DNA of 50,869 nt, taken from a virus. Positions 1-50,869 of the stretch are shown piece by piece. The stretch is taken from positions 1 to 50,869 of IMG/VR virus record IMGVR_UViG_3300035180_000260; one strand, given 5' to 3'. The notes under the pieces are model-generated. The model did no database searches, was not told the DNA's origin, and worked only from the letters and a program-made list of their open reading frames with translations. Both the position numbers and the translations under genes were made by a program. The stretch's first letter is position 1. The number at the start of each line of letters is the position of its first letter.

Positions 1-2
1 CG

Positions 3-221
3 CGCAATAAGGGGTCAGTAGCTGCGCTCGATACATCGAACGCTGCATGGTTGCCCGCGCTTTCGTGGGGATCGGTCAACCTGGTACGCTATAAGATGGC
101 TGTTACAACGCCCACGGCGATCAAGCAGAACTCGCTAGTCACGGTTATACTGCGCACTGACAAAGCATCAGTGACCTCGAACGACATTCTGTTCGTGGAC
201 CCTGATCCACAACTGACATGA
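3..221 (+). CDS. C-terminal end of a virion-region protein (5' truncated)
   Basis: An open frame enters from the left edge and codes for the last 72 residues of a protein, ending in DPDPQLT and a TGA at 219-221. The stop overlaps the ATG of the next gene (ATGA), which is typical of a coupled phage operon. The residues are a polar, beta-rich mix of Ser, Thr and Val, as in structural phage proteins. No domain is recognisable. It lies upstream of other small virion proteins in the late operon. The missing 5' part lies outside the window. Confidence 0.6.
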   Translation, partial: RNKGSVAALDTSNAAWLPALSWGSVNLVRYKMAVTTPTAIKQNSLVTVILRTDKASVTSNDILFVDPDPQLT

Positions 222-598
222 GCACGGTAGTCCCATCCCCCTACGGCACGATCACGCCAGCCTCATCGGGCCTCACGAGCGCAGTGCTCGGTGTATCAGT
301 CGGCATCTATCGCTTGCCAACCGATCCGTTGTTCTACGCTAGTCTGACACTGCAAAATATCGTAATTGGCTCGCGTTACAGGGTGACTCGTCGAGATAAC
401 GGTCAGGAACTTGCGACAGGAGTTGCTGCCACTTCGACGGTAGTTGTTGCCGGGGTTCCATGCTACGCGAACCCTATGCTAGTGAACATCACCGTTCGCA
501 ACGCTAGTGGGACGCCGACCTACAAGATTTTCGATACCTCAGCCTATATCAGTAAATCTGGCGGGTCTGCCTACATTCTTCAACAGCTAGACGAGTAA
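218..598 (+). CDS. Hypothetical small virion-region protein, 126 aa
   Basis: This gene overlaps the upstream stop by 4 bp and ends 9 bp before the next gene. The product is rich in Ser, Thr, Val and Gly and is predicted beta-strand rich, with no signal peptide or membrane segment, which suits a small tail or virion accessory protein. No family is recognised. Its placement inside an unbroken series of late genes is the main support for a structural role, which is inference. Confidence 0.65.
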   Translation: MSTVVPSPYGTITPASSGLTSAVLGVSVGIYRLPTDPLFYASLTLQNIVIGSRYRVTRRDNGQELATGVAATSTVVVAGVPCYANPMLVNITVRNASGTPTYKIFDTSAYISKSGGSAYILQQLDE

Positions 599-607
599 GG
601 GTTCATC

Positions 608-2050
608 ATGGCAATTGACGCATCGAAGTTCACCATCGACGCTTCCGGCAATATCCGGCAGGTATCCGCCTTCGTTCCCGGCACTGATACCCGATTCACC
701 ACGCTCGAACTGCACGCGTGGCTTCAGGACTTGGCAGACAACCCTGCCCCTAGCGGTGACGATCTGGTCAGCATCCTCGGTAGCAACCCGTCCGAACTTG
801 CAGGTAAGCGTAACGCCTCACGTCCGATGGCACTCACGTTGCTGCCGAACTACAACATTGATGACTCGACTAGCCAGTGGTTCAAGTTCGGCTCCATCGA
901 GCAGAACACCGGCAACGACCTCTATACCGGCCTGAAAGTCATCGGTTCGCTGGTAGCATCCAGCCCGATCTACATCTACCAGAATGGCGCAAAGGTCACG
1001 AAGTATTGGGCCGACGCCGACGTTAACACCGGCTTCCAAATTCTCATGAAAGCCAAGGCTGGTGGAACGCTGATCGATAGCGGCAATGTGACTGTGTTCT
1101 CGCGGAAGTACGGTCAGACCTACTCGCACTTTGATGCGAACCTTGCTGCCGGTGGCGAACAGGCGGCGGCGCTTGCGACCTCCCTTGACTCGAACATCGC
1201 TCTGAGTGCTTCGGCAGCGGCTGCGATCTGGAACACCATCACTGTTACAGTAGGTGACAGCACTTTCGACATGGGTGATGGTAACGGCTCGAAGCTATAC
1301 AAGGGCACGATTGCACTCAATGGCACGACTACACTTGCTCAAGCCTACCAAGCCTTGATGTGGGCGTGCTCGGAGTCCAGTACTGCAACGATCAACGGTG
1401 TCCCAGGCTGGCGGTATCGCAAGTTAAACACGGCATACCCTGAGAACATCTCCGCGCCTTTCGGCACTTTCGCGGGTGGCAAGTTCTTTGTCGCGCAAGG
1501 CTGGCGATTGACTGGTGTGATGTCCGCCGATAGCAAGAACTACCAGCTTATCTCGGACGACGGCACCATCGTCATTCCTCCTACTTCCATCATCATCGAA
1601 GTCACGAACACTACGAACAGCGATTACGTTTTGGTTGCGCGGGACAACGGTGCTGGCAGTATCAACGACACGGAATACACGGTCTCGGCATCGGCTGGCG
1701 CAACTTCCATCAGCGTACCTGGCCTGAAATCAGACACGCCTGCTTCTGGCGTAATCCGCATCGCTGGAGATCGCTACACCTACACTAGTTGGACTGGAAG
1801 CACGCTTAACGGGCTGTCTCCGGCGATCAAGTCTGGTGGGTATTCCAGCAAACCGGCATTCATCCCGTTCATCGACGGCACGCCATCTGGCTCGTCGATC
1901 CAGTCCGCCGCCATGCAGTTCGGCACCAACTTCACTGCGCGTTTCCGTGTTCGTAACGCAGGTGCCAGTCCGATTGTCCCGTTTGAGTCTACGATGAGTG
2001 TGACCAGCAACGGCGGCTCAGGCACGGCAGTGCGGAACCCGGATGCGTAA
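608..2050 (+). CDS. Putative virion/tail protein, 480 aa
   Basis: AAGGG lies 8 bp before the ATG. The sequence is low in Cys and rich in Gly, Ser, Thr and Asn with many short beta-strand stretches. It has an Ala-rich helical patch near residues 190-208, a pattern common in phage tail and fibre-associated proteins. No catalytic motif is visible. It is followed 3 bp later by a 183-residue protein that often sits next to this kind of gene in phage tail clusters. A virion role is inferred from composition and position. Confidence 0.65.
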   Translation: MAIDASKFTIDASGNIRQVSAFVPGTDTRFTTLELHAWLQDLADNPAPSGDDLVSILGSNPSELAGKRNASRPMALTLLPNYNIDDSTSQWFKFGSIEQNTGNDLYTGLKVIGSLVASSPIYIYQNGAKVTKYWADADVNTGFQILMKAKAGGTLIDSGNVTVFSRKYGQTYSHFDANLAAGGEQAAALATSLDSNIALSASAAAAIWNTITVTVGDSTFDMGDGNGSKLYKGTIALNGTTTLAQAYQALMWACSESSTATINGVPGWRYRKLNTAYPENISAPFGTFAGGKFFVAQGWRLTGVMSADSKNYQLISDDGTIVIPPTSIIIEVTNTTNSDYVLVARDNGAGSINDTEYTVSASAGATSISVPGLKSDTPASGVIRIAGDRYTYTSWTGSTLNGLSPAIKSGGYSSKPAFIPFIDGTPSGSSIQSAAMQFGTNFTARFRVRNAGASPIVPFESTMSVTSNGGSGTAVRNPDA

Positions 2051-2053
2051 ATC

Positions 2054-2605
2054 ATGGCGATCACAGTCGATTGGGCGAACAAGGTTATCGAGAGCACGGA
2101 AAGCATTACCGACTTGCCTGCTTTTCACATTCTGCTGCGCGGCTTGGAAGACGATCCAGAAGGTGCGATCTATCCAGTCACTCACACGTGGAAGGCACTT
2201 GACCTTGGTGGCGGAGCGTTATTCGTTCAACTAGACCTCATCAACGGCTACATGCTGAAATTCCCGTCTGCTGGAAACTATGTCATCAACGGTAACCTCA
2301 ATGGCGACATCGTGCCGGTCGCAGGGGTATACGTTGAACGCAAGACAAGTAGCGCCTACACTACGACTGCCATTGGTGGAAGCGGGCCGAGCGCGGGCGA
2401 TATTGCCGATTCGGTTTGGTCAAAGGCACTCGAAGGCTTGAGTGCTGAACAGATGATGCGCGTTATGCTCGCCGCACTTGCTGGTAAACGTGAAGGTATT
2501 GGCACTGTCACTGAGAAGTATTATGGTCGAGACGGTGTGACGCCGCGTATTACGCTGACTCCAGACAGCAACGGTAACGGTACGCCAGTCGTCAACGGGT
2601 CCTGA
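2054..2605 (+). CDS. Putative virion protein with a GRDG/TPRITLT C-terminal segment, 183 aa
   Basis: The first two thirds are beta-rich. The last 60 residues contain a helical stretch (LSAEQMMRVMLAALAG) and then YYGRDGVTPRITLT followed by a short Asn/Gly tail. That tail segment recurs at the C termini of many phage tail-associated proteins, which is general family knowledge rather than a search result. The gene starts 3 bp after the upstream stop with no clear ribosome site, so translation is probably coupled. The function is unknown. Confidence 0.65.
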   Translation: MAITVDWANKVIESTESITDLPAFHILLRGLEDDPEGAIYPVTHTWKALDLGGGALFVQLDLINGYMLKFPSAGNYVINGNLNGDIVPVAGVYVERKTSSAYTTTAIGGSGPSAGDIADSVWSKALEGLSAEQMMRVMLAALAGKREGIGTVTEKYYGRDGVTPRITLTPDSNGNGTPVVNGS

Positions 2606-2607
2606 AC

Positions 2608-2853
2608 ATGGCGTTGATGCGCGGCAAACTCTTTGCTGGTGCGCTGCTTGCAGGTGCGCTGTTTGGTACAACCCAAGATGTTGTAGCCCCGGAGCAGCCG
2701 ATCATCACCGGATACGGTGGATACGTTGCCCACCGTAAGGTGAAGTCTTATGTGTCACAGGTATTGGAGACACATAAACAAGATAGAATAGTTATCAACG
2801 ACGATGACGAGGTTGCAGAAATCTTTGTCGCCATGCTTGGAGAAGTAATATGA
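2608..2853 (+). CDS. Small protein with hydrophobic Gly/Ala-rich N terminus, 81 aa
   Basis: The product starts MALMRGKLFAGALLAGALFG, a short Ala/Gly/Leu-rich segment repeating an FAGAL-like unit, and continues as a charged tail. The hydrophobic stretch is only about 14 residues, so it is a marginal membrane anchor. Small proteins with a similar repeated segment are common in phage tail clusters. It lies 2 bp after the previous gene and overlaps the next by 4 bp, so it belongs to the same transcript. The function is unknown. Confidence 0.6.
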   Translation: MALMRGKLFAGALLAGALFGTTQDVVAPEQPIITGYGGYVAHRKVKSYVSQVLETHKQDRIVINDDDEVAEIFVAMLGEVI

Positions 2854-5800
2854 GTCTGATCGGGTGCCTTGCTAAAGCCGCAGATGCCATTCTGCCGAGT
2901 GACAAGCTCATACTGCAGAACATGGTTGACAAGTTTGTCAAACAAGGCGAACCGCGTGATCGCGCAGAAGTTCGTGCTGCAGAGGCAATGCTTGCCACAT
3001 ACGAGGCGCAGCGCGCAGACATCGCTCATCAAATCGAAAAGCAGTTGGGTGCCTTCGGATACGCCATCGGCGAGCCTACGCAAAAAGCCGAAGCCAAACC
3101 TGCAGTCAAGACAGAACCAGTAGTCAAGACAGAACCCGCATCGAAAGAACAGGAAGCCACGCAAGTCGCGCCAAAACCAGAAGCCCGCATCACCAGGGAC
3201 GAACCCACTGCATTGGATACCCGTGTGGCTGAACTGCGGCCAAAACTCGGTGAAAAGCAAGCCACTCGCTTGGACAAGCTGCTGGATCGTTATAAGAACG
3301 GCGAGATCGACGCGCAGCGTCTTGGTGACGAACTCGAAACGCTTGAGAAGCAGGCGTTCCCGCCTGAGCAGGGCGGGCAGGGGGTGATGTTTTCCAGACT
3401 AAACCGCCAAGGTAAAAATGCGAGTTATTTCCACGCCACGCCAGCAGAGATACAGTTCATTAAAAGTGGAACATTTAATGAATACCTCAAGGATTTTATG
3501 GTTGATAAGGGGTACAAATGGCATCAACGCCCTGACGTGTCGGTGTTTGAAGGCGAGATTGTTGTTCCCACACATGACATTAAAATTGCCCTTGAGTTCG
3601 CAGAATGGTTGGCAGATGCACCCGACCACCGTAGTGAAATCCCCCCGCAAATGCGCGACGGGACGTTCGCGCGCGAACTACGTAAGGCTAGTGATCCCAA
3701 AGTTGAAGGTCAGGACGCAAACACCATTCGCTCCCGTATGCGCAAGCTGTTCGTTAACCCTGCCATGTTCGACCGCAGGGTCACAATTGTACAAGACGAA
3801 TCTGAAATTCCTGCTAGGTTTACTGCGTCCAAGCCTACTGAGGCCGGGTCTAAGCGTCTCGGTTTCTACGACCCGAATACAGGCCATGTGTGGCTGATTG
3901 CCAGCTACATCCAGAAAGGTCGCGAGTTAGGTGTGTTCCTGCACGAAGTTGGCGGGCACATGGGGATGATGGACCTGCTTGGTAAAGAAAACTACGATGC
4001 ACTGGTGAACCAGATTAAGGAGTGGGCTAATGGAGAAGGGTCAATCGAGAACGAGATCGCTGCCGCAGCATGGCTGCGTGTGAGTGATGCCGAAACCGCA
4101 CTTGGCAAGAAGATGAGCGATGCAGTACGCAATGACGAACTGATCGCATATTTTACCGAGGAGGCTGTCAACCACGGTATCAACCCGACAGCTATCGCAA
4201 GTCAGCCGAAGGTCATGCAGCAGTGGTTTATCCGCATGTGGAACGCAGTCAAAGCGGCTGTACAGAAACTTGGCCTTGATCCAAAGTCGCTCACCGCACA
4301 AGATGTAGTTGACTTGGCATATGGCGCGGCTCGTCTCCAGTTGAGTGGGTCCCACACCGACATCGAGGCTGCTAACAAAGCCGCTGGCCGCCCGATGACG
4401 GAACCTGCGTTTGTTGATAAAGGTTCGCAGCCTTTGCACTCCATCTCGCTCCCCAAAGGCAAGTTCTCCAAAGCTGGCGAGATGGTCAACGATTACCTTC
4501 TCGATACGAAGACCACGCTCGATAAAGTAAAGCTCGGCTGGATGACCCTTGAGCACATGGTTGCTCGCATGGGGGACAGGATGCCCGCGCTTGAACAGTA
4601 CGTCAAGGCCATGCACAAGATGCAAGGGGATGCAAAAGACATCGTGTACAAAGCATCCTTCATCGACATGGAGTGGGGGAAATTCAACGACGAGAACGCC
4701 GCGAAACTTGGCGATGTGATGGTACGCTCGACCTTGGCTAACTTCGATCCAACCGTGGATAAGCCTAAGACTGCCGAGGAACAGGCGATTGTCGATGATC
4801 TTAACAAGGTTCGCGACGAGCAGGGCAAGGCTGACACGGCTGTCGCACTGTTCAAATCAGTACGGGACTTCTATAAGCAGCTTCACGAACAGAAACTTGA
4901 CATTCTACGCAAGGCGTCGAAAGACGGAAAACTCGATGCGCGTACTGAGCGAATGTTTGCAGAAGTGAAGGGGCCGTACTTTCCGCTTATGCGCATGGGC
5001 AAATGGTACGCCGTTGGTATGTCTGACGAGGTTGCCCGTCTGACCGAGCAACATGAGAACGGTGAGATCAGCCCTGCCAACAAGAAGCGACTCTACGAAT
5101 TGCGGAAAGACGGTACCCATTATACGACACGATCTTTCGACACGCGTAGTGAAGCTGAGAAATTTGCCCGTGAGTCAGGATACGACAAGACTTATGTCAA
5201 CACGCAGGAGGAACGCACCAGGCAAGCTATACGGTCACTGCCTGATTTCGAGCAGTTCGAGGCGTATCTTGGTGGGGAGTTCGACTCGGAAACTCGGAGG
5301 AAACTGAAAGACATCATGGCCGAGATGTACTTCGACCTATTGCCGCAAAACAGCGGGTTGAAACATGCCATGAAGCGGGAAGGAGTATTCGGTGCTACGT
5401 TCGGGCGTAGGGAATTTGCCAAGTCTTCGTACACCTCGGCACACCTCATCAGCCGCTTGAGGAATGCTAACGACCTCAACGCAGCCATGCAGGCCGTTAG
5501 AAACGCTGGTGATAAAGGCAATATCGAAGGGCGCACGGTTTACAACGAGTTGCTGAAACGCTCTGACCTTGCGATGGATATTGAAAATCCCCCGCAGTGG
5601 GTGAACTTCGCCCTTACTGGCAGCTACTTGGCGCATCTTGGCTTGGCTCCGTCGTACTACTTAAACAACCTGCTGCAGACTCCGATAATTACGACTCCGT
5701 GGCTGGCCGCTCGCCACGGGCTTGGAAATACGACGATTGCGCTGACCAAGGCGCTGGCCGATACCAAGGACATTTTGAAGTTCAGCCATGCCAAAGGTAC

Positions 5801-7196
5801 GGGACATTTGAACTGGCGCTTCGAGTTCGACTGGTCTGACAAATTCCCGGATGGTAGCGGGGAACACGAGTTGTTCAAACAGATGTTGGAGCGTAATAAG
5901 CTCGATGTGACTATCGAGAACGACTTGGTGGCCGTAGCCGAGGCTCGTAATGGAAAGTTGCGGGACGCCATGAAAGCCTTCAATACTCCGGTGCGCTCGA
6001 TCGAACTGGTGAACCGTAGTACCACGGCGCTGGCTGCATATCGTCTCGGGTTGAAGAAGTTTCAGGGGGATCAGCAGAAGGCCATCAACCACGCGATTAG
6101 GGCAGTTAACGACACTCAGTTCGACTACTCGACCCTTAATGCGTCGCGTTATATGCAGTCGATTCTCGGTAGCAAATCGCTGGCCCGTGTGGTGATGCAG
6201 TTCCGCAAGTTTCAGCAAGGGGTGGCCTACCTACTTATCTCCAACGCATACGATGCAGTCAAGGCTGAGGACATTGAGACCAAGCGCGAAGCGCGCAAAA
6301 CATTGCTCGGGTTGTTCATTACCACCGGGTTACTGTCTGGCTCGCTTGGGTTTCCGGCTGCAGGTACGGCGATGTTCATTGCCAATATGATCGGACAGAG
6401 GTTCGACGATGATGACGACCCGTTTGACGCTGAGACTGCATGGAAGAACTTCCTTTCCGACCATGCAGGTACGGAAGTCGGGGCCGTTCTAGCCAAGGGT
6501 CTACCGGTCGCATTCGGTGTAGATTTGTCTAAGAATGTTGGACTCGGTGATGTACTGTCGCCTGTACCATTCTACCGCACTGGCTCTACAGGTAAGGAGA
6601 GCACTGGAAACATGCTGGTTGCACTTGGCGGTGCTCCTGTAAGTACGGTTTCGGATATTTGGGATGGGATTTACAAGTTGTCTGAGGGGGATTTTGGGAA
6701 AGGTGTTGAGCAGATCGTTCCGCTCAAACTTGCAAAGGATGTCCTTCGCAGCATTCGCTACTCGGACGATGGGATGACAGACAGCCGTGGTAATACTGTC
6801 TTGACTGCGGACGAGTTTAACCCGTGGGACTTGGCACTGCGGGCGATGGGTTTCAAGAGTACCAAGGAATCCAACTACTACGAAGCCAATCAGGCGGTGA
6901 ATGACGCATACTATGCTATGATGACTACGCGAAACAGGTTGATCCACGAGGCAACCAAGGATGGTATCCAAGTCACCGACGATATTCGCGATTTCAATGC
7001 GCGTCACCCGCAAAACCAGATCACATACGCTACATTGCGCAAGTCGTTGAAGGAGCAACGGAGCATGGCACAGCAGCGCACCAGCTACGGTGTATATGCC
7101 AGCAAACAGAAGAAGCCCTTCTTGGAAGAGGCTAGGTTTGCCAAGCCGGAAGACAACGTCGATACTGAAGATAATGTAGCGACAGAGTACCAGTAA
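2850..7196 (+). CDS. Giant polyvalent virion protein with metallopeptidase-like motif, 1448 aa
   Basis: This is the last gene of the late operon. Residues 1-180 are charged and helical. A Val-Lys-Thr-Glu-Pro repeat is near residues 87-97. At 365-370 is HEVGGH (H-E-x-x-x-H), followed about 55 residues later by NDELIAYFTEEA, as in the PolyVal metallopeptidases of phage polyvalent proteins. The spacing differs from classic HExxH, so activity is uncertain. The second half resembles the large polyvalent protein associated (LPD) class, including an SYYLNNLLQTP region and a hydrophobic stretch near residues 1150-1185. Such proteins are usually packaged in the capsid and ejected into the host. Residues 180-260 are coded by noticeably AT-richer DNA. 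Function by family analogy only. Confidence 0.75.
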   Translation: MSLIGCLAKAADAILPSDKLILQNMVDKFVKQGEPRDRAEVRAAEAMLATYEAQRADIAHQIEKQLGAFGYAIGEPTQKAEAKPAVKTEPVVKTEPASKEQEATQVAPKPEARITRDEPTALDTRVAELRPKLGEKQATRLDKLLDRYKNGEIDAQRLGDELETLEKQAFPPEQGGQGVMFSRLNRQGKNASYFHATPAEIQFIKSGTFNEYLKDFMVDKGYKWHQRPDVSVFEGEIVVPTHDIKIALEFAEWLADAPDHRSEIPPQMRDGTFARELRKASDPKVEGQDANTIRSRMRKLFVNPAMFDRRVTIVQDESEIPARFTASKPTEAGSKRLGFYDPNTGHVWLIASYIQKGRELGVFLHEVGGHMGMMDLLGKENYDALVNQIKEWANGEGSIENEIAAAAWLRVSDAETALGKKMSDAVRNDELIAYFTEEAVNHGINPTAIASQPKVMQQWFIRMWNAVKAAVQKLGLDPKSLTAQDVVDLAYGAARLQLSGSHTDIEAANKAAGRPMTEPAFVDKGSQPLHSISLPKGKFSKAGEMVNDYLLDTKTTLDKVKLGWMTLEHMVARMGDRMPALEQYVKAMHKMQGDAKDIVYKASFIDMEWGKFNDENAAKLGDVMVRSTLANFDPTVDKPKTAEEQAIVDDLNKVRDEQGKADTAVALFKSVRDFYKQLHEQKLDILRKASKDGKLDARTERMFAEVKGPYFPLMRMGKWYAVGMSDEVARLTEQHENGEISPANKKRLYELRKDGTHYTTRSFDTRSEAEKFARESGYDKTYVNTQEERTRQAIRSLPDFEQFEAYLGGEFDSETRRKLKDIMAEMYFDLLPQNSGLKHAMKREGVFGATFGRREFAKSSYTSAHLISRLRNANDLNAAMQAVRNAGDKGNIEGRTVYNELLKRSDLAMDIENPPQWVNFALTGSYLAHLGLAPSYYLNNLLQTPIITTPWLAARHGLGNTTIALTKALADTKDILKFSHAKGTGHLNWRFEFDWSDKFPDGSGEHELFKQMLERNKLDVTIENDLVAVAEARNGKLRDAMKAFNTPVRSIELVNRSTTALAAYRLGLKKFQGDQQKAINHAIRAVNDTQFDYSTLNASRYMQSILGSKSLARVVMQFRKFQQGVAYLLISNAYDAVKAEDIETKREARKTLLGLFITTGLLSGSLGFPAAGTAMFIANMIGQRFDDDDDPFDAETAWKNFLSDHAGTEVGAVLAKGLPVAFGVDLSKNVGLGDVLSPVPFYRTGSTGKESTGNMLVALGGAPVSTVSDIWDGIYKLSEGDFGKGVEQIVPLKLAKDVLRSIRYSDDGMTDSRGNTVLTADEFNPWDLALRAMGFKSTKESNYYEANQAVNDAYYAMMTTRNRLIHEATKDGIQVTDDIRDFNARHPQNQITYATLRKSLKEQRSMAQQRTSYGVYASKQKKPFLEEARFAKPEDNVDTEDNVATEYQ

Positions 7197-7224
7197 CCTC
7201 CAGGCGTTCCTCCCGACGCCCACT

Positions 7225-7251
7225 GACCCCGGCTAGGCCGGGGTCTTTTTT
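7225..7251 (+). terminator. Rho-independent terminator of the late operon
   Basis: GACCCCGGC and GCCGGGGTC form a perfect 9-bp stem around a TAG loop, followed directly by TTTTTT. It lies between the convergent late operon (stop at 7196) and early operon (stop at 7257). Read on the minus strand the hairpin is not followed by a U tract, so it mainly serves the plus strand. Confidence 0.92.
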
Positions 7252-7256
7252 CAGCT

Positions 7257-10166
7257 TCAACCGTGCGACTCGTCGTGTGCCCGGTTATCGCGCACAATTC
7301 GCGTCACGTTCCCATCAGTCACGAATGCCGTACCGCCAGTGGCCTTTGCGAAATTGAACTCGTAGACCCTGACTCGACCGGTTGGGATGTTGGTGCCTTT
7401 GCCAAGGTACTCGCGATCCTCGCCGATGATGTAACCAGCTTCTTTCAACTGCTGCTTGAACTGAGTTGGGACGATGTTACGGTCTCTGCACCACTCGGTG
7501 ACTGCCGAGGCTGCGACGTACATCAGACTGTCCTTGATGGCAATGCGGGCACACGGGTTGGCTTTGAGACTCTCGCTAACAGTTTCTACCTCGGCGTCCC
7601 TGGGCTTACGTCCTATGGGAAAGCTCCGTGTGATGATTGTATGGTTGTACAACCAACTCAGGAACATGCCGATGTTGTCCTCGATCATCGCGTGGCGCTC
7701 GGTGAATGCACGACGTAGAGTCTGCACATGCTGCAACGCCCACTTCGTCATTGCGTTCACGTCCCACTGGATAAGCCCGAGTTTCTTTGCGATGACCGCA
7801 GCCACATGGGCAAAGGCGATGGTATCGACGTAGAAGCGTTCGCGAGAATCAGCAGCGATATTACTACCGAGCTTGGCTCGCAGTTCCGCAATTTTGTCCC
7901 TGATCGCATCTGCGTTCTGCATGATATACGGAAGATACTTTTTAGCAGCAACACCACGGATGTGGAACAGCTTGTGCTCCAGCAAGTCCTTCATGTTGGT
8001 ACCACCAAACACTCGCTCGATCTCACGCTTTGTAAGTCCGCCGATCTCGAAGCATCGTGCGCTTGTGGCGTCAGACACATCTTTCTTCGCAGCGTCGTAT
8101 AGGATGTCAGTAATGTTGATGTTTGACGTGCCGAAATAAATGCCAGCGAACGGCGGTGCGGTTTCACGGAACTTGCCATTCGTCATCAGACCAGACTTGA
8201 CGATACCGTTGGACAGCGTGTACATGAGTGGCACGAAGTCTTTGCTGTCCCGTTGGGTGATCTCGTCGAACAGAAGCGGTACGCCGTTGTACATGCTCGC
8301 CAGTGCGAACAAGGCGTTCAAAGTAGAGCCACCCTCGCTACCTGCGTTGGTCATCAGCATCTTCGGATCACCGTAGATCGTAGCTGCTGCTTCACACACC
8401 GAAGACTTACCTACGCCACCTTCGCCGGACAGAACGATCGGGATACCACGGTAGTTGTGGAAGTTGCACAACGGCACAAGCGGCGACGCAAAACCAGCAG
8501 CGATAACGAACTGGTACTTCTCTGCATCAGGGCGGTTATAGGCAAGGTCGATCAGCCGCACCCACTCGTCGAGGTCGCCTTTCGGCTCGTTCTCATACGC
8601 TTTGCCAGAGTTGCGCACGTTGTCCGTAACAAGGACTTCCTCGGTGTCGCCGTTGGCAAGGAACGCGGTATCTCCGACGATGAACTTATCTCGATCTTGA
8701 TCCCACCCGTAGCGGTCGTAAGTTACAACCTCGTAGTTTTCGGCGCACAGTTGGTTGACATAGGCTTTCATGAGGTCCATTGCATGTTTCGCTCCGAAGA
8801 TGATGATTTCATACTGAGCCAGATACTTGCTCAATCCACGAGGATCGGGGATCAGCATTTGCGGTAGGTCAAATTCGCGCCAGTAGTGGTTGGCTACGCT
8901 CATGCGAATGCGAAGGTTCCATGTCCCATCTTCTCCTCGCACCCGACTGGTGGCGTAAAAAAGCGTGTCGCTGAACGCCACTTCCTCGTACACTCCATCT
9001 TTGTCAGGTACGTTCTGGTGCATTTGCCCATTACGCCAGCTAAACCCTTCGGGCAGAGTGAGGGTCTCAGCCTGCTCCTTCGATTGCGTAACGACTTCTA
9101 CTACTTGCGGAGGTTCGATCCTATGACCGAGTTGGATTGGCGACGTGATCTTGCCGTTGTGCTTACATGACTCACAAGCCTTACTGTTTGTTGCCGTACT
9201 CAGCTTGCTACATGAGGTAGGGCCATAGGCCCACTGCTCCAACTTGCGTTGCGTGTCATCGTGGCTGTACGAAGGGTGCCCTGCGCCCCACTCGTGTGCA
9301 AACTTCTCACCGTCTTCGCAGTTTTTCAGAACGCCGAGTACGGCATACCACACCGGCTCAGACACGTTACCTGCGCTGTTTCGAAACGTCTGCACAATCG
9401 AGCAATGCTTGACGACTTCTTCTGCGTAGGCTGGCGGGTACTCGACTTCTCCCATGCCCATGAGTGCTGCATTCTTCGATGGGGTCGGGTCGCGGCGAGT
9501 GTGCGATACGTGGTTGTCGATGATGTACCGGTTGAGTGCTGCAGCAATATCACCCTCGTGGACAGGATCAGCGTCGCGCAGCAGCCGAACAGGTTTATCG
9601 TACTTGTAGTTGGTAGTACCAACCGGGCGCAGCACACGGTTTGCGTCAGATGTGCATACGTGGTCGGCTTTCAGACCGAGATGGATGCAGGCAGATTTAA
9701 GCTGTGAAGCTACTGTAAACCACAACTCTGGCGAGATGGCATCCTTGAGAGGCCAGTACGTGTGTAGCCCTCTACCAGAAGACACGAGCATTGGCGCTGG
9801 TAGACCGACTGTCGTGCAGAACTTGAGAACTTCGCCTGCGGCTTCACGCTGTGTGGAGTAAGAGCCGTCTTTTGCTACGTCTACATCTAGCCAGAACGAC
9901 TTGAGCGCCTTGATGTTGTCCGCCTTGCCACGAGACGGCTTTCCAGCATTGGTGTAGTGGACATCTTTCCTGGATGCCAGCACGTGAAAGACGTTTTTGC
10001 CTTGTGCGCTGTGTTTGAGCGCAGCTTCCGCAACGTCATCAAATTCTCCGTCACCGAACGCCTCATGTGTTATGACTTTGTCGCCGGTTCTTGTTATTAC
10101 TTCTACTGCTAAAAACAACTTCCCGACACCGGGAATAATCTTCTTCAAGAATGTTACCGCGTCCAT
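7257..10166 (-). CDS. Primase-helicase (AEP primase plus superfamily 3-like ATPase), 969 aa
   Basis: The N-terminal third looks like an archaeo-eukaryotic primase/polymerase: metal-binding WLDVDVAKD (D94, D96), SSGRGLHTYW with H135, and a third acidic site near D174 in CTSDANRVLR. Cysteines at 319, 331 and 334 could bind zinc. The C-terminal half carries a helicase-type ATPase with Walker A GEGGVGKSS (581-589) and Walker B LLFDE (631-635), as in DUF927-type phage helicases. It would unwind DNA and prime synthesis for the phage polymerase at 17401-19263. It is the last gene of the early operon, separated from its upstream neighbour by 132 bp containing a weak terminator. GGGGG before the ATG is its ribosome site. 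Confidence 0.88.
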   Translation of the reverse strand: MDAVTFLKKIIPGVGKLFLAVEVITRTGDKVITHEAFGDGEFDDVAEAALKHSAQGKNVFHVLASRKDVHYTNAGKPSRGKADNIKALKSFWLDVDVAKDGSYSTQREAAGEVLKFCTTVGLPAPMLVSSGRGLHTYWPLKDAISPELWFTVASQLKSACIHLGLKADHVCTSDANRVLRPVGTTNYKYDKPVRLLRDADPVHEGDIAAALNRYIIDNHVSHTRRDPTPSKNAALMGMGEVEYPPAYAEEVVKHCSIVQTFRNSAGNVSEPVWYAVLGVLKNCEDGEKFAHEWGAGHPSYSHDDTQRKLEQWAYGPTSCSKLSTATNSKACESCKHNGKITSPIQLGHRIEPPQVVEVVTQSKEQAETLTLPEGFSWRNGQMHQNVPDKDGVYEEVAFSDTLFYATSRVRGEDGTWNLRIRMSVANHYWREFDLPQMLIPDPRGLSKYLAQYEIIIFGAKHAMDLMKAYVNQLCAENYEVVTYDRYGWDQDRDKFIVGDTAFLANGDTEEVLVTDNVRNSGKAYENEPKGDLDEWVRLIDLAYNRPDAEKYQFVIAAGFASPLVPLCNFHNYRGIPIVLSGEGGVGKSSVCEAAATIYGDPKMLMTNAGSEGGSTLNALFALASMYNGVPLLFDEITQRDSKDFVPLMYTLSNGIVKSGLMTNGKFRETAPPFAGIYFGTSNINITDILYDAAKKDVSDATSARCFEIGGLTKREIERVFGGTNMKDLLEHKLFHIRGVAAKKYLPYIMQNADAIRDKIAELRAKLGSNIAADSRERFYVDTIAFAHVAAVIAKKLGLIQWDVNAMTKWALQHVQTLRRAFTERHAMIEDNIGMFLSWLYNHTIITRSFPIGRKPRDAEVETVSESLKANPCARIAIKDSLMYVAASAVTEWCRDRNIVPTQFKQQLKEAGYIIGEDREYLGKGTNIPTGRVRVYEFNFAKATGGTAFVTDGNVTRIVRDNRAHDESHG

Positions 10167-10202
10167 GTAACCCCCGTTCGATGGACCAGTTTACCAGTAA
10201 AG

Positions 10203-10227
10203 AGAAAAAACCGGTTACGGTTCCGGT
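10203..10227 (-). terminator. Weak intrinsic terminator candidate
   Basis: On the minus strand ACCGG and CCGGT form a 5-bp GC stem with an 8-base loop, followed by TTTTT. It lies between the SSB-like gene and the primase-helicase gene. Just before it is a second small hairpin (CTGAG/CTCAG). It may attenuate rather than stop transcription, because the primase needs the same transcript. Confidence 0.4.
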
Positions 10228-10298
10228 GCTGCCGTAGCCCCTGAGATTAGCGCCTCAGTTCGCACAGCCGGTTATCGCACGGCGTCCCGTGCTTGGGG

Positions 10299-11234
10299 TT
10301 AGTCGTCGAAGTTGATGTCGCCGAGGATTTCGTTGATGTGGCCTACCAGTGAAGACTCATCCTCAACAACAGCATCGTCGGCAACCTTCGGCTCAGACTT
10401 AGCAGCAACCGCTTCATCTGCATTGGCTTTCGCCTTGCTTGCCTTTGCCGGTTTAGCCGCAGGTGCAGCTTCCTTCTTGGGAAGAGCGGCAACCGATTCA
10501 GGCTCCACGGTGTCTACAACGAGTTTGGGGATCGCCATAATACCGATGATCTGAGCAACCAGATCGGATTCGGCAACCTCCTGAACCTTTTCAATCGCGT
10601 CATCCGGCAAAACTGCGACCGCCTTGAAGGTCAAGGCAGGGTGTGCCACGGTGTAGTCGAACCCGATCTTGGTGACAACCTCGTTGAACATATACCCGTG
10701 GGAGTCCAACTCCTTGGCGTACTGCGCCAGAGCCTTCAGCGACGCACCCGGCACACGGAGAAGCATGGGATCATCGAGGTCACGGAGCGCAGCGATAGCC
10801 AGTCGGCGCGAGTTGGCGCACGCCCACCCTTTGGTGCCGTTCTCAGAGATGCGCGAACCGTACTTAGAGTGCGGGCAAGTTGCGCACGTCTTGGCCTGCG
10901 GATTCTGCGCGTCGGCTTCAGGTGCCGTACCATTGTTGCTATAGCAGTCCGGCTTGGAATCGGAACCTTCCTCGTAGCCTTTGGCGTAGTAAACGCGGGA
11001 AGTGTTGGCGTTAGCGTTAATCAACACCGCCTCGATGGAACCAGCGGGGTCTTCTTCGCCATGCTTGGTTACAAGGGTACGCTCGTCTCCACGGACGATG
11101 TGGAACACCTTACCCTTAATGGACATGACCGGGAATCCACCCGCGCTTACTCCAGCAACAAGAGCGTTGTTGAAGGCGGAGACGACTTTCTTGCGCTCGG
11201 CAAGGGGTTTGGGAGTGAATGGAATCAATTGCAT
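10299..11234 (-). CDS. Putative single-stranded DNA-binding protein, 311 aa
   Basis: The start at 11234 is chosen because AGGAGG lies 9 bp upstream. The core has a conserved Cys cluster (CATCPHSKYGSR followed by WACANSRRLAI) that may bind zinc. The C terminus is a long Ala/Lys/Glu-rich linker ending in an acidic tip, GDINFDD, like the protein-interaction tail of SSB proteins. Genes of this type sit beside the primase and SNF2 helicase in many phages. The SSB role is inferred from the acidic tail, size and neighbours. No canonical OB-fold signature can be confirmed by eye. Confidence 0.6.
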   Translation of the reverse strand: MQLIPFTPKPLAERKKVVSAFNNALVAGVSAGGFPVMSIKGKVFHIVRGDERTLVTKHGEEDPAGSIEAVLINANANTSRVYYAKGYEEGSDSKPDCYSNNGTAPEADAQNPQAKTCATCPHSKYGSRISENGTKGWACANSRRLAIAALRDLDDPMLLRVPGASLKALAQYAKELDSHGYMFNEVVTKIGFDYTVAHPALTFKAVAVLPDDAIEKVQEVAESDLVAQIIGIMAIPKLVVDTVEPESVAALPKKEAAPAAKPAKASKAKANADEAVAAKSEPKVADDAVVEDESSLVGHINEILGDINFDD

Positions 11235-11257
11235 GGTTGTATACCTCCTATATGGTT

Positions 11258-11659
11258 TTAGGAACGACGGAAACCGAGTGCGACTTCTTCCCGCCAAGAC
11301 ACGCCGGGGGGAAGTTCATCGTTTGCGGTGATGTATTGCTCAACAACAGCTTTGTTAACCGCACGGGTTAGCAACTCCCATGCTTCTTTCTCGCGGATAA
11401 AGCCGAGCAGGGCATCCCAATCGGCAACGCTCGCGAACTTCTTGGTAGTACGGTAGGCAGTACCGAACTTGGTACGCACCGACTCGTCGCCAGTCTCGTT
11501 GAAACGATGGAGAAGGATGCCTTCGATCTTGTCCATCTTGGCTTTCTTGTCTGCCACGTTGGCTTCGAACTCAGCTTTCTCCTTGGCGACTTGGTCGCGC
11601 AACGCGATGTACAACTGAACTAACTCGTCGTTACGCAAGTCAGTAATTGAACGCGACAT
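11258..11659 (-). CDS. Conserved phage replication-region protein, 133 aa
   Basis: The start at 11659 has GGAGGATGGAG immediately upstream and gives a protein beginning MSRSITDLRNDELVQLYIAL. The first half is a charged helical coiled coil (residues 10-45, rich in Lys, Glu and Ala). The second half contains FGTAYRTTKKFASVADWDAL, a segment typical of a small conserved protein encoded beside phage SSB-like genes. No catalytic motif is visible. It overlaps the upstream HTH gene by 20 bp. The function is unknown; a partner of the SSB or helicase is possible. Confidence 0.6.
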   Translation of the reverse strand: MSRSITDLRNDELVQLYIALRDQVAKEKAEFEANVADKKAKMDKIEGILLHRFNETGDESVRTKFGTAYRTTKKFASVADWDALLGFIREKEAWELLTRAVNKAVVEQYITANDELPPGVSWREEVALGFRRS

Positions 11660-11885
11660 CTCCATCCTCCACAGGTGTGTTGGTTTGAACTTCCACGGGG
11701 GTGCTGGTTTGAACTTCCAACTTGCTACGCATCCACTTCTCCACTTCGTCGTTGTCATACACGACTTTTCTAGGAAACGGGCGAATCTCCTTGGGGAAAT
11801 CTGCCGTCTTGGACAGCGTACCAACCAGATAGCTCATGCTCACACCGAGTTTTTCGGAAACTTCTTTACGCGTCAACCATTTCAT
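11640..11885 (-). CDS. Small helix-turn-helix protein (AlpA/excisionase-like), 81 aa
   Basis: The N terminus MKWLTRKEVSEKLGVSMSYL is a MerR/AlpA-type helix-turn-helix, followed by a wing-like VVYDNDEVEKWM. The C terminus contains a short tandem repeat, roughly VQTSTPVEVQTNTPVE, seen at DNA level as two near-identical 24-bp units at about 11670-11720. An AAGGAG site precedes the ATG. Such proteins act as transcription regulators or recombination directionality factors. No integrase is present, so regulation is more likely. Confidence 0.7.
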   Translation of the reverse strand: MKWLTRKEVSEKLGVSMSYLVGTLSKTADFPKEIRPFPRKVVYDNDEVEKWMRSKLEVQTSTPVEVQTNTPVEDGDVAFNY

Positions 11886-13447
11886 ACTCTTTCTCCTTCA
11901 AGTTTCACCATTTCAAGCAGTACGTTTTGCACGTTCTGCTTGTCCTTCAGCCGCTGGTACATCTTTAGTTCCAGTGGCGTACCCTCTAACTGCACAATCA
12001 ACTGTGCATTTTTCTGACCAGGACGGGTAATTCGTCCTTCGGCCTGTACTGCAATATCGTTGCTGGTGATAGGCGCATACCACACGATCGTGTTTGCTGC
12101 CGTCAACGTAAGCCCGTGTGACAGACAAGCAGGTTGTGCGACCAGTACCCGTGGTTCCTTCGAGTTTTGGAACGACTTAAAAATCCGGTCACGCTCGTGC
12201 TTGCTGATACCACCGTGTACTAATTCTACACTAATATTTTTACTTGTCAAGAACTCTGCGACTTTGTTCACACTAGACACAAACGGCACATAGACCAGCA
12301 CCTTACTGGACGCTTCTTCTACAACCTCCAGCACGGCTTGTAACCGGCTGTGGGACGGAATCGAAATCTCAGTACCGTCGTTGCTGTACGCCACGCCACA
12401 GACGATCTGCAAGAGCTTCGACATCTTCACGGCTTGGTTCACAGCCGTTATCTGCCCTGATTCAAACTCAGCGTGCAGGTTACTCATCATCTGCTTGTAT
12501 GCCTTGTGCTGCTCTGGTGTAAGCTCGACCTCCCTCGTCTCGCGCAGGCACTCTGGCAGGTCGATACATTCGTCTCGGGTGAACCGGATCGCCGGTTGCA
12601 AAGCCGCATGTACGACATCCAGTGCGTTGTCACGTGGCTCCCATTTGTACGGACCAACCTGTCGCATGACAAGGTCGCGAAACCTGGAGAAATACGGCAC
12701 AGTGTTCTCTGGTACAAGTAGTTTCGCTTGCGCCCATGCGTCGGTCGGAGCGTTCGGAGTAGGAGTTCCGGTTAAACCCCATGCGGATCGACGAACAGGT
12801 TTGTTGATAACGTGGTTGAGCGTTTTCCATTGAGCAGTACTGGCGTTGCGTGCGTACTTGGAAATCTCATCGACCACGACTAGATCAATATCCGGGCGTT
12901 TATCCAGTGCAGCGGCGATCGTCTCTACTCCGTCGGGGTTGATGATGTACACGTCTGCATCCTGCTCAAGCAAAGCTAGACGCTTCTTGCGAGTACCATG
13001 CAATACCGCGTAATTCAGATGCGGGAAGTTATGGAACACTTCGCGCCCCCAGGTTGGCTCCAGCGTGGACAAAGGAGCGATGACAAGCATCTTGTGTATC
13101 TTCCCGATCCAACGGAGATAGTCGTATGCCCACAGCACAGATAGTGTCTTTCCCGTGCCGATCTCGTTGTGAACAAATGCCCGCGAGTACAAGGTGAGGA
13201 ATGCTGCCGTAGATTCCTGTGCTGCAAACGGAGTCTTGGAGCCTTTCCACTTGTAGTAATACTTGATCGGCGGAGGAGCTTGGATGCCGATATTACGTAA
13301 CAGCTTAACTGCGTCCTGATTGTGTGGAACTGCCACTAGTGTTTGCCCTTTGTGTATGATCTTTTTCGCAGCCGGGATCAACGTAGTGACCTTGTCGGGG
13401 TTGCGAAGGCGTAGGACCAGCGCCTTCTTTTCTTTAGCTACGATCAT
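11882..13447 (-). CDS. SNF2-family DNA helicase/translocase, 521 aa
   Basis: Superfamily 2 motifs are plain: HNEIGTGKTLS (motif I, 94-103), VVVDEISKY (motif II, DE at 193-194), GLTGTPTPN (motif III, near 230) and QAEGRITRPGQKN (motif VI, near 480). The length matches the compact phage SNF2 helicases usually found near the primase. Family members translocate on duplex DNA using ATP. A role in replication or remodelling of phage DNA is inferred. It overlaps the upstream DUF3310 gene by 14 bp and the HTH gene by 4 bp. Confidence 0.92.
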   Translation of the reverse strand: MIVAKEKKALVLRLRNPDKVTTLIPAAKKIIHKGQTLVAVPHNQDAVKLLRNIGIQAPPPIKYYYKWKGSKTPFAAQESTAAFLTLYSRAFVHNEIGTGKTLSVLWAYDYLRWIGKIHKMLVIAPLSTLEPTWGREVFHNFPHLNYAVLHGTRKKRLALLEQDADVYIINPDGVETIAAALDKRPDIDLVVVDEISKYARNASTAQWKTLNHVINKPVRRSAWGLTGTPTPNAPTDAWAQAKLLVPENTVPYFSRFRDLVMRQVGPYKWEPRDNALDVVHAALQPAIRFTRDECIDLPECLRETREVELTPEQHKAYKQMMSNLHAEFESGQITAVNQAVKMSKLLQIVCGVAYSNDGTEISIPSHSRLQAVLEVVEEASSKVLVYVPFVSSVNKVAEFLTSKNISVELVHGGISKHERDRIFKSFQNSKEPRVLVAQPACLSHGLTLTAANTIVWYAPITSNDIAVQAEGRITRPGQKNAQLIVQLEGTPLELKMYQRLKDKQNVQNVLLEMVKLEGERV

Positions 13448-13733
13448 TTTCCAGAACCTCGATGAGCTTCTGGAGGTAGTGAGCGGCTTTCTTGATCTCC
13501 TGCAACTGCTCGTCCTTGGTTCCCATGCGCATCAAGTACTTGAGTGCACCGTGCCGGTATGCTCCGATACGTTGCTCAAGCGGCCACGTATCCACAACAT
13601 CCCAAGGTTCAACCCCCATGTTTTTGTAATGTGTGCCACCTACTTGATGATCTTTTGCACGTTTGCCGGTTCCTCCGCCTCCACCTACACCCCTGAGTAC
13701 GACGCCGACGTAATCAATTTTCGATTTACTCAT
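13434..13733 (-). CDS. DUF3310 protein (nucleotide kinase-like phage protein), 99 aa
   Basis: The conserved DUF3310 core DHQVGGTHYKNMGVEPWDVV is followed by AYRHGALKYLMRMG and a helical LQEIKKAAHYLQKL tail. The chosen start at 13733 has GAGAGG about 7 bp upstream and overlaps the MazG stop (ATGA). The N-terminal 35 residues hold a GVGGGGGTG stretch. Members of this family are often labelled nucleotide kinases in phage annotation, but the biochemical basis is weak. Position beside MazG fits nucleotide metabolism. Confidence 0.85.
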   Translation of the reverse strand: MSKSKIDYVGVVLRGVGGGGGTGKRAKDHQVGGTHYKNMGVEPWDVVDTWPLEQRIGAYRHGALKYLMRMGTKDEQLQEIKKAAHYLQKLIEVLENDRS

Positions 13734-14122
13734 GACGTTTCCTCTCCCATCACAGTACATACGATCTTACCGAGATCAGGTTTGCGGTATGCTGGCCCTT
13801 TCATCACCTTACCGTCTTCGCGTTTGATGGCTTTTCCAGTCTCAGGGTCGAGCTTGCTCATGTTACTGGCGAACACTTCGTTCCACGCTGCGGTAAGTTG
13901 CTCAGGAGTGAAACGGCTCAACCCTGCGCCAACAGTCACGACGAGGATGTCCGTGATGGCGTCGAGAATCTCAACGTCGTCACAGATTCGTACAGCGTTG
14001 TACAACTCAGCCAATTCCTCGTTGATGAGGTCTAGGTATAGAGAAAACTGATTGTCGTTTGGTTCGCCGACAGTCTGGCCGCACGCCAACATGAACTTGC
14101 TTTGGTCGTTAAACGGGTTCAT
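13730..14122 (-). CDS. MazG-like nucleotide pyrophosphohydrolase, 130 aa
   Basis: The all-alpha NTP pyrophosphatase signature is visible: LINEELAELYNAVRICDD followed by ILDAITDILVVTVG, giving the E-x-x-E and D-x-x-x-D metal ligands. A C-terminal segment, KLDPETGKAIKREDGKVMKGP, is common in the phage MazG-like branch. It would hydrolyse (d)NTPs or ppGpp-like nucleotides, keeping the host metabolically active. AAGGA precedes the ATG. Confidence 0.85.
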   Translation of the reverse strand: MNPFNDQSKFMLACGQTVGEPNDNQFSLYLDLINEELAELYNAVRICDDVEILDAITDILVVTVGAGLSRFTPEQLTAAWNEVFASNMSKLDPETGKAIKREDGKVMKGPAYRKPDLGKIVCTVMGEETS

Positions 14123-14385
14123 TTTTCCTTCTTCCCTTTGTTCCAGGCTGAGTTCTTCGACTCATGGCGAGCACGCAGATTGCTGCTGGCGTTGGTACCG
14201 CCGTTCTGAATGCGTTGCTTGTGGTCAACATCGACGTTTGACGGAAGGTCTACTCCGTGCTCCTTTTCGTACTTGGCGCGAGCGGCGTTACGTTGTGCGC
14301 GAGCTTTCTTCTGCTCTGGCTTGGCGTGGTAATTCTCGTACTCGGCCTTGTAATCTCGATTTCCGTTCTTTCCCTTTTCAGGCAC
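14119..14385 (-). CDS. Small HNH-like protein, 88 aa
   Basis: A GTG start at 14385 is preceded by AAGGAG at 6 bp. The Lys/Ala/Glu-rich N terminus is helical and basic. The C-terminal part, DVDHKQRIQNGGTN followed by SNLRARHESKN, matches the beta-beta-alpha-metal core of HNH nucleases (Asp-His, Asn, His). The protein is short for an HNH enzyme and lacks a separate DNA-binding domain. It could be a minimal nuclease or a structural zinc relic. It overlaps the MazG gene by 4 bp. Confidence 0.65.
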   Translation of the reverse strand: MPEKGKNGNRDYKAEYENYHAKPEQKKARAQRNAARAKYEKEHGVDLPSNVDVDHKQRIQNGGTNASSNLRARHESKNSAWNKGKKEK

Positions 14386-14418
14386 GATCTTCTCCTTTCA
14401 GGTATGTGTCTAAATAAC

Positions 14419-14443
14419 TGTGGCAGAGACCTTCTCTGCCACA
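14419..14443 (-). terminator. Long perfect hairpin between two small genes
   Basis: TGTGGCAGAG and CTCTGCCACA form a perfect 10-bp stem with a 5-base loop. On the minus strand it is followed by GTTATTTAG, a poor U tract. A second small hairpin (CCGCCC TTAA GGACGG, with one G-U pair) lies just upstream near 14447-14462. It could be a partial terminator or an RNA processing/stability element. Confidence 0.5.
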
Positions 14444-14469
14444 ATGCCGTCCTTAAGGGCGGTGAACAG

Positions 14470-14649
14470 TTACTTTTTCTTCCGCATATTCCTGTTTCCG
14501 CCGTTCAGAATGCGCGACATATCATCACCGTCTCCGTCCAAGCTAGAGGCGCGGTTCTTAGTACCCCGCTTATCATCAGCATCAGGCTCGATACTACTCG
14601 ATGCGCGAGCTTTCTTCTGAACGGGCATTGCCTTTCCTTTTTTAAGCAC
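14470..14649 (-). CDS. Small basic/acidic hypothetical protein, 59 aa
   Basis: A GTG start at 14649 with GGAGAA 5-6 bp upstream (AAAGGAG about 6-8 bp upstream) opens a 59-residue frame. The ends are Lys/Arg-rich (MLKKGKAMPVQKKARA at the start, RNMRKKK at the end) and the middle is Asp-rich. The leader closely resembles that of the HNH-like gene at 14385, suggesting copied translation signals. It looks intrinsically disordered and able to bind nucleic acid. No family is recognised. Confidence 0.6.
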   Translation of the reverse strand: MLKKGKAMPVQKKARASSSIEPDADDKRGTKNRASSLDGDGDDMSRILNGGNRNMRKKK

Positions 14650-14661
14650 GGTTTTCTCCTT

Positions 14662-15189
14662 TCAAGGGTGGGACATAATATGCGCCAAAATCTTCGACGC
14701 GTGAGCAGCTTGGTATAGCGCATCGTCAAGTGCATTGTGTGCTACACCTAGCTTATCTTGGGTAATCTGCGGGTAAAGGTTCTTCAACGTGCGGTAACAA
14801 CGGTCCGCCCAATATGCCCACGGCTTTGACATGCCCACTGCCGCATACGCGTTGGCAAGAATCACGTTGTCGAAGGTGGCACCATTGCCCCACACCTCAG
14901 CCCTATTACCAGCAACCATCTTTACCCAATCGCTGAAATCTTGCAAGGCTTTATCCAGTGTTTGAGCCGGTCGATTGAACGCGTCTCGTGCAGCGTCGGA
15001 CTGCTTCATCCACCAGAGAACAGTGTCAACGTCCATTTTCAACCCGAAGTCTACGCACGACTGAGGATCGACAAGCGTGTAGAACGTGTTTCCAAGGCCG
15101 GTATCGTCGAACTCCACGGCACCGATGGAAATGATAACCGAGTGGCTATTGCTGCCAAATGTTTCCAAATCTACCATGATGTTTTTCAT
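14662..15189 (-). CDS. DEDD 3'-5' exonuclease (ExoVIII/Rv2179c-like), 175 aa
   Basis: RNase H-fold exonuclease motifs are in order: MVDLETFG (D7, E9), GNGATFDNVIL (D107) and VAHNALDDALYQA (H151, D155 or D156), so it is a DEDDh enzyme. The length fits the single-domain phage exonucleases related to E. coli ExoVIII and Mycobacterium Rv2179c. It would remove nucleotides from DNA or RNA 3' ends, possibly for repair, recombination or host nucleic acid recycling. AAGGAG precedes the ATG and lies within the end of the VRR-NUC gene, so the two are translationally coupled. Confidence 0.88.
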   Translation of the reverse strand: MKNIMVDLETFGSNSHSVIISIGAVEFDDTGLGNTFYTLVDPQSCVDFGLKMDVDTVLWWMKQSDAARDAFNRPAQTLDKALQDFSDWVKMVAGNRAEVWGNGATFDNVILANAYAAVGMSKPWAYWADRCYRTLKNLYPQITQDKLGVAHNALDDALYQAAHASKILAHIMSHP

Positions 15190-15482
15190 TGCAACATCTC
15201 CTTAAACACCTCCGTTAGTTGTGATACATCGTCAATAACTATAGCTACCCCACCTGCTGCGCGGATTGCAGCAAGTTCCCGGTCTTGGTTTGGTGTGGTG
15301 TTGTTTCGTTTGCCGGGTGCCTTGGTCTCGATGCCGATGTATTTGCCCTTCCAGCACACCAGAAAGTCAGGCGCTCCTACGCGCCCCATCCCATTGGACA
15401 TTGGCATGTAGTAGTACGCCCCGATAACTGTCAAGTATTTCTTGACAGCTTGTTTTACCTTGCCTTCAGGAGTAACTGGCAT
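15186..15482 (-). CDS. VRR-NUC domain nuclease, 98 aa
   Basis: This is a stand-alone VRR-NUC (PD-(D/E)XK) nuclease: GAPDFLVCWKGKYIGIETKA gives D39 and the E52-x-K54 pair, and Q66 completes the site. Phage VRR-NUC proteins of this size are usually Holliday-junction or flap nucleases. The start at 15482 overlaps the lipoprotein stop as TAATG. The first dozen codons have a diverged second copy 365 bp upstream. Confidence 0.9.
   Translation of the reverse strand: MPVTPEGKVKQAVKKYLTVIGAYYYMPMSNGMGRVGAPDFLVCWKGKYIGIETKAPGKRNNTTPNQDRELAAIRAAGGVAIVIDDVSQLTEVFKEMLQ
15444..15479 (-). repeat. Direct repeat copy 1 (5' end of VRR-NUC)
   Basis: These 36 bases code PVTPEGKVKQAV at the start of the VRR-NUC gene. 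They match 15810-15845 at 28 of 36 positions. Most differences are silent, so the second copy seems to derive from a coding VRR-NUC 5' end. Confidence 0.7.
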
Positions 15483-15733
15483 TACGGTGCCACCGCGTCC
15501 TGCTGCTTGGTAGAGCAATACGCCTGCCACGCCTTCATGCCTTCCTGGTCGTTCGCATAGCGTCTGCGGATCGCCCCAACAGTAGCCGCATCACAGATGG
15601 CCCATCGCGCTGTGACGAGTTCCTGATCCGCGACTGCCGCGCCATGTTCGGCCACAGAAGTTTTGACCACCGTCCACTCAGCGCAACCAGTGAGCGCCGC
15701 ACATGCTACTACCAGATATAGTTGTTTAATCAT
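15482..15733 (-). CDS. Small lipoprotein, 83 aa
   Basis: The start at 15733 gives MIKQLYLVVACAALTGCAEW: a charged n-region, a hydrophobic core and a lipobox LTGC with the cleavage Cys at residue 17. The mature protein has two further Cys and a WAICDAATVGAIRRRY segment that recurs in small phage lipoproteins. It would be anchored to the inner or outer membrane. It could be a superinfection-exclusion lipoprotein or an outer spanin, but it lies in the replication operon rather than beside the lysis genes. It overlaps the small membrane-protein gene by 8 bp. Confidence 0.75.
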   Translation of the reverse strand: MIKQLYLVVACAALTGCAEWTVVKTSVAEHGAAVADQELVTARWAICDAATVGAIRRRYANDQEGMKAWQAYCSTKQQDAVAP

Positions 15734-15815
15734 CATTTTCTCCAAGTACCGCCGATAGACACATTCCGATCAGTACGCCAACTGCCGAACCGATCCAGAA
15801 TGCAAACCAGCACAT
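15726..15815 (-). CDS. 29-aa single-span membrane protein (DUF3789-like)
   Basis: The whole protein is essentially one membrane helix: MCWFAFWIGSAVGVLIGM, then a short tail ending LGENDD. The GxxxG-like glycines resemble the tiny DUF3789 class of phage membrane proteins. GGTAAGG lies upstream of the ATG and the stop overlaps the lipoprotein start region. With the lipoprotein it forms a two-gene membrane cassette. Its shortness limits certainty, but the composition and coupled overlaps support a real gene. Confidence 0.6.
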   Translation of the reverse strand: MCWFAFWIGSAVGVLIGMCLSAVLGENDD

Positions 15816-15845
15816 TTTGCTTGACCTTACCTTCAGGAGTACGTG
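15810..15845 (-). repeat. Direct repeat copy 2 (relic of VRR-NUC 5' end)
   Basis: Read in one frame this segment codes PRTPEGKVKQNV, nearly the same as the VRR-NUC N terminus at 15444-15479. It is not used in that frame here. It overlaps the end of the 74-aa gene and the start of the 29-aa membrane-protein gene. The pair of repeats brackets the membrane-protein/lipoprotein cassette. Confidence 0.7.
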
Positions 15846-16057
15846 GAAACGCGCTGTTCCAAGGAAAGCACAATTGATTCAATGTCGGATATATCGTCCC
15901 CGATCCGCCGGATTTCCGCATTACTCTCTGCAAGTTGCTCTTCAATTGATTCAAGTCGAAGCGCCAGTTCAAGCGCCAAGTCATCAACCTTCGTGTTGTT
16001 GAAGACAAGTCTCAGAAGTTCGTCTGTACTCAGCGTGTTGTATTCGGTGTAGAGCAT
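15833..16057 (-). CDS. Coiled-coil hypothetical protein, 74 aa
   Basis: The start at 16057 has GGGAG about 6 bp upstream, and the gene follows the nuclease stop by 1 bp. The product begins MLYTEYNTLSTDELLRLVF. It then has a heptad-rich coiled coil (LALRLESIEEQLAESNAEI and onward) to the end. Its last residues (RVSTYS) are encoded by the shifted frame of the VRR-NUC relic, so the natural C terminus may have been altered by the insertion. No family is recognised. Confidence 0.65.
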   Translation of the reverse strand: MLYTEYNTLSTDELLRLVFNNTKVDDLALELALRLESIEEQLAESNAEIRRIGDDISDIESIVLSLEQRVSTYS

Positions 16058-16058
16058 C

Positions 16059-16721
16059 TCAACTCCCACAAAACTCACAGTTGGATTTACCGACAGGGCA
16101 CCACTTCGCACAAAGTCCAGAAGGTTTTGCTTGCCACTTGCCGGTTTCAAATGCGTTTTTCAGGCGTTCGACCCTTGGTAGAAACGCAGCCCAAATTTCA
16201 CCTACTTGGTCACGTGTAAACTCCTCCTTGTCAATGCTTGAGTCTTTGGTCCAGATGAACCCGGTCTTCACTTTTTCGAGGTGCGGGTACATTGTGAAAG
16301 CGATTCCTGCGAACAGCTTGAGTTGGTCCAGGTCGTCCTTACGCTTGCCGGTTTTCCAGTCGAAGATGGCAGCAGATTTCGAGCCGATCACGCCAACGTC
16401 GATCACTGCGCGACACCACGCGTCCTTGCCAAACCACGTAGTCGGTTGGAGATTCTCGTTCAGACACCACTGTTGCTCGACCAGTACTTCGCCGCTGGCA
16501 TTGGCGATGCTGGCCGCTACCGGTTCGAGATTACGCAGGATGTCTGGCAACTTCTTACCGTCACGGATGCGTTCTTCGAGGTGCTTGTGTACGCGCTTTC
16601 CCCACACGATCGCATCCGACTCAGGTCCAGACACAACCTTGTCAACGCGGGTCAACTTATATTGCAGAGGACACTGCTCGAACGAAGTGATTGCGCTGTA
16701 ACTCCATGCTGGTGACGGCAT
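16059..16721 (-). CDS. Cas4/RecB-like PD-(D/E)XK nuclease with Cys cluster, 220 aa
   Basis: The nuclease core shows H45, D108 in VIDVG, FDWKTGK (D121, K123) and Q133 in DDLDQLKLF, which is the RecB motif III arrangement. C17 (SFEQCPLQYKL) plus C204, C208, C215 and C218 at the C terminus resemble the Fe-S ligands of Cas4 and AddB-type nucleases. It is a probable 5'-3' single-strand exonuclease acting in replication or recombination. No cas1, cas2 or CRISPR array is near, so a CRISPR role is not suggested. Confidence 0.87.
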   Translation of the reverse strand: MPSPAWSYSAITSFEQCPLQYKLTRVDKVVSGPESDAIVWGKRVHKHLEERIRDGKKLPDILRNLEPVAASIANASGEVLVEQQWCLNENLQPTTWFGKDAWCRAVIDVGVIGSKSAAIFDWKTGKRKDDLDQLKLFAGIAFTMYPHLEKVKTGFIWTKDSSIDKEEFTRDQVGEIWAAFLPRVERLKNAFETGKWQAKPSGLCAKWCPVGKSNCEFCGS

Positions 16722-16758
16722 AATTGGCCTTTATGTGTTGAGAATACGAAGGTTGATG

Positions 16759-17379
16759 TTACTTCCCGCCACGCACAAGAACCAGAAAATAGCTGTGGAA
16801 AATCCTCGCATGTTTCTGTGTGCCTGCCCTATTCGGGGAAGGTAGCCTATGTTTTGCTGGTAGCACAAACAAGTCTTCCAGCCGGAAACCTTCTGTCTCA
16901 GCCCAAGAAATCACCTTGGCATGGGTGCAGTGCATCTTGTGGTTGTGAATAATGTCTTGGCACTTGAACACCATGACGCCTCCGGGTTTCAGTACCCTGT
17001 ACGCTTCACGTAGCGTGTAGCGGTAGTGTTCTTCCAGTTCATCATACCGCCAATATCCAGCAAAACGGTTTGCCATAATCATCGAACCGTTGCCTTCACG
17101 CTTGGCTCTAACGTAGGTCAAAAACGGCGGGTCAAAAACCACACTTCCCAAGGTTTCCGAAGTAAGAGGCAGCTTGGTACTGCAAGCCTGTTCAACGCCC
17201 TCCACCTGCGGGTCAATATCGAACTTGTATTTGGGCGGCGGCAGGTTCTTCCAGAATTGACCGTTGCCGTAAGTCATATCGCAATCGAATCCGTCAGGGC
17301 AGTGTAGCTTCATAATCCCGCGCAAAATTTCGTCCTGATCGAAATACACGGATCGCACTACTTCAACTTTACCTTCCAA
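16759..17379 (-). CDS. DNA methyltransferase (N6-adenine/N4-cytosine class), 206 aa
   Basis: A TTG start at 17379 is chosen because AAGGA lies about 7 bp upstream. SAM-binding motif I is DMTYGNG (34-40), followed by FDIDP (53-57). Catalytic motif IV is DPPF (83-86), preceded by GSVVF. A later YRVLKPGGVMVFKC strand is typical of class I methyltransferases. There is no target recognition domain of usual size and no partner restriction enzyme, so it is an orphan phage enzyme, probably protecting phage DNA or altering its regulation. The modified base cannot be decided from the motif alone. Confidence 0.85.
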   Translation of the reverse strand: MEGKVEVVRSVYFDQDEILRGIMKLHCPDGFDCDMTYGNGQFWKNLPPPKYKFDIDPQVEGVEQACSTKLPLTSETLGSVVFDPPFLTYVRAKREGNGSMIMANRFAGYWRYDELEEHYRYTLREAYRVLKPGGVMVFKCQDIIHNHKMHCTHAKVISWAETEGFRLEDLFVLPAKHRLPSPNRAGTQKHARIFHSYFLVLVRGGK

Positions 17380-17400
17380 GTTGATGTCCTTTAGTAGTAA

Positions 17401-19263
17401 TCAGCAAGCACCTAGATTTGCCAGTGTGCTACGAACTTCACTCACGTACCGATCGTAGTCGATGTCCAACGGAAACTCACCAAGTTGCATGAGCGCCTTG
17501 GACCCGTCAGACGAAGCTACCTTGTTGCCGTTCTTCTTGTAAACGATCGGGCCGGGTGACTGCGTACTATAGTACCACCTAACAACCTTGCCTAGATAGT
17601 TGTTGTCCTGCATACCGCCACCGGACACGGTGCGAACGACCAGGAACATAGTTACGTCGTCACAATCTCGCACGAACGCCTCTACGTCTGCGCCTGATGT
17701 CAAGTAAGCTACTGCCGCTTCGGAGACTATAGTCGCAGTGGGGTTCTTCATCAACCCTGGTTCGGCGAATGCACCCTTGCGCTTGACTGACCCATCAGTC
17801 TTGATAGCGACATAGTTGTTCACATCCCGCGAATGTAGCGCCCGGTACTCGGTGTCCTCAAGGTTGAACCCGGTCAAGTTCTGCCACCATTGGGTGACGA
17901 TCTCCATGTCCTGCACACGTTCGACCGGGCACTTGATGACGATACCGTCAGTGTTCGCAGATACCACCGGGATGCTGTTCGACTCCAGCTTCTCTATGAG
18001 CATGAGCAGAGCGAGTTGTCCGGTGATGGTTGTCTGGATCAGCAGGTGAGGTGAGTACAGTACGCTGTATGGGCTGCCGAACTTGCCATACGAGCCGTTC
18101 AGGTTGAGCTTCTTACTATCGACGCTGAGTTTCTCTTTAGCGTACTCGGCCCTGAGTTCTTCGAGTTCTGCGCTGTCCCCGGTAGAAGTCTTTTCCAACT
18201 GTGCGATCTTGGCAGCGAGCTTGGCGCAATTCGCCTTTGACGCCACCCTACCGTGGTAAATCTCCGAGTACACGTCAAGAAACTCTTCCCCGATGTGCAG
18301 CGGGTACAACCGCTGACCAATGATGATACTCGGGTAGTAAGACGTTACGTCGTAATCACGAAGGACGAACGTCCCATCAACCACGTGCGATACCTTGTTC
18401 TCGCTCGAATGAAGCCCACCGATGCCCATGCGGTACTCACTTCTGCCGATGGTGACTTTCCTGCCATCCAGTGTTGCTGGCAGCTTCACCACACCCTTTT
18501 CGTCTACGGAAAACTCAGTGTCAAGAACATCCGTGAAGATTTCCTGCAATGGCGCAGTTCTGAACTTCATCCACTCTGGAGCGCGGTACTTGAACGGCGT
18601 CGTGTTGATAGCGGGCTTACTGAGTCGTGAACCGCGTATCTTCTCGATCTCGCTGCGTATGACTGCTTCGGCGATCTGAGCATCTGACTTCGACCGCAGG
18701 TCTTGCCCGTACTGTTCGCTCATCTGTTCACGCAGCTTGATCTGTCCTACGAGCTTGTTGTGCAAGTCGATCGTAGTATCAAGGTCGTTGATGCAGTACT
18801 CACGCAAGGTCGCTCGATCAGCTTCAGAAATACTGGCGTCAGGTTCGATCGGCAAGTCTTGCAGCTTGGGACTGTGCATCCGTCCGCCATACAGTTTCAA
18901 ACTAACTTGCACCCCAGGTGCCACGTCATACAGGTCGATATGGTTGAGTTGCGGGATACGAACGGTGTACCGCTTCTCGAAATTCCACGGGGTTGCCTGC
19001 TCGTTCAGGATCAAGTAATCCGAAGCCTGCTTTAGTTCTACGTTGTCGGCCCCTGCAAGCGCCAGCGTTATGATAGGCACGTCGTAGTTACGGCTGTTGA
19101 AACCCACCAACTCGAAGTTCTGCATCACGTAGGCGAGCCGCCTACGGTCAAGATCGTGGCCCGGATACATCTCGAAGTAGTGGGTCTTCTTGTTGTCGAT
19201 GGCGCGGAACATCACGAGGAAATAGTCGCGGTAACATTCCACGTCGAAAGCTATACGCTTCAT
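17401..19263 (-). CDS. Family B DNA polymerase with proofreading domain, 620 aa
   Basis: The exonuclease motifs are FDVEC (D7, E9), VGFNSRNYD (N56, D61) and YCINDLDTT (D160, D162). The polymerase motifs are DYDVTSYYPS (motif A, D305), KKLNLNGSYGKFG (motif B, 384-396) and SANTDG (motif C, D439). Motif C is the variant with Asn in place of the first Asp of DTDS. The gap between motifs A and B, about 75 residues, is too short for a large protein-priming insertion, so priming by the phage primase-helicase is expected. This is the compact form found in some phages of Proteobacteria and Firmicutes. The start overlaps the winged-helix gene stop as ATGA. Confidence 0.93.
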   Translation of the reverse strand: MKRIAFDVECYRDYFLVMFRAIDNKKTHYFEMYPGHDLDRRRLAYVMQNFELVGFNSRNYDVPIITLALAGADNVELKQASDYLILNEQATPWNFEKRYTVRIPQLNHIDLYDVAPGVQVSLKLYGGRMHSPKLQDLPIEPDASISEADRATLREYCINDLDTTIDLHNKLVGQIKLREQMSEQYGQDLRSKSDAQIAEAVIRSEIEKIRGSRLSKPAINTTPFKYRAPEWMKFRTAPLQEIFTDVLDTEFSVDEKGVVKLPATLDGRKVTIGRSEYRMGIGGLHSSENKVSHVVDGTFVLRDYDVTSYYPSIIIGQRLYPLHIGEEFLDVYSEIYHGRVASKANCAKLAAKIAQLEKTSTGDSAELEELRAEYAKEKLSVDSKKLNLNGSYGKFGSPYSVLYSPHLLIQTTITGQLALLMLIEKLESNSIPVVSANTDGIVIKCPVERVQDMEIVTQWWQNLTGFNLEDTEYRALHSRDVNNYVAIKTDGSVKRKGAFAEPGLMKNPTATIVSEAAVAYLTSGADVEAFVRDCDDVTMFLVVRTVSGGGMQDNNYLGKVVRWYYSTQSPGPIVYKKNGNKVASSDGSKALMQLGEFPLDIDYDRYVSEVRSTLANLGAC

Positions 19264-19664
19264 GATGGCATCCCATGTTCTGTGTCATTGGCTTTACGCC
19301 TTACGGCGGTGATCCTCAACAGATGGTCAATGGACTGCCGCGCCTTTTGGCGCTGCTGGTACTTGTCTTCATAGTACCCAACGCTCTCCTTCCATCGCTT
19401 GCATACTTCTGCGTTGGAGTACGGCTTTGGCTTGCGCTTGTTCGGACCAGGTGTGAACGAATAGATTGGCGTAGGCGATCCTGGGAAATTGCGTTGCCAG
19501 TCGGAAACGCGGATCAGTCCGGCTTCGCGCAATGCGGTTAGAACGCCGCTTGAGACCAGAGTGCGTTCAGAAATGTGTGCCACTTCTGCAATTTCCTTAG
19601 CCGACATATCACCGTGCTCGTCGAGCGCGAACATTACGCGGCGCATTGAGGGTGTGATTTTCAT
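19260..19664 (-). CDS. Winged-helix DNA-binding protein, 134 aa
   Basis: Starting at 19664 the product reads MKITPSMRRVMFALDEHG, then MSAKEIAEVAHISERTLVSS, a helix-turn-helix, and TALREAGLIRVSDWQR with a wing. The C-terminal half (RKPKPYSNAEVCKRWKESV) is basic and helical. The longer frame upstream overlaps the neighbouring gene and is less likely. It may be a replication accessory factor or a regulator. It is translated immediately before the polymerase, overlapping it by 4 bp. Confidence 0.7.
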   Translation of the reverse strand: MKITPSMRRVMFALDEHGDMSAKEIAEVAHISERTLVSSGVLTALREAGLIRVSDWQRNFPGSPTPIYSFTPGPNKRKPKPYSNAEVCKRWKESVGYYEDKYQQRQKARQSIDHLLRITAVRRKANDTEHGMPS

Positions 19665-19666
19665 GT

Positions 19667-20167
19667 TCAGGTATCCAGAAATGTCAGCAAGTGAAGCTCG
19701 CACCCAGGATATAGCTTCTCAATCTTCCGATAGAGCACCTTCCCACTATACGATAAATCGTCGAACCCACACTGCCAGTACCGGCCCTCTGATTCATTCC
19801 AACCAGACCAGCCGGTCGTGCCAATCACAATGGCAGCCAAATAGCCCCGTGACAGGTAACGGCCGATGTCCCGTCCATCGGCATCGTGCATACGCGGAAA
19901 ATGGTACTCATTCCAGGCTTCGATGGCTTCAGCAGAATCGTAGTTTCCTGCATATACCGGCTGAGGGCGGCGATCATCGCCAACGAGCGATTCATTCAGC
20001 AGATCAGTGATTTCACCACCGCAACAAACGCTGAACCGGTCATCAAATTCACGATTGTCACAAACTACCAGCTTCACCACCATACCGCCCTCGTTTGTGT
20101 TTTTCCACGATGGATTGTCAACAGGGAAATTGACCCATCCTGAAACGCGCGTACTACGACGTTTCAT
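19667..20167 (-). CDS. Hypothetical protein, 166 aa
   Basis: AAGGAG lies 6 bp before the ATG. The sequence mixes charged and aromatic residues, with Trp-rich patches (GTTGWSGWNESEGRYWQCG). There is a Cys pair, VCCGG, near residue 48. No signal, membrane segment or known motif is seen. It is followed 2 bp later by the winged-helix gene, so it is part of the polymerase transcript. The function is unknown. Confidence 0.6.
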   Translation of the reverse strand: MKRRSTRVSGWVNFPVDNPSWKNTNEGGMVVKLVVCDNREFDDRFSVCCGGEITDLLNESLVGDDRRPQPVYAGNYDSAEAIEAWNEYHFPRMHDADGRDIGRYLSRGYLAAIVIGTTGWSGWNESEGRYWQCGFDDLSYSGKVLYRKIEKLYPGCELHLLTFLDT

Positions 20168-20179
20168 TGTTCACTCCTT

Positions 20180-20401
20180 CTATAGAAGTTTCGACAGCGC
20201 AGATTGCACCGCAGCTTTAGTGCTGCGCACACCATCCTCATATCCTTCAGCATACACATCACGCAGCGCCATGTGTACCAGGTTAGCAGATCGTAAGTTT
20301 GGTAACCGTAGTGTATAAGTTGATGTGCTGGTTTCGTAAACGGCAACCCCGGCTTCATCCTCGACAGGCCCTTCCCAACTAAATTTAACTTGGTCTTTCA
20401 T
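20180..20401 (-). CDS. Small hypothetical protein, 73 aa
   Basis: The start overlaps the stop of the upstream gene (ATGA). The first half is beta-rich (VAVYETSTSTYTLRLP) and the second half is helical with regularly spaced Ala (EGYEDGVRSTKAAVQSALSK). No family is recognised. Its coupled position in the early operon supports expression. Confidence 0.55.
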   Translation of the reverse strand: MKDQVKFSWEGPVEDEAGVAVYETSTSTYTLRLPNLRSANLVHMALRDVYAEGYEDGVRSTKAAVQSALSKLL

Positions 20402-20841
20402 TTCAACTCCTTCTTCACTGCTGCTTGTTTTGCTACGGCCTCGACTTCTGCCGCTTCGGTAGAAGATAGACGCCTGAACTGATTACCGTCGCATCCCCAC
20501 AAGTCACCAGTCTCCAAGTCAACAAACGCCCACTTGGCGGGGCAATGCGTGTTCAGCTTGATCTCTGCCGCACCATACAGGCTCGGCACATCTCGACCAG
20601 ACACTAGACGGATAGTAGTCCCCGCTGTTGCAGGGTCAGGGATTTCCGCAATGGCCTTGGCCCTGAAATAGTGAACCCACATAGACCCGGTGAGCCGACC
20701 GCCTCGCTTCCTTCCGTCGGCGTATTCCCACTTCACATTGAATCCCGTTCCCATCTGCTTACCAAAGCCGGTGACACGGCGCGGTGCTGTCTTGAACCGG
20801 AAAACCGCACCCGGTTTGATCTGCTCGATTGCTACAGCCAT
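20398..20841 (-). CDS. Hypothetical protein, SH3-like fold possible, 147 aa
   Basis: A strong AAGGAG lies upstream of the ATG. The N terminus MAVAIEQIKPGAVFRFKTAP resembles small beta-barrel phage proteins. Further on are a basic GRKRGGRLTG patch and AFVDLETGDLWG, which is common in phage small proteins. The 5' end, including the ribosome site, has a partial copy at 21565-21620. The function is unknown. Confidence 0.6.
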   Translation of the reverse strand: MAVAIEQIKPGAVFRFKTAPRRVTGFGKQMGTGFNVKWEYADGRKRGGRLTGSMWVHYFRAKAIAEIPDPATAGTTIRLVSGRDVPSLYGAAEIKLNTHCPAKWAFVDLETGDLWGCDGNQFRRLSSTEAAEVEAVAKQAAVKKELK

Positions 20842-20842
20842 T

Positions 20843-21006
20843 TCAAACTCCTTTTGGTGTTAATTGGATCGCGTCCAGATCACAACGTCCGATGATTGGT
20901 CGCTCTCGTAGTGCGCTCTTGAGGTAGCTTGCAGTAGAACAAGGGTAGCCGCGCTCGTCGAATCCGATACAATGCGCTCCTGTCGTCGCAACATCTCGGC
21001 TTCCAT
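20843..21006 (-). pseudogene. Broken paralogue of the 96-aa gene at 22922-23212
   Basis: One frame codes TGAHCIGFDERGYPCSTASY and continues to CDLDAIQLTP, almost identical to the C-terminal 44 residues of the intact gene at 22922-23212. The N-terminal half is absent. The only nearby ATG with a ribosome-site-like GAGAGAAAG (21006) reads a different frame. The matching frame has no plausible start except one deep inside the upstream gene. It is therefore most likely a truncated, non-functional duplicate. Confidence 0.6.
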
Positions 21007-21029
21007 CTTTCTCTCTTTTCTGTCTTGAC

Positions 21030-21524
21030 TCACGCGGCCACCACTGTGTATGTGGGGCAACAACTCTCATCATTTCTGATCCAGCACGGCTCATCCTCCA
21101 CGCAATCAATCCACGCGCGCGCTTCCTCTATGGATGCGAACTTCATTGGCTCGCGGCCCATATCATCCATGACTAGGCTGCTTGCCTCTGACCCGCCGTA
21201 GAAGTAGCTTGTTTCCAGGATGAAGAACGGCCCATCGTCGCCCTCTTCTGCTTCTTGAACAAAGGTTACCCCGCGGACGTTGGCGGTATGCACGACGGCA
21301 TCCAAGCCGCTTACGCCATCGAACTTAAGCCACTCCGCCAAATCGTCAATGTCATTGGCAAACTCGGCGTAAGTGTTGTCGCCATCGCCATGCTGTATGA
21401 CGTAGCAGCCATCAAGTTGCCACGCCTTGACCCATCCGTAATCGCTTCCAGCCGCCGCCACATATTCGGCAACCGGCTCAATGCCATCCTTGATAAGATC
21501 GTCAACTGCTTGATATGCTTCCAT
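21030..21524 (-). CDS. Acidic hypothetical protein, 164 aa
   Basis: GGAGAGAAAG precedes the ATG. The product is acidic, with many Asp and Glu residues (GDGDNTYAEFANDIDDLAEW). It contains LETSYFYGGSEASSLVM and EPMKFASIEEARAWIDC, a pattern seen in small phage proteins with an alpha/beta domain. No catalytic motif is evident. A DNA mimic role is conceivable from its charge but unsupported. Its 5' leader (GAGAGAAAGATGGAAGC) recurs at 21001-21017. Confidence 0.6.
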   Translation of the reverse strand: MEAYQAVDDLIKDGIEPVAEYVAAAGSDYGWVKAWQLDGCYVIQHGDGDNTYAEFANDIDDLAEWLKFDGVSGLDAVVHTANVRGVTFVQEAEEGDDGPFFILETSYFYGGSEASSLVMDDMGREPMKFASIEEARAWIDCVEDEPCWIRNDESCCPTYTVVAA

Positions 21525-21606
21525 CTTTCTCTCCTAGTCCCTTACCCAAAGGCGCGGGCGACGGCACAGCGCCGTCCAGCTTCATTTGTTCGATTGATAC
21601 AGCCAT
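21502..21606 (-). pseudogene. Truncated copy of the 147-aa gene start, 34 codons
   Basis: The ATG at 21606 with its GGAGCTTG leader opens MAVSIEQMKLDGAVPSPAP, closely matching MAVAIEQIKPGAVF of the gene at 20398-20841. The similarity stops after about 13 codons and the frame ends at 21502, overlapping the next gene. It looks like the residue of a duplication and deletion, though a leader-peptide role cannot be excluded. Confidence 0.55.
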
Positions 21607-21635
21607 TTCAAGCTCCTTTCTATTGTCAAATCTTG

Positions 21636-21938
21636 CTAGTCAAAACCCTGTCGTATACACCGCGCCAAGTCGCGCATTGTTTGCCCCATAGGGCTAGATT
21701 CATGCCAAGTCCCTATACCGCAAGGACCTCTACGCGCGGCATTGTCACCATCTTTGAACGGCTTGCCTTCGATCATTGATGCGATTCGCTCACGGGTATC
21801 CGACTCTACCGCAGCAACCAAGGCGTCCAGATCGTCGAGTGATACAACACGCAGCGTTTCTCCGTGTTGGAACTGGATTTCTTTACAGTTGGCCCATTTC
21901 TTTATTAGGCACGCTAACCTATATGATGTTTCAGACAT
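21636..21938 (-). CDS. Hypothetical protein, 100 aa
   Basis: The start at 21938 is chosen for the GAGG about 7 bp upstream. It gives MSETSYRLACLIKKWANCKE, then a helical LDDLDALVAAVESDTRERIA stretch and a Gly/Arg-rich C terminus with GIGTWHESSPMGQTMRDLAR. No domain is recognised. A terminator-like hairpin lies upstream, between it and the deaminase gene. Confidence 0.6.
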   Translation of the reverse strand: MSETSYRLACLIKKWANCKEIQFQHGETLRVVSLDDLDALVAAVESDTRERIASMIEGKPFKDGDNAARRGPCGIGTWHESSPMGQTMRDLARCIRQGFD

Positions 21939-21951
21939 AGTTTTATCCTCA

Positions 21952-21976
21952 GAGAAAATCCGCCACAAAGGGCGGA
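21952..21976 (-). terminator. Small intrinsic terminator after dCMP deaminase
   Basis: On the minus strand TCCGCC and GGCGGA pair around a 6-base loop and are followed by TTTTCTC. The 6-bp GC-rich stem with a short U tract sits 5 bp after the deaminase stop. It is probably a partial terminator within the long operon. Confidence 0.55.
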
Positions 21977-21981
21977 AACAG

Positions 21982-22419
21982 TTATTGCTTACTCCTAAGC
22001 TCAAACATAACCCCCGCCTCCGCGAACATCGCGGACGCACTGCGCATATCCGCTTCCCACCGGCCACTGAACTGTTCATCGGGGATTTGCGCAACCACAC
22101 GGGCAATGCCAGCCTGTACGATCTTGGCCGCGCAACGCGCACACGGAGGGTGTGTCACGTAGATGGTGCATCCTTCCACCGGGCGGCTGGCAAACAGCAA
22201 TGCGTTTTCCTCGGCGTGGATGGTGCGTCGCAATTTCTCATCGCGGTCGAACAGTGTTTCGTCCGAATCGACCACGCATCTCGGAAACCCGTTATATCCA
22301 AGCGAAACAACCCGGTGCTTGTCATCAACAATCACTGCGCCAACGCCAGTGCTAGGGTCTTTGCTCCATGCAGCGACCAGTGCCGCCAAATTCGACATAC
22401 GTTGATCCCATTTATTCAC
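21982..22419 (-). CDS. dCMP/cytidine deaminase family protein, 145 aa
   Basis: The zinc and catalytic motifs are complete: TIHAEENALLF (H68, E70) and HPPCARCAAKIVQAG (C93, C96). TGVGAVIVDDKHRVVSLGYN is the expected substrate-side strand. The length fits phage dCMP deaminase, which makes dUMP for dTTP synthesis. No thymidylate synthase is visible in this window, so the product would feed the host enzyme. Confidence 0.92.
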   Translation of the reverse strand: MNKWDQRMSNLAALVAAWSKDPSTGVGAVIVDDKHRVVSLGYNGFPRCVVDSDETLFDRDEKLRRTIHAEENALLFASRPVEGCTIYVTHPPCARCAAKIVQAGIARVVAQIPDEQFSGRWEADMRSASAMFAEAGVMFELRSKQ

Positions 22420-22430
22420 GTGACCCCCTT

Positions 22431-22727
22431 CTACATCATGTAGACAACGACGCGCTTTGCTTTTTCAATGCGCTGTCTTATTGCATTGATGTGGTCATTA
22501 ACTATCTGCCTTCTTGCTCCAGCAGCTTCGGCGCTCTCAAAAACCCCGTCCTTGTGACTTTCAACCCATGCGATGTAGCGGGCGATGGCAGCTTTTGCAT
22601 TTGCGCCGTGCAGCCGATCATTGACAACGCCATCATCGGTGGTCATGCACATATAGGTGATATGTGTTGGCGTTTGCCACAGATCAAACGGTTTATCATC
22701 AATCGTCAAATGAAGGTTGTCACTCAT
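22431..22727 (-). CDS. Hypothetical protein, 98 aa
   Basis: AGGAGTGGAGA precedes the ATG, inside the end of the upstream zinc-finger gene. The N-terminal half is beta-rich (LHLTIDDKPFDLWQTPTHIT). The C-terminal half is a charged helix (RQIVNDHINAIRQRIEKAKR). No family is recognised. Confidence 0.55.
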   Translation of the reverse strand: MSDNLHLTIDDKPFDLWQTPTHITYMCMTTDDGVVNDRLHGANAKAAIARYIAWVESHKDGVFESAEAAGARRQIVNDHINAIRQRIEKAKRVVVYMM

Positions 22728-22917
22728 TCTCCACTCCTATGTGATGTTGCATTTTCGTCTTAATCCCATAGTCTCGCGGTTCAGTTACACCGGTTACGGT
22801 TCCACATATATCGCACTTCCCAACATGCCAGCACGATTCCCGATGGTAGTGGCGACCATACTTCTCACCGCATGAAGCGCAGACCCATTCGATGTTGCGT
22901 TGATCCTGTTTACGCAT
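22720..22917 (-). CDS. Small zinc-ribbon protein, 65 aa
   Basis: Two CxxC knuckles are visible: WVCASCGEKYG and WHVGKCDICGTVTGV, with histidines between them (RHYHRESCWH). This makes a treble-clef or zinc-ribbon fold likely. AAGGAG lies 7 bp before the ATG and is part of the preceding gene's stop region. It may bind nucleic acid or protein. No further assignment is possible. Confidence 0.65.
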   Translation of the reverse strand: MRKQDQRNIEWVCASCGEKYGRHYHRESCWHVGKCDICGTVTGVTEPRDYGIKTKMQHHIGVENE

Positions 22918-22921
22918 ATTG

Positions 22922-23212
22922 CTACTCCTTGCAATTTGAAGGCGCTACTATCGGTGTCAACAGGATCGCGTCCAGATCACAACGTCCGACGACTGGTCGC
23001 TCTCGTAGCGCACCCTTGAGGTAGCTGGCAGTAGAACAAGGGTAGCCGTGCTTATCGAATCCGATACAATGCGCTCCTGTCTTCGAAACGGCGACCACCA
23101 GCCAGCTTTCAGTACCGGGGCTTTTCCTACCACCCTTAGCCGGGTAAATGTTTCCAGGTACAACATCGCTATTCTCCTCTACTGTTGCCAATAAATTGCT
23201 GTCAAATCGCAT
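22922..23212 (-). CDS. Hypothetical small beta-rich protein, 96 aa (intact paralogue)
   Basis: AAGGGGA precedes the ATG. The N-terminal part contains DVVPGNIYPAKGGRKSPG and WLVVAVSKTGAHCIGFD, a pattern of small SH3-like phage proteins. The C terminus is CDLDAILLTP and a short tail. The last half has a close second copy at 20843-20992, about 2 kb downstream in the operon. The function is unknown. Confidence 0.65.
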   Translation of the reverse strand: MRFDSNLLATVEENSDVVPGNIYPAKGGRKSPGTESWLVVAVSKTGAHCIGFDKHGYPCSTASYLKGALRERPVVGRCDLDAILLTPIVAPSNCKE

Positions 23213-23238
23213 TATTAGGTCCCCTTCGATCGCCCCAT

Positions 23239-23709
23239 TTACTTATAATTTCCTCTTTCTAGTAAACGACAAAATAATGCCCAATCCTCCGCAGCAATAT
23301 CAGGTTCGCACGCGATGAACACCAGCGGAGTAGTGTTCTTCTTGTCATTCTGAAACGCGCCATGCTGCTTTTTATTCAGCAGTGCGAACATGGTGCCAGG
23401 AACAAGGTCTCCGACTTTGCGTCCGTTTCCGGTAAACAAGTAATGATCGCCTACGATTACTATCCCGAGCGTAATGTCGCCGGTTACACCGTCGTCAGTG
23501 TGTGGACCCATCCATTCGGTAGCATAAAGCCCGAAGTCATAAGCGTTCGGGTAAAGTGATTCGAGCGGGCGCCTGGTTTCTTCGCTCATGTCAAAGTATT
23601 TGACGCAGTTGTGCAGGTTTCCCACTTCGTAAATGACCTTCTCCAGATAATCCTGGTCAACCACTGGCACACCGACGCGCCCGAAAATTTTTGCGTTTCT
23701 GACTCTCAT
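23239..23709 (-). CDS. Possible 2-oxoglutarate/Fe(II)-type double-stranded beta-helix protein, 156 aa
   Basis: The sequence has H70-x-D72 in MGPHTDDGVTG, a run of hydrophobic strands (DITLGIVIVGDHYLF), and a distal H116 in NKKQHGAF after DLVPGTMFALL. This order matches the HxD...H facial triad of prolyl-4-hydroxylase-like oxygenases, with the distal His following the strand that ends the barrel. A basic residue for 2-oxoglutarate is not secure (K124 is a candidate). AAGGA lies upstream of the ATG. A cupin of other function is an alternative. Confidence 0.5.
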   Translation of the reverse strand: MRVRNAKIFGRVGVPVVDQDYLEKVIYEVGNLHNCVKYFDMSEETRRPLESLYPNAYDFGLYATEWMGPHTDDGVTGDITLGIVIVGDHYLFTGNGRKVGDLVPGTMFALLNKKQHGAFQNDKKNTTPLVFIACEPDIAAEDWALFCRLLERGNYK

Positions 23710-23719
23710 GTCAAAGTCC

Positions 23720-23866
23720 TTAGTTCAACAGATCAACACTCTTACCGTCCAGAGTGAACAGGAAGAGGTGCAGGCCACACACCTTCCCACGGGTAGTTTT
23801 CAGGTCTGTGTAGCCGAATGCCAGCAACCTACCATTCAAGTCGAAATCCTTGCCCATAGTCATCAT
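23720..23866 (-). CDS. Small hypothetical protein, 48 aa
   Basis: The start MMTMGKDFDLNGRLLAFGYT overlaps the upstream stop as ATGATGA, so translation is probably coupled. The product ends FLFTLDGKSVDLLN, giving a compact beta-hairpin-like pattern. It fills the gap between two larger genes with no other plausible frame. No family is recognised. Confidence 0.5.
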   Translation of the reverse strand: MMTMGKDFDLNGRLLAFGYTDLKTTRGKVCGLHLFLFTLDGKSVDLLN

Positions 23867-24177
23867 GTGCTTCTCGGCTTTCCAGCGATTCCGCAGTATC
23901 CCTTGCGCCGCAATTCGGCATCACAGAGTGGTTCCAGCCATCCTGCTGGATCGCCATCGCACGGTATGAATTGCCAATGTTCGCGTCCTTCCGGCCTTTT
24001 CCCGGCGTCGCGCTCATGTTCTGCAGACGCATTGTCAGCGACATAGAACCTCTGCACACCGTTTGACGGATTAGTGGCTGGCGACCACCTCCAGAATGCG
24101 CAGTCGCTGGCGAGGCATAGGTGTTCCATGTTCATGAGTGGGCACAATTTGTCTTTAGCTTCGGATTCTGTAAGCAT
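23863..24177 (-). CDS. Conserved Cys/Trp-rich phage protein, 104 aa
   Basis: The N terminus MLTESEAKDKLCPLMNMEHL is followed by CLASDCAFWRWSP, and the C terminus by WLEPLCDAELRRKGYCGIAG. This arrangement (CP, ASDCxxWRW, GYCGxAGKP) recurs in small proteins of many proteobacterial phages and may bind a metal through the four or more Cys. No biochemical role is known to me. It ends by overlapping the 48-aa gene. Confidence 0.65.
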   Translation of the reverse strand: MLTESEAKDKLCPLMNMEHLCLASDCAFWRWSPATNPSNGVQRFYVADNASAEHERDAGKRPEGREHWQFIPCDGDPAGWLEPLCDAELRRKGYCGIAGKPRST

Positions 24178-24181
24178 TTCA

Positions 24182-24382
24182 CTATTCCCCTATGTGGCAG
24201 AGATTGCAAATTAACTGCGACGCTAGGTCTGCATACTCCTCATCGCTACAGAACAGCGATACATCGTGTACAAACTCCTGCAACCTTGACAATGTTGCCG
24301 CCATCCGTTCAACTTCGCGGCAATCCTCCTCCGTCGTTGTACCCGTGGCAATGCGGTTGAGCAGGTCTGTTCGCTCAAGCAT
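24182..24382 (-). CDS. Small helical hypothetical protein, 66 aa
   Basis: The product is almost wholly helical and acidic (MLERTDLLNRIATGTTTEED, then REVERMAATLSRLQEFVHDV) with three Cys near the C terminus. It overlaps the preceding gene's stop by 8 bp. No domain is recognised. Confidence 0.5.
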   Translation of the reverse strand: MLERTDLLNRIATGTTTEEDCREVERMAATLSRLQEFVHDVSLFCSDEEYADLASQLICNLCHIGE

Positions 24383-24587
24383 TTGAGTCTCTACTATGGT
24401 ATTCGCGAAGCGTTTGTACCGCTTCGTATGCGCTTGTAGGAAGGACAGCGGTGCGCTTTTTCAAGTGCAAGGTGAGCGCACTAATCACTGTCTCTGCGGC
24501 GTCTTTGATACGCTGGTCGGTCGAACTGAGACCAAGTTGTGCCAGGTTCAGCATCGGTGCTACTGATACATACGGTCTTTTCGCCAA
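24375..24587 (-). CDS. Small hypothetical protein with TTG start, 70 aa
   Basis: A TTG start is supported by AAGGAG placed 7 bp upstream. The product has a helical core (RIKDAAETVISALTLHLKKR) and a second helix near the end. Its first 107 bp overlap the C-terminal part of the 79-aa gene in another frame. If both are expressed this is a long out-of-frame overlap. Confidence 0.5.
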   Translation of the reverse strand: MAKRPYVSVAPMLNLAQLGLSSTDQRIKDAAETVISALTLHLKKRTAVLPTSAYEAVQTLREYHSRDSNA

Positions 24588-24720
24588 AAACTGTCTCCTT
24601 CATTTCGTCAAAAAATCCACCTTCCGTATTGGGCCTGGAAGGGTCTGCGCCAAGCCACAACATAAGTTGGACAAGGCGAGTTTCGATACGCTCGATGCGC
24701 TTTATCAGTTGATTGTCCAT
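24481..24720 (-). CDS. Small hypothetical protein, 79 aa
   Basis: The ATG at 24720 overlaps the upstream stop as TAATG and opens MDNQLIKRIERIETRLVQLM, a heptad-like helix suited to oligomerisation. The second half is polar and ends in RRRRDSD. The last third overlaps the TTG-start gene. No family is recognised. Confidence 0.5.
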   Translation of the reverse strand: MDNQLIKRIERIETRLVQLMLWLGADPSRPNTEGGFFDEMKETVFGEKTVCISSTDAEPGTTWSQFDRPAYQRRRRDSD

Positions 24721-25457
24721 TACGTCTGTTCCACATAGAGTTTGGTAAGCATGTCCTTGAGCATGGTCAGTCCGCCTGAGCAACGATGGATCGGCTTACC
24801 TGACGCCTTCATGATCTCCTCGACAGCGTGAGGTATCTTGGACGTGAAGGTGAACAAGTAGTCGGCATGATCGACCATGTTGCGAAGTTTGTGCAGGTTC
24901 TCACTGCTCTCAAAGAACTTGAAGTCGAACGCGTCTCCGAGTTCCTGCTCGATTATTCCCGCTTGCATCGGCAACAGACCAGCGATCAATACCACTTGCT
25001 TGCGTTTGACAGCAGGTGCAGCAGGTATTAGGCGAGACTTCAATTCATCCAAGCTCGGCATGATAGGCGCAGCGTCAGGCACAAGGTCAGCCAGTGCCAC
25101 GCTCAGATGGTTCTTGACACGTATCGCCACCTGCTGTGCGAATGCCCGCGCAAGTTGTTCCGCCAGATGGTCGAGTCCAAGGTTGTCGCTTTTAGCTCTG
25201 CGCTTGGGTTTATCAGGGACCACGTGTTCTTTGTTTTCAAGAACCTGTGGAGCTTTGAAGTACGCATAGACAGGTGTGCCCGTGGGCAAATGTCGCGCCA
25301 CTTTGCGAATGACAAGCGGGTGTGTCTTGTGCATAACCTCGAACGACAGGATGGATGATGCCCGCTCAACCGTCAGCCCCGTTGCCTTGGCGATCTCAGG
25401 TGTCGTTGCACCTGGGTGAGCATAGACATAGTTACGGATTTGTTCGGCCTTGCTCAT
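24720..25457 (-). CDS. Winged-helix plus DUF2325-like protein, 245 aa
   Basis: Residues 1-70 form a winged helix (IRNYVYAHPGATTPEIAKAT followed by GLTVERASSILSFE and a wing). A Lys/Pro-rich linker follows. The C-terminal 85 residues (VVLIAGLLPMQAGIIEQELG, then ADYLFTFTSKIPHAVEEIMK, KPIHRCSGGLTML) match the shape of DUF2325, a Rossmann-like domain of unknown function. The combination suggests a regulator sensing a small molecule. The start overlaps the 55-aa gene as ATGA. Confidence 0.65.
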   Translation of the reverse strand: MSKAEQIRNYVYAHPGATTPEIAKATGLTVERASSILSFEVMHKTHPLVIRKVARHLPTGTPVYAYFKAPQVLENKEHVVPDKPKRRAKSDNLGLDHLAEQLARAFAQQVAIRVKNHLSVALADLVPDAAPIMPSLDELKSRLIPAAPAVKRKQVVLIAGLLPMQAGIIEQELGDAFDFKFFESSENLHKLRNMVDHADYLFTFTSKIPHAVEEIMKASGKPIHRCSGGLTMLKDMLTKLYVEQT

Positions 25458-25621
25458 TTCTGTGTACCTTTCTGCTGGTAAATAATATCAGTACCCTGCG
25501 GCGGTGTCGGGTTGACGGGTGTCCATCCATGCTTGCGCCACGTCTCGCGCACATCAGTATGAGCCGCAGGAGTATAGGGTCTGCCGTTAAGCAGGTGCTC
25601 TTTCGGTACAAGAATTTTCAT
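25454..25621 (-). CDS. Small hypothetical protein, 55 aa
   Basis: The ATG at 25621 has AAGGAG about 8 bp upstream, inside a leader (ACTTACTTAAGGAGACTCAC) shared with four other genes in this block. The product is MKILVPKEHLLNGRPYTPAA, then a Pro-rich segment and IIYQQKGTQK. Its stop overlaps the next start. No family is recognised. Confidence 0.6.
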   Translation of the reverse strand: MKILVPKEHLLNGRPYTPAAHTDVRETWRKHGWTPVNPTPPQGTDIIYQQKGTQK

Positions 25622-25640
25622 GTGAGTCTCCTTAAGTAAG

Positions 25641-26678
25641 TTACTTCATGCCAACGTCGAGGTTGTCTAAATCTTCTGGTTCATCATCGACGTAATTCCC
25701 TACCGGGTCTACTTCAAAACCATACATAAAGTCTTGCAACAACTGCGCGGCCTTTTCGGGAAACTCGTAGCAGAAATCCTCCAACTCATCGAAGCTCATT
25801 TCGTATAGGTCATGAATGGTGATGACTTTCTTCTTCAGACCGTAGTCGAACTCGTAGCTGTACGACCTGCCGAACCTGGCTGAAGCCGGGTGGAAATCAA
25901 CTTCGCCAGGTGCTCGCACTATTGGTAGATTCTCCCAATCAAGCGCGATACACTTGTTGCGCAGTGATAACAAATAACCAAGGTCAAGTCGCTCCTTAGC
26001 TGTGTGCTCATCGTAGTACCCGATCGACACGTTAGTGCATTCACCGATCAGATCGGTGTAGTTCGCAGTGTCAGTGAACACGCCAGTGTCATCGCAATTG
26101 TAGAAGTACGTGTCGCAGGTCAACTCGAAGCCAAGAGCTTCTGCGAATTTGTCTGAGCAGCATCGCTCATAGAATCGCTGGTGGGTGATGATGCTGTGCG
26201 TCCCCTTGCGGTCGAACGCGATTGCCCTGTCGAACGACGATATAAACGTGGCGTAGTGCTCGACCATGCCACTGCTACCGATGCCCCCGCACTCCTCGCC
26301 ACGGTGGAACAGGTAATCGCCAGGTACACCAGCTTCGTACATTTCGAGTAGCAGCCACAGCCCTGCGCCATCGTCTGCGCCCAACACGTCACCGTCGGCG
26401 TGGATAAAGTTCGTCCCCGTGTCATATGTCCACCTATTGGCGTAGCTACCTTTCGCATTGCCATGCACCGTATCAGTGTGGGCACAGAACAACGTCGTAG
26501 GGTGGGACATACCTTCTGGTGACGGGTTGCTCAGGTGATAAGCCAGCACTTCTCCGTTCGGTTTGGTGAAGACGTGAGGGTTATGCGGCATGATAACCTC
26601 GTCGATCATGCGCTTCTCACCTACTGAGCCGTGGCCGCGCTTCAAGCTCAGGATGTCGTACAGTCGTTGGATGTTCAT
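25641..26678 (-). CDS. Zinc metallopeptidase of the M20/M28/M42 fold, 345 aa
   Basis: All ligands of a two-zinc exopeptidase are visible: CAHTDTVHG (H67, D69), LGADDGAG (bridging D102), HRGEECGGIGSSG (catalytic E128 and zinc ligand E129), FDRKGTHS (D156) and TNVSIGYYDEHTAKE (H225). It has no signal peptide, so it acts in the host cytoplasm. The C-terminal 60 residues are acidic. Relatives remove amino acids or cleave small peptides. It is an unusual gene for a phage early operon. AAGGAG with the shared leader precedes the ATG. Confidence 0.85.
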   Translation of the reverse strand: MNIQRLYDILSLKRGHGSVGEKRMIDEVIMPHNPHVFTKPNGEVLAYHLSNPSPEGMSHPTTLFCAHTDTVHGNAKGSYANRWTYDTGTNFIHADGDVLGADDGAGLWLLLEMYEAGVPGDYLFHRGEECGGIGSSGMVEHYATFISSFDRAIAFDRKGTHSIITHQRFYERCCSDKFAEALGFELTCDTYFYNCDDTGVFTDTANYTDLIGECTNVSIGYYDEHTAKERLDLGYLLSLRNKCIALDWENLPIVRAPGEVDFHPASARFGRSYSYEFDYGLKKKVITIHDLYEMSFDELEDFCYEFPEKAAQLLQDFMYGFEVDPVGNYVDDEPEDLDNLDVGMK

Positions 26679-26709
26679 GTGATTCTCCTTTAGTAAGTCA
26701 GTTTGGTTT

Positions 26710-26728
26710 CCCCGGCCCGTAGCCGGGG
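26710..26728 (-). other. GC-rich hairpin between early genes
   Basis: CCCCGGC and GCCGGGG form a 7-bp stem around a 5-base loop, between the 117-aa gene and the peptidase gene. No U tract follows on either strand, so it is more likely an mRNA stability or processing element than a true terminator. Confidence 0.5.
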
Positions 26729-26737
26729 GAGCTTTGG

Positions 26738-27091
26738 TTAGATGCGCGTCAGCACACCCGTCTCGTCCCGGTCGAACGTAATCTTCACAACGCTACCAGT
26801 GTCGTGCCTACGAATGCGCACCACAGCATCGTTATCGTCGTTGCGGTACATCTCGATAATTTCCCCGTCGAACTGGAGCTTTCGCCCGTCCCAATGCACC
26901 ATGTCGCCAACAGCAAAGTCATCATGGTCTTCACAGACCGACTTGGTGGAGTTGTCTGCCGCATTGTAGGCGACGAATGTATCTGCCGGGTCTTCGACGT
27001 AGCTTCCGACCTTGGTCGTAGCCGCAGGGCTGTCGGCAATCACGAACTGAATGAACTCAGCGTAGGTGTCGAAGGTGATGGTAATAGCCAT
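26738..27091 (-). CDS. Hypothetical protein, SH3-like C-terminal part, 117 aa
   Basis: The N-terminal third is MAITITFDTYAEFIQFVIAD. The middle is acidic, and the C-terminal part (FAVGDMVHWDGRKLQFDGEI, then AVVRIRRHDTGSVVKITFDR) resembles a small SH3 or KOW-type beta-barrel. AGGAG is 8 bp upstream, with the shared ACTTAC leader further away than in its neighbours. A nucleic acid or ribosome-binding role is possible but unproven. Confidence 0.6.
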   Translation of the reverse strand: MAITITFDTYAEFIQFVIADSPAATTKVGSYVEDPADTFVAYNAADNSTKSVCEDHDDFAVGDMVHWDGRKLQFDGEIIEMYRNDDNDAVVRIRRHDTGSVVKITFDRDETGVLTRI

Positions 27092-27128
27092 GTGAACTCT
27101 CCTAATGTAGTTAAATGTAAGTCAGTTG

Positions 27129-29732
27129 TCAAGCAGCCAGTTTCTCGATAGAGCCTCCTTCGTCAGTAGTTTGTTCAGCTTTGATACGCGCGGCTTGCTC
27201 CCGCAGCACATCTTCCCATTTGGTCGGGTCGCCCCAATTGTTACCTTGCGGCATAGGCTCGGTGCCGCTCATTGCCAGCAGGTACTCGACCAGCGGCACA
27301 GCCCCACGCTCTACACATCTTGCGCTAGGGAACAGGAACAACTCGTTGCCCAACACTGCGAACTCGTCGATATTCTCAACGAAGTCTTCCTCAGTGAAGA
27401 AGCACTCAACCCCATACGACTGCGTCCTAGCCACCAATGCTTGCGTCATCACCACCTGCTCGCCAGTGAACCAGTTGTCCGTAACCGAGTCCTTGTGGTA
27501 GACCTTCCCGTCGATCCCCACAGTGTCGTCTTCGTATGCCCAATTGTTCCCTTCGTCGTCACACTCGTCGAGTTCAACGCACAAGTTTGCATTCACGTAG
27601 CCACGTGAAGTTGCCGCCAGGTCGTCCTCGTGCATAAGCTCTCCACTTACAGCGCATTCGTAAATGTCGAACCTATACAGGTCATCCGTTCGATACGGGG
27701 TATCGCCAACCATAGTCGCGTCTTCGGTTTCAATGTAATCCCACTCACCTCTACCACGACGCCACACTCGCGCCTCTATGAAGTCGTGGTCAAGGCAATG
27801 CGAACAGACATACCTGTCCCCGTTCTCAACGCCAATCAAGTCCTCGTAGACAACTTCTCCGCAGTGGTCGCACATATTTCCGCCACTATTTTCGTCATCG
27901 TCGTCATTCTGATACACCTTACCGCCAGAGGGTGTCATCACTCCGTTGCAATCGTACCCAAGGTAGGTGCTATACCCACCCTCACCGATGACGTAGTGTC
28001 GATCGCCGTGCTCGGTAACGTACAGGTTGCCACCGCCTGACGCACAGCCCGCGTCGATGTACGGGATCAACACCGCGTCATAGTGGTTCTTCGACTTCAC
28101 TTTCCTGATACGCGCACCGATCAACGCGCCTTTCTCCTGAGTATAACCAGCGGCGGTCATGGCTCGGCGCAACTTCTCCTCGTCTCCGTAGATGCGAGCG
28201 CACTGCTTGGTCTTGGCGTTACAGACAACCCGCGCCTTGATCTCCTCGTCTTTCTCGAAGTACAACACCTCAATGTCGGTGTCCCAAGTCGGGTCGTCGT
28301 CTGCATACCCGTAGACAACTGCGGGATGTTCGTGCCCCACGTACCACGTTTCATCCTCGGCGTACTCGTTCCAAGACTTGTAGTCGTGGTACTCGTTGCT
28401 CATACATGAGCTTGACGGTCCATCCCCGATAACGCGAGCGATCTCACTGGCAGACCGCGCGATCTTCAACTCAATCGGGGTGTGGTTGGCTGCATATCTC
28501 TCGGCGATCTGTTTCCGATACTGCTCCTGCACATGAGGGAAATACTTAGCCAGCCACCGGCCAAGTGTCGTGCGCACCGGCATACGATCAAGCTGCTTGA
28601 CGTTCGGATAGTACGCGATCTTCGTCTCATCCTCGGTGCTCACATGCAGACCGTGAGCATTACCGATCCACCTGGCATTGGCCCCAAGGTCATCCACCTC
28701 AACGACAAATTCCCAATCGTCACGCAAAGCAACTTTGTCACGGTACAACTGCACCGCCTTGAACCTATTGCAAATCTTCTCGAACGTCCACGCGTTGATG
28801 GACAGCGCCTCGTTGTACAACTCAGCCAGCACGTCGATACGGTCAGGGTACTTGATATGTGCATGGACGCACTCGGTCAGGTATGCGTAGTTGTCGCTGT
28901 TGTCTTTGATGTCAGTGAACCTGCGCCAGTACTTGCGAGTATCCATCGCAGCCAGCTTGTTCAACACCTTGCTCTTTGGCGCGACGCTGGTATTAGGAAT
29001 ACGATAGACCAGATTGCCTGCGAACAGCGGGCTGGCGATAACCGAAGGTGTACCTGATGTGGTTATATACTCGATCTCGCCGGTTTCGATGTAGTGCATC
29101 ATCTCCCGCCACGACCAGTGCTCAGGCAGAGGGAGTGTCCGTTCTCCGATCTCGATGACAGCATCGTCATCTGCGTTAACGATGGCTTGTGCTCTCGTGA
29201 AATCCTCACCTGACACCCCGCAAACAATCTTATCGTCGTTACCATAGTGAATGGTTACAACGTGCCCACCCGCATACGCCACAAGGGCGAGCTTCTGCAT
29301 GTAGCTGAGTTGTGGCCCTATCCGGTCGTGACCGAGTGTGTGTAGCTGCTTGCCAAGCCAACGGAATCCGGCGCTGAAAAATTTCTCTCCAGTCTCCGTG
29401 TCGTACCCATAAAGCTCACTGTCCTGCTCGACCATGTTACCTTGGGTTGGCATCTCAGTACGTACGTCCCTGATCTGCCGCTTCTGGTACTTCTCCGCCC
29501 ACCACAGGAGCAAGTCACAGTGACGCGGGCGGGCCAAAGGGGAAGGCTGCTCATCTACAACCCGGAACTCGAACGATTGTGCGTCCCAATGTAAATATGC
29601 CCTGGCGTGTGTCCCATCAGCAGTGCGTACAGCCAAGGGGTACCAGTTCTGATAACCAACGGCTCGCCACTCGATAACTTTGCCTTCGGTCCAAGCTACG
29701 ATCTCGTTGTAGTAGGGATGACGGTCAGTCAT
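27129..29732 (-). CDS. Large early protein with zinc-ribbon C terminus, 867 aa
   Basis: This is the second longest gene of the early operon. The N-terminal 550 residues are a mixed alpha/beta region with IARVIGDGPSSSCMSNEYHD and VVYGYADDDPTWDTDIEVLY and no recognised enzyme motif. Around residues 640-665 is a zinc ribbon (MCDHCGEVVYED and YVCSHC), followed by a Cys-containing repeat-like region (YECAVSGELMHEDDLAATSR). The protein is strongly acidic after residue 620. Large zinc-ribbon proteins of this kind occur in other phage early regions without a known function. A host takeover role is inference from position and size. Confidence 0.7.
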   Translation of the reverse strand: MTDRHPYYNEIVAWTEGKVIEWRAVGYQNWYPLAVRTADGTHARAYLHWDAQSFEFRVVDEQPSPLARPRHCDLLLWWAEKYQKRQIRDVRTEMPTQGNMVEQDSELYGYDTETGEKFFSAGFRWLGKQLHTLGHDRIGPQLSYMQKLALVAYAGGHVVTIHYGNDDKIVCGVSGEDFTRAQAIVNADDDAVIEIGERTLPLPEHWSWREMMHYIETGEIEYITTSGTPSVIASPLFAGNLVYRIPNTSVAPKSKVLNKLAAMDTRKYWRRFTDIKDNSDNYAYLTECVHAHIKYPDRIDVLAELYNEALSINAWTFEKICNRFKAVQLYRDKVALRDDWEFVVEVDDLGANARWIGNAHGLHVSTEDETKIAYYPNVKQLDRMPVRTTLGRWLAKYFPHVQEQYRKQIAERYAANHTPIELKIARSASEIARVIGDGPSSSCMSNEYHDYKSWNEYAEDETWYVGHEHPAVVYGYADDDPTWDTDIEVLYFEKDEEIKARVVCNAKTKQCARIYGDEEKLRRAMTAAGYTQEKGALIGARIRKVKSKNHYDAVLIPYIDAGCASGGGNLYVTEHGDRHYVIGEGGYSTYLGYDCNGVMTPSGGKVYQNDDDDENSGGNMCDHCGEVVYEDLIGVENGDRYVCSHCLDHDFIEARVWRRGRGEWDYIETEDATMVGDTPYRTDDLYRFDIYECAVSGELMHEDDLAATSRGYVNANLCVELDECDDEGNNWAYEDDTVGIDGKVYHKDSVTDNWFTGEQVVMTQALVARTQSYGVECFFTEEDFVENIDEFAVLGNELFLFPSARCVERGAVPLVEYLLAMSGTEPMPQGNNWGDPTKWEDVLREQAARIKAEQTTDEGGSIEKLAA

Positions 29733-29773
29733 TTCAATTCTCCTTCAATAAGTAAGTGGTTGAGTCTTGAGGC

Positions 29774-30130
29774 TCACGCCTCACCGTAGTAAAACTGGCT
29801 GGCGTACTGGAGCAACACTTCTTCAGCGCCTTCTTCGTAATACTCAGTCCAAGGTGTGTTCCAATCCTGATACTCCAGCCACGCCCTGATGGGTTCATAA
29901 TTCACGTCCAACGTTCCCATGATCCTAACAGCCGGTCCGCCAGTGCAAAGCAGGATTTGAAAGTCACACGGCTCCAGTTGGTAACCGGGTTCGGTCCAAC
30001 AACTGCGCACGAGAACTTCGAGGGGGTCTTCGTGGATTTGATCGTAGGCGGCTTCGTCGCCAGACTCCAGGTCTGCGACCAGTTCACGGATGCTCGCAAG
30101 TTGCATCTTAGCTTGTTCTTTCGCGCTCAT
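29774..30130 (-). CDS. Acidic hypothetical protein, 118 aa
   Basis: The product is acidic and helical at the N terminus (AKMQLASIRELVADLESGDE). It contains PCDFQILLCTGGPAVRIMGT followed by an aromatic C terminus rich in Tyr and Trp (YQDWNTPWTEYYEEGAEEVL). Proteins with the LLCTGGPAVRI segment occur in various phages. The role is unknown. The leader ACTTACTAAAGGAGAATCAA is shared with neighbours. Confidence 0.65.
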   Translation of the reverse strand: MSAKEQAKMQLASIRELVADLESGDEAAYDQIHEDPLEVLVRSCWTEPGYQLEPCDFQILLCTGGPAVRIMGTLDVNYEPIRAWLEYQDWNTPWTEYYEEGAEEVLLQYASQFYYGEA

Positions 30131-30202
30131 GTTGATTCTCCTTTAGTAAGTGGTAGGTATGTCGAATAGGTGCGGCAGGGCATGATAGGCGTGTCGAGTG
30201 GG

Positions 30203-30769
30203 TCAGTTCTCCTTGATCCGGCGAAGTTCACAGACCGGGTTGCCTTTCTTGTCTGATGCGTAGAGGATATATTCCTCGTCCCCATCCCATGTCAGACCAC
30301 GTGCGCCAATAGCGCGGTTCAACTGTTTGTCGGTGATGGTGTAGATCGGGTGATTCATAACGTCAAAGAAAGGTAGGTTTAGGCGAGCGACAATTTCGAT
30401 CTCCCCTTGCTGATACACGTCGTTCACAGTCAGGCCACCCTCGCCGTCAGACCACAGGTCGTAGGTGTACAGGATGAACCGGTACTGTTTGGTTTTGGGT
30501 GCGGGTTTATCCTCCTTAACCCGGATAAGCTCACAGACCTGTTTACCCTTCTGGTCGTATGCACGCAAGACATATTCGTTATCACCATCCCAAGTCAGGT
30601 CACGCTCACCAATGGCGAGGTTCAACTGTTTGTCGGTGATCTGGTAGGTGCCAGTGGCGGGATCAAGGTTAGCGGTAACTTCGATTGTCTTTTCGTGGCA
30701 TGTGTCGCTCGCAATGTCGCATGTGTTAAGGACAAACTTCATGCGCTTGGTTTTGGGTGTGCGTGGCAT
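30203..30769 (-). CDS. Protein made of two tandem homologous domains, 188 aa
   Basis: Two copies of one domain follow each other. The first contains YQITDKQLNLAIGERDLTWD and ends VCELIRVKED. The second contains YTITDKQLNRAIGARGLTWD and ends VCELRRIKEN. Each copy starts with a KFVLNTCD or RFILYTYD strand, so the unit is about 90 residues. The start at 30769 has GGGG about 7 bp upstream. The function is unknown; internal duplication suggests a two-site binding protein. Confidence 0.7.
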   Translation of the reverse strand: MPRTPKTKRMKFVLNTCDIASDTCHEKTIEVTANLDPATGTYQITDKQLNLAIGERDLTWDGDNEYVLRAYDQKGKQVCELIRVKEDKPAPKTKQYRFILYTYDLWSDGEGGLTVNDVYQQGEIEIVARLNLPFFDVMNHPIYTITDKQLNRAIGARGLTWDGDEEYILYASDKKGNPVCELRRIKEN

Positions 30770-30771
30770 GG

Positions 30772-31137
30772 TCATTCCCCTTTGTTGTAAAACGCCCAAT
30801 CATCTGCACGCTCAGGCGATACGTCGAAAGGCTCGGCGTCGTCAAACTCATGGAACATCTCGCCCTTGCTGTTGTAGTAATAGCGGGCCTTCTTGTCCCC
30901 AAGGTCACGATGCCCACGCCGTTCGAGGATGGCTTGCTCGCGCGGGATTTTTCCCGGTTTGACTTTGGGTTTGTCGGCTGCTTTCTCCACTGGTGGGTGG
31001 AGTGGTTCCAGCGTTTCGGGGTCGAGCTTGTAGTACCCACACAGCAACCGGCTGATGAGGCCAGAACGGTTTTTCGCCGTGCTGAGTAGGTCGATGAGTT
31101 TAGGGTCAAGGGAAATAGTCAAGAGCTTAGACGCCAT
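30772..31137 (-). CDS. Ribbon-helix-helix regulator with extended C terminus, 121 aa
   Basis: The start at 31137 gives MASKLLTISLDPKLIDLLST then NRSGLISRLLCGYYKLDPET, a strand-helix-helix pattern of Arc/MetJ/CopG proteins. The first 45 residues match the next upstream gene product closely, so the two arose by duplication. The C-terminal part is basic, then acidic (RADDWAFYNKGE). It is the second gene of the early operon and probably binds DNA near the operon promoter. Confidence 0.7.
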   Translation of the reverse strand: MASKLLTISLDPKLIDLLSTAKNRSGLISRLLCGYYKLDPETLEPLHPPVEKAADKPKVKPGKIPREQAILERRGHRDLGDKKARYYYNSKGEMFHEFDDAEPFDVSPERADDWAFYNKGE

Positions 31138-31354
31138 GCTCATCGTTCTCCAGCTTGTCGATATGTACAAAGTCGGTCACACGCTTGACGTAGTCGATAG
31201 GAATGAACTCGTCAACAATAGGCTTAAGCGTATCGGGGTTAAGATTGTAGTGTGCGCACAACAGGCGAGTGACCATTGCCGACTTGTTATGCACGTTTAC
31301 CATGTAGGCGACTACTTCTTCAGGGATCGTCAGCGTGACGTGCTTAGATGCCAT
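31127..31354 (-). CDS. Ribbon-helix-helix regulator, 75 aa (first early gene)
   Basis: MASKHVTLTIPEEVVAYMVN followed by NKSAMVTRLLCAHYNLNPDT is a ribbon-helix-helix domain paralogous to the downstream gene. AAGGAA lies 8 bp before the ATG at 31354. It is the first gene behind a consensus sigma70 promoter. It is well placed to regulate its own operon, possibly through the small inverted repeat at 31377-31392 or the repeats further upstream. Confidence 0.72.
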   Translation of the reverse strand: MASKHVTLTIPEEVVAYMVNVHNKSAMVTRLLCAHYNLNPDTLKPIVDEFIPIDYVKRVTDFVHIDKLENDEHGV

Positions 31355-31376
31355 CGTGGTTTTCCTTTCGGTTAGC

Positions 31377-31392
31377 GTCGAAAAATATCGAC
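31377..31392. promoter_or_regulatory. Inverted repeat at the early transcript start
   Basis: GTCGA and TCGAC flank a 6-base AT-rich spacer. The element lies 9 bp or more downstream of the -10 box, overlapping the expected start of the early transcript. It is a candidate operator for the ribbon-helix-helix proteins encoded directly downstream. Confidence 0.4.
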
Positions 31393-31400
31393 ATGGGAGA

Positions 31401-31429
31401 AGCGTAGCACAGGCTCGTTCGGGTGTCAA
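31401..31429 (-). promoter_or_regulatory. Sigma70 promoter of the early operon
   Basis: On the minus strand a perfect -35 TTGACA is followed by 17 bp and the -10 TACGCT, with TGC giving an extended -10. The start would fall near 31394, about 40 bp before the first regulator gene. An A/T-rich stretch lies just upstream of the -35 box. Confidence 0.8.
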
Positions 31430-31507
31430 AAATATTTGTAACCTTTTTGCGAACGGCTTGTAAGTGGCTTGTAAGCGATTAACTAACGGTTTACTAGCAA
31501 AAATCCC

Positions 31508-31830
31508 TGTCCCAAAAGGGGCGGCTGGTTTACCAGTGTGCAGGATTTACCTACAGCAACCAGCATTTGTTCCAGCATGTGGGACAAACTTTTGGGACAA
31601 AAAAAGCATGTGGGACAAATGGCTTTGTCCAATATTCCGCCTTTCAAATCATATACTTATACTTTTGGGACAAAGAAAAAAAATAAAACCACGCTAGGGA
31701 AATTTTTTGTGAGAAGATTTTTTTCTGCACCGTGGCAAACCGCGAAAATTTCGGGTTATCCTCTCAAAATCGCGTCCCGCTGTCCCAAAGCTTGATTTAT
31801 AAGGACTTTTTTGGGACGTGGAATGTCCCA
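31508..31830. repeat. TGGGACA heptamer cluster (iteron-like)
   Basis: Seven exact TGGGACA heptamers occur in 323 bp: plus-strand copies at 31580, 31593, 31611 and 31666, and minus-strand copies at 31508, 31781 and 31824. A near match is at 31812. Two form inverted repeats: GGACAAA/TTTGTCC at 31613-31630 and TGGGAC/GTCCCA at 31812-31830. Random expectation for both strands is about 0.04 copies. Confidence 0.75.
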
Positions 31831-31851
31831 CATGCCGTGCCTAATGTGCCT

Positions 31852-32040
31852 TAATGCTGGTACGGGGCAAGGCTATGGTAGTTACTGTAACTCGACCAGC
31901 CCGCCTAACCATAATGTAAGCTAATGCTGGTACGGGGCAAGGCTATGGTAGTCTATGCCGGTTACTGTAACGTCGCACGTTAATGTACCTTAATGCTGGT
32001 ACGGGGCAAGGCTATGGTAGTCTCTACTGGTTACTATAAG
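31852..32040. repeat. Three 31-bp direct repeats with GTTACTGTAAC palindromes
   Basis: Identical 31-bp units start at 31852, 31922 and 31991 (TAATGCTGGTACGGGGCAAG, then GCTATGGTAGT), spaced 70 and 69 bp. Each is followed by the 11-bp palindrome GTTACTGTAAC (31881-31891 and 31961-31971), which is degenerate in the third unit. On the minus strand each unit contains TTGCCC, then 16 bp, then TACATT or CACATT, a possible promoter. Candidate tandem promoter-operator units or origin iterons. Confidence 0.75.
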
Positions 32041-32215
32041 ATCGCCAGCCGTGGACTTAGCGGAGCACGAAAACCCGGTCTTGGTTCACCCTAACCAATG
32101 CCTCAAATTCGTGCGAGAACGGGTCGCCATTGCGTTTTCTCACCATTGCCTAGGTCACCCTAGCTTGGCGGAATTTGAGCGGCTCAGAATCGGTTTTAGA
32201 ACGTTTCCAAGAAAC

Positions 32216-32233
32216 GCCCCTCTTTCGAGGGGC
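32216..32233 (-). terminator. Hairpin after the 214-aa gene
   Basis: GCCCCTC and GAGGGGC form a perfect 7-bp stem with a TTTC loop, 22 bp after the stop of the minus-strand gene at 32255. The minus strand continues GTTTCTT, a moderate U tract. A probable terminator that keeps this transcript out of the control region. Confidence 0.6.
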
Positions 32234-32254
32234 CAGACTTGGTAAAGCTCCAGT

Positions 32255-32899
32255 TTAGGCGGCGACGGCGATCGGCTTCAATTCGATTTCGTCAAGATCG
32301 GGATCGAAGTTAATCGTCCTCAACATGATGAGATATTCCATCAGATGCTTCACTTCATCGGCGGTGACTTCGCATTCCGCCAGCGGGCGCAAGGTTTCCT
32401 TCCAGGCGACGTCCTGAATCATTTCGTTAACCCGAACCGCTGCATCCGGGTCGCTTTCCTTCAGCCGCTTCACCAGCGAACCGACAGTTTTCTGAAACGC
32501 GCTCTTTGCGCGCTCATCGGCAAAGCCGGTCAATTGTTTAGGCTTATGCGGTGCCCGTTCTTTGACGGACGAATCAGCCATCGCCAACGGCGGAGTAGCT
32601 TTTGCCGTTTTGATGGCGGCATCTTGCCGCTTGTAATCCAGCGGGCCACCGATGATACTGCGGACACCGTTAGGTCCGTCTTTGGTAACATTCAACCCGC
32701 ACGCCTTGAATCGTGCGAGAACAGCAGGTTTGTCTTTCGCCAGTACGGCGACGAAAACCGCTTGGGCGAATTCCCCGTTATCTTTTGCGACGTATGCCTT
32801 ACCCACGGCTTTAACCGTGGCATTCCATACGGACTGGCCGTAATCAAAGCCGTTGGAAATGATTGACGAAACGATCGCTTGTTCGGATTTGGTCAACAT
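32255..32899 (-). CDS. Hypothetical protein, 214 aa
   Basis: AAGGA lies upstream of the ATG. The protein begins MLTKSEQAIVSSIISNGFDY and has an Ala/Val-rich helical N-terminal half. A linker follows, then a helical C-terminal domain (AFQKTVGSLVKRLKESDPDA). No motif is recognised. It forms a two-gene minus-strand unit with the 82-aa gene, separate from the main early operon, and has a duplicated hairpin leader. It may be expressed at a different time. Confidence 0.65.
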   Translation of the reverse strand: MLTKSEQAIVSSIISNGFDYGQSVWNATVKAVGKAYVAKDNGEFAQAVFVAVLAKDKPAVLARFKACGLNVTKDGPNGVRSIIGGPLDYKRQDAAIKTAKATPPLAMADSSVKERAPHKPKQLTGFADERAKSAFQKTVGSLVKRLKESDPDAAVRVNEMIQDVAWKETLRPLAECEVTADEVKHLMEYLIMLRTINFDPDLDEIELKPIAVAA

Positions 32900-32935
32900 G
32901 ATTTTTCCTTTCGAGTAAATGAATTAAGGCATGAA

Positions 32936-32989
32936 CAAACGCCATCACCCGATGACGTTTGCCAATACCCGCGCCCGACTTCGGGCGCG
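32936..32989 (-). other. Leader hairpins upstream of the 214-aa gene
   Basis: CAAACGCCATC and GATGACGTTTG pair (32936-32961, one mismatch). Next to it CGCGCCCGA and TCGGGCGCG pair (32970-32989). The first hairpin has a near copy upstream of the 82-aa gene. The elements fall about 37-90 bp before the start codon. Confidence 0.6.
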
Positions 32990-33000
32990 TTTAAGAATGT

Positions 33001-33249
33001 TTAATCATTCGCCCAATGGACGAGTGCCATGATTTCGTCCGTTGTCATTTCCTTAATGGCGGCGTATTCAGCCGCACCGGCGAATTGTTGGAAGTGGCAC
33101 TCGTCCGCCGTGAAAACCCACGGGTTAGCGCCATGGGTTTTGATTTTTTGTGCCGCGCCATTAAGCGCGGCGCGGTTTTGTGTATTCCAATGGTTTACCG
33201 TAGTCCCGGATACCGGGACATTGTGAAATACTAGTTCAAAGGTTTCCAT
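33001..33249 (-). CDS. Hypothetical protein, 82 aa
   Basis: The start at 33249 has AGGGA about 5 bp upstream. The product reads METFELVFHNVPVSGTTVNH, then a helix (WNTQNRAALNGAAQKIKTHG) and a WVFTADECHFQQFAG segment. No family is recognised. The longer upstream frame lacks a ribosome site. It is the first gene of the short minus-strand unit facing away from terminase. Confidence 0.6.
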   Translation of the reverse strand: METFELVFHNVPVSGTTVNHWNTQNRAALNGAAQKIKTHGANPWVFTADECHFQQFAGAAEYAAIKEMTTDEIMALVHWAND

Positions 33250-33278
33250 TTTATTCCCTTTCAATGAATGAGTATGAA

Positions 33279-33304
33279 CAAACGTCATCTGGTGATGGCG
33301 CTTG
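33279..33304 (-). other. Second copy of the leader hairpin
   Basis: CAAACGTCATC and GATGGCGCTTG pair around TGGT. The sequence matches the hairpin at 32936-32961 in position relative to the start codon and in most bases. The shared block continues into TTGCCAATACCC. Confidence 0.55.
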
Positions 33305-33780
33305 CCAATACCCACGGCGCTATGGGCGCGCGTTCCGATGGTGGCACGCTTTACGCCGTGTGATGGTATTGCCCATGCTTCGTTAGTCCCCACGAAGCGG
33401 GACGGAAGGTTCTTAGATTGTTAAAGATCAATTTTCGGAAAGCAAAGCTCATCGTCCGTATGCGTGCGCATACGTGTTATGTGCTGCCAGGCATGGGCGA
33501 GTGATCCCTTTTTACATGCGCGCGGTATTACCGGCGCCTACCTGGTCGAGCTTTCCTACTTTTTAAAGAGCGTTACTGCACTAGTGGACACTTGTAAACA
33601 TGGTCGCGACTGGATGGGCCTTTGGGGACATGGCCCTACCCCCCACAGGGGACACGAGGTGATGGACCCCCGCACGCCTTATCCGTTGCTCTTACAGCAA
33701 GCCCAATTTTTCCAACTGCCTAAAATTTAAGCAGCCTCCACTCCCATTTCAGACCTCCATGTCCTATTTATATCCCACAC
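33305..33780. other. Divergent non-coding region with boxA-like sites
   Basis: No convincing gene is present. On the minus strand TGATCTTTAACA (33419-33430) matches the rrn boxA consensus TGCTCTTTAACA at 11 of 12 bases, and CGCTCTTTAAAA (33561-33572) at 10 of 12. A perfect palindrome, CGTATGCG TG CGCATACG, lies at 33457-33474. A weak minus-strand promoter (TTTACA, 17 bp, TAACGC) lies just upstream of the second boxA. Rightward from here the terminase transcript begins. Confidence 0.5.
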
Positions 33781-33809
33781 TTGACACTCACCAAAACTTG
33801 CAGTAAACA
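33781..33809 (+). promoter_or_regulatory. Candidate late promoter before terminase
   Basis: A perfect TTGACA is followed by 17 bp and TAAACA. The expected start site falls within 0-3 bp of the terminase ATG at 33819, and no Shine-Dalgarno sequence precedes that ATG. The -10 is only a moderate match. Confidence 0.5.
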
Positions 33810-33818
33810 ATTCATACC

Positions 33819-34274
33819 ATGCAAACCCAAAACTCCAACATTTTTGGAACGCCAGAAGACTACGACGACCTCGTGGATCACGTTCCTGCACCTGATCCGG
33901 CCACGGTAGAACCCGTTGCGCCCCCTCGACCCACGGCACGACACAGCCAACCCTCGGACATCACCAACCGTCTGACCCACGTTCCACCGGCCATCGTGGA
34001 TATGGTCAGGGAAGACCCTGAAAAGCTCCGACAGGTGGCACGCAGCATGGCTGCGATGAATCTCCACAACCTGTTCCAGCGCGTGCAAAACCGCGACACG
34101 AGTACCAAGGACAGGTTGGAATTTCAGACGTTGTTGAACAAGATGAGCGGGCTGGATGTAAAGGAAAACGCAGCCGCAGCGGGTGGTGGATTTAGCATCA
34201 ATATCGTTCTGCCAGGGCACAAGGAAAAAACTGTCACGGTGGAATCAACCGCACAACAGGTGGACGACGAATGA
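33819..34274 (+). CDS. terS: Probable small terminase subunit, 151 aa
   Basis: The gene lies directly before the large terminase and overlaps it by 4 bp. The N-terminal 55 residues are disordered and Pro-rich. The middle is helical (VDMVREDPEKLRQVARSMAA, then a DRLEFQTLLNKMSGL helix), and the C terminus is beta-rich and acidic (INIVLPGHKEKTVTVESTAQ). The helical core with an acidic tail suits a DNA-recognition terminase subunit. The assignment rests on position and size, since small terminases are poorly conserved. Confidence 0.72.
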   Translation: MQTQNSNIFGTPEDYDDLVDHVPAPDPATVEPVAPPRPTARHSQPSDITNRLTHVPPAIVDMVREDPEKLRQVARSMAAMNLHNLFQRVQNRDTSTKDRLEFQTLLNKMSGLDVKENAAAAGGGFSINIVLPGHKEKTVTVESTAQQVDDE

Positions 34275-35752
34275 GTACGTTCGTAGCAACACCGACACAA
34301 GAAGAATTTATGCTTTCGCCCGCATTCGTGCGGGTACTGGCCGGACCGATCGGCGGCGGTAAATCCGTAACCTGCGCGCATGAGCTATTCCGGTGGGCTT
34401 GTGAACAGGCACCAAACGAAGAAGGGTTGCGTAAAACCAGGTTCCTGATTATTAGAAACACGGTCGATCAACTCAAATCAACGGTGATGAAAACCGTGTT
34501 TGACTGGTTCCCGCCAGGTAAAGTTGGTGAGTGGAAGTCAACAGACAAGACGCTGGTTATCAGCTTGCCACTTGCAGATAAGACACGCGTGGCAAGCGAG
34601 TGGATGTTCATTGCCCTGGATACGCCCGATGACATTCGCAAAGCCCTCAGCCTTGAAGCAACAGGGATGTGGGGTAACGAGGCGCGGGAGTTGCACCCCG
34701 ACGTTGTTGAAGCGTTGCTTGGTCGTATCGACCGTTATCCGTCGATGAAGGACGGTGGGGCGACCCGGGCAGGGGCGATCTTCGATACGAATATGCCTGA
34801 CCAGGACACGTGGTGGTTCGACAAAATGGAGAACCCGCCGAGCAACTGGTCGATCCATGTTCAACCTCCAGCCATCATCACGCTGGAAGACTACCTCGAC
34901 AAGTACGGCGAAGAGCCGGATGAGGAGCGCAAGGCCGAGGCATACGACGGGACGTGGTACGTAACCAACCCGGACAGCGACAACTACGAGAATCTCTCGA
35001 AGACATACTACCCGAACAACATCCCTGGGCGGGCGCAGGACTTCCTGGATGTGTACCTGCTGTGTAAATACGGCAGGGCGTTGAACGGTGTTCCGGTGTA
35101 TGACAAGACGTTCACTCCGTCATTCCACATCGCGGAAGGCAGCATCACACCTGTACGGTCAGATACGTACCCACTGGTGATCGGGTTGGACTTCGGGCGG
35201 ACGCCTGCGGCGGTTATCGGGCAGATGGACCACAGGGGAAGGGTGCTGGTGGTCGGTGAGTTGACAAGTACGAACATGGGCATCGAGAAGTTCCTGACGA
35301 CGAAGTTGAAGCCGTACCTGTTCGAGAAGTTTCCGGGACACCGGACGATCGTGGCACCTGACCCGGCAGGGTGGAGCAAGACACAGGTCGGTGAGATTTC
35401 GCCAGTCGATGCGGTCAAGGCAGCCGGGTTCAAGGTAGTACGACCGGCGACTAACAACGTAGAGCCTAGGATCAGGGCGGTTGAGGCGTTGTTGACCAAG
35501 CAGATAGATGGTAAAGCTGCGTTCTTGGTCGATCCGTCGTGTGATATGTTGGTGAAAGGGTTCAAGTACGGCTACCGGTGGAGATTGGACAAGAAAGGGA
35601 ATCTGGTGGACGTTACTCCTGAGAAAAACGAGTTCAGCCATGTGCATGATGCGTTGCAATACTTCGCAATGGTGGTAGATAATGCTGCAGGTGGTACTGA
35701 TGTTAACCGCAGGCGCGAAGTCGTGACGGTAAGTGCAGGAGGTTGGACGTAA
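34271..35752 (+). CDS. terL: Terminase large subunit, 493 aa
   Basis: The ATPase domain has Walker A GPIGGGKS (25-32) and a Walker B-like MWGNEARE with E137. The C-terminal RNase H-like nuclease shows GLDFGR (D307), APDPAG (D364) and SHVHDALQYF (D460). This enzyme pumps and cuts DNA during packaging. The length is typical. It follows the small subunit and precedes the portal gene, the usual order. Confidence 0.96.
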   Translation: MSTFVATPTQEEFMLSPAFVRVLAGPIGGGKSVTCAHELFRWACEQAPNEEGLRKTRFLIIRNTVDQLKSTVMKTVFDWFPPGKVGEWKSTDKTLVISLPLADKTRVASEWMFIALDTPDDIRKALSLEATGMWGNEARELHPDVVEALLGRIDRYPSMKDGGATRAGAIFDTNMPDQDTWWFDKMENPPSNWSIHVQPPAIITLEDYLDKYGEEPDEERKAEAYDGTWYVTNPDSDNYENLSKTYYPNNIPGRAQDFLDVYLLCKYGRALNGVPVYDKTFTPSFHIAEGSITPVRSDTYPLVIGLDFGRTPAAVIGQMDHRGRVLVVGELTSTNMGIEKFLTTKLKPYLFEKFPGHRTIVAPDPAGWSKTQVGEISPVDAVKAAGFKVVRPATNNVEPRIRAVEALLTKQIDGKAAFLVDPSCDMLVKGFKYGYRWRLDKKGNLVDVTPEKNEFSHVHDALQYFAMVVDNAAGGTDVNRRREVVTVSAGGWT

Positions 35753-35756
35753 CTTG

Positions 35757-35785
35757 TTGACCAGTAATCACATTCATGGTACAAA
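35757..35785 (+). promoter_or_regulatory. Candidate promoter before portal
   Basis: TTGACC, 17 bp and TACAAA, with TGG giving an extended -10. The start site would be near 35792, leaving a leader of about 22 bases before the portal ATG. No good Shine-Dalgarno sequence is seen in that leader. Confidence 0.4.
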
Positions 35786-35813
35786 TTCGTAACGCGTACA
35801 CCCACTCCTAACC

Positions 35814-37886
35814 ATGACCGGTATTGCCATCATCCCTGTGGCTTCGGCGGCTGACCTCGAACGAGAGAGTCAGCGGCGTGCGGTCGAGCAGCAACAACAG
35901 CCCATCATCCAGTCTCTTGCCGCCCATGTGAATCGTAGGTGGGGGGCTGCCAAGACTGCCAAACTCAAACATGAGAAACGGATGATTGAGCGATTGAGGC
36001 AGCGCCGTGGCGAGTACACAGAGGATAAACTTGCCGAGATTCACAAGCAGGGTGGTAGCGAGATTTTCCTGAACATCACGGCGGTGAAATGTCGCGCAGC
36101 TACGGCATGGTTGCGGGACACCATGTTAGGTAGCGGTTCGGATAAGCCTTGGCAGATCGAGGCGACACCCATCCCTGACCTGCCTGACAGTGTGGTCGGC
36201 GAATTGCGCGACATGGTGACGCGCACCCTGGGGCAGCTTCACATGCAGGGTGTAGAAATCCCTACGGACCAGCTTCAGACATACGTGCAAGGTCTGAAGG
36301 ATGAAGCGATGCGAACCATGCAGGATGAGGCCAAGCGCCGCATTGAGCGCATGGAGATGAAGATGGAGGACCAGCTTGATGAAGGTGGCTTCCGCGAAGC
36401 ACTGTCACAGTTCATCGACGACATTGCCACATTCCCAACGGCCATCCTGAAAGGACCGGTTGTCCGACGCCGCAAGACCCTGAAGTGGGATAACGGCAAG
36501 CTGGTCGCTACCGAGGTACTGCGCCCCGAGTGGGAGCGAGTTGATCCGTTCATGTTCTACCCTGCGCCGTGGTCTACCAACGTAGATGACGGATACGTTA
36601 TCGAGCGTCACAAGCTCACCAAGGAAGACCTGCAGGCGCTGATCGGCGTGGATGGATACAGTGAGGACTCGATCCGGCAAGTGTTGCGGGAATGGGATGC
36701 AGGTGGTCTGCGTGAGTGGTTGTGGGTCGATACCGCCAAAGCCTCGGCTGAAGGGAAGACTAGCAACGCCTACGATACCACTGACCTGATCGACGCCCTA
36801 CAGTTACACGATAGTGTAACGGGCGAGATGCTCGTCGAGTGGGGTATTCCCAAGGATGAGATTGACGATCTGCAGAAATCCTACCCGTGCGAAGTGTGGC
36901 AGATCGGTAACACTGTCATCAAAGCCGTGTTGAACTACGAGCGGCTTGGACGCAAACCGTACTACGCAACGTCTTACGAGCGCATTCCTGGATCGTTTTG
37001 GGGCAACGGTGTCACTGACATGATCTCCAAGCCACAGGATATGTGTAACGCCGCTGCACGGGCACTGGCTAACAACATGGGTATCGCGTCCGGTCCGCAG
37101 GTTATGGTGAACATTTCCCGCCTGCCGACCGGTGAGCCTATTACCCAAATGTATCCGTGGAAACTCTGGCAGACAGTTTCTGCCGAGTTTGCTGATTCTT
37201 CCAAGCCGATCGAGTTTTTCCAGCCGAACAGTAACGCCTCTGAGTTGATGGCGATCATTGAGAAGTTCAGTGAGTTGGCTGATGAGTACTCTGGTATCCC
37301 TCGTTACATGACTGGTGAGAATGCAGCGGGGGCTGGTCGTACTGCATCTGGTCTGTCGATGTTGCTGAACAATGCATCAAAGGCGCTCAAGCAGGTTGTG
37401 TCTAACATCGACGAATGTGTTCTCGTCAAGGCAATTGAGCGCCAGTACCTGTTCAACCTCGACTACACCGATGATCCTGACCTTGTCGGTGACGTGAACA
37501 TCGTCGCCAAGGGGGCAATGAGCCTTGTCAGCCGCGATGCCGCTGCGGTGCGCCGCAATGAGTTCCTGAATATTGTGCTGACCAGCCCGTTCGCACAGTC
37601 TATCGTTGGACCGGCTGGTGGTGCCGAGTTGCTGCGCGACAGTGCCAAGAACCTCGACATCAATCCTGACAAATTGGTGCCTAGCCCTGAGAAGATCGAG
37701 ATGCAGACGGCTATGCAGCAGCAACAGGCAGCTATGCAGCAACAAGCACCTGGGCCGCAACAACAGTTGCCTATGCCACAACAGCAGTTGCCACCAGCAC
37801 CATCTCCGCAACCTACCATGCCGGACGGAAGCCTTGTGGGCGGTAGAGACGGCAATATGATTTCCCCAAGACCGAACGGCGTATGA
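35814..37886 (+). CDS. Portal protein, 690 aa
   Basis: The size and position immediately after terminase identify the portal (head-tail connector ring). Supporting segments are FMFYPAPWSTNVDDGYVIER and FWGNGVTDMISKPQDMCNAA followed by ARALANNMGIASGPQVMVN, typical of the large podovirus-type portals. EYSGIPRYMTGENAAGAGRT is also characteristic. The C-terminal 50 residues are Gln- and Pro-rich and probably flexible. Twelve copies would form the DNA channel. Confidence 0.9.
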   Translation: MTGIAIIPVASAADLERESQRRAVEQQQQPIIQSLAAHVNRRWGAAKTAKLKHEKRMIERLRQRRGEYTEDKLAEIHKQGGSEIFLNITAVKCRAATAWLRDTMLGSGSDKPWQIEATPIPDLPDSVVGELRDMVTRTLGQLHMQGVEIPTDQLQTYVQGLKDEAMRTMQDEAKRRIERMEMKMEDQLDEGGFREALSQFIDDIATFPTAILKGPVVRRRKTLKWDNGKLVATEVLRPEWERVDPFMFYPAPWSTNVDDGYVIERHKLTKEDLQALIGVDGYSEDSIRQVLREWDAGGLREWLWVDTAKASAEGKTSNAYDTTDLIDALQLHDSVTGEMLVEWGIPKDEIDDLQKSYPCEVWQIGNTVIKAVLNYERLGRKPYYATSYERIPGSFWGNGVTDMISKPQDMCNAAARALANNMGIASGPQVMVNISRLPTGEPITQMYPWKLWQTVSAEFADSSKPIEFFQPNSNASELMAIIEKFSELADEYSGIPRYMTGENAAGAGRTASGLSMLLNNASKALKQVVSNIDECVLVKAIERQYLFNLDYTDDPDLVGDVNIVAKGAMSLVSRDAAAVRRNEFLNIVLTSPFAQSIVGPAGGAELLRDSAKNLDINPDKLVPSPEKIEMQTAMQQQQAAMQQQAPGPQQQLPMPQQQLPPAPSPQPTMPDGSLVGGRDGNMISPRPNGV

Positions 37887-38164
37887 TGGCAGATACAATC
37901 AACACAGAGACACTAGCAAACGCGATCATCATTAAGATGAAAGAGGAGCACCATGTCTTCTGGATTGACCCGGAAGTACATGCGGACCAGCACGCATTTC
38001 TAGCACTTTTGATGAAGGAGCGGGAAGAGCGAGAAGCTAGACGGCGTAGACTGGAAGAAAAGATCGCAGGATCATTTGTTCTATCTACACTGGCGCTACT
38101 CGTAACTTTGGTTGGTGCTGCTGTCATGCACTGGTTGAGACAACAGGTACGGGGAGAAGGGTAA
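37883..38164 (+). CDS. Single-span membrane protein, 93 aa
   Basis: The N-terminal part is hydrophilic (EEHHVFWIDPEVHADQHAFL) and is followed by a charged helix (EREEREARRRRLEEKIAG) and one C-terminal membrane segment (SFVLSTLALLVTLVGAAVMH). It overlaps the portal stop. The layout could fit an inner-membrane spanin-like or holin-accessory protein. It opens a lysis/accessory cassette between portal and scaffold. Confidence 0.65.
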   Translation: MMADTINTETLANAIIIKMKEEHHVFWIDPEVHADQHAFLALLMKEREEREARRRRLEEKIAGSFVLSTLALLVTLVGAAVMHWLRQQVRGEG

Positions 38165-38386
38165 TTGGCTGACGAGGCTGATCGTAGTGATGAGAGAATC
38201 CAAAATGCGATTGAAGATGGGATTGCGAGCGTTAGGCGTCGCATTGGAAAAGGTCTTGTGCCATGTGGCGTATGTCATTGGTGTGGTAGTGGGGTTTCCG
38301 CTGGTCGCTTGTTTTGTGCTGATGACTCTTGCGCAGAAGATTGGCAATACGAACAGCAATGCAAATCTAAACAATGGGTGAAATGA
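38165..38386 (+). CDS. TraR/DksA-like C4 zinc-finger protein, 73 aa
   Basis: A TTG start follows GGGGAGAAGGG. The product begins MADEADRSDERIQNAIEDGI and carries CGVCHWCGSGVSAGR and LFCADDSCAEDWQYEQQ, the compact C4 zinc finger of phage TraR/DksA-like proteins. Such proteins can bind the RNA polymerase secondary channel. Here the coiled-coil part is short, so RNA polymerase binding is unproven. Another frame inside this gene codes a hydrophobic peptide. Confidence 0.7.
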   Translation: MADEADRSDERIQNAIEDGIASVRRRIGKGLVPCGVCHWCGSGVSAGRLFCADDSCAEDWQYEQQCKSKQWVK

Positions 38387-38763
38387 TGGACTGGACAAAA
38401 TACGCACCGTACTTTACTGAAGACGAATTTCGTTGCCATTACACAGGCAAGTGTGACATGAAGCCTGAGTTCATGGATAAACTGCTGGCAATTCGGATCG
38501 AGTACAACAAGCCTATGAGGATTACCTCGGGCTATCGTGACCGCACCAACCCGATTGAGGTTAACAAGCACACTACAGGTGAGCACACTATGGGTGTTTG
38601 TTGCGATGTTGGTGTCAGCGGAGAAGATGCGGTTCGACTGTTGGAGATTGCACTGCGACACGGTATTACGCGTGTCGGGGTCCAGCAGAAAGGAGAAGGA
38701 CGATTCCTGCATATCGGAATCGGTGGAGGGGATTTGCCTAACCCCGCAATCTGGAGTTACTGA
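38383..38763 (+). CDS. M15-type peptidoglycan endopeptidase (endolysin), 126 aa
   Basis: Numbering from MDWTKYAPYF, the zinc ligands are H67 (GEHTMG), D74 (VCCDVGV) and H109 (GRFLHIGIG), with SGYRDRTNP as the substrate-side motif. This is the peptidase M15 fold, D-Ala-D-Ala/L-Ala-D-Glu endopeptidases used as endolysins. It has no signal sequence, so it needs a holin for release, probably the next gene. GGGTGA precedes the ATG. Confidence 0.88.
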   Translation: MMDWTKYAPYFTEDEFRCHYTGKCDMKPEFMDKLLAIRIEYNKPMRITSGYRDRTNPIEVNKHTTGEHTMGVCCDVGVSGEDAVRLLEIALRHGITRVGVQQKGEGRFLHIGIGGGDLPNPAIWSY

Positions 38764-38774
38764 GGAGATACGCT

Positions 38775-38987
38775 ATGTTTGCAGGATATAAAACTGTTGT
38801 AGCTGGTAGTATTAGTATCGTGATGGGTCTCGCAACGATGATGGGTGTAACGATCGACCCCTCGACAATGGCTGCGATCTCTCAGCACATTGATACGGTT
38901 GTTGGTGGTGGAATGACGCTGTATGGTCTTCTGATGGTTGTGCTGCGTGCATTCACGACATCGCCGATCTTCAAAAAGCCCGAGTAA
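38775..38987 (+). CDS. Probable holin, 70 aa, two membrane segments
   Basis: AGGAG precedes the ATG by 8 bp. Two membrane helices are visible, VVAGSISIVMGLATMMGV and VVGGGMTLYGLLMVVLRAF, joined by a short polar loop, and the C terminus ends in FKKPE. This is the class II holin layout, and the gene directly follows the endolysin. Other small membrane roles are possible but less likely. Confidence 0.75.
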   Translation: MFAGYKTVVAGSISIVMGLATMMGVTIDPSTMAAISQHIDTVVGGGMTLYGLLMVVLRAFTTSPIFKKPE

Positions 38988-38992
38988 GAGAT

Positions 38993-39190
38993 ATGCCATC
39001 TCTCAGGGAGGCAACAGGATACTTCGATGCTGGTGAATATCTGTCTACTTGTATTGGTAGGACAATAACAAGGGTTGAGGATGACGAAAATAGTTTGCTT
39101 TTCTTCTTGAGCGATGGCACGCAACTTGAATTTTACGGGTTGGAAGATGGCGGTTTCGGTGTACTTGTACATGAAGGAGTGGCACACTGA
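38993..39190 (+). CDS. Small hypothetical protein, 65 aa
   Basis: MPSLREATGYFDAGEYLSTC is followed by VEDDENSLLFFLSDGTQLEF, a beta-rich core. Similar short proteins of unknown function appear in other phages. It lies 5 bp after the holin and overlaps the nuclease start by 1 bp. Confidence 0.6.
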   Translation: MPSLREATGYFDAGEYLSTCIGRTITRVEDDENSLLFFLSDGTQLEFYGLEDGGFGVLVHEGVAH

Positions 39191-39534
39191 TGACGTATGA
39201 ATACAAACACGTTGATGTTGTCAGGGTGATCGACGGTGATACGGTCGAACTTGACATCGACTTGGGAAACCACACCAAATGGCGTAACTCTTTCCGTTTG
39301 CTAGGTATCGACACGCCTGAACACGGTATGCCAAAGTTTGACGAAGCGACTGAGTATTTGCGCAAACTGCTGAAAGACGGGGTGAGTAGATGCCAGACTA
39401 CGAAACCGGACAAGTACGGACGCTGGTTGGTAGATTTGTGGACAGCTTCTTCCGCTGGCGGAGAGTTTCACATCAATACGCTTATTCTTCAGTCAGGGCT
39501 TGCCAAGCCATACTTCGGAGGAGCAAAGGAGTGA
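39190..39534 (+). CDS. Thermonuclease (SNase)-like protein, 114 aa
   Basis: VVRVIDGDTVELDIDL and FRLLGIDTPEHG are the micrococcal nuclease OB-fold signatures, and KPDKYGRWLVDLW carries the later catalytic Arg. It is a single-domain SNase, slightly shorter than average. It may degrade host DNA or act on DNA during lysis. There is no export signal. Confidence 0.88.
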   Translation: MTYEYKHVDVVRVIDGDTVELDIDLGNHTKWRNSFRLLGIDTPEHGMPKFDEATEYLRKLLKDGVSRCQTTKPDKYGRWLVDLWTASSAGGEFHINTLILQSGLAKPYFGGAKE

Positions 39535-39974
39535 GCGACAGTCGCTTTTTGACAAAACTGGTTGTCGAACTTGTAGCGCCGTATGATAACGATGGTGCAG
39601 GTAATTGGGCGTTGCGCGAACCTTTGCAGTTTTACAGTCATCGACTTGACAAGGTACTTACTGTTGGGCCGGATTTCGATACAGATTTCGCATCTGTTCC
39701 CCGTGTCCCCTTAATCTATGCGAACTACGGTAACAAGTATCATCGTAGCGCCACGCTACATGACTCGTTGTGTCGAACCAAGGTAGTTCCACGTGATGTT
39801 GCAGATAAACTTTTTCTAGATGCCATGCACTCCGAAATCGCTGAACGTGTCGAGGAACTGCGAAACAGTGGAGAATCTGAGGATGATATTCACGAGTTTG
39901 AGGCCAGCGAAATGGGTCGGGCACAAACCATGTATGCTGCTGTCAGACTTTATAGCGTGACGATGGCTAGTTGA
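39531..39974 (+). CDS. DUF1353 protein, 147 aa
   Basis: The start is taken as GTG at 39531, preceded by AAAGGA and overlapping the nuclease stop. The DUF1353 core is clear: DFDTDFASVPRVPLIYANYG and then HRSATLHDSLCR. DUF1353 proteins are common near phage lysis genes and have no proven function. A longer frame to the left lies over the nuclease gene and is not used. The stop lies inside the next promoter's -35 box. Confidence 0.85.
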   Translation: MSDSRFLTKLVVELVAPYDNDGAGNWALREPLQFYSHRLDKVLTVGPDFDTDFASVPRVPLIYANYGNKYHRSATLHDSLCRTKVVPRDVADKLFLDAMHSEIAERVEELRNSGESEDDIHEFEASEMGRAQTMYAAVRLYSVTMAS

Positions 39975-39999
39975 CATGCGAACAACTTTATTGTATTTC
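39971..39999 (+). promoter_or_regulatory. Candidate promoter before the scaffold operon
   Basis: A perfect TTGACA is followed by 17 bp and TATTTC. The expected start coincides with the ATG at 40006, which has no Shine-Dalgarno sequence, the same arrangement as before terminase. Confidence 0.5.
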
Positions 40000-40005
40000 T
40001 AACTC

Positions 40006-40254
40006 ATGAGCACGTTTGGTAACCCTAGCAAAGCCCAACTTACAGCCTTAAGCCGGTGTCGGATGGACGACATGAAACCGTTGGTTGAGTTGATGGAAGC
40101 TACGTTGTCAGACGTGAAAGAATCCTTGACCCAGGCTGATGAACCGATCAGGGTTCACCGATTGCAGGGTAAGGCAATTGTGCTGAAAGATTTTCTGGAA
40201 TTGGTCGAAAAGGCCAACCAGATTCTAGCGCGGGGTTCGCACACCGCATTTTGA
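40006..40254 (+). CDS. Hypothetical helical protein, 82 aa
   Basis: The product is nearly all helix (LSRCRMDDMKPLVELMEATL, then HRLQGKAIVLKDFLELVEKA) and sits just before the scaffold gene. It has no Shine-Dalgarno sequence but lies directly behind a promoter. Small helical proteins here may be head assembly factors. No family is recognised. Confidence 0.65.
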   Translation: MSTFGNPSKAQLTALSRCRMDDMKPLVELMEATLSDVKESLTQADEPIRVHRLQGKAIVLKDFLELVEKANQILARGSHTAF

Positions 40255-40339
40255 AACCTAGCTGACCATGATGGGCCGCAGGCTGACCGTAAAGTCGGAG
40301 CCTCGGAGTCAGAGTTGGAGCTTAAAGGAGAAGTAGCAA

Positions 40340-41281
40340 ATGGCATTGCCGAAGCAGGTTGCACAGCAACTGAAGGACGTGGAAGAGCTTGAAGCCAAGC
40401 TCAATGCAGAGCCGGAGAAGACGGAAGAACCTTCTGCCGAACCGGAAGCCGATCAACCCGAAGTAGCAGAAACCGCTCAGGCGACGCCGAGCCAGCCGGA
40501 ACCGCAGAAAACGGTTGACAGTTGGGAGCAGAAATATCGCTCGTTGCAAGGGATTTTCGATGCTGAAGTTCCTGCACTGCACGCGAAGGTTAAGGAACTC
40601 ACTCGTGAGCTTCAAGCCGCTACCGCGCAGATCAATGAGCTTAAAACTGCACCCAAACCTGCACCGCAGAACGCTGAACCACTGGTAAGCGATCAGGACG
40701 TTGAGACGTTCGGTCAAGATTTGATTGATTTGCAGCGCCGTGTTGCGCGTGAAGTAGCTGCAGAGTTTCGGTCTGAGTTGGCAGCTAAGGATGCCAAGAT
40801 CGCCGAACTGGAGAAGCGCATTGAGCAGGCGAGTAGTCGGGTTGGTGAGGTGACGTTTGAGCAGCGTCTTAACCGAATGATTCCTGACTTTGACCAGCTT
40901 AACCGCGACCCCAAGTGGGTGGAATGGTTGGACGAAGTAGACCCGCTTACGCGAGCACCTCGGCGTTTGTTTGCTCAACAGGCATACGACAGCGGTGACG
41001 TGGAAGCACTGGTTCACTACGTCAATATGTTCCGCCAGAGCGCCGTCCCTGCGCAAACGCAAGTCAATCAGAACAAGGCCAAACTTGAACGTCAGACCGC
41101 GCCGACTCGTAACGCATCGAGTTCAGTTTCTACCGCACAGGAGAAGGTATATTCAACTGCACAAGTTGAAGATATGTTCGCCAAAGCAAGGAAGTTGAGC
41201 ATTCAGGGGCGTTTCGACGAAGCAACCAAACTTGAAGCCGAGATTACGGCTGCCTACGCGGAAGGACGAGTTCGTTTTTAA
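40340..41281 (+). CDS. Capsid scaffolding protein, 313 aa
   Basis: AAAGGAG precedes the ATG. The protein is acidic, with a Glu/Pro/Ala-rich N-terminal third and a long coiled coil (LHAKVKELTRELQAATAQIN and AKDAKIAELEKRIEQASSRV). It ends in a helical C-terminal region that in scaffolds binds the coat. Its position directly before the major capsid gene supports this. It would be removed during maturation. Confidence 0.85.
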   Translation: MALPKQVAQQLKDVEELEAKLNAEPEKTEEPSAEPEADQPEVAETAQATPSQPEPQKTVDSWEQKYRSLQGIFDAEVPALHAKVKELTRELQAATAQINELKTAPKPAPQNAEPLVSDQDVETFGQDLIDLQRRVAREVAAEFRSELAAKDAKIAELEKRIEQASSRVGEVTFEQRLNRMIPDFDQLNRDPKWVEWLDEVDPLTRAPRRLFAQQAYDSGDVEALVHYVNMFRQSAVPAQTQVNQNKAKLERQTAPTRNASSSVSTAQEKVYSTAQVEDMFAKARKLSIQGRFDEATKLEAEITAAYAEGRVRF

Positions 41282-41342
41282 CTTGTTTACGGGTAAACAG
41301 CAGTCTGAATCTCACCCAACTTTTTAATGTAAGGAGACTCTC

Positions 41343-42353
41343 ATGGCTACTGTTTTTCCCGTCGTAACTGCTGGTGCGTTTGACACCAACCCGTCGTACT
41401 CCGGTACGTTTATCCCGTCGCTTTGGTCTGGCAAACTTAACGTCAAGTTCTTTGCCAACACCATCCTGTCCGAAATCATGAATACGGATTGGGAAGGTGA
41501 GATCAAAAGTCAAGGCGATACGATCAACATCCGTATTGCCCCGGACATCGCCATTAGCGACTATGCTGGCGCTGGTAGCACGCTGTCCGTTCAGACCCCG
41601 ACCCCGGCCACGGTGGTCATGCAGATCAACAAGGCCAAGTATTTCTCGGTGCAAACCAACGACGTACTTGCGCAGCAGGCTGATCTTGACCTGATGAATA
41701 TGTTCACCGAAGACGCGGCCAAGCAAATGAAGATCGCGATCGAGGACGAAGTATTCTTCAATTCGTTCGTCAACGAAGGTCCGGCTGCGGCCAATAAAGG
41801 CGCTACCGCTGGTGCCCGTTCTGCCGCATACAACCTAGGTACCGACACCACTCCGATCGACCAGACCACTCCTGACAACGTTCTGCAAACTGTTCTGCGC
41901 CTGTCGGCTACCCTTGACGAACAGAACGTCCCCGAGGATGGCCGCTGGCTTATCATGACTCCGTATGACCGCCATCTGCTGATGCGCTCGAACCTCGCTC
42001 AAGCGTATTTCACCGGCGATCAGTCGAGCACCATTCGTACCGGTAAGATCGGCATGATTGACCGTTTCACGGTCTACGTGTCGAACCTGCTGCCGCGTGG
42101 TGCGAACGGTAAGGCGCTTGTTTCGGGTCTGACTTCGACTGCTTCTGGTGCTACGCTTACCAACGCCAAGGATCGTCGATTGATGGTTGCTGGTACTAAG
42201 GCATCTTGTGCTTTTGCTTCGCAGATTGTCAAGACTGAGCCGCTGCGCAACCAGACTGACTTCGGCGACATCGTCCGTGGTCTGCAGGTGTACGGTCGCA
42301 AAGTGGTTAAGAATACCGCTTTGGCTACTGCGATTATCGGTTCCCCGGTCTAA
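41343..42353 (+). CDS. Major capsid protein, 336 aa
   Basis: AAGGAGA precedes the ATG. The length, the position after the scaffold and segments such as NTDWEGEIKSQGDTINIRIA and RWLIMTPYDRHLLMRS fit an HK97-fold coat protein. The C-terminal part contains GDIVRGLQVYGRKVV. It would form the icosahedral shell. A 9-bp hairpin follows the gene, as often found after highly expressed capsid genes. Confidence 0.92.
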   Translation: MATVFPVVTAGAFDTNPSYSGTFIPSLWSGKLNVKFFANTILSEIMNTDWEGEIKSQGDTINIRIAPDIAISDYAGAGSTLSVQTPTPATVVMQINKAKYFSVQTNDVLAQQADLDLMNMFTEDAAKQMKIAIEDEVFFNSFVNEGPAAANKGATAGARSAAYNLGTDTTPIDQTTPDNVLQTVLRLSATLDEQNVPEDGRWLIMTPYDRHLLMRSNLAQAYFTGDQSSTIRTGKIGMIDRFTVYVSNLLPRGANGKALVSGLTSTASGATLTNAKDRRLMVAGTKASCAFASQIVKTEPLRNQTDFGDIVRGLQVYGRKVVKNTALATAIIGSPV

Positions 42354-42359
42354 GTAGTG

Positions 42360-42381
42360 CAGGGGGACTTCGGTCCCCCTG
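42360..42381 (+). other. UUCG-capped hairpin after the capsid gene
   Basis: CAGGGGGAC and GTCCCCCTG form a perfect 9-bp stem with a TTCG tetraloop, 7 bp after the capsid stop. No U tract follows. It probably stabilises the capsid mRNA or lowers read-through into later genes. Confidence 0.75.
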
Positions 42382-42400
42382 ATTCAATGGAGAATACACA

Positions 42401-42613
42401 ATGACTGTTTATGATCTTGTAGACCTGTATAAAGGTGAGTTTGTCTCCAACAAAGCTCAGGTTCGTATTGATGGCGAGTGGGTTGTTGTAGGTCATGTTG
42501 TCGGCGATGCCTTCGAGTTGACTGCTGAAGGCGAAGAACTTGCCGCGAAAGGCGTAGAAGTCACCGAAAACGGGCGTAAGAAGAAAGAGCCTAACGAGCC
42601 GGTGGGCGAATAA
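42401..42613 (+). CDS. Small capsid-adjacent protein, 70 aa
   Basis: The sequence MTVYDLVDLYKGEFVSNKAQ is followed by WVVVGHVVGDAFELTAEGEE, with a charged C terminus ending EPNEPVGE. Its position after the capsid suggests a head decoration or completion factor. No family is recognised. Confidence 0.65.
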   Translation: MTVYDLVDLYKGEFVSNKAQVRIDGEWVVVGHVVGDAFELTAEGEELAAKGVEVTENGRKKKEPNEPVGE

Positions 42614-43248
42614 TGGCAACTGTGTCGCTCGACGTATTCTTGCCTGAAATTACTCCGATTGTAATCGGATGCCCTGAGCCGCTCATCAAGAACGCGTTGC
42701 TTACTGCTGCGAGGGAGTTTTGCTCTCGCACGTTGTGCTGGCAAGTTTCACTACCTAAAGTCGAGCTTTCCGACAGTGACTTTCCATATTCGATTCCGAC
42801 TCCTCCTGACGGAGACTTGGCTCGCGTATTGTCGGTACGGACAGACTACTTTAGGCTGAGTCCAACGACAGTTAACATATTGGACAACATGGCGAATTGG
42901 GAAGATCATATTGGCGCTCCCCGCATGTTTTACCTTACGCCAACAGGGGCACTGGTACTCTACCCACGTTTGTCTGAGCCTACTGAAGTTCGAGTCACTG
43001 CAGCGTATACAGTATCTTTCGATGCGACACAGTTGGAAGATATGCTGTTTAACTACTGGCGAGATGCTATTGTCAGTGGAACGTTGAAGTATCTACAGGC
43101 TATGCCGAACAAAGGGTGGAGCAATCCCGATCACGCGATGATTTATGGAAGCCGATTTGAAAATGGGATGAAAATATGCGCAGCGGAAATGCTGCGCGGA
43201 GCGCACGCGATGTCAGGGGCCGTAGTTCAAATGCGGCCTGCTGTGTAG
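42613..43248 (+). CDS. Putative head-tail adaptor, 211 aa
   Basis: The gene starts on the stop of the previous one (TAATG). MATVSLDVFLPEITPIVIGC and PLIKNALLTAAREFCSRTLC are typical of the N terminus of phage adaptor proteins placed between capsid and tail genes. It is mixed alpha/beta with an amphipathic C terminus. Role inferred from position and these segments. Confidence 0.7.
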   Translation: MATVSLDVFLPEITPIVIGCPEPLIKNALLTAAREFCSRTLCWQVSLPKVELSDSDFPYSIPTPPDGDLARVLSVRTDYFRLSPTTVNILDNMANWEDHIGAPRMFYLTPTGALVLYPRLSEPTEVRVTAAYTVSFDATQLEDMLFNYWRDAIVSGTLKYLQAMPNKGWSNPDHAMIYGSRFENGMKICAAEMLRGAHAMSGAVVQMRPAV

Positions 43249-43260
43249 GGAGCCATAATC

Positions 43261-43845
43261 ATGGGTCTTCAACTAAGCGTTCCGATTGCTACTGCACGAG
43301 GCATCCTGAATGATCCTGATGCAACACGGTATTCGCAGCCAGATTTGCTACAGTATGCAAATGATGCTCTGGATCAGATCGTTAAGATTATTCCGCAGTT
43401 ATTCTACGTTTACGACAACTTTACTTGCGCCGCAGGGTCGTTACAGTCTCTATCTTTCGATAATTCTGTGGCGTTGGTAGACGTAAAGCGTGTACAGAAT
43501 GGAAATGCGGTTACTCGCTCCGATGTAGGCATCTTGGATGATTTCTCACCCGGATGGCGATCAGGACCTACAGGAGCGACCAAACATTGGATGCCGTTGG
43601 CTGATGACCCGCGCAAGTTCCTCGTATACCCGCCTGCGCCAGCTAACCAAGTTCTCGAAGTATTGCGAGTAGCTGTACCATTAGAGTTTACGGAGACCGC
43701 AGATACATGGTTGCCTGCACAACTCTCTGATGCGATTTCAGATTACATTGTGTATCGTGCTGAATCGCGTGATGACGAATACGTGAACAGCAATAGGGCA
43801 GCGCAGTTCTTCACATCTTTCGTTGGAAAAGTAAAAGGGGCGTAA
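43261..43845 (+). CDS. DUF6682-like adaptor protein, 194 aa
   Basis: The sequence MGLQLSVPIATARGILNDPD and YSQPDLLQYANDALDQIVKI, then DSPGWRSGPTGATKHWM-like spacing (DDFSPGWRSGPTGATKHWM), matches the conserved phage DUF6682 layout. The C terminus is helical (DAISDYIVYRAESRDDEYVN). Proteins of this kind join the head to the tail. The structural role is inferred from family and place. Confidence 0.75.
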   Translation: MGLQLSVPIATARGILNDPDATRYSQPDLLQYANDALDQIVKIIPQLFYVYDNFTCAAGSLQSLSFDNSVALVDVKRVQNGNAVTRSDVGILDDFSPGWRSGPTGATKHWMPLADDPRKFLVYPPAPANQVLEVLRVAVPLEFTETADTWLPAQLSDAISDYIVYRAESRDDEYVNSNRAAQFFTSFVGKVKGA

Positions 43846-44967
43846 ATGGCACGCAAATACAAGAATAATGCCAGCAGCACGCTTGCTGGCGCACTCACAG
43901 TAAGCGCAACCACTTTGACTGTTGCTACAGGTCAAGGGGATCGTTTTCCTATTGCGTCAGGTTCAGACTATTTTGTACTTACTCTCCAGAAATCAGGTGG
44001 AGTGGAGATCGTCAAGGTTACGTCACGCGCAGCTTCATCCGACTCCATGACTATTCAGCGTGCGCAGGAGGGTACAACTGCATTGTCATTCTCTATCGGT
44101 GACATTGTGTCGTTGCGTGCTACTGCCGACTCGTATAACTCCATCGACGCGCACATCTACTCTACCGCCGCTGCCCATTCAGCCAGTGCGATTGCTAACA
44201 CTCCGGCAGGTAATATTTCCGCTACGAACGTGCAGGCGGCACTCAATGAGCTTGACAGCGAGAAGGAGGCCAATGGTACAGCGTCTGCAGCAGTATCCGC
44301 GCACGTTGCGGCTGCTGATCCGCACCCGCAGTATCTTACGTCGGCAGAAGGCAATGCGGCATATCAACCGTTGAATGCTAACCTGACAGCAGAAGCTGGT
44401 CTCGTCGGAGCGGCTAACAAACTGGCGTACTACACCGGGGTCGGGACGAAGGCATTGACGAACTTGACTGCTTTTTCCCTTACGTTGCTTGATGACACTG
44501 ACGCTGCTACGGCTAGAACTACGCTTGGGGCACAAGCAACCCTTGTCTCAGGGACGAGCATCAAGACCGTGGCAGGGCAGTCCTTGCTTGGTAGTGGGGA
44601 TGTACCGATTGTCCCTGATGCCCTTTCCACGGCAAGTGGATCAGCACCATCATATTCTGCTCGCGCATGGGTAAGTTTCAACGGCTCAGGTACTGTGATT
44701 ATTCGTGCAAGCGGTAATATTTCGAGTGTTGTACGTAATGGAACGGGGGATTACACGATTAACTTTGCGACTGCCATGCCTGATATTAATTATTGCTGGC
44801 AAGGGTCAGGAATGTTGGTAGGTGGTGACGCAAGCGCCGGAGGTCAAGCGTTTAACGCGAGGAGTGACTTTCCTCCAACAACAACATCGTTACGCGGCTA
44901 CTGGAAGCAGGGTAATTCAGCAACTGCCTTAGATAATAGCCAAGTAAATGTAGCAGTTTTTCGGTAA
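43846..44967 (+). CDS. Putative tail fibre/spike protein, 373 aa
   Basis: The N-terminal 110 residues form a beta-rich attachment domain (TLAGALTVSATTLTVATGQG). The middle contains Ala/Ser-rich trimerisation-like repeats (VQAALNELDSEKEANGTASA) and a segment like LLDDTDAATARTTLGAQ, common in phage fibre proteins. The C-terminal domain is Gly/Ser/Asn-rich, as in receptor-binding tips. Two small proteins follow that look like fibre assembly factors. Confidence 0.78.
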   Translation: MARKYKNNASSTLAGALTVSATTLTVATGQGDRFPIASGSDYFVLTLQKSGGVEIVKVTSRAASSDSMTIQRAQEGTTALSFSIGDIVSLRATADSYNSIDAHIYSTAAAHSASAIANTPAGNISATNVQAALNELDSEKEANGTASAAVSAHVAAADPHPQYLTSAEGNAAYQPLNANLTAEAGLVGAANKLAYYTGVGTKALTNLTAFSLTLLDDTDAATARTTLGAQATLVSGTSIKTVAGQSLLGSGDVPIVPDALSTASGSAPSYSARAWVSFNGSGTVIIRASGNISSVVRNGTGDYTINFATAMPDINYCWQGSGMLVGGDASAGGQAFNARSDFPPTTTSLRGYWKQGNSATALDNSQVNVAVFR

Positions 44968-44974
44968 AAAGACT

Positions 44975-45223
44975 ATGAACCAAGTGATAATCTACAAACA
45001 AGACAATGGCGTGCCCGCTGTCATCTTTCCAACACAAGAATCGCTCACCATGTACGGGATACAGGCTATAGCTAAAAAGGATGTTCCAGCCGGGAAACCG
45101 TACAAGATCATCGACGCAAGCGAATTGCCGCAAGGTGTTCCTCAAGAAGCGTGGGAGATTGATGACGCCGACTTGACCGACGGCATTGGCGGTGAGTCCA
45201 ACGAATTTCCGGGGGGCGTATGA
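44975..45223 (+). CDS. Tail-fibre-assembly-like protein, 82 aa
   Basis: MNQVIIYKQDNGVPAVIFPT and GIQAIAKKDVPAGKPYKIID, then EAWEIDDADLTDGIGGES, resemble the small chaperone-like proteins encoded after phage fibre genes. It overlaps the next gene by 4 bp. The role is inferred. Confidence 0.65.
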   Translation: MNQVIIYKQDNGVPAVIFPTQESLTMYGIQAIAKKDVPAGKPYKIIDASELPQGVPQEAWEIDDADLTDGIGGESNEFPGGV

Positions 45224-45528
45224 GCATAATCAGGATCAACACTCAAAAAGTGGCGGAAAAGCAAACTGCCGACTTTGTTGCTAAGGTTCAGAGCCGCCTT
45301 GACGCCTTCGCGCGTACTCGCAGCTATGATGGCATCCTTTCGGCCTGCACTTATGCTACGAGTATGAACCCTAAATTCGCTGCTGAAGGGCAATACTGCG
45401 TACAAGCACGCGATGCGACATGGGCCAAGTGCTATGAAATCTTGAGCGCAGTTCAGTCCGGCCAGCGCCCAGTACCTACTTGGGAAGAACTCGAAGCTGA
45501 GCTTCCGATGCTGCAATGGCCTAACTAA
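45220..45528 (+). CDS. Fibre-associated DUF4376-like protein, 102 aa
   Basis: The protein has a helical N terminus (INTQKVAEKQTADFVAKVQS) and RSYDGILSACTYATSMNPKF, a motif seen in phage fibre assembly and DUF4376 proteins. WAKCYEILSAVQSGQRPVPT and a Leu/Trp C terminus complete it. It lies directly behind the previous small gene and is probably cotranslated. Confidence 0.68.
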   Translation: MSIIRINTQKVAEKQTADFVAKVQSRLDAFARTRSYDGILSACTYATSMNPKFAAEGQYCVQARDATWAKCYEILSAVQSGQRPVPTWEELEAELPMLQWPN

Positions 45529-45560
45529 ACTACTGATGATATTAACGCGGTGACTCGGTA

Positions 45561-47552
45561 ATGTTTGCTATCCGCCTGACTGGTTTCCAAGGTATTCGCC
45601 CTCGCGTTTCACCGAGGCTGATTGACGACAATGTTGCTCAGGTCGCGGCGAACTGCCGGTTATCGTCTGGTGAGATTATTCCGCTCAAGCAACCTACTCT
45701 CATCAATACGCCTACAACGCAAGGGCCGCTTCTGTCTATTTATAAGGCAGATTCGGTATGGTTTAGCTGGAACAAGGATGTTGACGCTGTTCGATCCCCA
45801 CTTCCTGGAACATTAAAGTTCATATACAGTGGAGACGGCGAGCCTCGTATCACGACGATCTCCTTGGCTACGACTGGCGGCGGTGGGAGTTACCCGGCAC
45901 AAGCTCGCGCTCTAGGAATCCCGTCCCCGCAAACTGCACCGACTGTCACTGTGACTGGTGGATCGGCTGTCGCCGTTAGCCGTTTTTACTGCTATACGTT
46001 CTACTCCGACTGGAACGAAGAGTCCGCGCCGTCTCCGTTAACTCCACTGATTACAGGTAAGCCTGACGGCACATGGTCAGTTACCGGCTTTGATCCCTCT
46101 CCTGCCAATTCTGGTACAGGCACCGTGTCGGTATCTTCCGGTGTAACGACGTTTACTAACGGCAGCGCGGTCAAACATTGGTTGCGCGTAGGAGATGAAG
46201 TGATTATCAGCGGCACAGTTGTCGCTGTATCTGAGGTTGTCAGTCCGACTGTATTCAAAGTACTAGGCAGTTTCACTGGTGCAACAACCTGGTCACGAAA
46301 GGCACCTTGGGGGGCATGTACGAAGCGTCTCTACCGTAGCACTGGCACGACTGGGCAGTTTCAACTCGTTGAAGACAACATTGAGGCTAGTACAAGATGG
46401 AGTGCCGGAACTTATACGGATACCCTCGCTGATTCCGCGATCGCTGGAGATGAGTTGATTTCTGCCACTTGGCAACCTCCTCCGGCCGATCTAAAAGGTG
46501 TAATCGCTCTACCGAGCGGTTCGATTGCAGGTTTCAGCGGTAACGAAATTTGTTTCTCAGAACCGTTCCAACCGCACGCATGGCCGCCTGAGTATCGTAT
46601 GCGGTCACAAGGCTACCCCGTTGTATCGTTAGGGTTGTATACATCAGGTATAGTCGTTGGTACTACAGGTGTACCACTAGTATTACTTGGGCACGAACCA
46701 GGTCAGATGGCAGCCCAACCGGCTGAAGGCTCATACCCGTGTCTAACGAAGCGCAGCATGGTGAGTCTTGGTGACAAGGTCGCGTATGCTACTGAGCACG
46801 GTATGGCGACGATTGGTGACAGCGGGGTGGACATTCTCACTAAAGACTGGTTTAGTCGAGACGAGTGGGATACCTACAAACCAGAGACAATGTTCTCTGC
46901 TTTTGTACGTGGTCGTATTTATACGATGTCGGATTCGCAAGGCGACTCCCCGCAGATGCTGATTTTTGACTTCCTAGATAAGACAGGTCTTACTACGGCT
47001 TATGTTAACGCGACGTGTCTTTTTGCTGACAAGCTAACCGGCAAACTTTACATTTCTGATGCTACTAATCGTGACATTCGTGAATTTGATCCGACAGATG
47101 GCTTGTATATGCAGCAAGACTGGATGTCGAAAGAATTTGTGTTGCCTGAACCTATGAACCTTGGTGTAGCAAAAATCAACTTTGATTCACGGTTTAGCCA
47201 GCAGGACATCCTAAACCTTCAAGCACAGTACAATGCTGCTGTTGCTGCAAATAACGCGTTGATCTTGTCTGGCGATGTCGGAGGTCAAGTTGACGACGAG
47301 CAAGTTAATTTCTACCTTGTTAATGGGTCTGATATTGTTGATGTTTCCCCGCCTGCAATAGAGTCTCCTGGTGTCAACTTTACACTATACGTGGGCGGTA
47401 AAGTTATGTTCTCTAGCAACATTACGTCTTCCAGCGGGTTCCGCCTTCCATCAGGCTACAAAGCAGATACGTTCTCAGTTCGTGTGCAGGGTCAGTCGCC
47501 GGTCAAGTCGATTGAACTGGCTGAGACGATGCAAGGGTTGAAGGGTGTCTAA
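45561..47552 (+). CDS. Tail nozzle/stabilisation-type protein, 663 aa
   Basis: The start MFAIRLTGFQGIRPRVSPRL and NCRLSSGEIIPLKQPTLINT are characteristic of a family of podovirus tail proteins. The body is beta-rich (propeller-like), with a 663-residue length suited to a tail nozzle or DNA-retention protein. It follows fibre genes and precedes internal virion genes. Morphology cannot be proven from it alone. Confidence 0.7.
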   Translation: MFAIRLTGFQGIRPRVSPRLIDDNVAQVAANCRLSSGEIIPLKQPTLINTPTTQGPLLSIYKADSVWFSWNKDVDAVRSPLPGTLKFIYSGDGEPRITTISLATTGGGGSYPAQARALGIPSPQTAPTVTVTGGSAVAVSRFYCYTFYSDWNEESAPSPLTPLITGKPDGTWSVTGFDPSPANSGTGTVSVSSGVTTFTNGSAVKHWLRVGDEVIISGTVVAVSEVVSPTVFKVLGSFTGATTWSRKAPWGACTKRLYRSTGTTGQFQLVEDNIEASTRWSAGTYTDTLADSAIAGDELISATWQPPPADLKGVIALPSGSIAGFSGNEICFSEPFQPHAWPPEYRMRSQGYPVVSLGLYTSGIVVGTTGVPLVLLGHEPGQMAAQPAEGSYPCLTKRSMVSLGDKVAYATEHGMATIGDSGVDILTKDWFSRDEWDTYKPETMFSAFVRGRIYTMSDSQGDSPQMLIFDFLDKTGLTTAYVNATCLFADKLTGKLYISDATNRDIREFDPTDGLYMQQDWMSKEFVLPEPMNLGVAKINFDSRFSQQDILNLQAQYNAAVAANNALILSGDVGGQVDDEQVNFYLVNGSDIVDVSPPAIESPGVNFTLYVGGKVMFSSNITSSSGFRLPSGYKADTFSVRVQGQSPVKSIELAETMQGLKGV

Positions 47553-47742
47553 GAAACGTCCTATCCCCGCCTTGCCTGCTACTTCGGCTGAACTTGGCCG
47601 CGTGGCGTTCGACGTGGCGCTTAAAGAGAACATCGAGATCATTACTGGTGCTCGGAGTGGCCCAATCCAACCACTTACTGACACATCGACAACGAGTGAT
47701 ATAATCAAAAAAATCAACGAACTTCTTGCGAGGTTGCAATGA
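47545..47742 (+). CDS. Small virion-region protein, 65 aa
   Basis: A GTG start overlaps the nozzle gene stop by 8 bp. The product reads MSKKRPIPALPATSAELGRV and a C-terminal helix (DIIKKINELLARLQ). It overlaps the acyltransferase gene by 4 bp. Its unbroken coupling supports expression. The function is unknown. Confidence 0.65.
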   Translation: MSKKRPIPALPATSAELGRVAFDVALKENIEIITGARSGPIQPLTDTSTTSDIIKKINELLARLQ

Positions 47743-48350
47743 CGGAACTGCCTAAAGTGCTGGTCAAGTACAAAGGGCGGACGCTTGATGCGGGTACGAT
47801 TTTAGCCATTATTGATGACGTTAATCGTGTCAACTGCAACCCAATTCCGATTTCACACATCGAGTCTAGAACTTGTAAAGGTTTTGTTTTTTCCGCAGAG
47901 CGTTATCGAGATTGCCTGTACGAACTTAAGCCGCTACATGAAGCACACTGGAGTGAAACTGAGAAACATCGACACGAGCTACCTTTGAACCCTGATTACG
48001 ATGGATTTCTCCGTATGGAGGATGCAGGTTCGTTGATCTTGTTCACGGTTAGAAAAGACGGCGAACTCGTCGGGCAAACGACAATGAAGATATATCCGTC
48101 CATGCACAGTCAAACGCTCGTTGCTAACGAGGATAGTTTGTTTTTGCGCAAGGATATGAGAGGAAGCCTGGCTGTTGTCATGGCGTTTATCAGGTTCATA
48201 GATGACAGCCTTGCAATGGTTGGTGTGCGTGAAGTTCGCGTAAGTTCAAAACTGGTAAACGGTGCTGACAAGTTGATGATGCGTGCGGGTTTCAAGCCGT
48301 TTGCAACTCAGTTGGTAAAGATGATTGGAGGAGCTAAGTATGAAACTTAG
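47739..48350 (+). CDS. GNAT-like internal virion acyltransferase, 203 aa
   Basis: The C-terminal half shows an acyltransferase-like pattern: LILFTVRKDGELVGQTTMKI, LFLRKDMRGSLAVVMAFIRF and a final VRVSSKLVNGADKLMMRAGF. Proteins of this type lie between tail and internal virion genes of some podoviruses and are called internal virion acyltransferases by position. The target is unknown. It overlaps the next gene by 11 bp. Confidence 0.7.
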   Translation: MTELPKVLVKYKGRTLDAGTILAIIDDVNRVNCNPIPISHIESRTCKGFVFSAERYRDCLYELKPLHEAHWSETEKHRHELPLNPDYDGFLRMEDAGSLILFTVRKDGELVGQTTMKIYPSMHSQTLVANEDSLFLRKDMRGSLAVVMAFIRFIDDSLAMVGVREVRVSSKLVNGADKLMMRAGFKPFATQLVKMIGGAKYET

Positions 48351-49563
48351 GTCAGAACTGAAATTTGAAGCTCGCCTTGGCAAATCTTTCTGCGATTGCC
48401 ATGATTCTCCTCCTCCGCCAGACTATAGGCCGATGGCTCAGGCGTCTAAAGAGTCTGCTGAAATTATGGCAGCACTTGGGCATGAACAGCTTGACTTAGC
48501 CAAGCAGCAATATGCAGACAACAAGCCATTTCTGCAAGGTATTGCGCAGCAGCAAATGGACATTTCTGACCAGACTCGTGCTCAGGGTGAAGACTACTAC
48601 AATTACCTGAAACAATATCGCCCGCTCGAATTGTCGATGCGAGACGATGCGATGGCAGATCGCTCTGGAGAACTATCCGACTATGACCTTGCCAACAGGG
48701 CTGATGCGGCGTTGATTTCTGGACCTAATAGTGGCCTTTACAATGCTCGCCAAGGTGATATTGACTGGCAAGTAAACAACGCTGTTGCAGACGCGCAGGG
48801 TGCGTACACTCGGGCAACCAATCAGGCCATTCGGCAAGGTTTGCGTTACGGTGCAGCGGCTCCGAACATGGTTGGTCAGGTTGGGTCTATTGGCCTTACC
48901 CAAGCTCAGAACATTGCTGCAGCAGCAAACGCAGCGCGCATGGGTGGTATTGACCAAGCTCGCCAACTGACTGCAAGCGGTCTTCAGCTTCGTCAGGGTA
49001 ATATGGACGCGCTTCAGAAGCAGCGTGCAATTGATTGGGCCAAGAAACTAGACGCGGTCGGTCTTGCAAAAGGGATGCCCGGTGCATCGGCAGGCGCCTA
49101 CGGGTTGGCAGTTAATGCTGGTAACTCTGCTGGTCAGAACTACATGGCTCCTGGTCAAGCGATGCAGTCCGGCTTTAGTGCTGGTGCTAACACTATTGGA
49201 CAAGGCCGTAGTCTATATGAGCAAGGCTTGGGCAACATTCTCAATGCACAGACATCTGTATATGACTCAAGTCTAAAAAGTGGACTTGATGTCGGCGGTT
49301 TGCTGTCTGGTGGAGCGGCATTGATGAAGGCTTGGCCCTCCGATGTACGGCTGAAAGACAACATTAAGTTTGTCGGTGTCGATCCTGATACTGGCATTGG
49401 CCTATACGAGTTCAACTACTACAATGACGATACGCGCTATCGTGGTGTGCTTGCTCAAGAGGTCATGCAGACGCATCCGGATGCAGTGATTCAGGATGAA
49501 GCGAGCGGATACCTCGTTGTTGACTATGGGATGCTTGGCATCGAAATGGAGAAAGTAGCATGA
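48340..49563 (+). CDS. Internal virion protein with C-terminal peptidase S74 chaperone, 407 aa
   Basis: The start at 48340 has GGAGGAG upstream. The first 330 residues are helical, Ala- and Gln-rich (LGHEQLDLAKQQYADNKPFL and AGGIDQARQLTASGL-like segments). The last 74 residues (334-407) are an S74 self-cleaving chaperone: PSDVRLKDNIKFVG with the Ser-Lys pair, then RYRGVLAQEVMQTHPDAV. The S74 domain normally trims itself from trimeric fibres. Its use on a helical virion protein is less usual. Confidence 0.85.
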   Translation: MKLRSELKFEARLGKSFCDCHDSPPPPDYRPMAQASKESAEIMAALGHEQLDLAKQQYADNKPFLQGIAQQQMDISDQTRAQGEDYYNYLKQYRPLELSMRDDAMADRSGELSDYDLANRADAALISGPNSGLYNARQGDIDWQVNNAVADAQGAYTRATNQAIRQGLRYGAAAPNMVGQVGSIGLTQAQNIAAAANAARMGGIDQARQLTASGLQLRQGNMDALQKQRAIDWAKKLDAVGLAKGMPGASAGAYGLAVNAGNSAGQNYMAPGQAMQSGFSAGANTIGQGRSLYEQGLGNILNAQTSVYDSSLKSGLDVGGLLSGGAALMKAWPSDVRLKDNIKFVGVDPDTGIGLYEFNYYNDDTRYRGVLAQEVMQTHPDAVIQDEASGYLVVDYGMLGIEMEKVA

Positions 49564-50869
49564 GGCTAAACTGGAGCAACGTTGGCAAAGGGATTGAGGA
49601 TATAGCCAATGCCATTACCGACCGCAGCAGGCTTGATGATTTGCGCGCTTTGGGCAACGACTACGCGACTGTCTCAGGAACTGGTTTACGTGTGGGCAAC
49701 GATGTTGGTGTGGTAGCCAACGGTGCGCAAGGTGTTGATGAGAACGGCAATCCCATATCGGCTGAAGACGCATACCGACAGGCGTATGCTCGCGCTGGAC
49801 TAACTGCACCTGATATATCAACAGAAGGGACTAAGTTTGCAGCACGCTCCGGTCAAGGGAACGACTTAGGTGTATACGATACTGAGAGTGCTGCCGACTC
49901 CGCCGATCGTAAAGCTAATTACGGACTGACGCTTTCTCGTGCAGATGTCTACGATAAGTACGGTGATGAGAATACTGCACGCGCGCTGCGTATGTATGCA
50001 CAGCAGATGAAACGGCAGGACGCCCAGGATGAGCGTGAGGCCGCTCTAAGTGACCTACAGCAGCGTAGTCTCAAGGTTGATGTCGCTAATAAGGAAACTG
50101 AAGCCGCAAAAAACCAGCAGTATCAGGACGCTCTAACAGCAATTGCCAATGCCAACTATTCTAATGAGGATGCTGGAAAGGCGATACTAGAGGCGACACG
50201 CAACATTTATGGACCGGAAAAAGCATTGGACCTTGCAAATAAGTACAGGTCCGATGAACTTGGGCAAATTACCCTAAATTCGGCCAAACTTAAGGCGGGT
50301 TTTGACAAGGCGTTCAGCGAAGGTCCTGACGCATTAGCCGCGTGGTATGAGAGCACTAACGGTGGATCGCGCAAGGTGAAGTTCATGCCAGTTACAGGCG
50401 GGATCGCGCTTGTAAATTATGACCCAAATAATCCTAAAGACTTTAGTGTTGTTGCTAGAGGTAAGGATATGCAAGATGTCATGACTACGCTTGGTGGAAT
50501 GGCTACACCTGAAGGCATGTTTAAGCTCGCACAAGTTCAGAACGAACGAGATAAAACTGAGGTAGACCGCCAAAGAGCTATAGCTGAGGCTAACCACTAT
50601 GCTGCTATGGCTAGACTTGCAGCAGCATCTGCCACAAATAAAGGAGAATCCGAGACTGACCGGAGAGTTCGCACACTCGCTCAAACTCGTGAGTTTTACG
50701 CTAATCAACTTAAGACTTTACAGGATAGACTTTCGACCTTGCCAACTACAGACAAGGTAAATCGCGCGGCGCTTACCGCCAGTTACAATACGATCGCCAA
50801 TAAACTTGACCGTTATGACAAGCTCATTGAGCTTACGTTAACTGGTGGCGGTGGCGGTGGCGGTGGCGG
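49560..50869 (+). CDS. Large helical internal virion protein (3' truncated by window edge)
   Basis: The gene starts on the previous stop (ATGA) and stays open to the right edge, 436 codons. It is charged and helical (RQDAQDEREAALSDLQQRSL and similar heptads), with an NEDAGKAILEATRNIYGP middle. The last visible codons form a GGT/GGC glycine run. It is probably an internal ejection protein. Whether it continues into the gene cut at the left edge cannot be seen. Confidence 0.7.
   Translation, partial: MRLNWSNVGKGIEDIANAITDRSRLDDLRALGNDYATVSGTGLRVGNDVGVVANGAQGVDENGNPISAEDAYRQAYARAGLTAPDISTEGTKFAARSGQGNDLGVYDTESAADSADRKANYGLTLSRADVYDKYGDENTARALRMYAQQMKRQDAQDEREAALSDLQQRSLKVDVANKETEAAKNQQYQDALTAIANANYSNEDAGKAILEATRNIYGPEKALDLANKYRSDELGQITLNSAKLKAGFDKAFSEGPDALAAWYESTNGGSRKVKFMPVTGGIALVNYDPNNPKDFSVVARGKDMQDVMTTLGGMATPEGMFKLAQVQNERDKTEVDRQRAIAEANHYAAMARLAAASATNKGESETDRRVRTLAQTREFYANQLKTLQDRLSTLPTTDKVNRAALTASYNTIANKLDRYDKLIELTLTGGGGGGGG

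Follow-up and report, generated by a model that had tools for sequence, protein, structure and literature searches.

We consider it probable (roughly 0.7) that the region at 31508-31830 of the window, a virus record of 50,869 bp, is the replication origin of this phage, with the phage's own DUF927 primase-helicase as the most likely initiator, acting through its C-terminal domain. The original prediction had read the region as iterons beside an unwinding element and had expected a new initiator. The origin is well supported by comparison with relatives, but the new initiator and the binding proteins proposed with it did not hold up. To our knowledge, few metagenomic phages have a known replication origin. 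If our reading is correct, a common replication gene would predict the place and appearance of the origin, and would connect full-size phages with the way in which phage-inducible islands and SCC elements replicate. The cultured phages Rollin and RHph_TM3_14A make the origin reading testable.

The cluster sits in about 900 bp that contain no genes (31355-32254). Leftward RHH-like genes adjoin this stretch on one side and a leftward 214-aa gene on the other, and structural genes run rightward from 33819. The cluster had been placed directly upstream of the primase-helicase operon; it does head the leftward early genes, but the primase-helicase gene comes last among these, about 21 kb from the cluster. 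We counted 13 copies of TGGGACA in the whole window, where 6.1 were expected. Seven exact heptamers fall within 31508-31830 in both orientations (31508-, 31580+, 31593+, 31611+, 31666+, 31781-, and 31824-), as originally predicted, against about 0.04 expected in 323 bp. Equal frequency elsewhere had been named as grounds for rejecting the origin, but the other six copies are scattered singletons and the heptamer is not clustered elsewhere. Three one-mismatch boxes had been overlooked (31568- TGGAACA, 31626- TTGGACA, and 31812+ TGGGACG), and the cluster as a whole, to which no strand is assigned, comprises seven exact and three one-mismatch heptamers. By two statistics TGGGACA was the strongest-clustering heptamer in any 323 bp of the window, and random Markov genomes reached a maximum of 3-4 heptamer copies per 323 bp. 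The predicted inverted repeats are present, one pair of 12 bp (GCATGTGGGACA/TGTCCCACATGC) and one of 11 bp (TGTCCCAAAAG/CTTTTGGGACA), each exact.

The least stable 60 bp in the entire window, ranked first in a nearest-neighbour energy scan, are at 31630-31689 (73% AT), where they overlap the cluster and are flanked by boxes on both sides. We propose this segment, without strand, as the unwinding element. An AT-rich stretch had been predicted at 31655-31735, and it is 67% AT, but the least stable 60 bp lie slightly further left. Unwinding energy and GC skew had both been suggested as checks on the origin. The energy minimum of the window falls inside the cluster; the skew minimum is near the region but tracks gene direction, and skew was therefore left out as origin evidence. 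The proposed origin core (31624-31674, no strand) consists of the inward-facing boxes TTTGTCC (31624-31630) and GGACAAA (31668-31674), separated by a 37-bp spacer that is 73% AT.

Among relatives, the position of the cluster is kept, though the box sequences differ; absence of the cluster from related phages had been put forward as a result that would count against an origin. Phages with a related large terminase had dense clusters of short boxes at the same locus, with a lineage-specific box sequence: TTTGTCC(A/C) in L028, L029, L030, and L032, TTCATACA in L020, GTTTACA in L022, L024, and L025, TTTATCAC in L021, and TTGCATA in Rollin, where the cluster is at about 260-680. The genomes of G004, G008, and Rollin resemble the window in having their top cluster on, or no more than 70 bp from, their least stable 60 bp, and in G011 the local stability minimum ranked second in the genome. 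The innermost inward-facing boxes were 37-42 bp apart, on either side of an AT-rich spacer in the clearest cases, in six loci (the window, L019, L028, L029, L032, and L020). Since the L020 pair uses another motif, this spacing was seen with two motifs; wider box pairs, of 62 and 64 bp, also occur in L028 and Rollin. In the closest relative, L009, four of the seven exact heptamers are retained, and the heptamers were no better conserved than their flanks (42 of 49 versus 265 of 287 positions). Other repeats were noted as well. In the Pseudomonas phage Rollin (L017:1-500), four near-palindromes of about 25 bp, AAAAGGTAG(T/C)AA(C/G)TT(A/G)CTACCTTTT, and a half-copy lie among the TTGCATA boxes. 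In L033, the stretch immediately upstream of the terminase genes (1148-1555) consists of about 16 units of AGGATCGCC, which double as a repetitive minus-strand open frame.

We also analyzed genomes that carry the primase-helicase in a different setting. In three metagenomic genomes (G020, G021, and G022) a homologue of the window's terminase could not be detected, and the replication genes shared with them are the DUF927 primase-helicase, an SNF2-like helicase, and two nucleases. In all three, the top box cluster (AATGTTC) coincides with the least stable DNA, although in G021 a coding repeat has a higher raw count and the box cluster comes out on top after repeats lying mostly in one frame are filtered. 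The same coincidence, with weaker motifs, was found in the cultured Rhizobium phage RHph_TM3_14A, at about 19.5-20.0 kb. Three of 12 DUF927 genomes (G014, G015, and G019) were without a clear fit; in G019 the expected place ranks second for low stability and contains short TTACTCA-type repeats, and in G015 repeats flank one side of a very AT-rich stretch. In none of four control phages did the top cluster fall on the least stable DNA. In lambda the cluster test recovered the O-gene iterons as the second cluster, and in phage Y3 the first cluster was inside the replication protein O gene. In BcepC6B the top cluster was just upstream of the integrase gene, so that clustering by itself does not prove an origin. 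We refined the statistics for clusters and stability as the genomes were being examined, from raw counts to the later use of a frame filter and a composition correction. The genomes were picked by size and kinship rather than at random, and some share ancestry. For all these reasons a chance figure multiplied across the genomes is no formal probability. In RHph_TM3_14A we observed in addition that the gene annotated 'putative integrase' at L161:12239-15322 (MN988472 42239-45322) overlies a frame that matches the DUF927 primase-helicase; this phage also carries a DNA polymerase I.

The primase-helicase of the window (7257-10166, minus strand, 969 aa) matched Pfam DUF927 (PF06048) with E=4.5e-30, and a 47-sequence profile searched against PDB matched SaPIbov1 Rep (8tch, E=4e-32) and SCCmec Cch (5dgk, E=2e-24), the match ending before the C-terminal domain. 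In the predicted structure of residues 380-968 (pLDDT 86.7), the C-terminal elements resemble a winged helix, and the best Foldseek matches were SaPIbov1 Rep and Cch, followed by MCM helicases, with Cch (5dgk) the best of these. The protein thus has a DUF927/AAA+ helicase core by sequence and by predicted fold, and resembles known initiator helicases in both. It had been stated that no initiator gene could be recognised; given this kinship, there is no need to postulate a new kind of initiator. A homologue was found in each of the seven related genomes tested, and a few other replication proteins were found in nearly all of them. The binders originally proposed fared differently, as homologues of the RHH pair and of the 11640 HTH protein were found in none of the seven genomes and that of the 24720 protein in one, and none of these is therefore a good general candidate. 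The conserved layout with differing boxes suggests that the commonly carried helicase is the recogniser, although in the few sequences available we saw no covariation between the helicase C-terminal sequence and the box motif. As a separate observation, the family B DNA polymerase (17401-19263) had a detectable homologue in one of the seven related genomes, while other replication genes were shared.

The best reading of the kind of origin is the PICI/SaPI type, used here by a phage and located about 21 kb from the end of the helicase gene. In PICI/SaPI origins, two sets of short iterons surround an AT-rich stretch (PMC6092414). SaPI Rep uses its C-terminal domain to recognise iterons, as Cch2 does to bind short direct repeats, and Cch has been reported to be related to SaPIbov1 Rep (PMC7581432). 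The window has the corresponding multiple short iterons, with seven exact heptamers and three near ones within 323 bp, on both sides of an AT-rich stretch at its least stable 60 bp, and by homology it encodes a helicase of the DUF927 Rep type. The Rep-ori of PICI/SaPI elements drives autonomous replication and the origin is directly 3′ of the rep gene, whereas the window's cluster is distant from the helicase gene, is in a phage genome, and is accompanied by a primase fused to the helicase. SCCmec Cch (5dgk) carries DUF927, as does the window's helicase, but SCC elements are chromosomal, and Cch2, whose site consists of three 5-nt iterons beside its own gene, belongs to another helicase family. 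The lambda O origin likewise has an iteron cluster adjoining AT-rich DNA in a phage genome; however, its iterons are about 18 bp long and within the gene of an initiator that is not a helicase, while the window's cluster is gene-free. In the satellite P4, the alpha protein is primase, helicase, and binder of short origin iterons in one. The profile of the window's helicase, in contrast, gave no sequence match to the solved P4 alpha domain in the PDB profile search, and the region contains no P4-type GGTGAACA. We found no DnaA boxes (TTWTNCACA) in 31355-32254 and no omega/RHH heptads (WATCACW) in the region, and the RHH genes are also not conserved with the cluster.

The region may be an origin whose boxes are bound by another phage protein that recruits the helicase, for example the product of the 214-aa gene that borders it (32255-32899, minus strand). 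The position of this gene is conserved; phrog_1448 was matched in proteins of seven relatives and occupies its place in most relatives (e.g., L020:4743-5273), nearly all of the terminase relatives have such a gene next to the region, and the lack of covariation leaves the helicase untied to the motif. However, the window's own 214-aa protein had no recognisable match to phrog_1448, its predicted structure was of low confidence and uninformative, and phrog_1448 was not matched by the tested neighbours of the G020, G021, and G022 clusters. We regard recognition by such a protein as rather unlikely. A terminator-like hairpin after the 214-aa gene (32216-32233, minus strand) was detected by pattern scan only. 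Beside the cluster there are also three tandem repeats of about 70 bp (31842-32045, no strand), present in five copies in L009 (about 5190-5520) and absent from every other contig searched; we dropped them as iterons because they are limited to two phages. A DNA similarity search of phage records returned nothing for the region, a bacterial genome scan with the terminase gave no relative, and RNA families and tRNAs were not found.

On its other side the region adjoins the first RHH-like gene of the leftward early genes (31127-31354, minus strand), for which the RHH assignment is that of the original prediction and which had no match in Pfam or PHROG. This gene was found only in the window and in L009, L013, and L019, and with this confined distribution its product is not favoured as the box binder. 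Upstream of it, at 31455-31476, we noted two tandem copies of GGCTTGTAAG(T/C), 11 bp apart and near a minus-strand TTGACA, which may be an operator of the RHH-like genes. Alternatively to an origin, the cluster itself could be an operator array to which a regulator of these genes binds, in keeping with its position at their head and with the 11-bp tandem repeat closer to the first gene. We consider this quite unlikely, and less likely than an origin: the sole promoter-like sequence, which is too weak for the scan, has its nearest box about 80 bp upstream, operators would not be expected to coincide with the least stable DNA of the genome or to keep a fixed inverted spacing, and the proposed regulators are not conserved alongside the clusters. 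Repeated pac boxes are known from other phages, and in the terminase relatives about 2 kb separate the clusters from the terminase genes downstream, but a pac-like packaging site to which the small terminase binds is very improbable, as G020-G022 have box clusters on their least stable DNA without this terminase, one gene separates the region from the terminase genes, and packaging requires no melting element.

For an origin recognised by the primase-helicase, the clustering, its coincidence with the least stable DNA, the conserved position and spacing, and the helicase kinship are all computed results, from which we infer binding, melting, loading, and origin activity. The initiator would bind short boxes on either side of the most easily melted DNA of the genome, contacting them through the winged-helix-like C-terminal domain (about residues 845-968). 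The helicase may load where the two boxes face inward, at 31624 and 31668, melt the AT-rich DNA that they enclose, and then unwind and prime. Counted against this reading are the misfits G014, G015, and G019, the missing covariation of helicase and motif, the unexceptional conservation of the boxes, and a helicase gene that is distant, unlike in PICIs. More tentatively, and with somewhat less than even confidence, we suggest that DUF927 phages are a widespread group of tailed phages that starts replication at island-type origins. These would keep their paired-box geometry as the box sequence changes from lineage to lineage, so that origin and initiator co-diverge into separate specificity groups. 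In one scan, at least 588 contigs carried a relative of the DUF927 primase-helicase.
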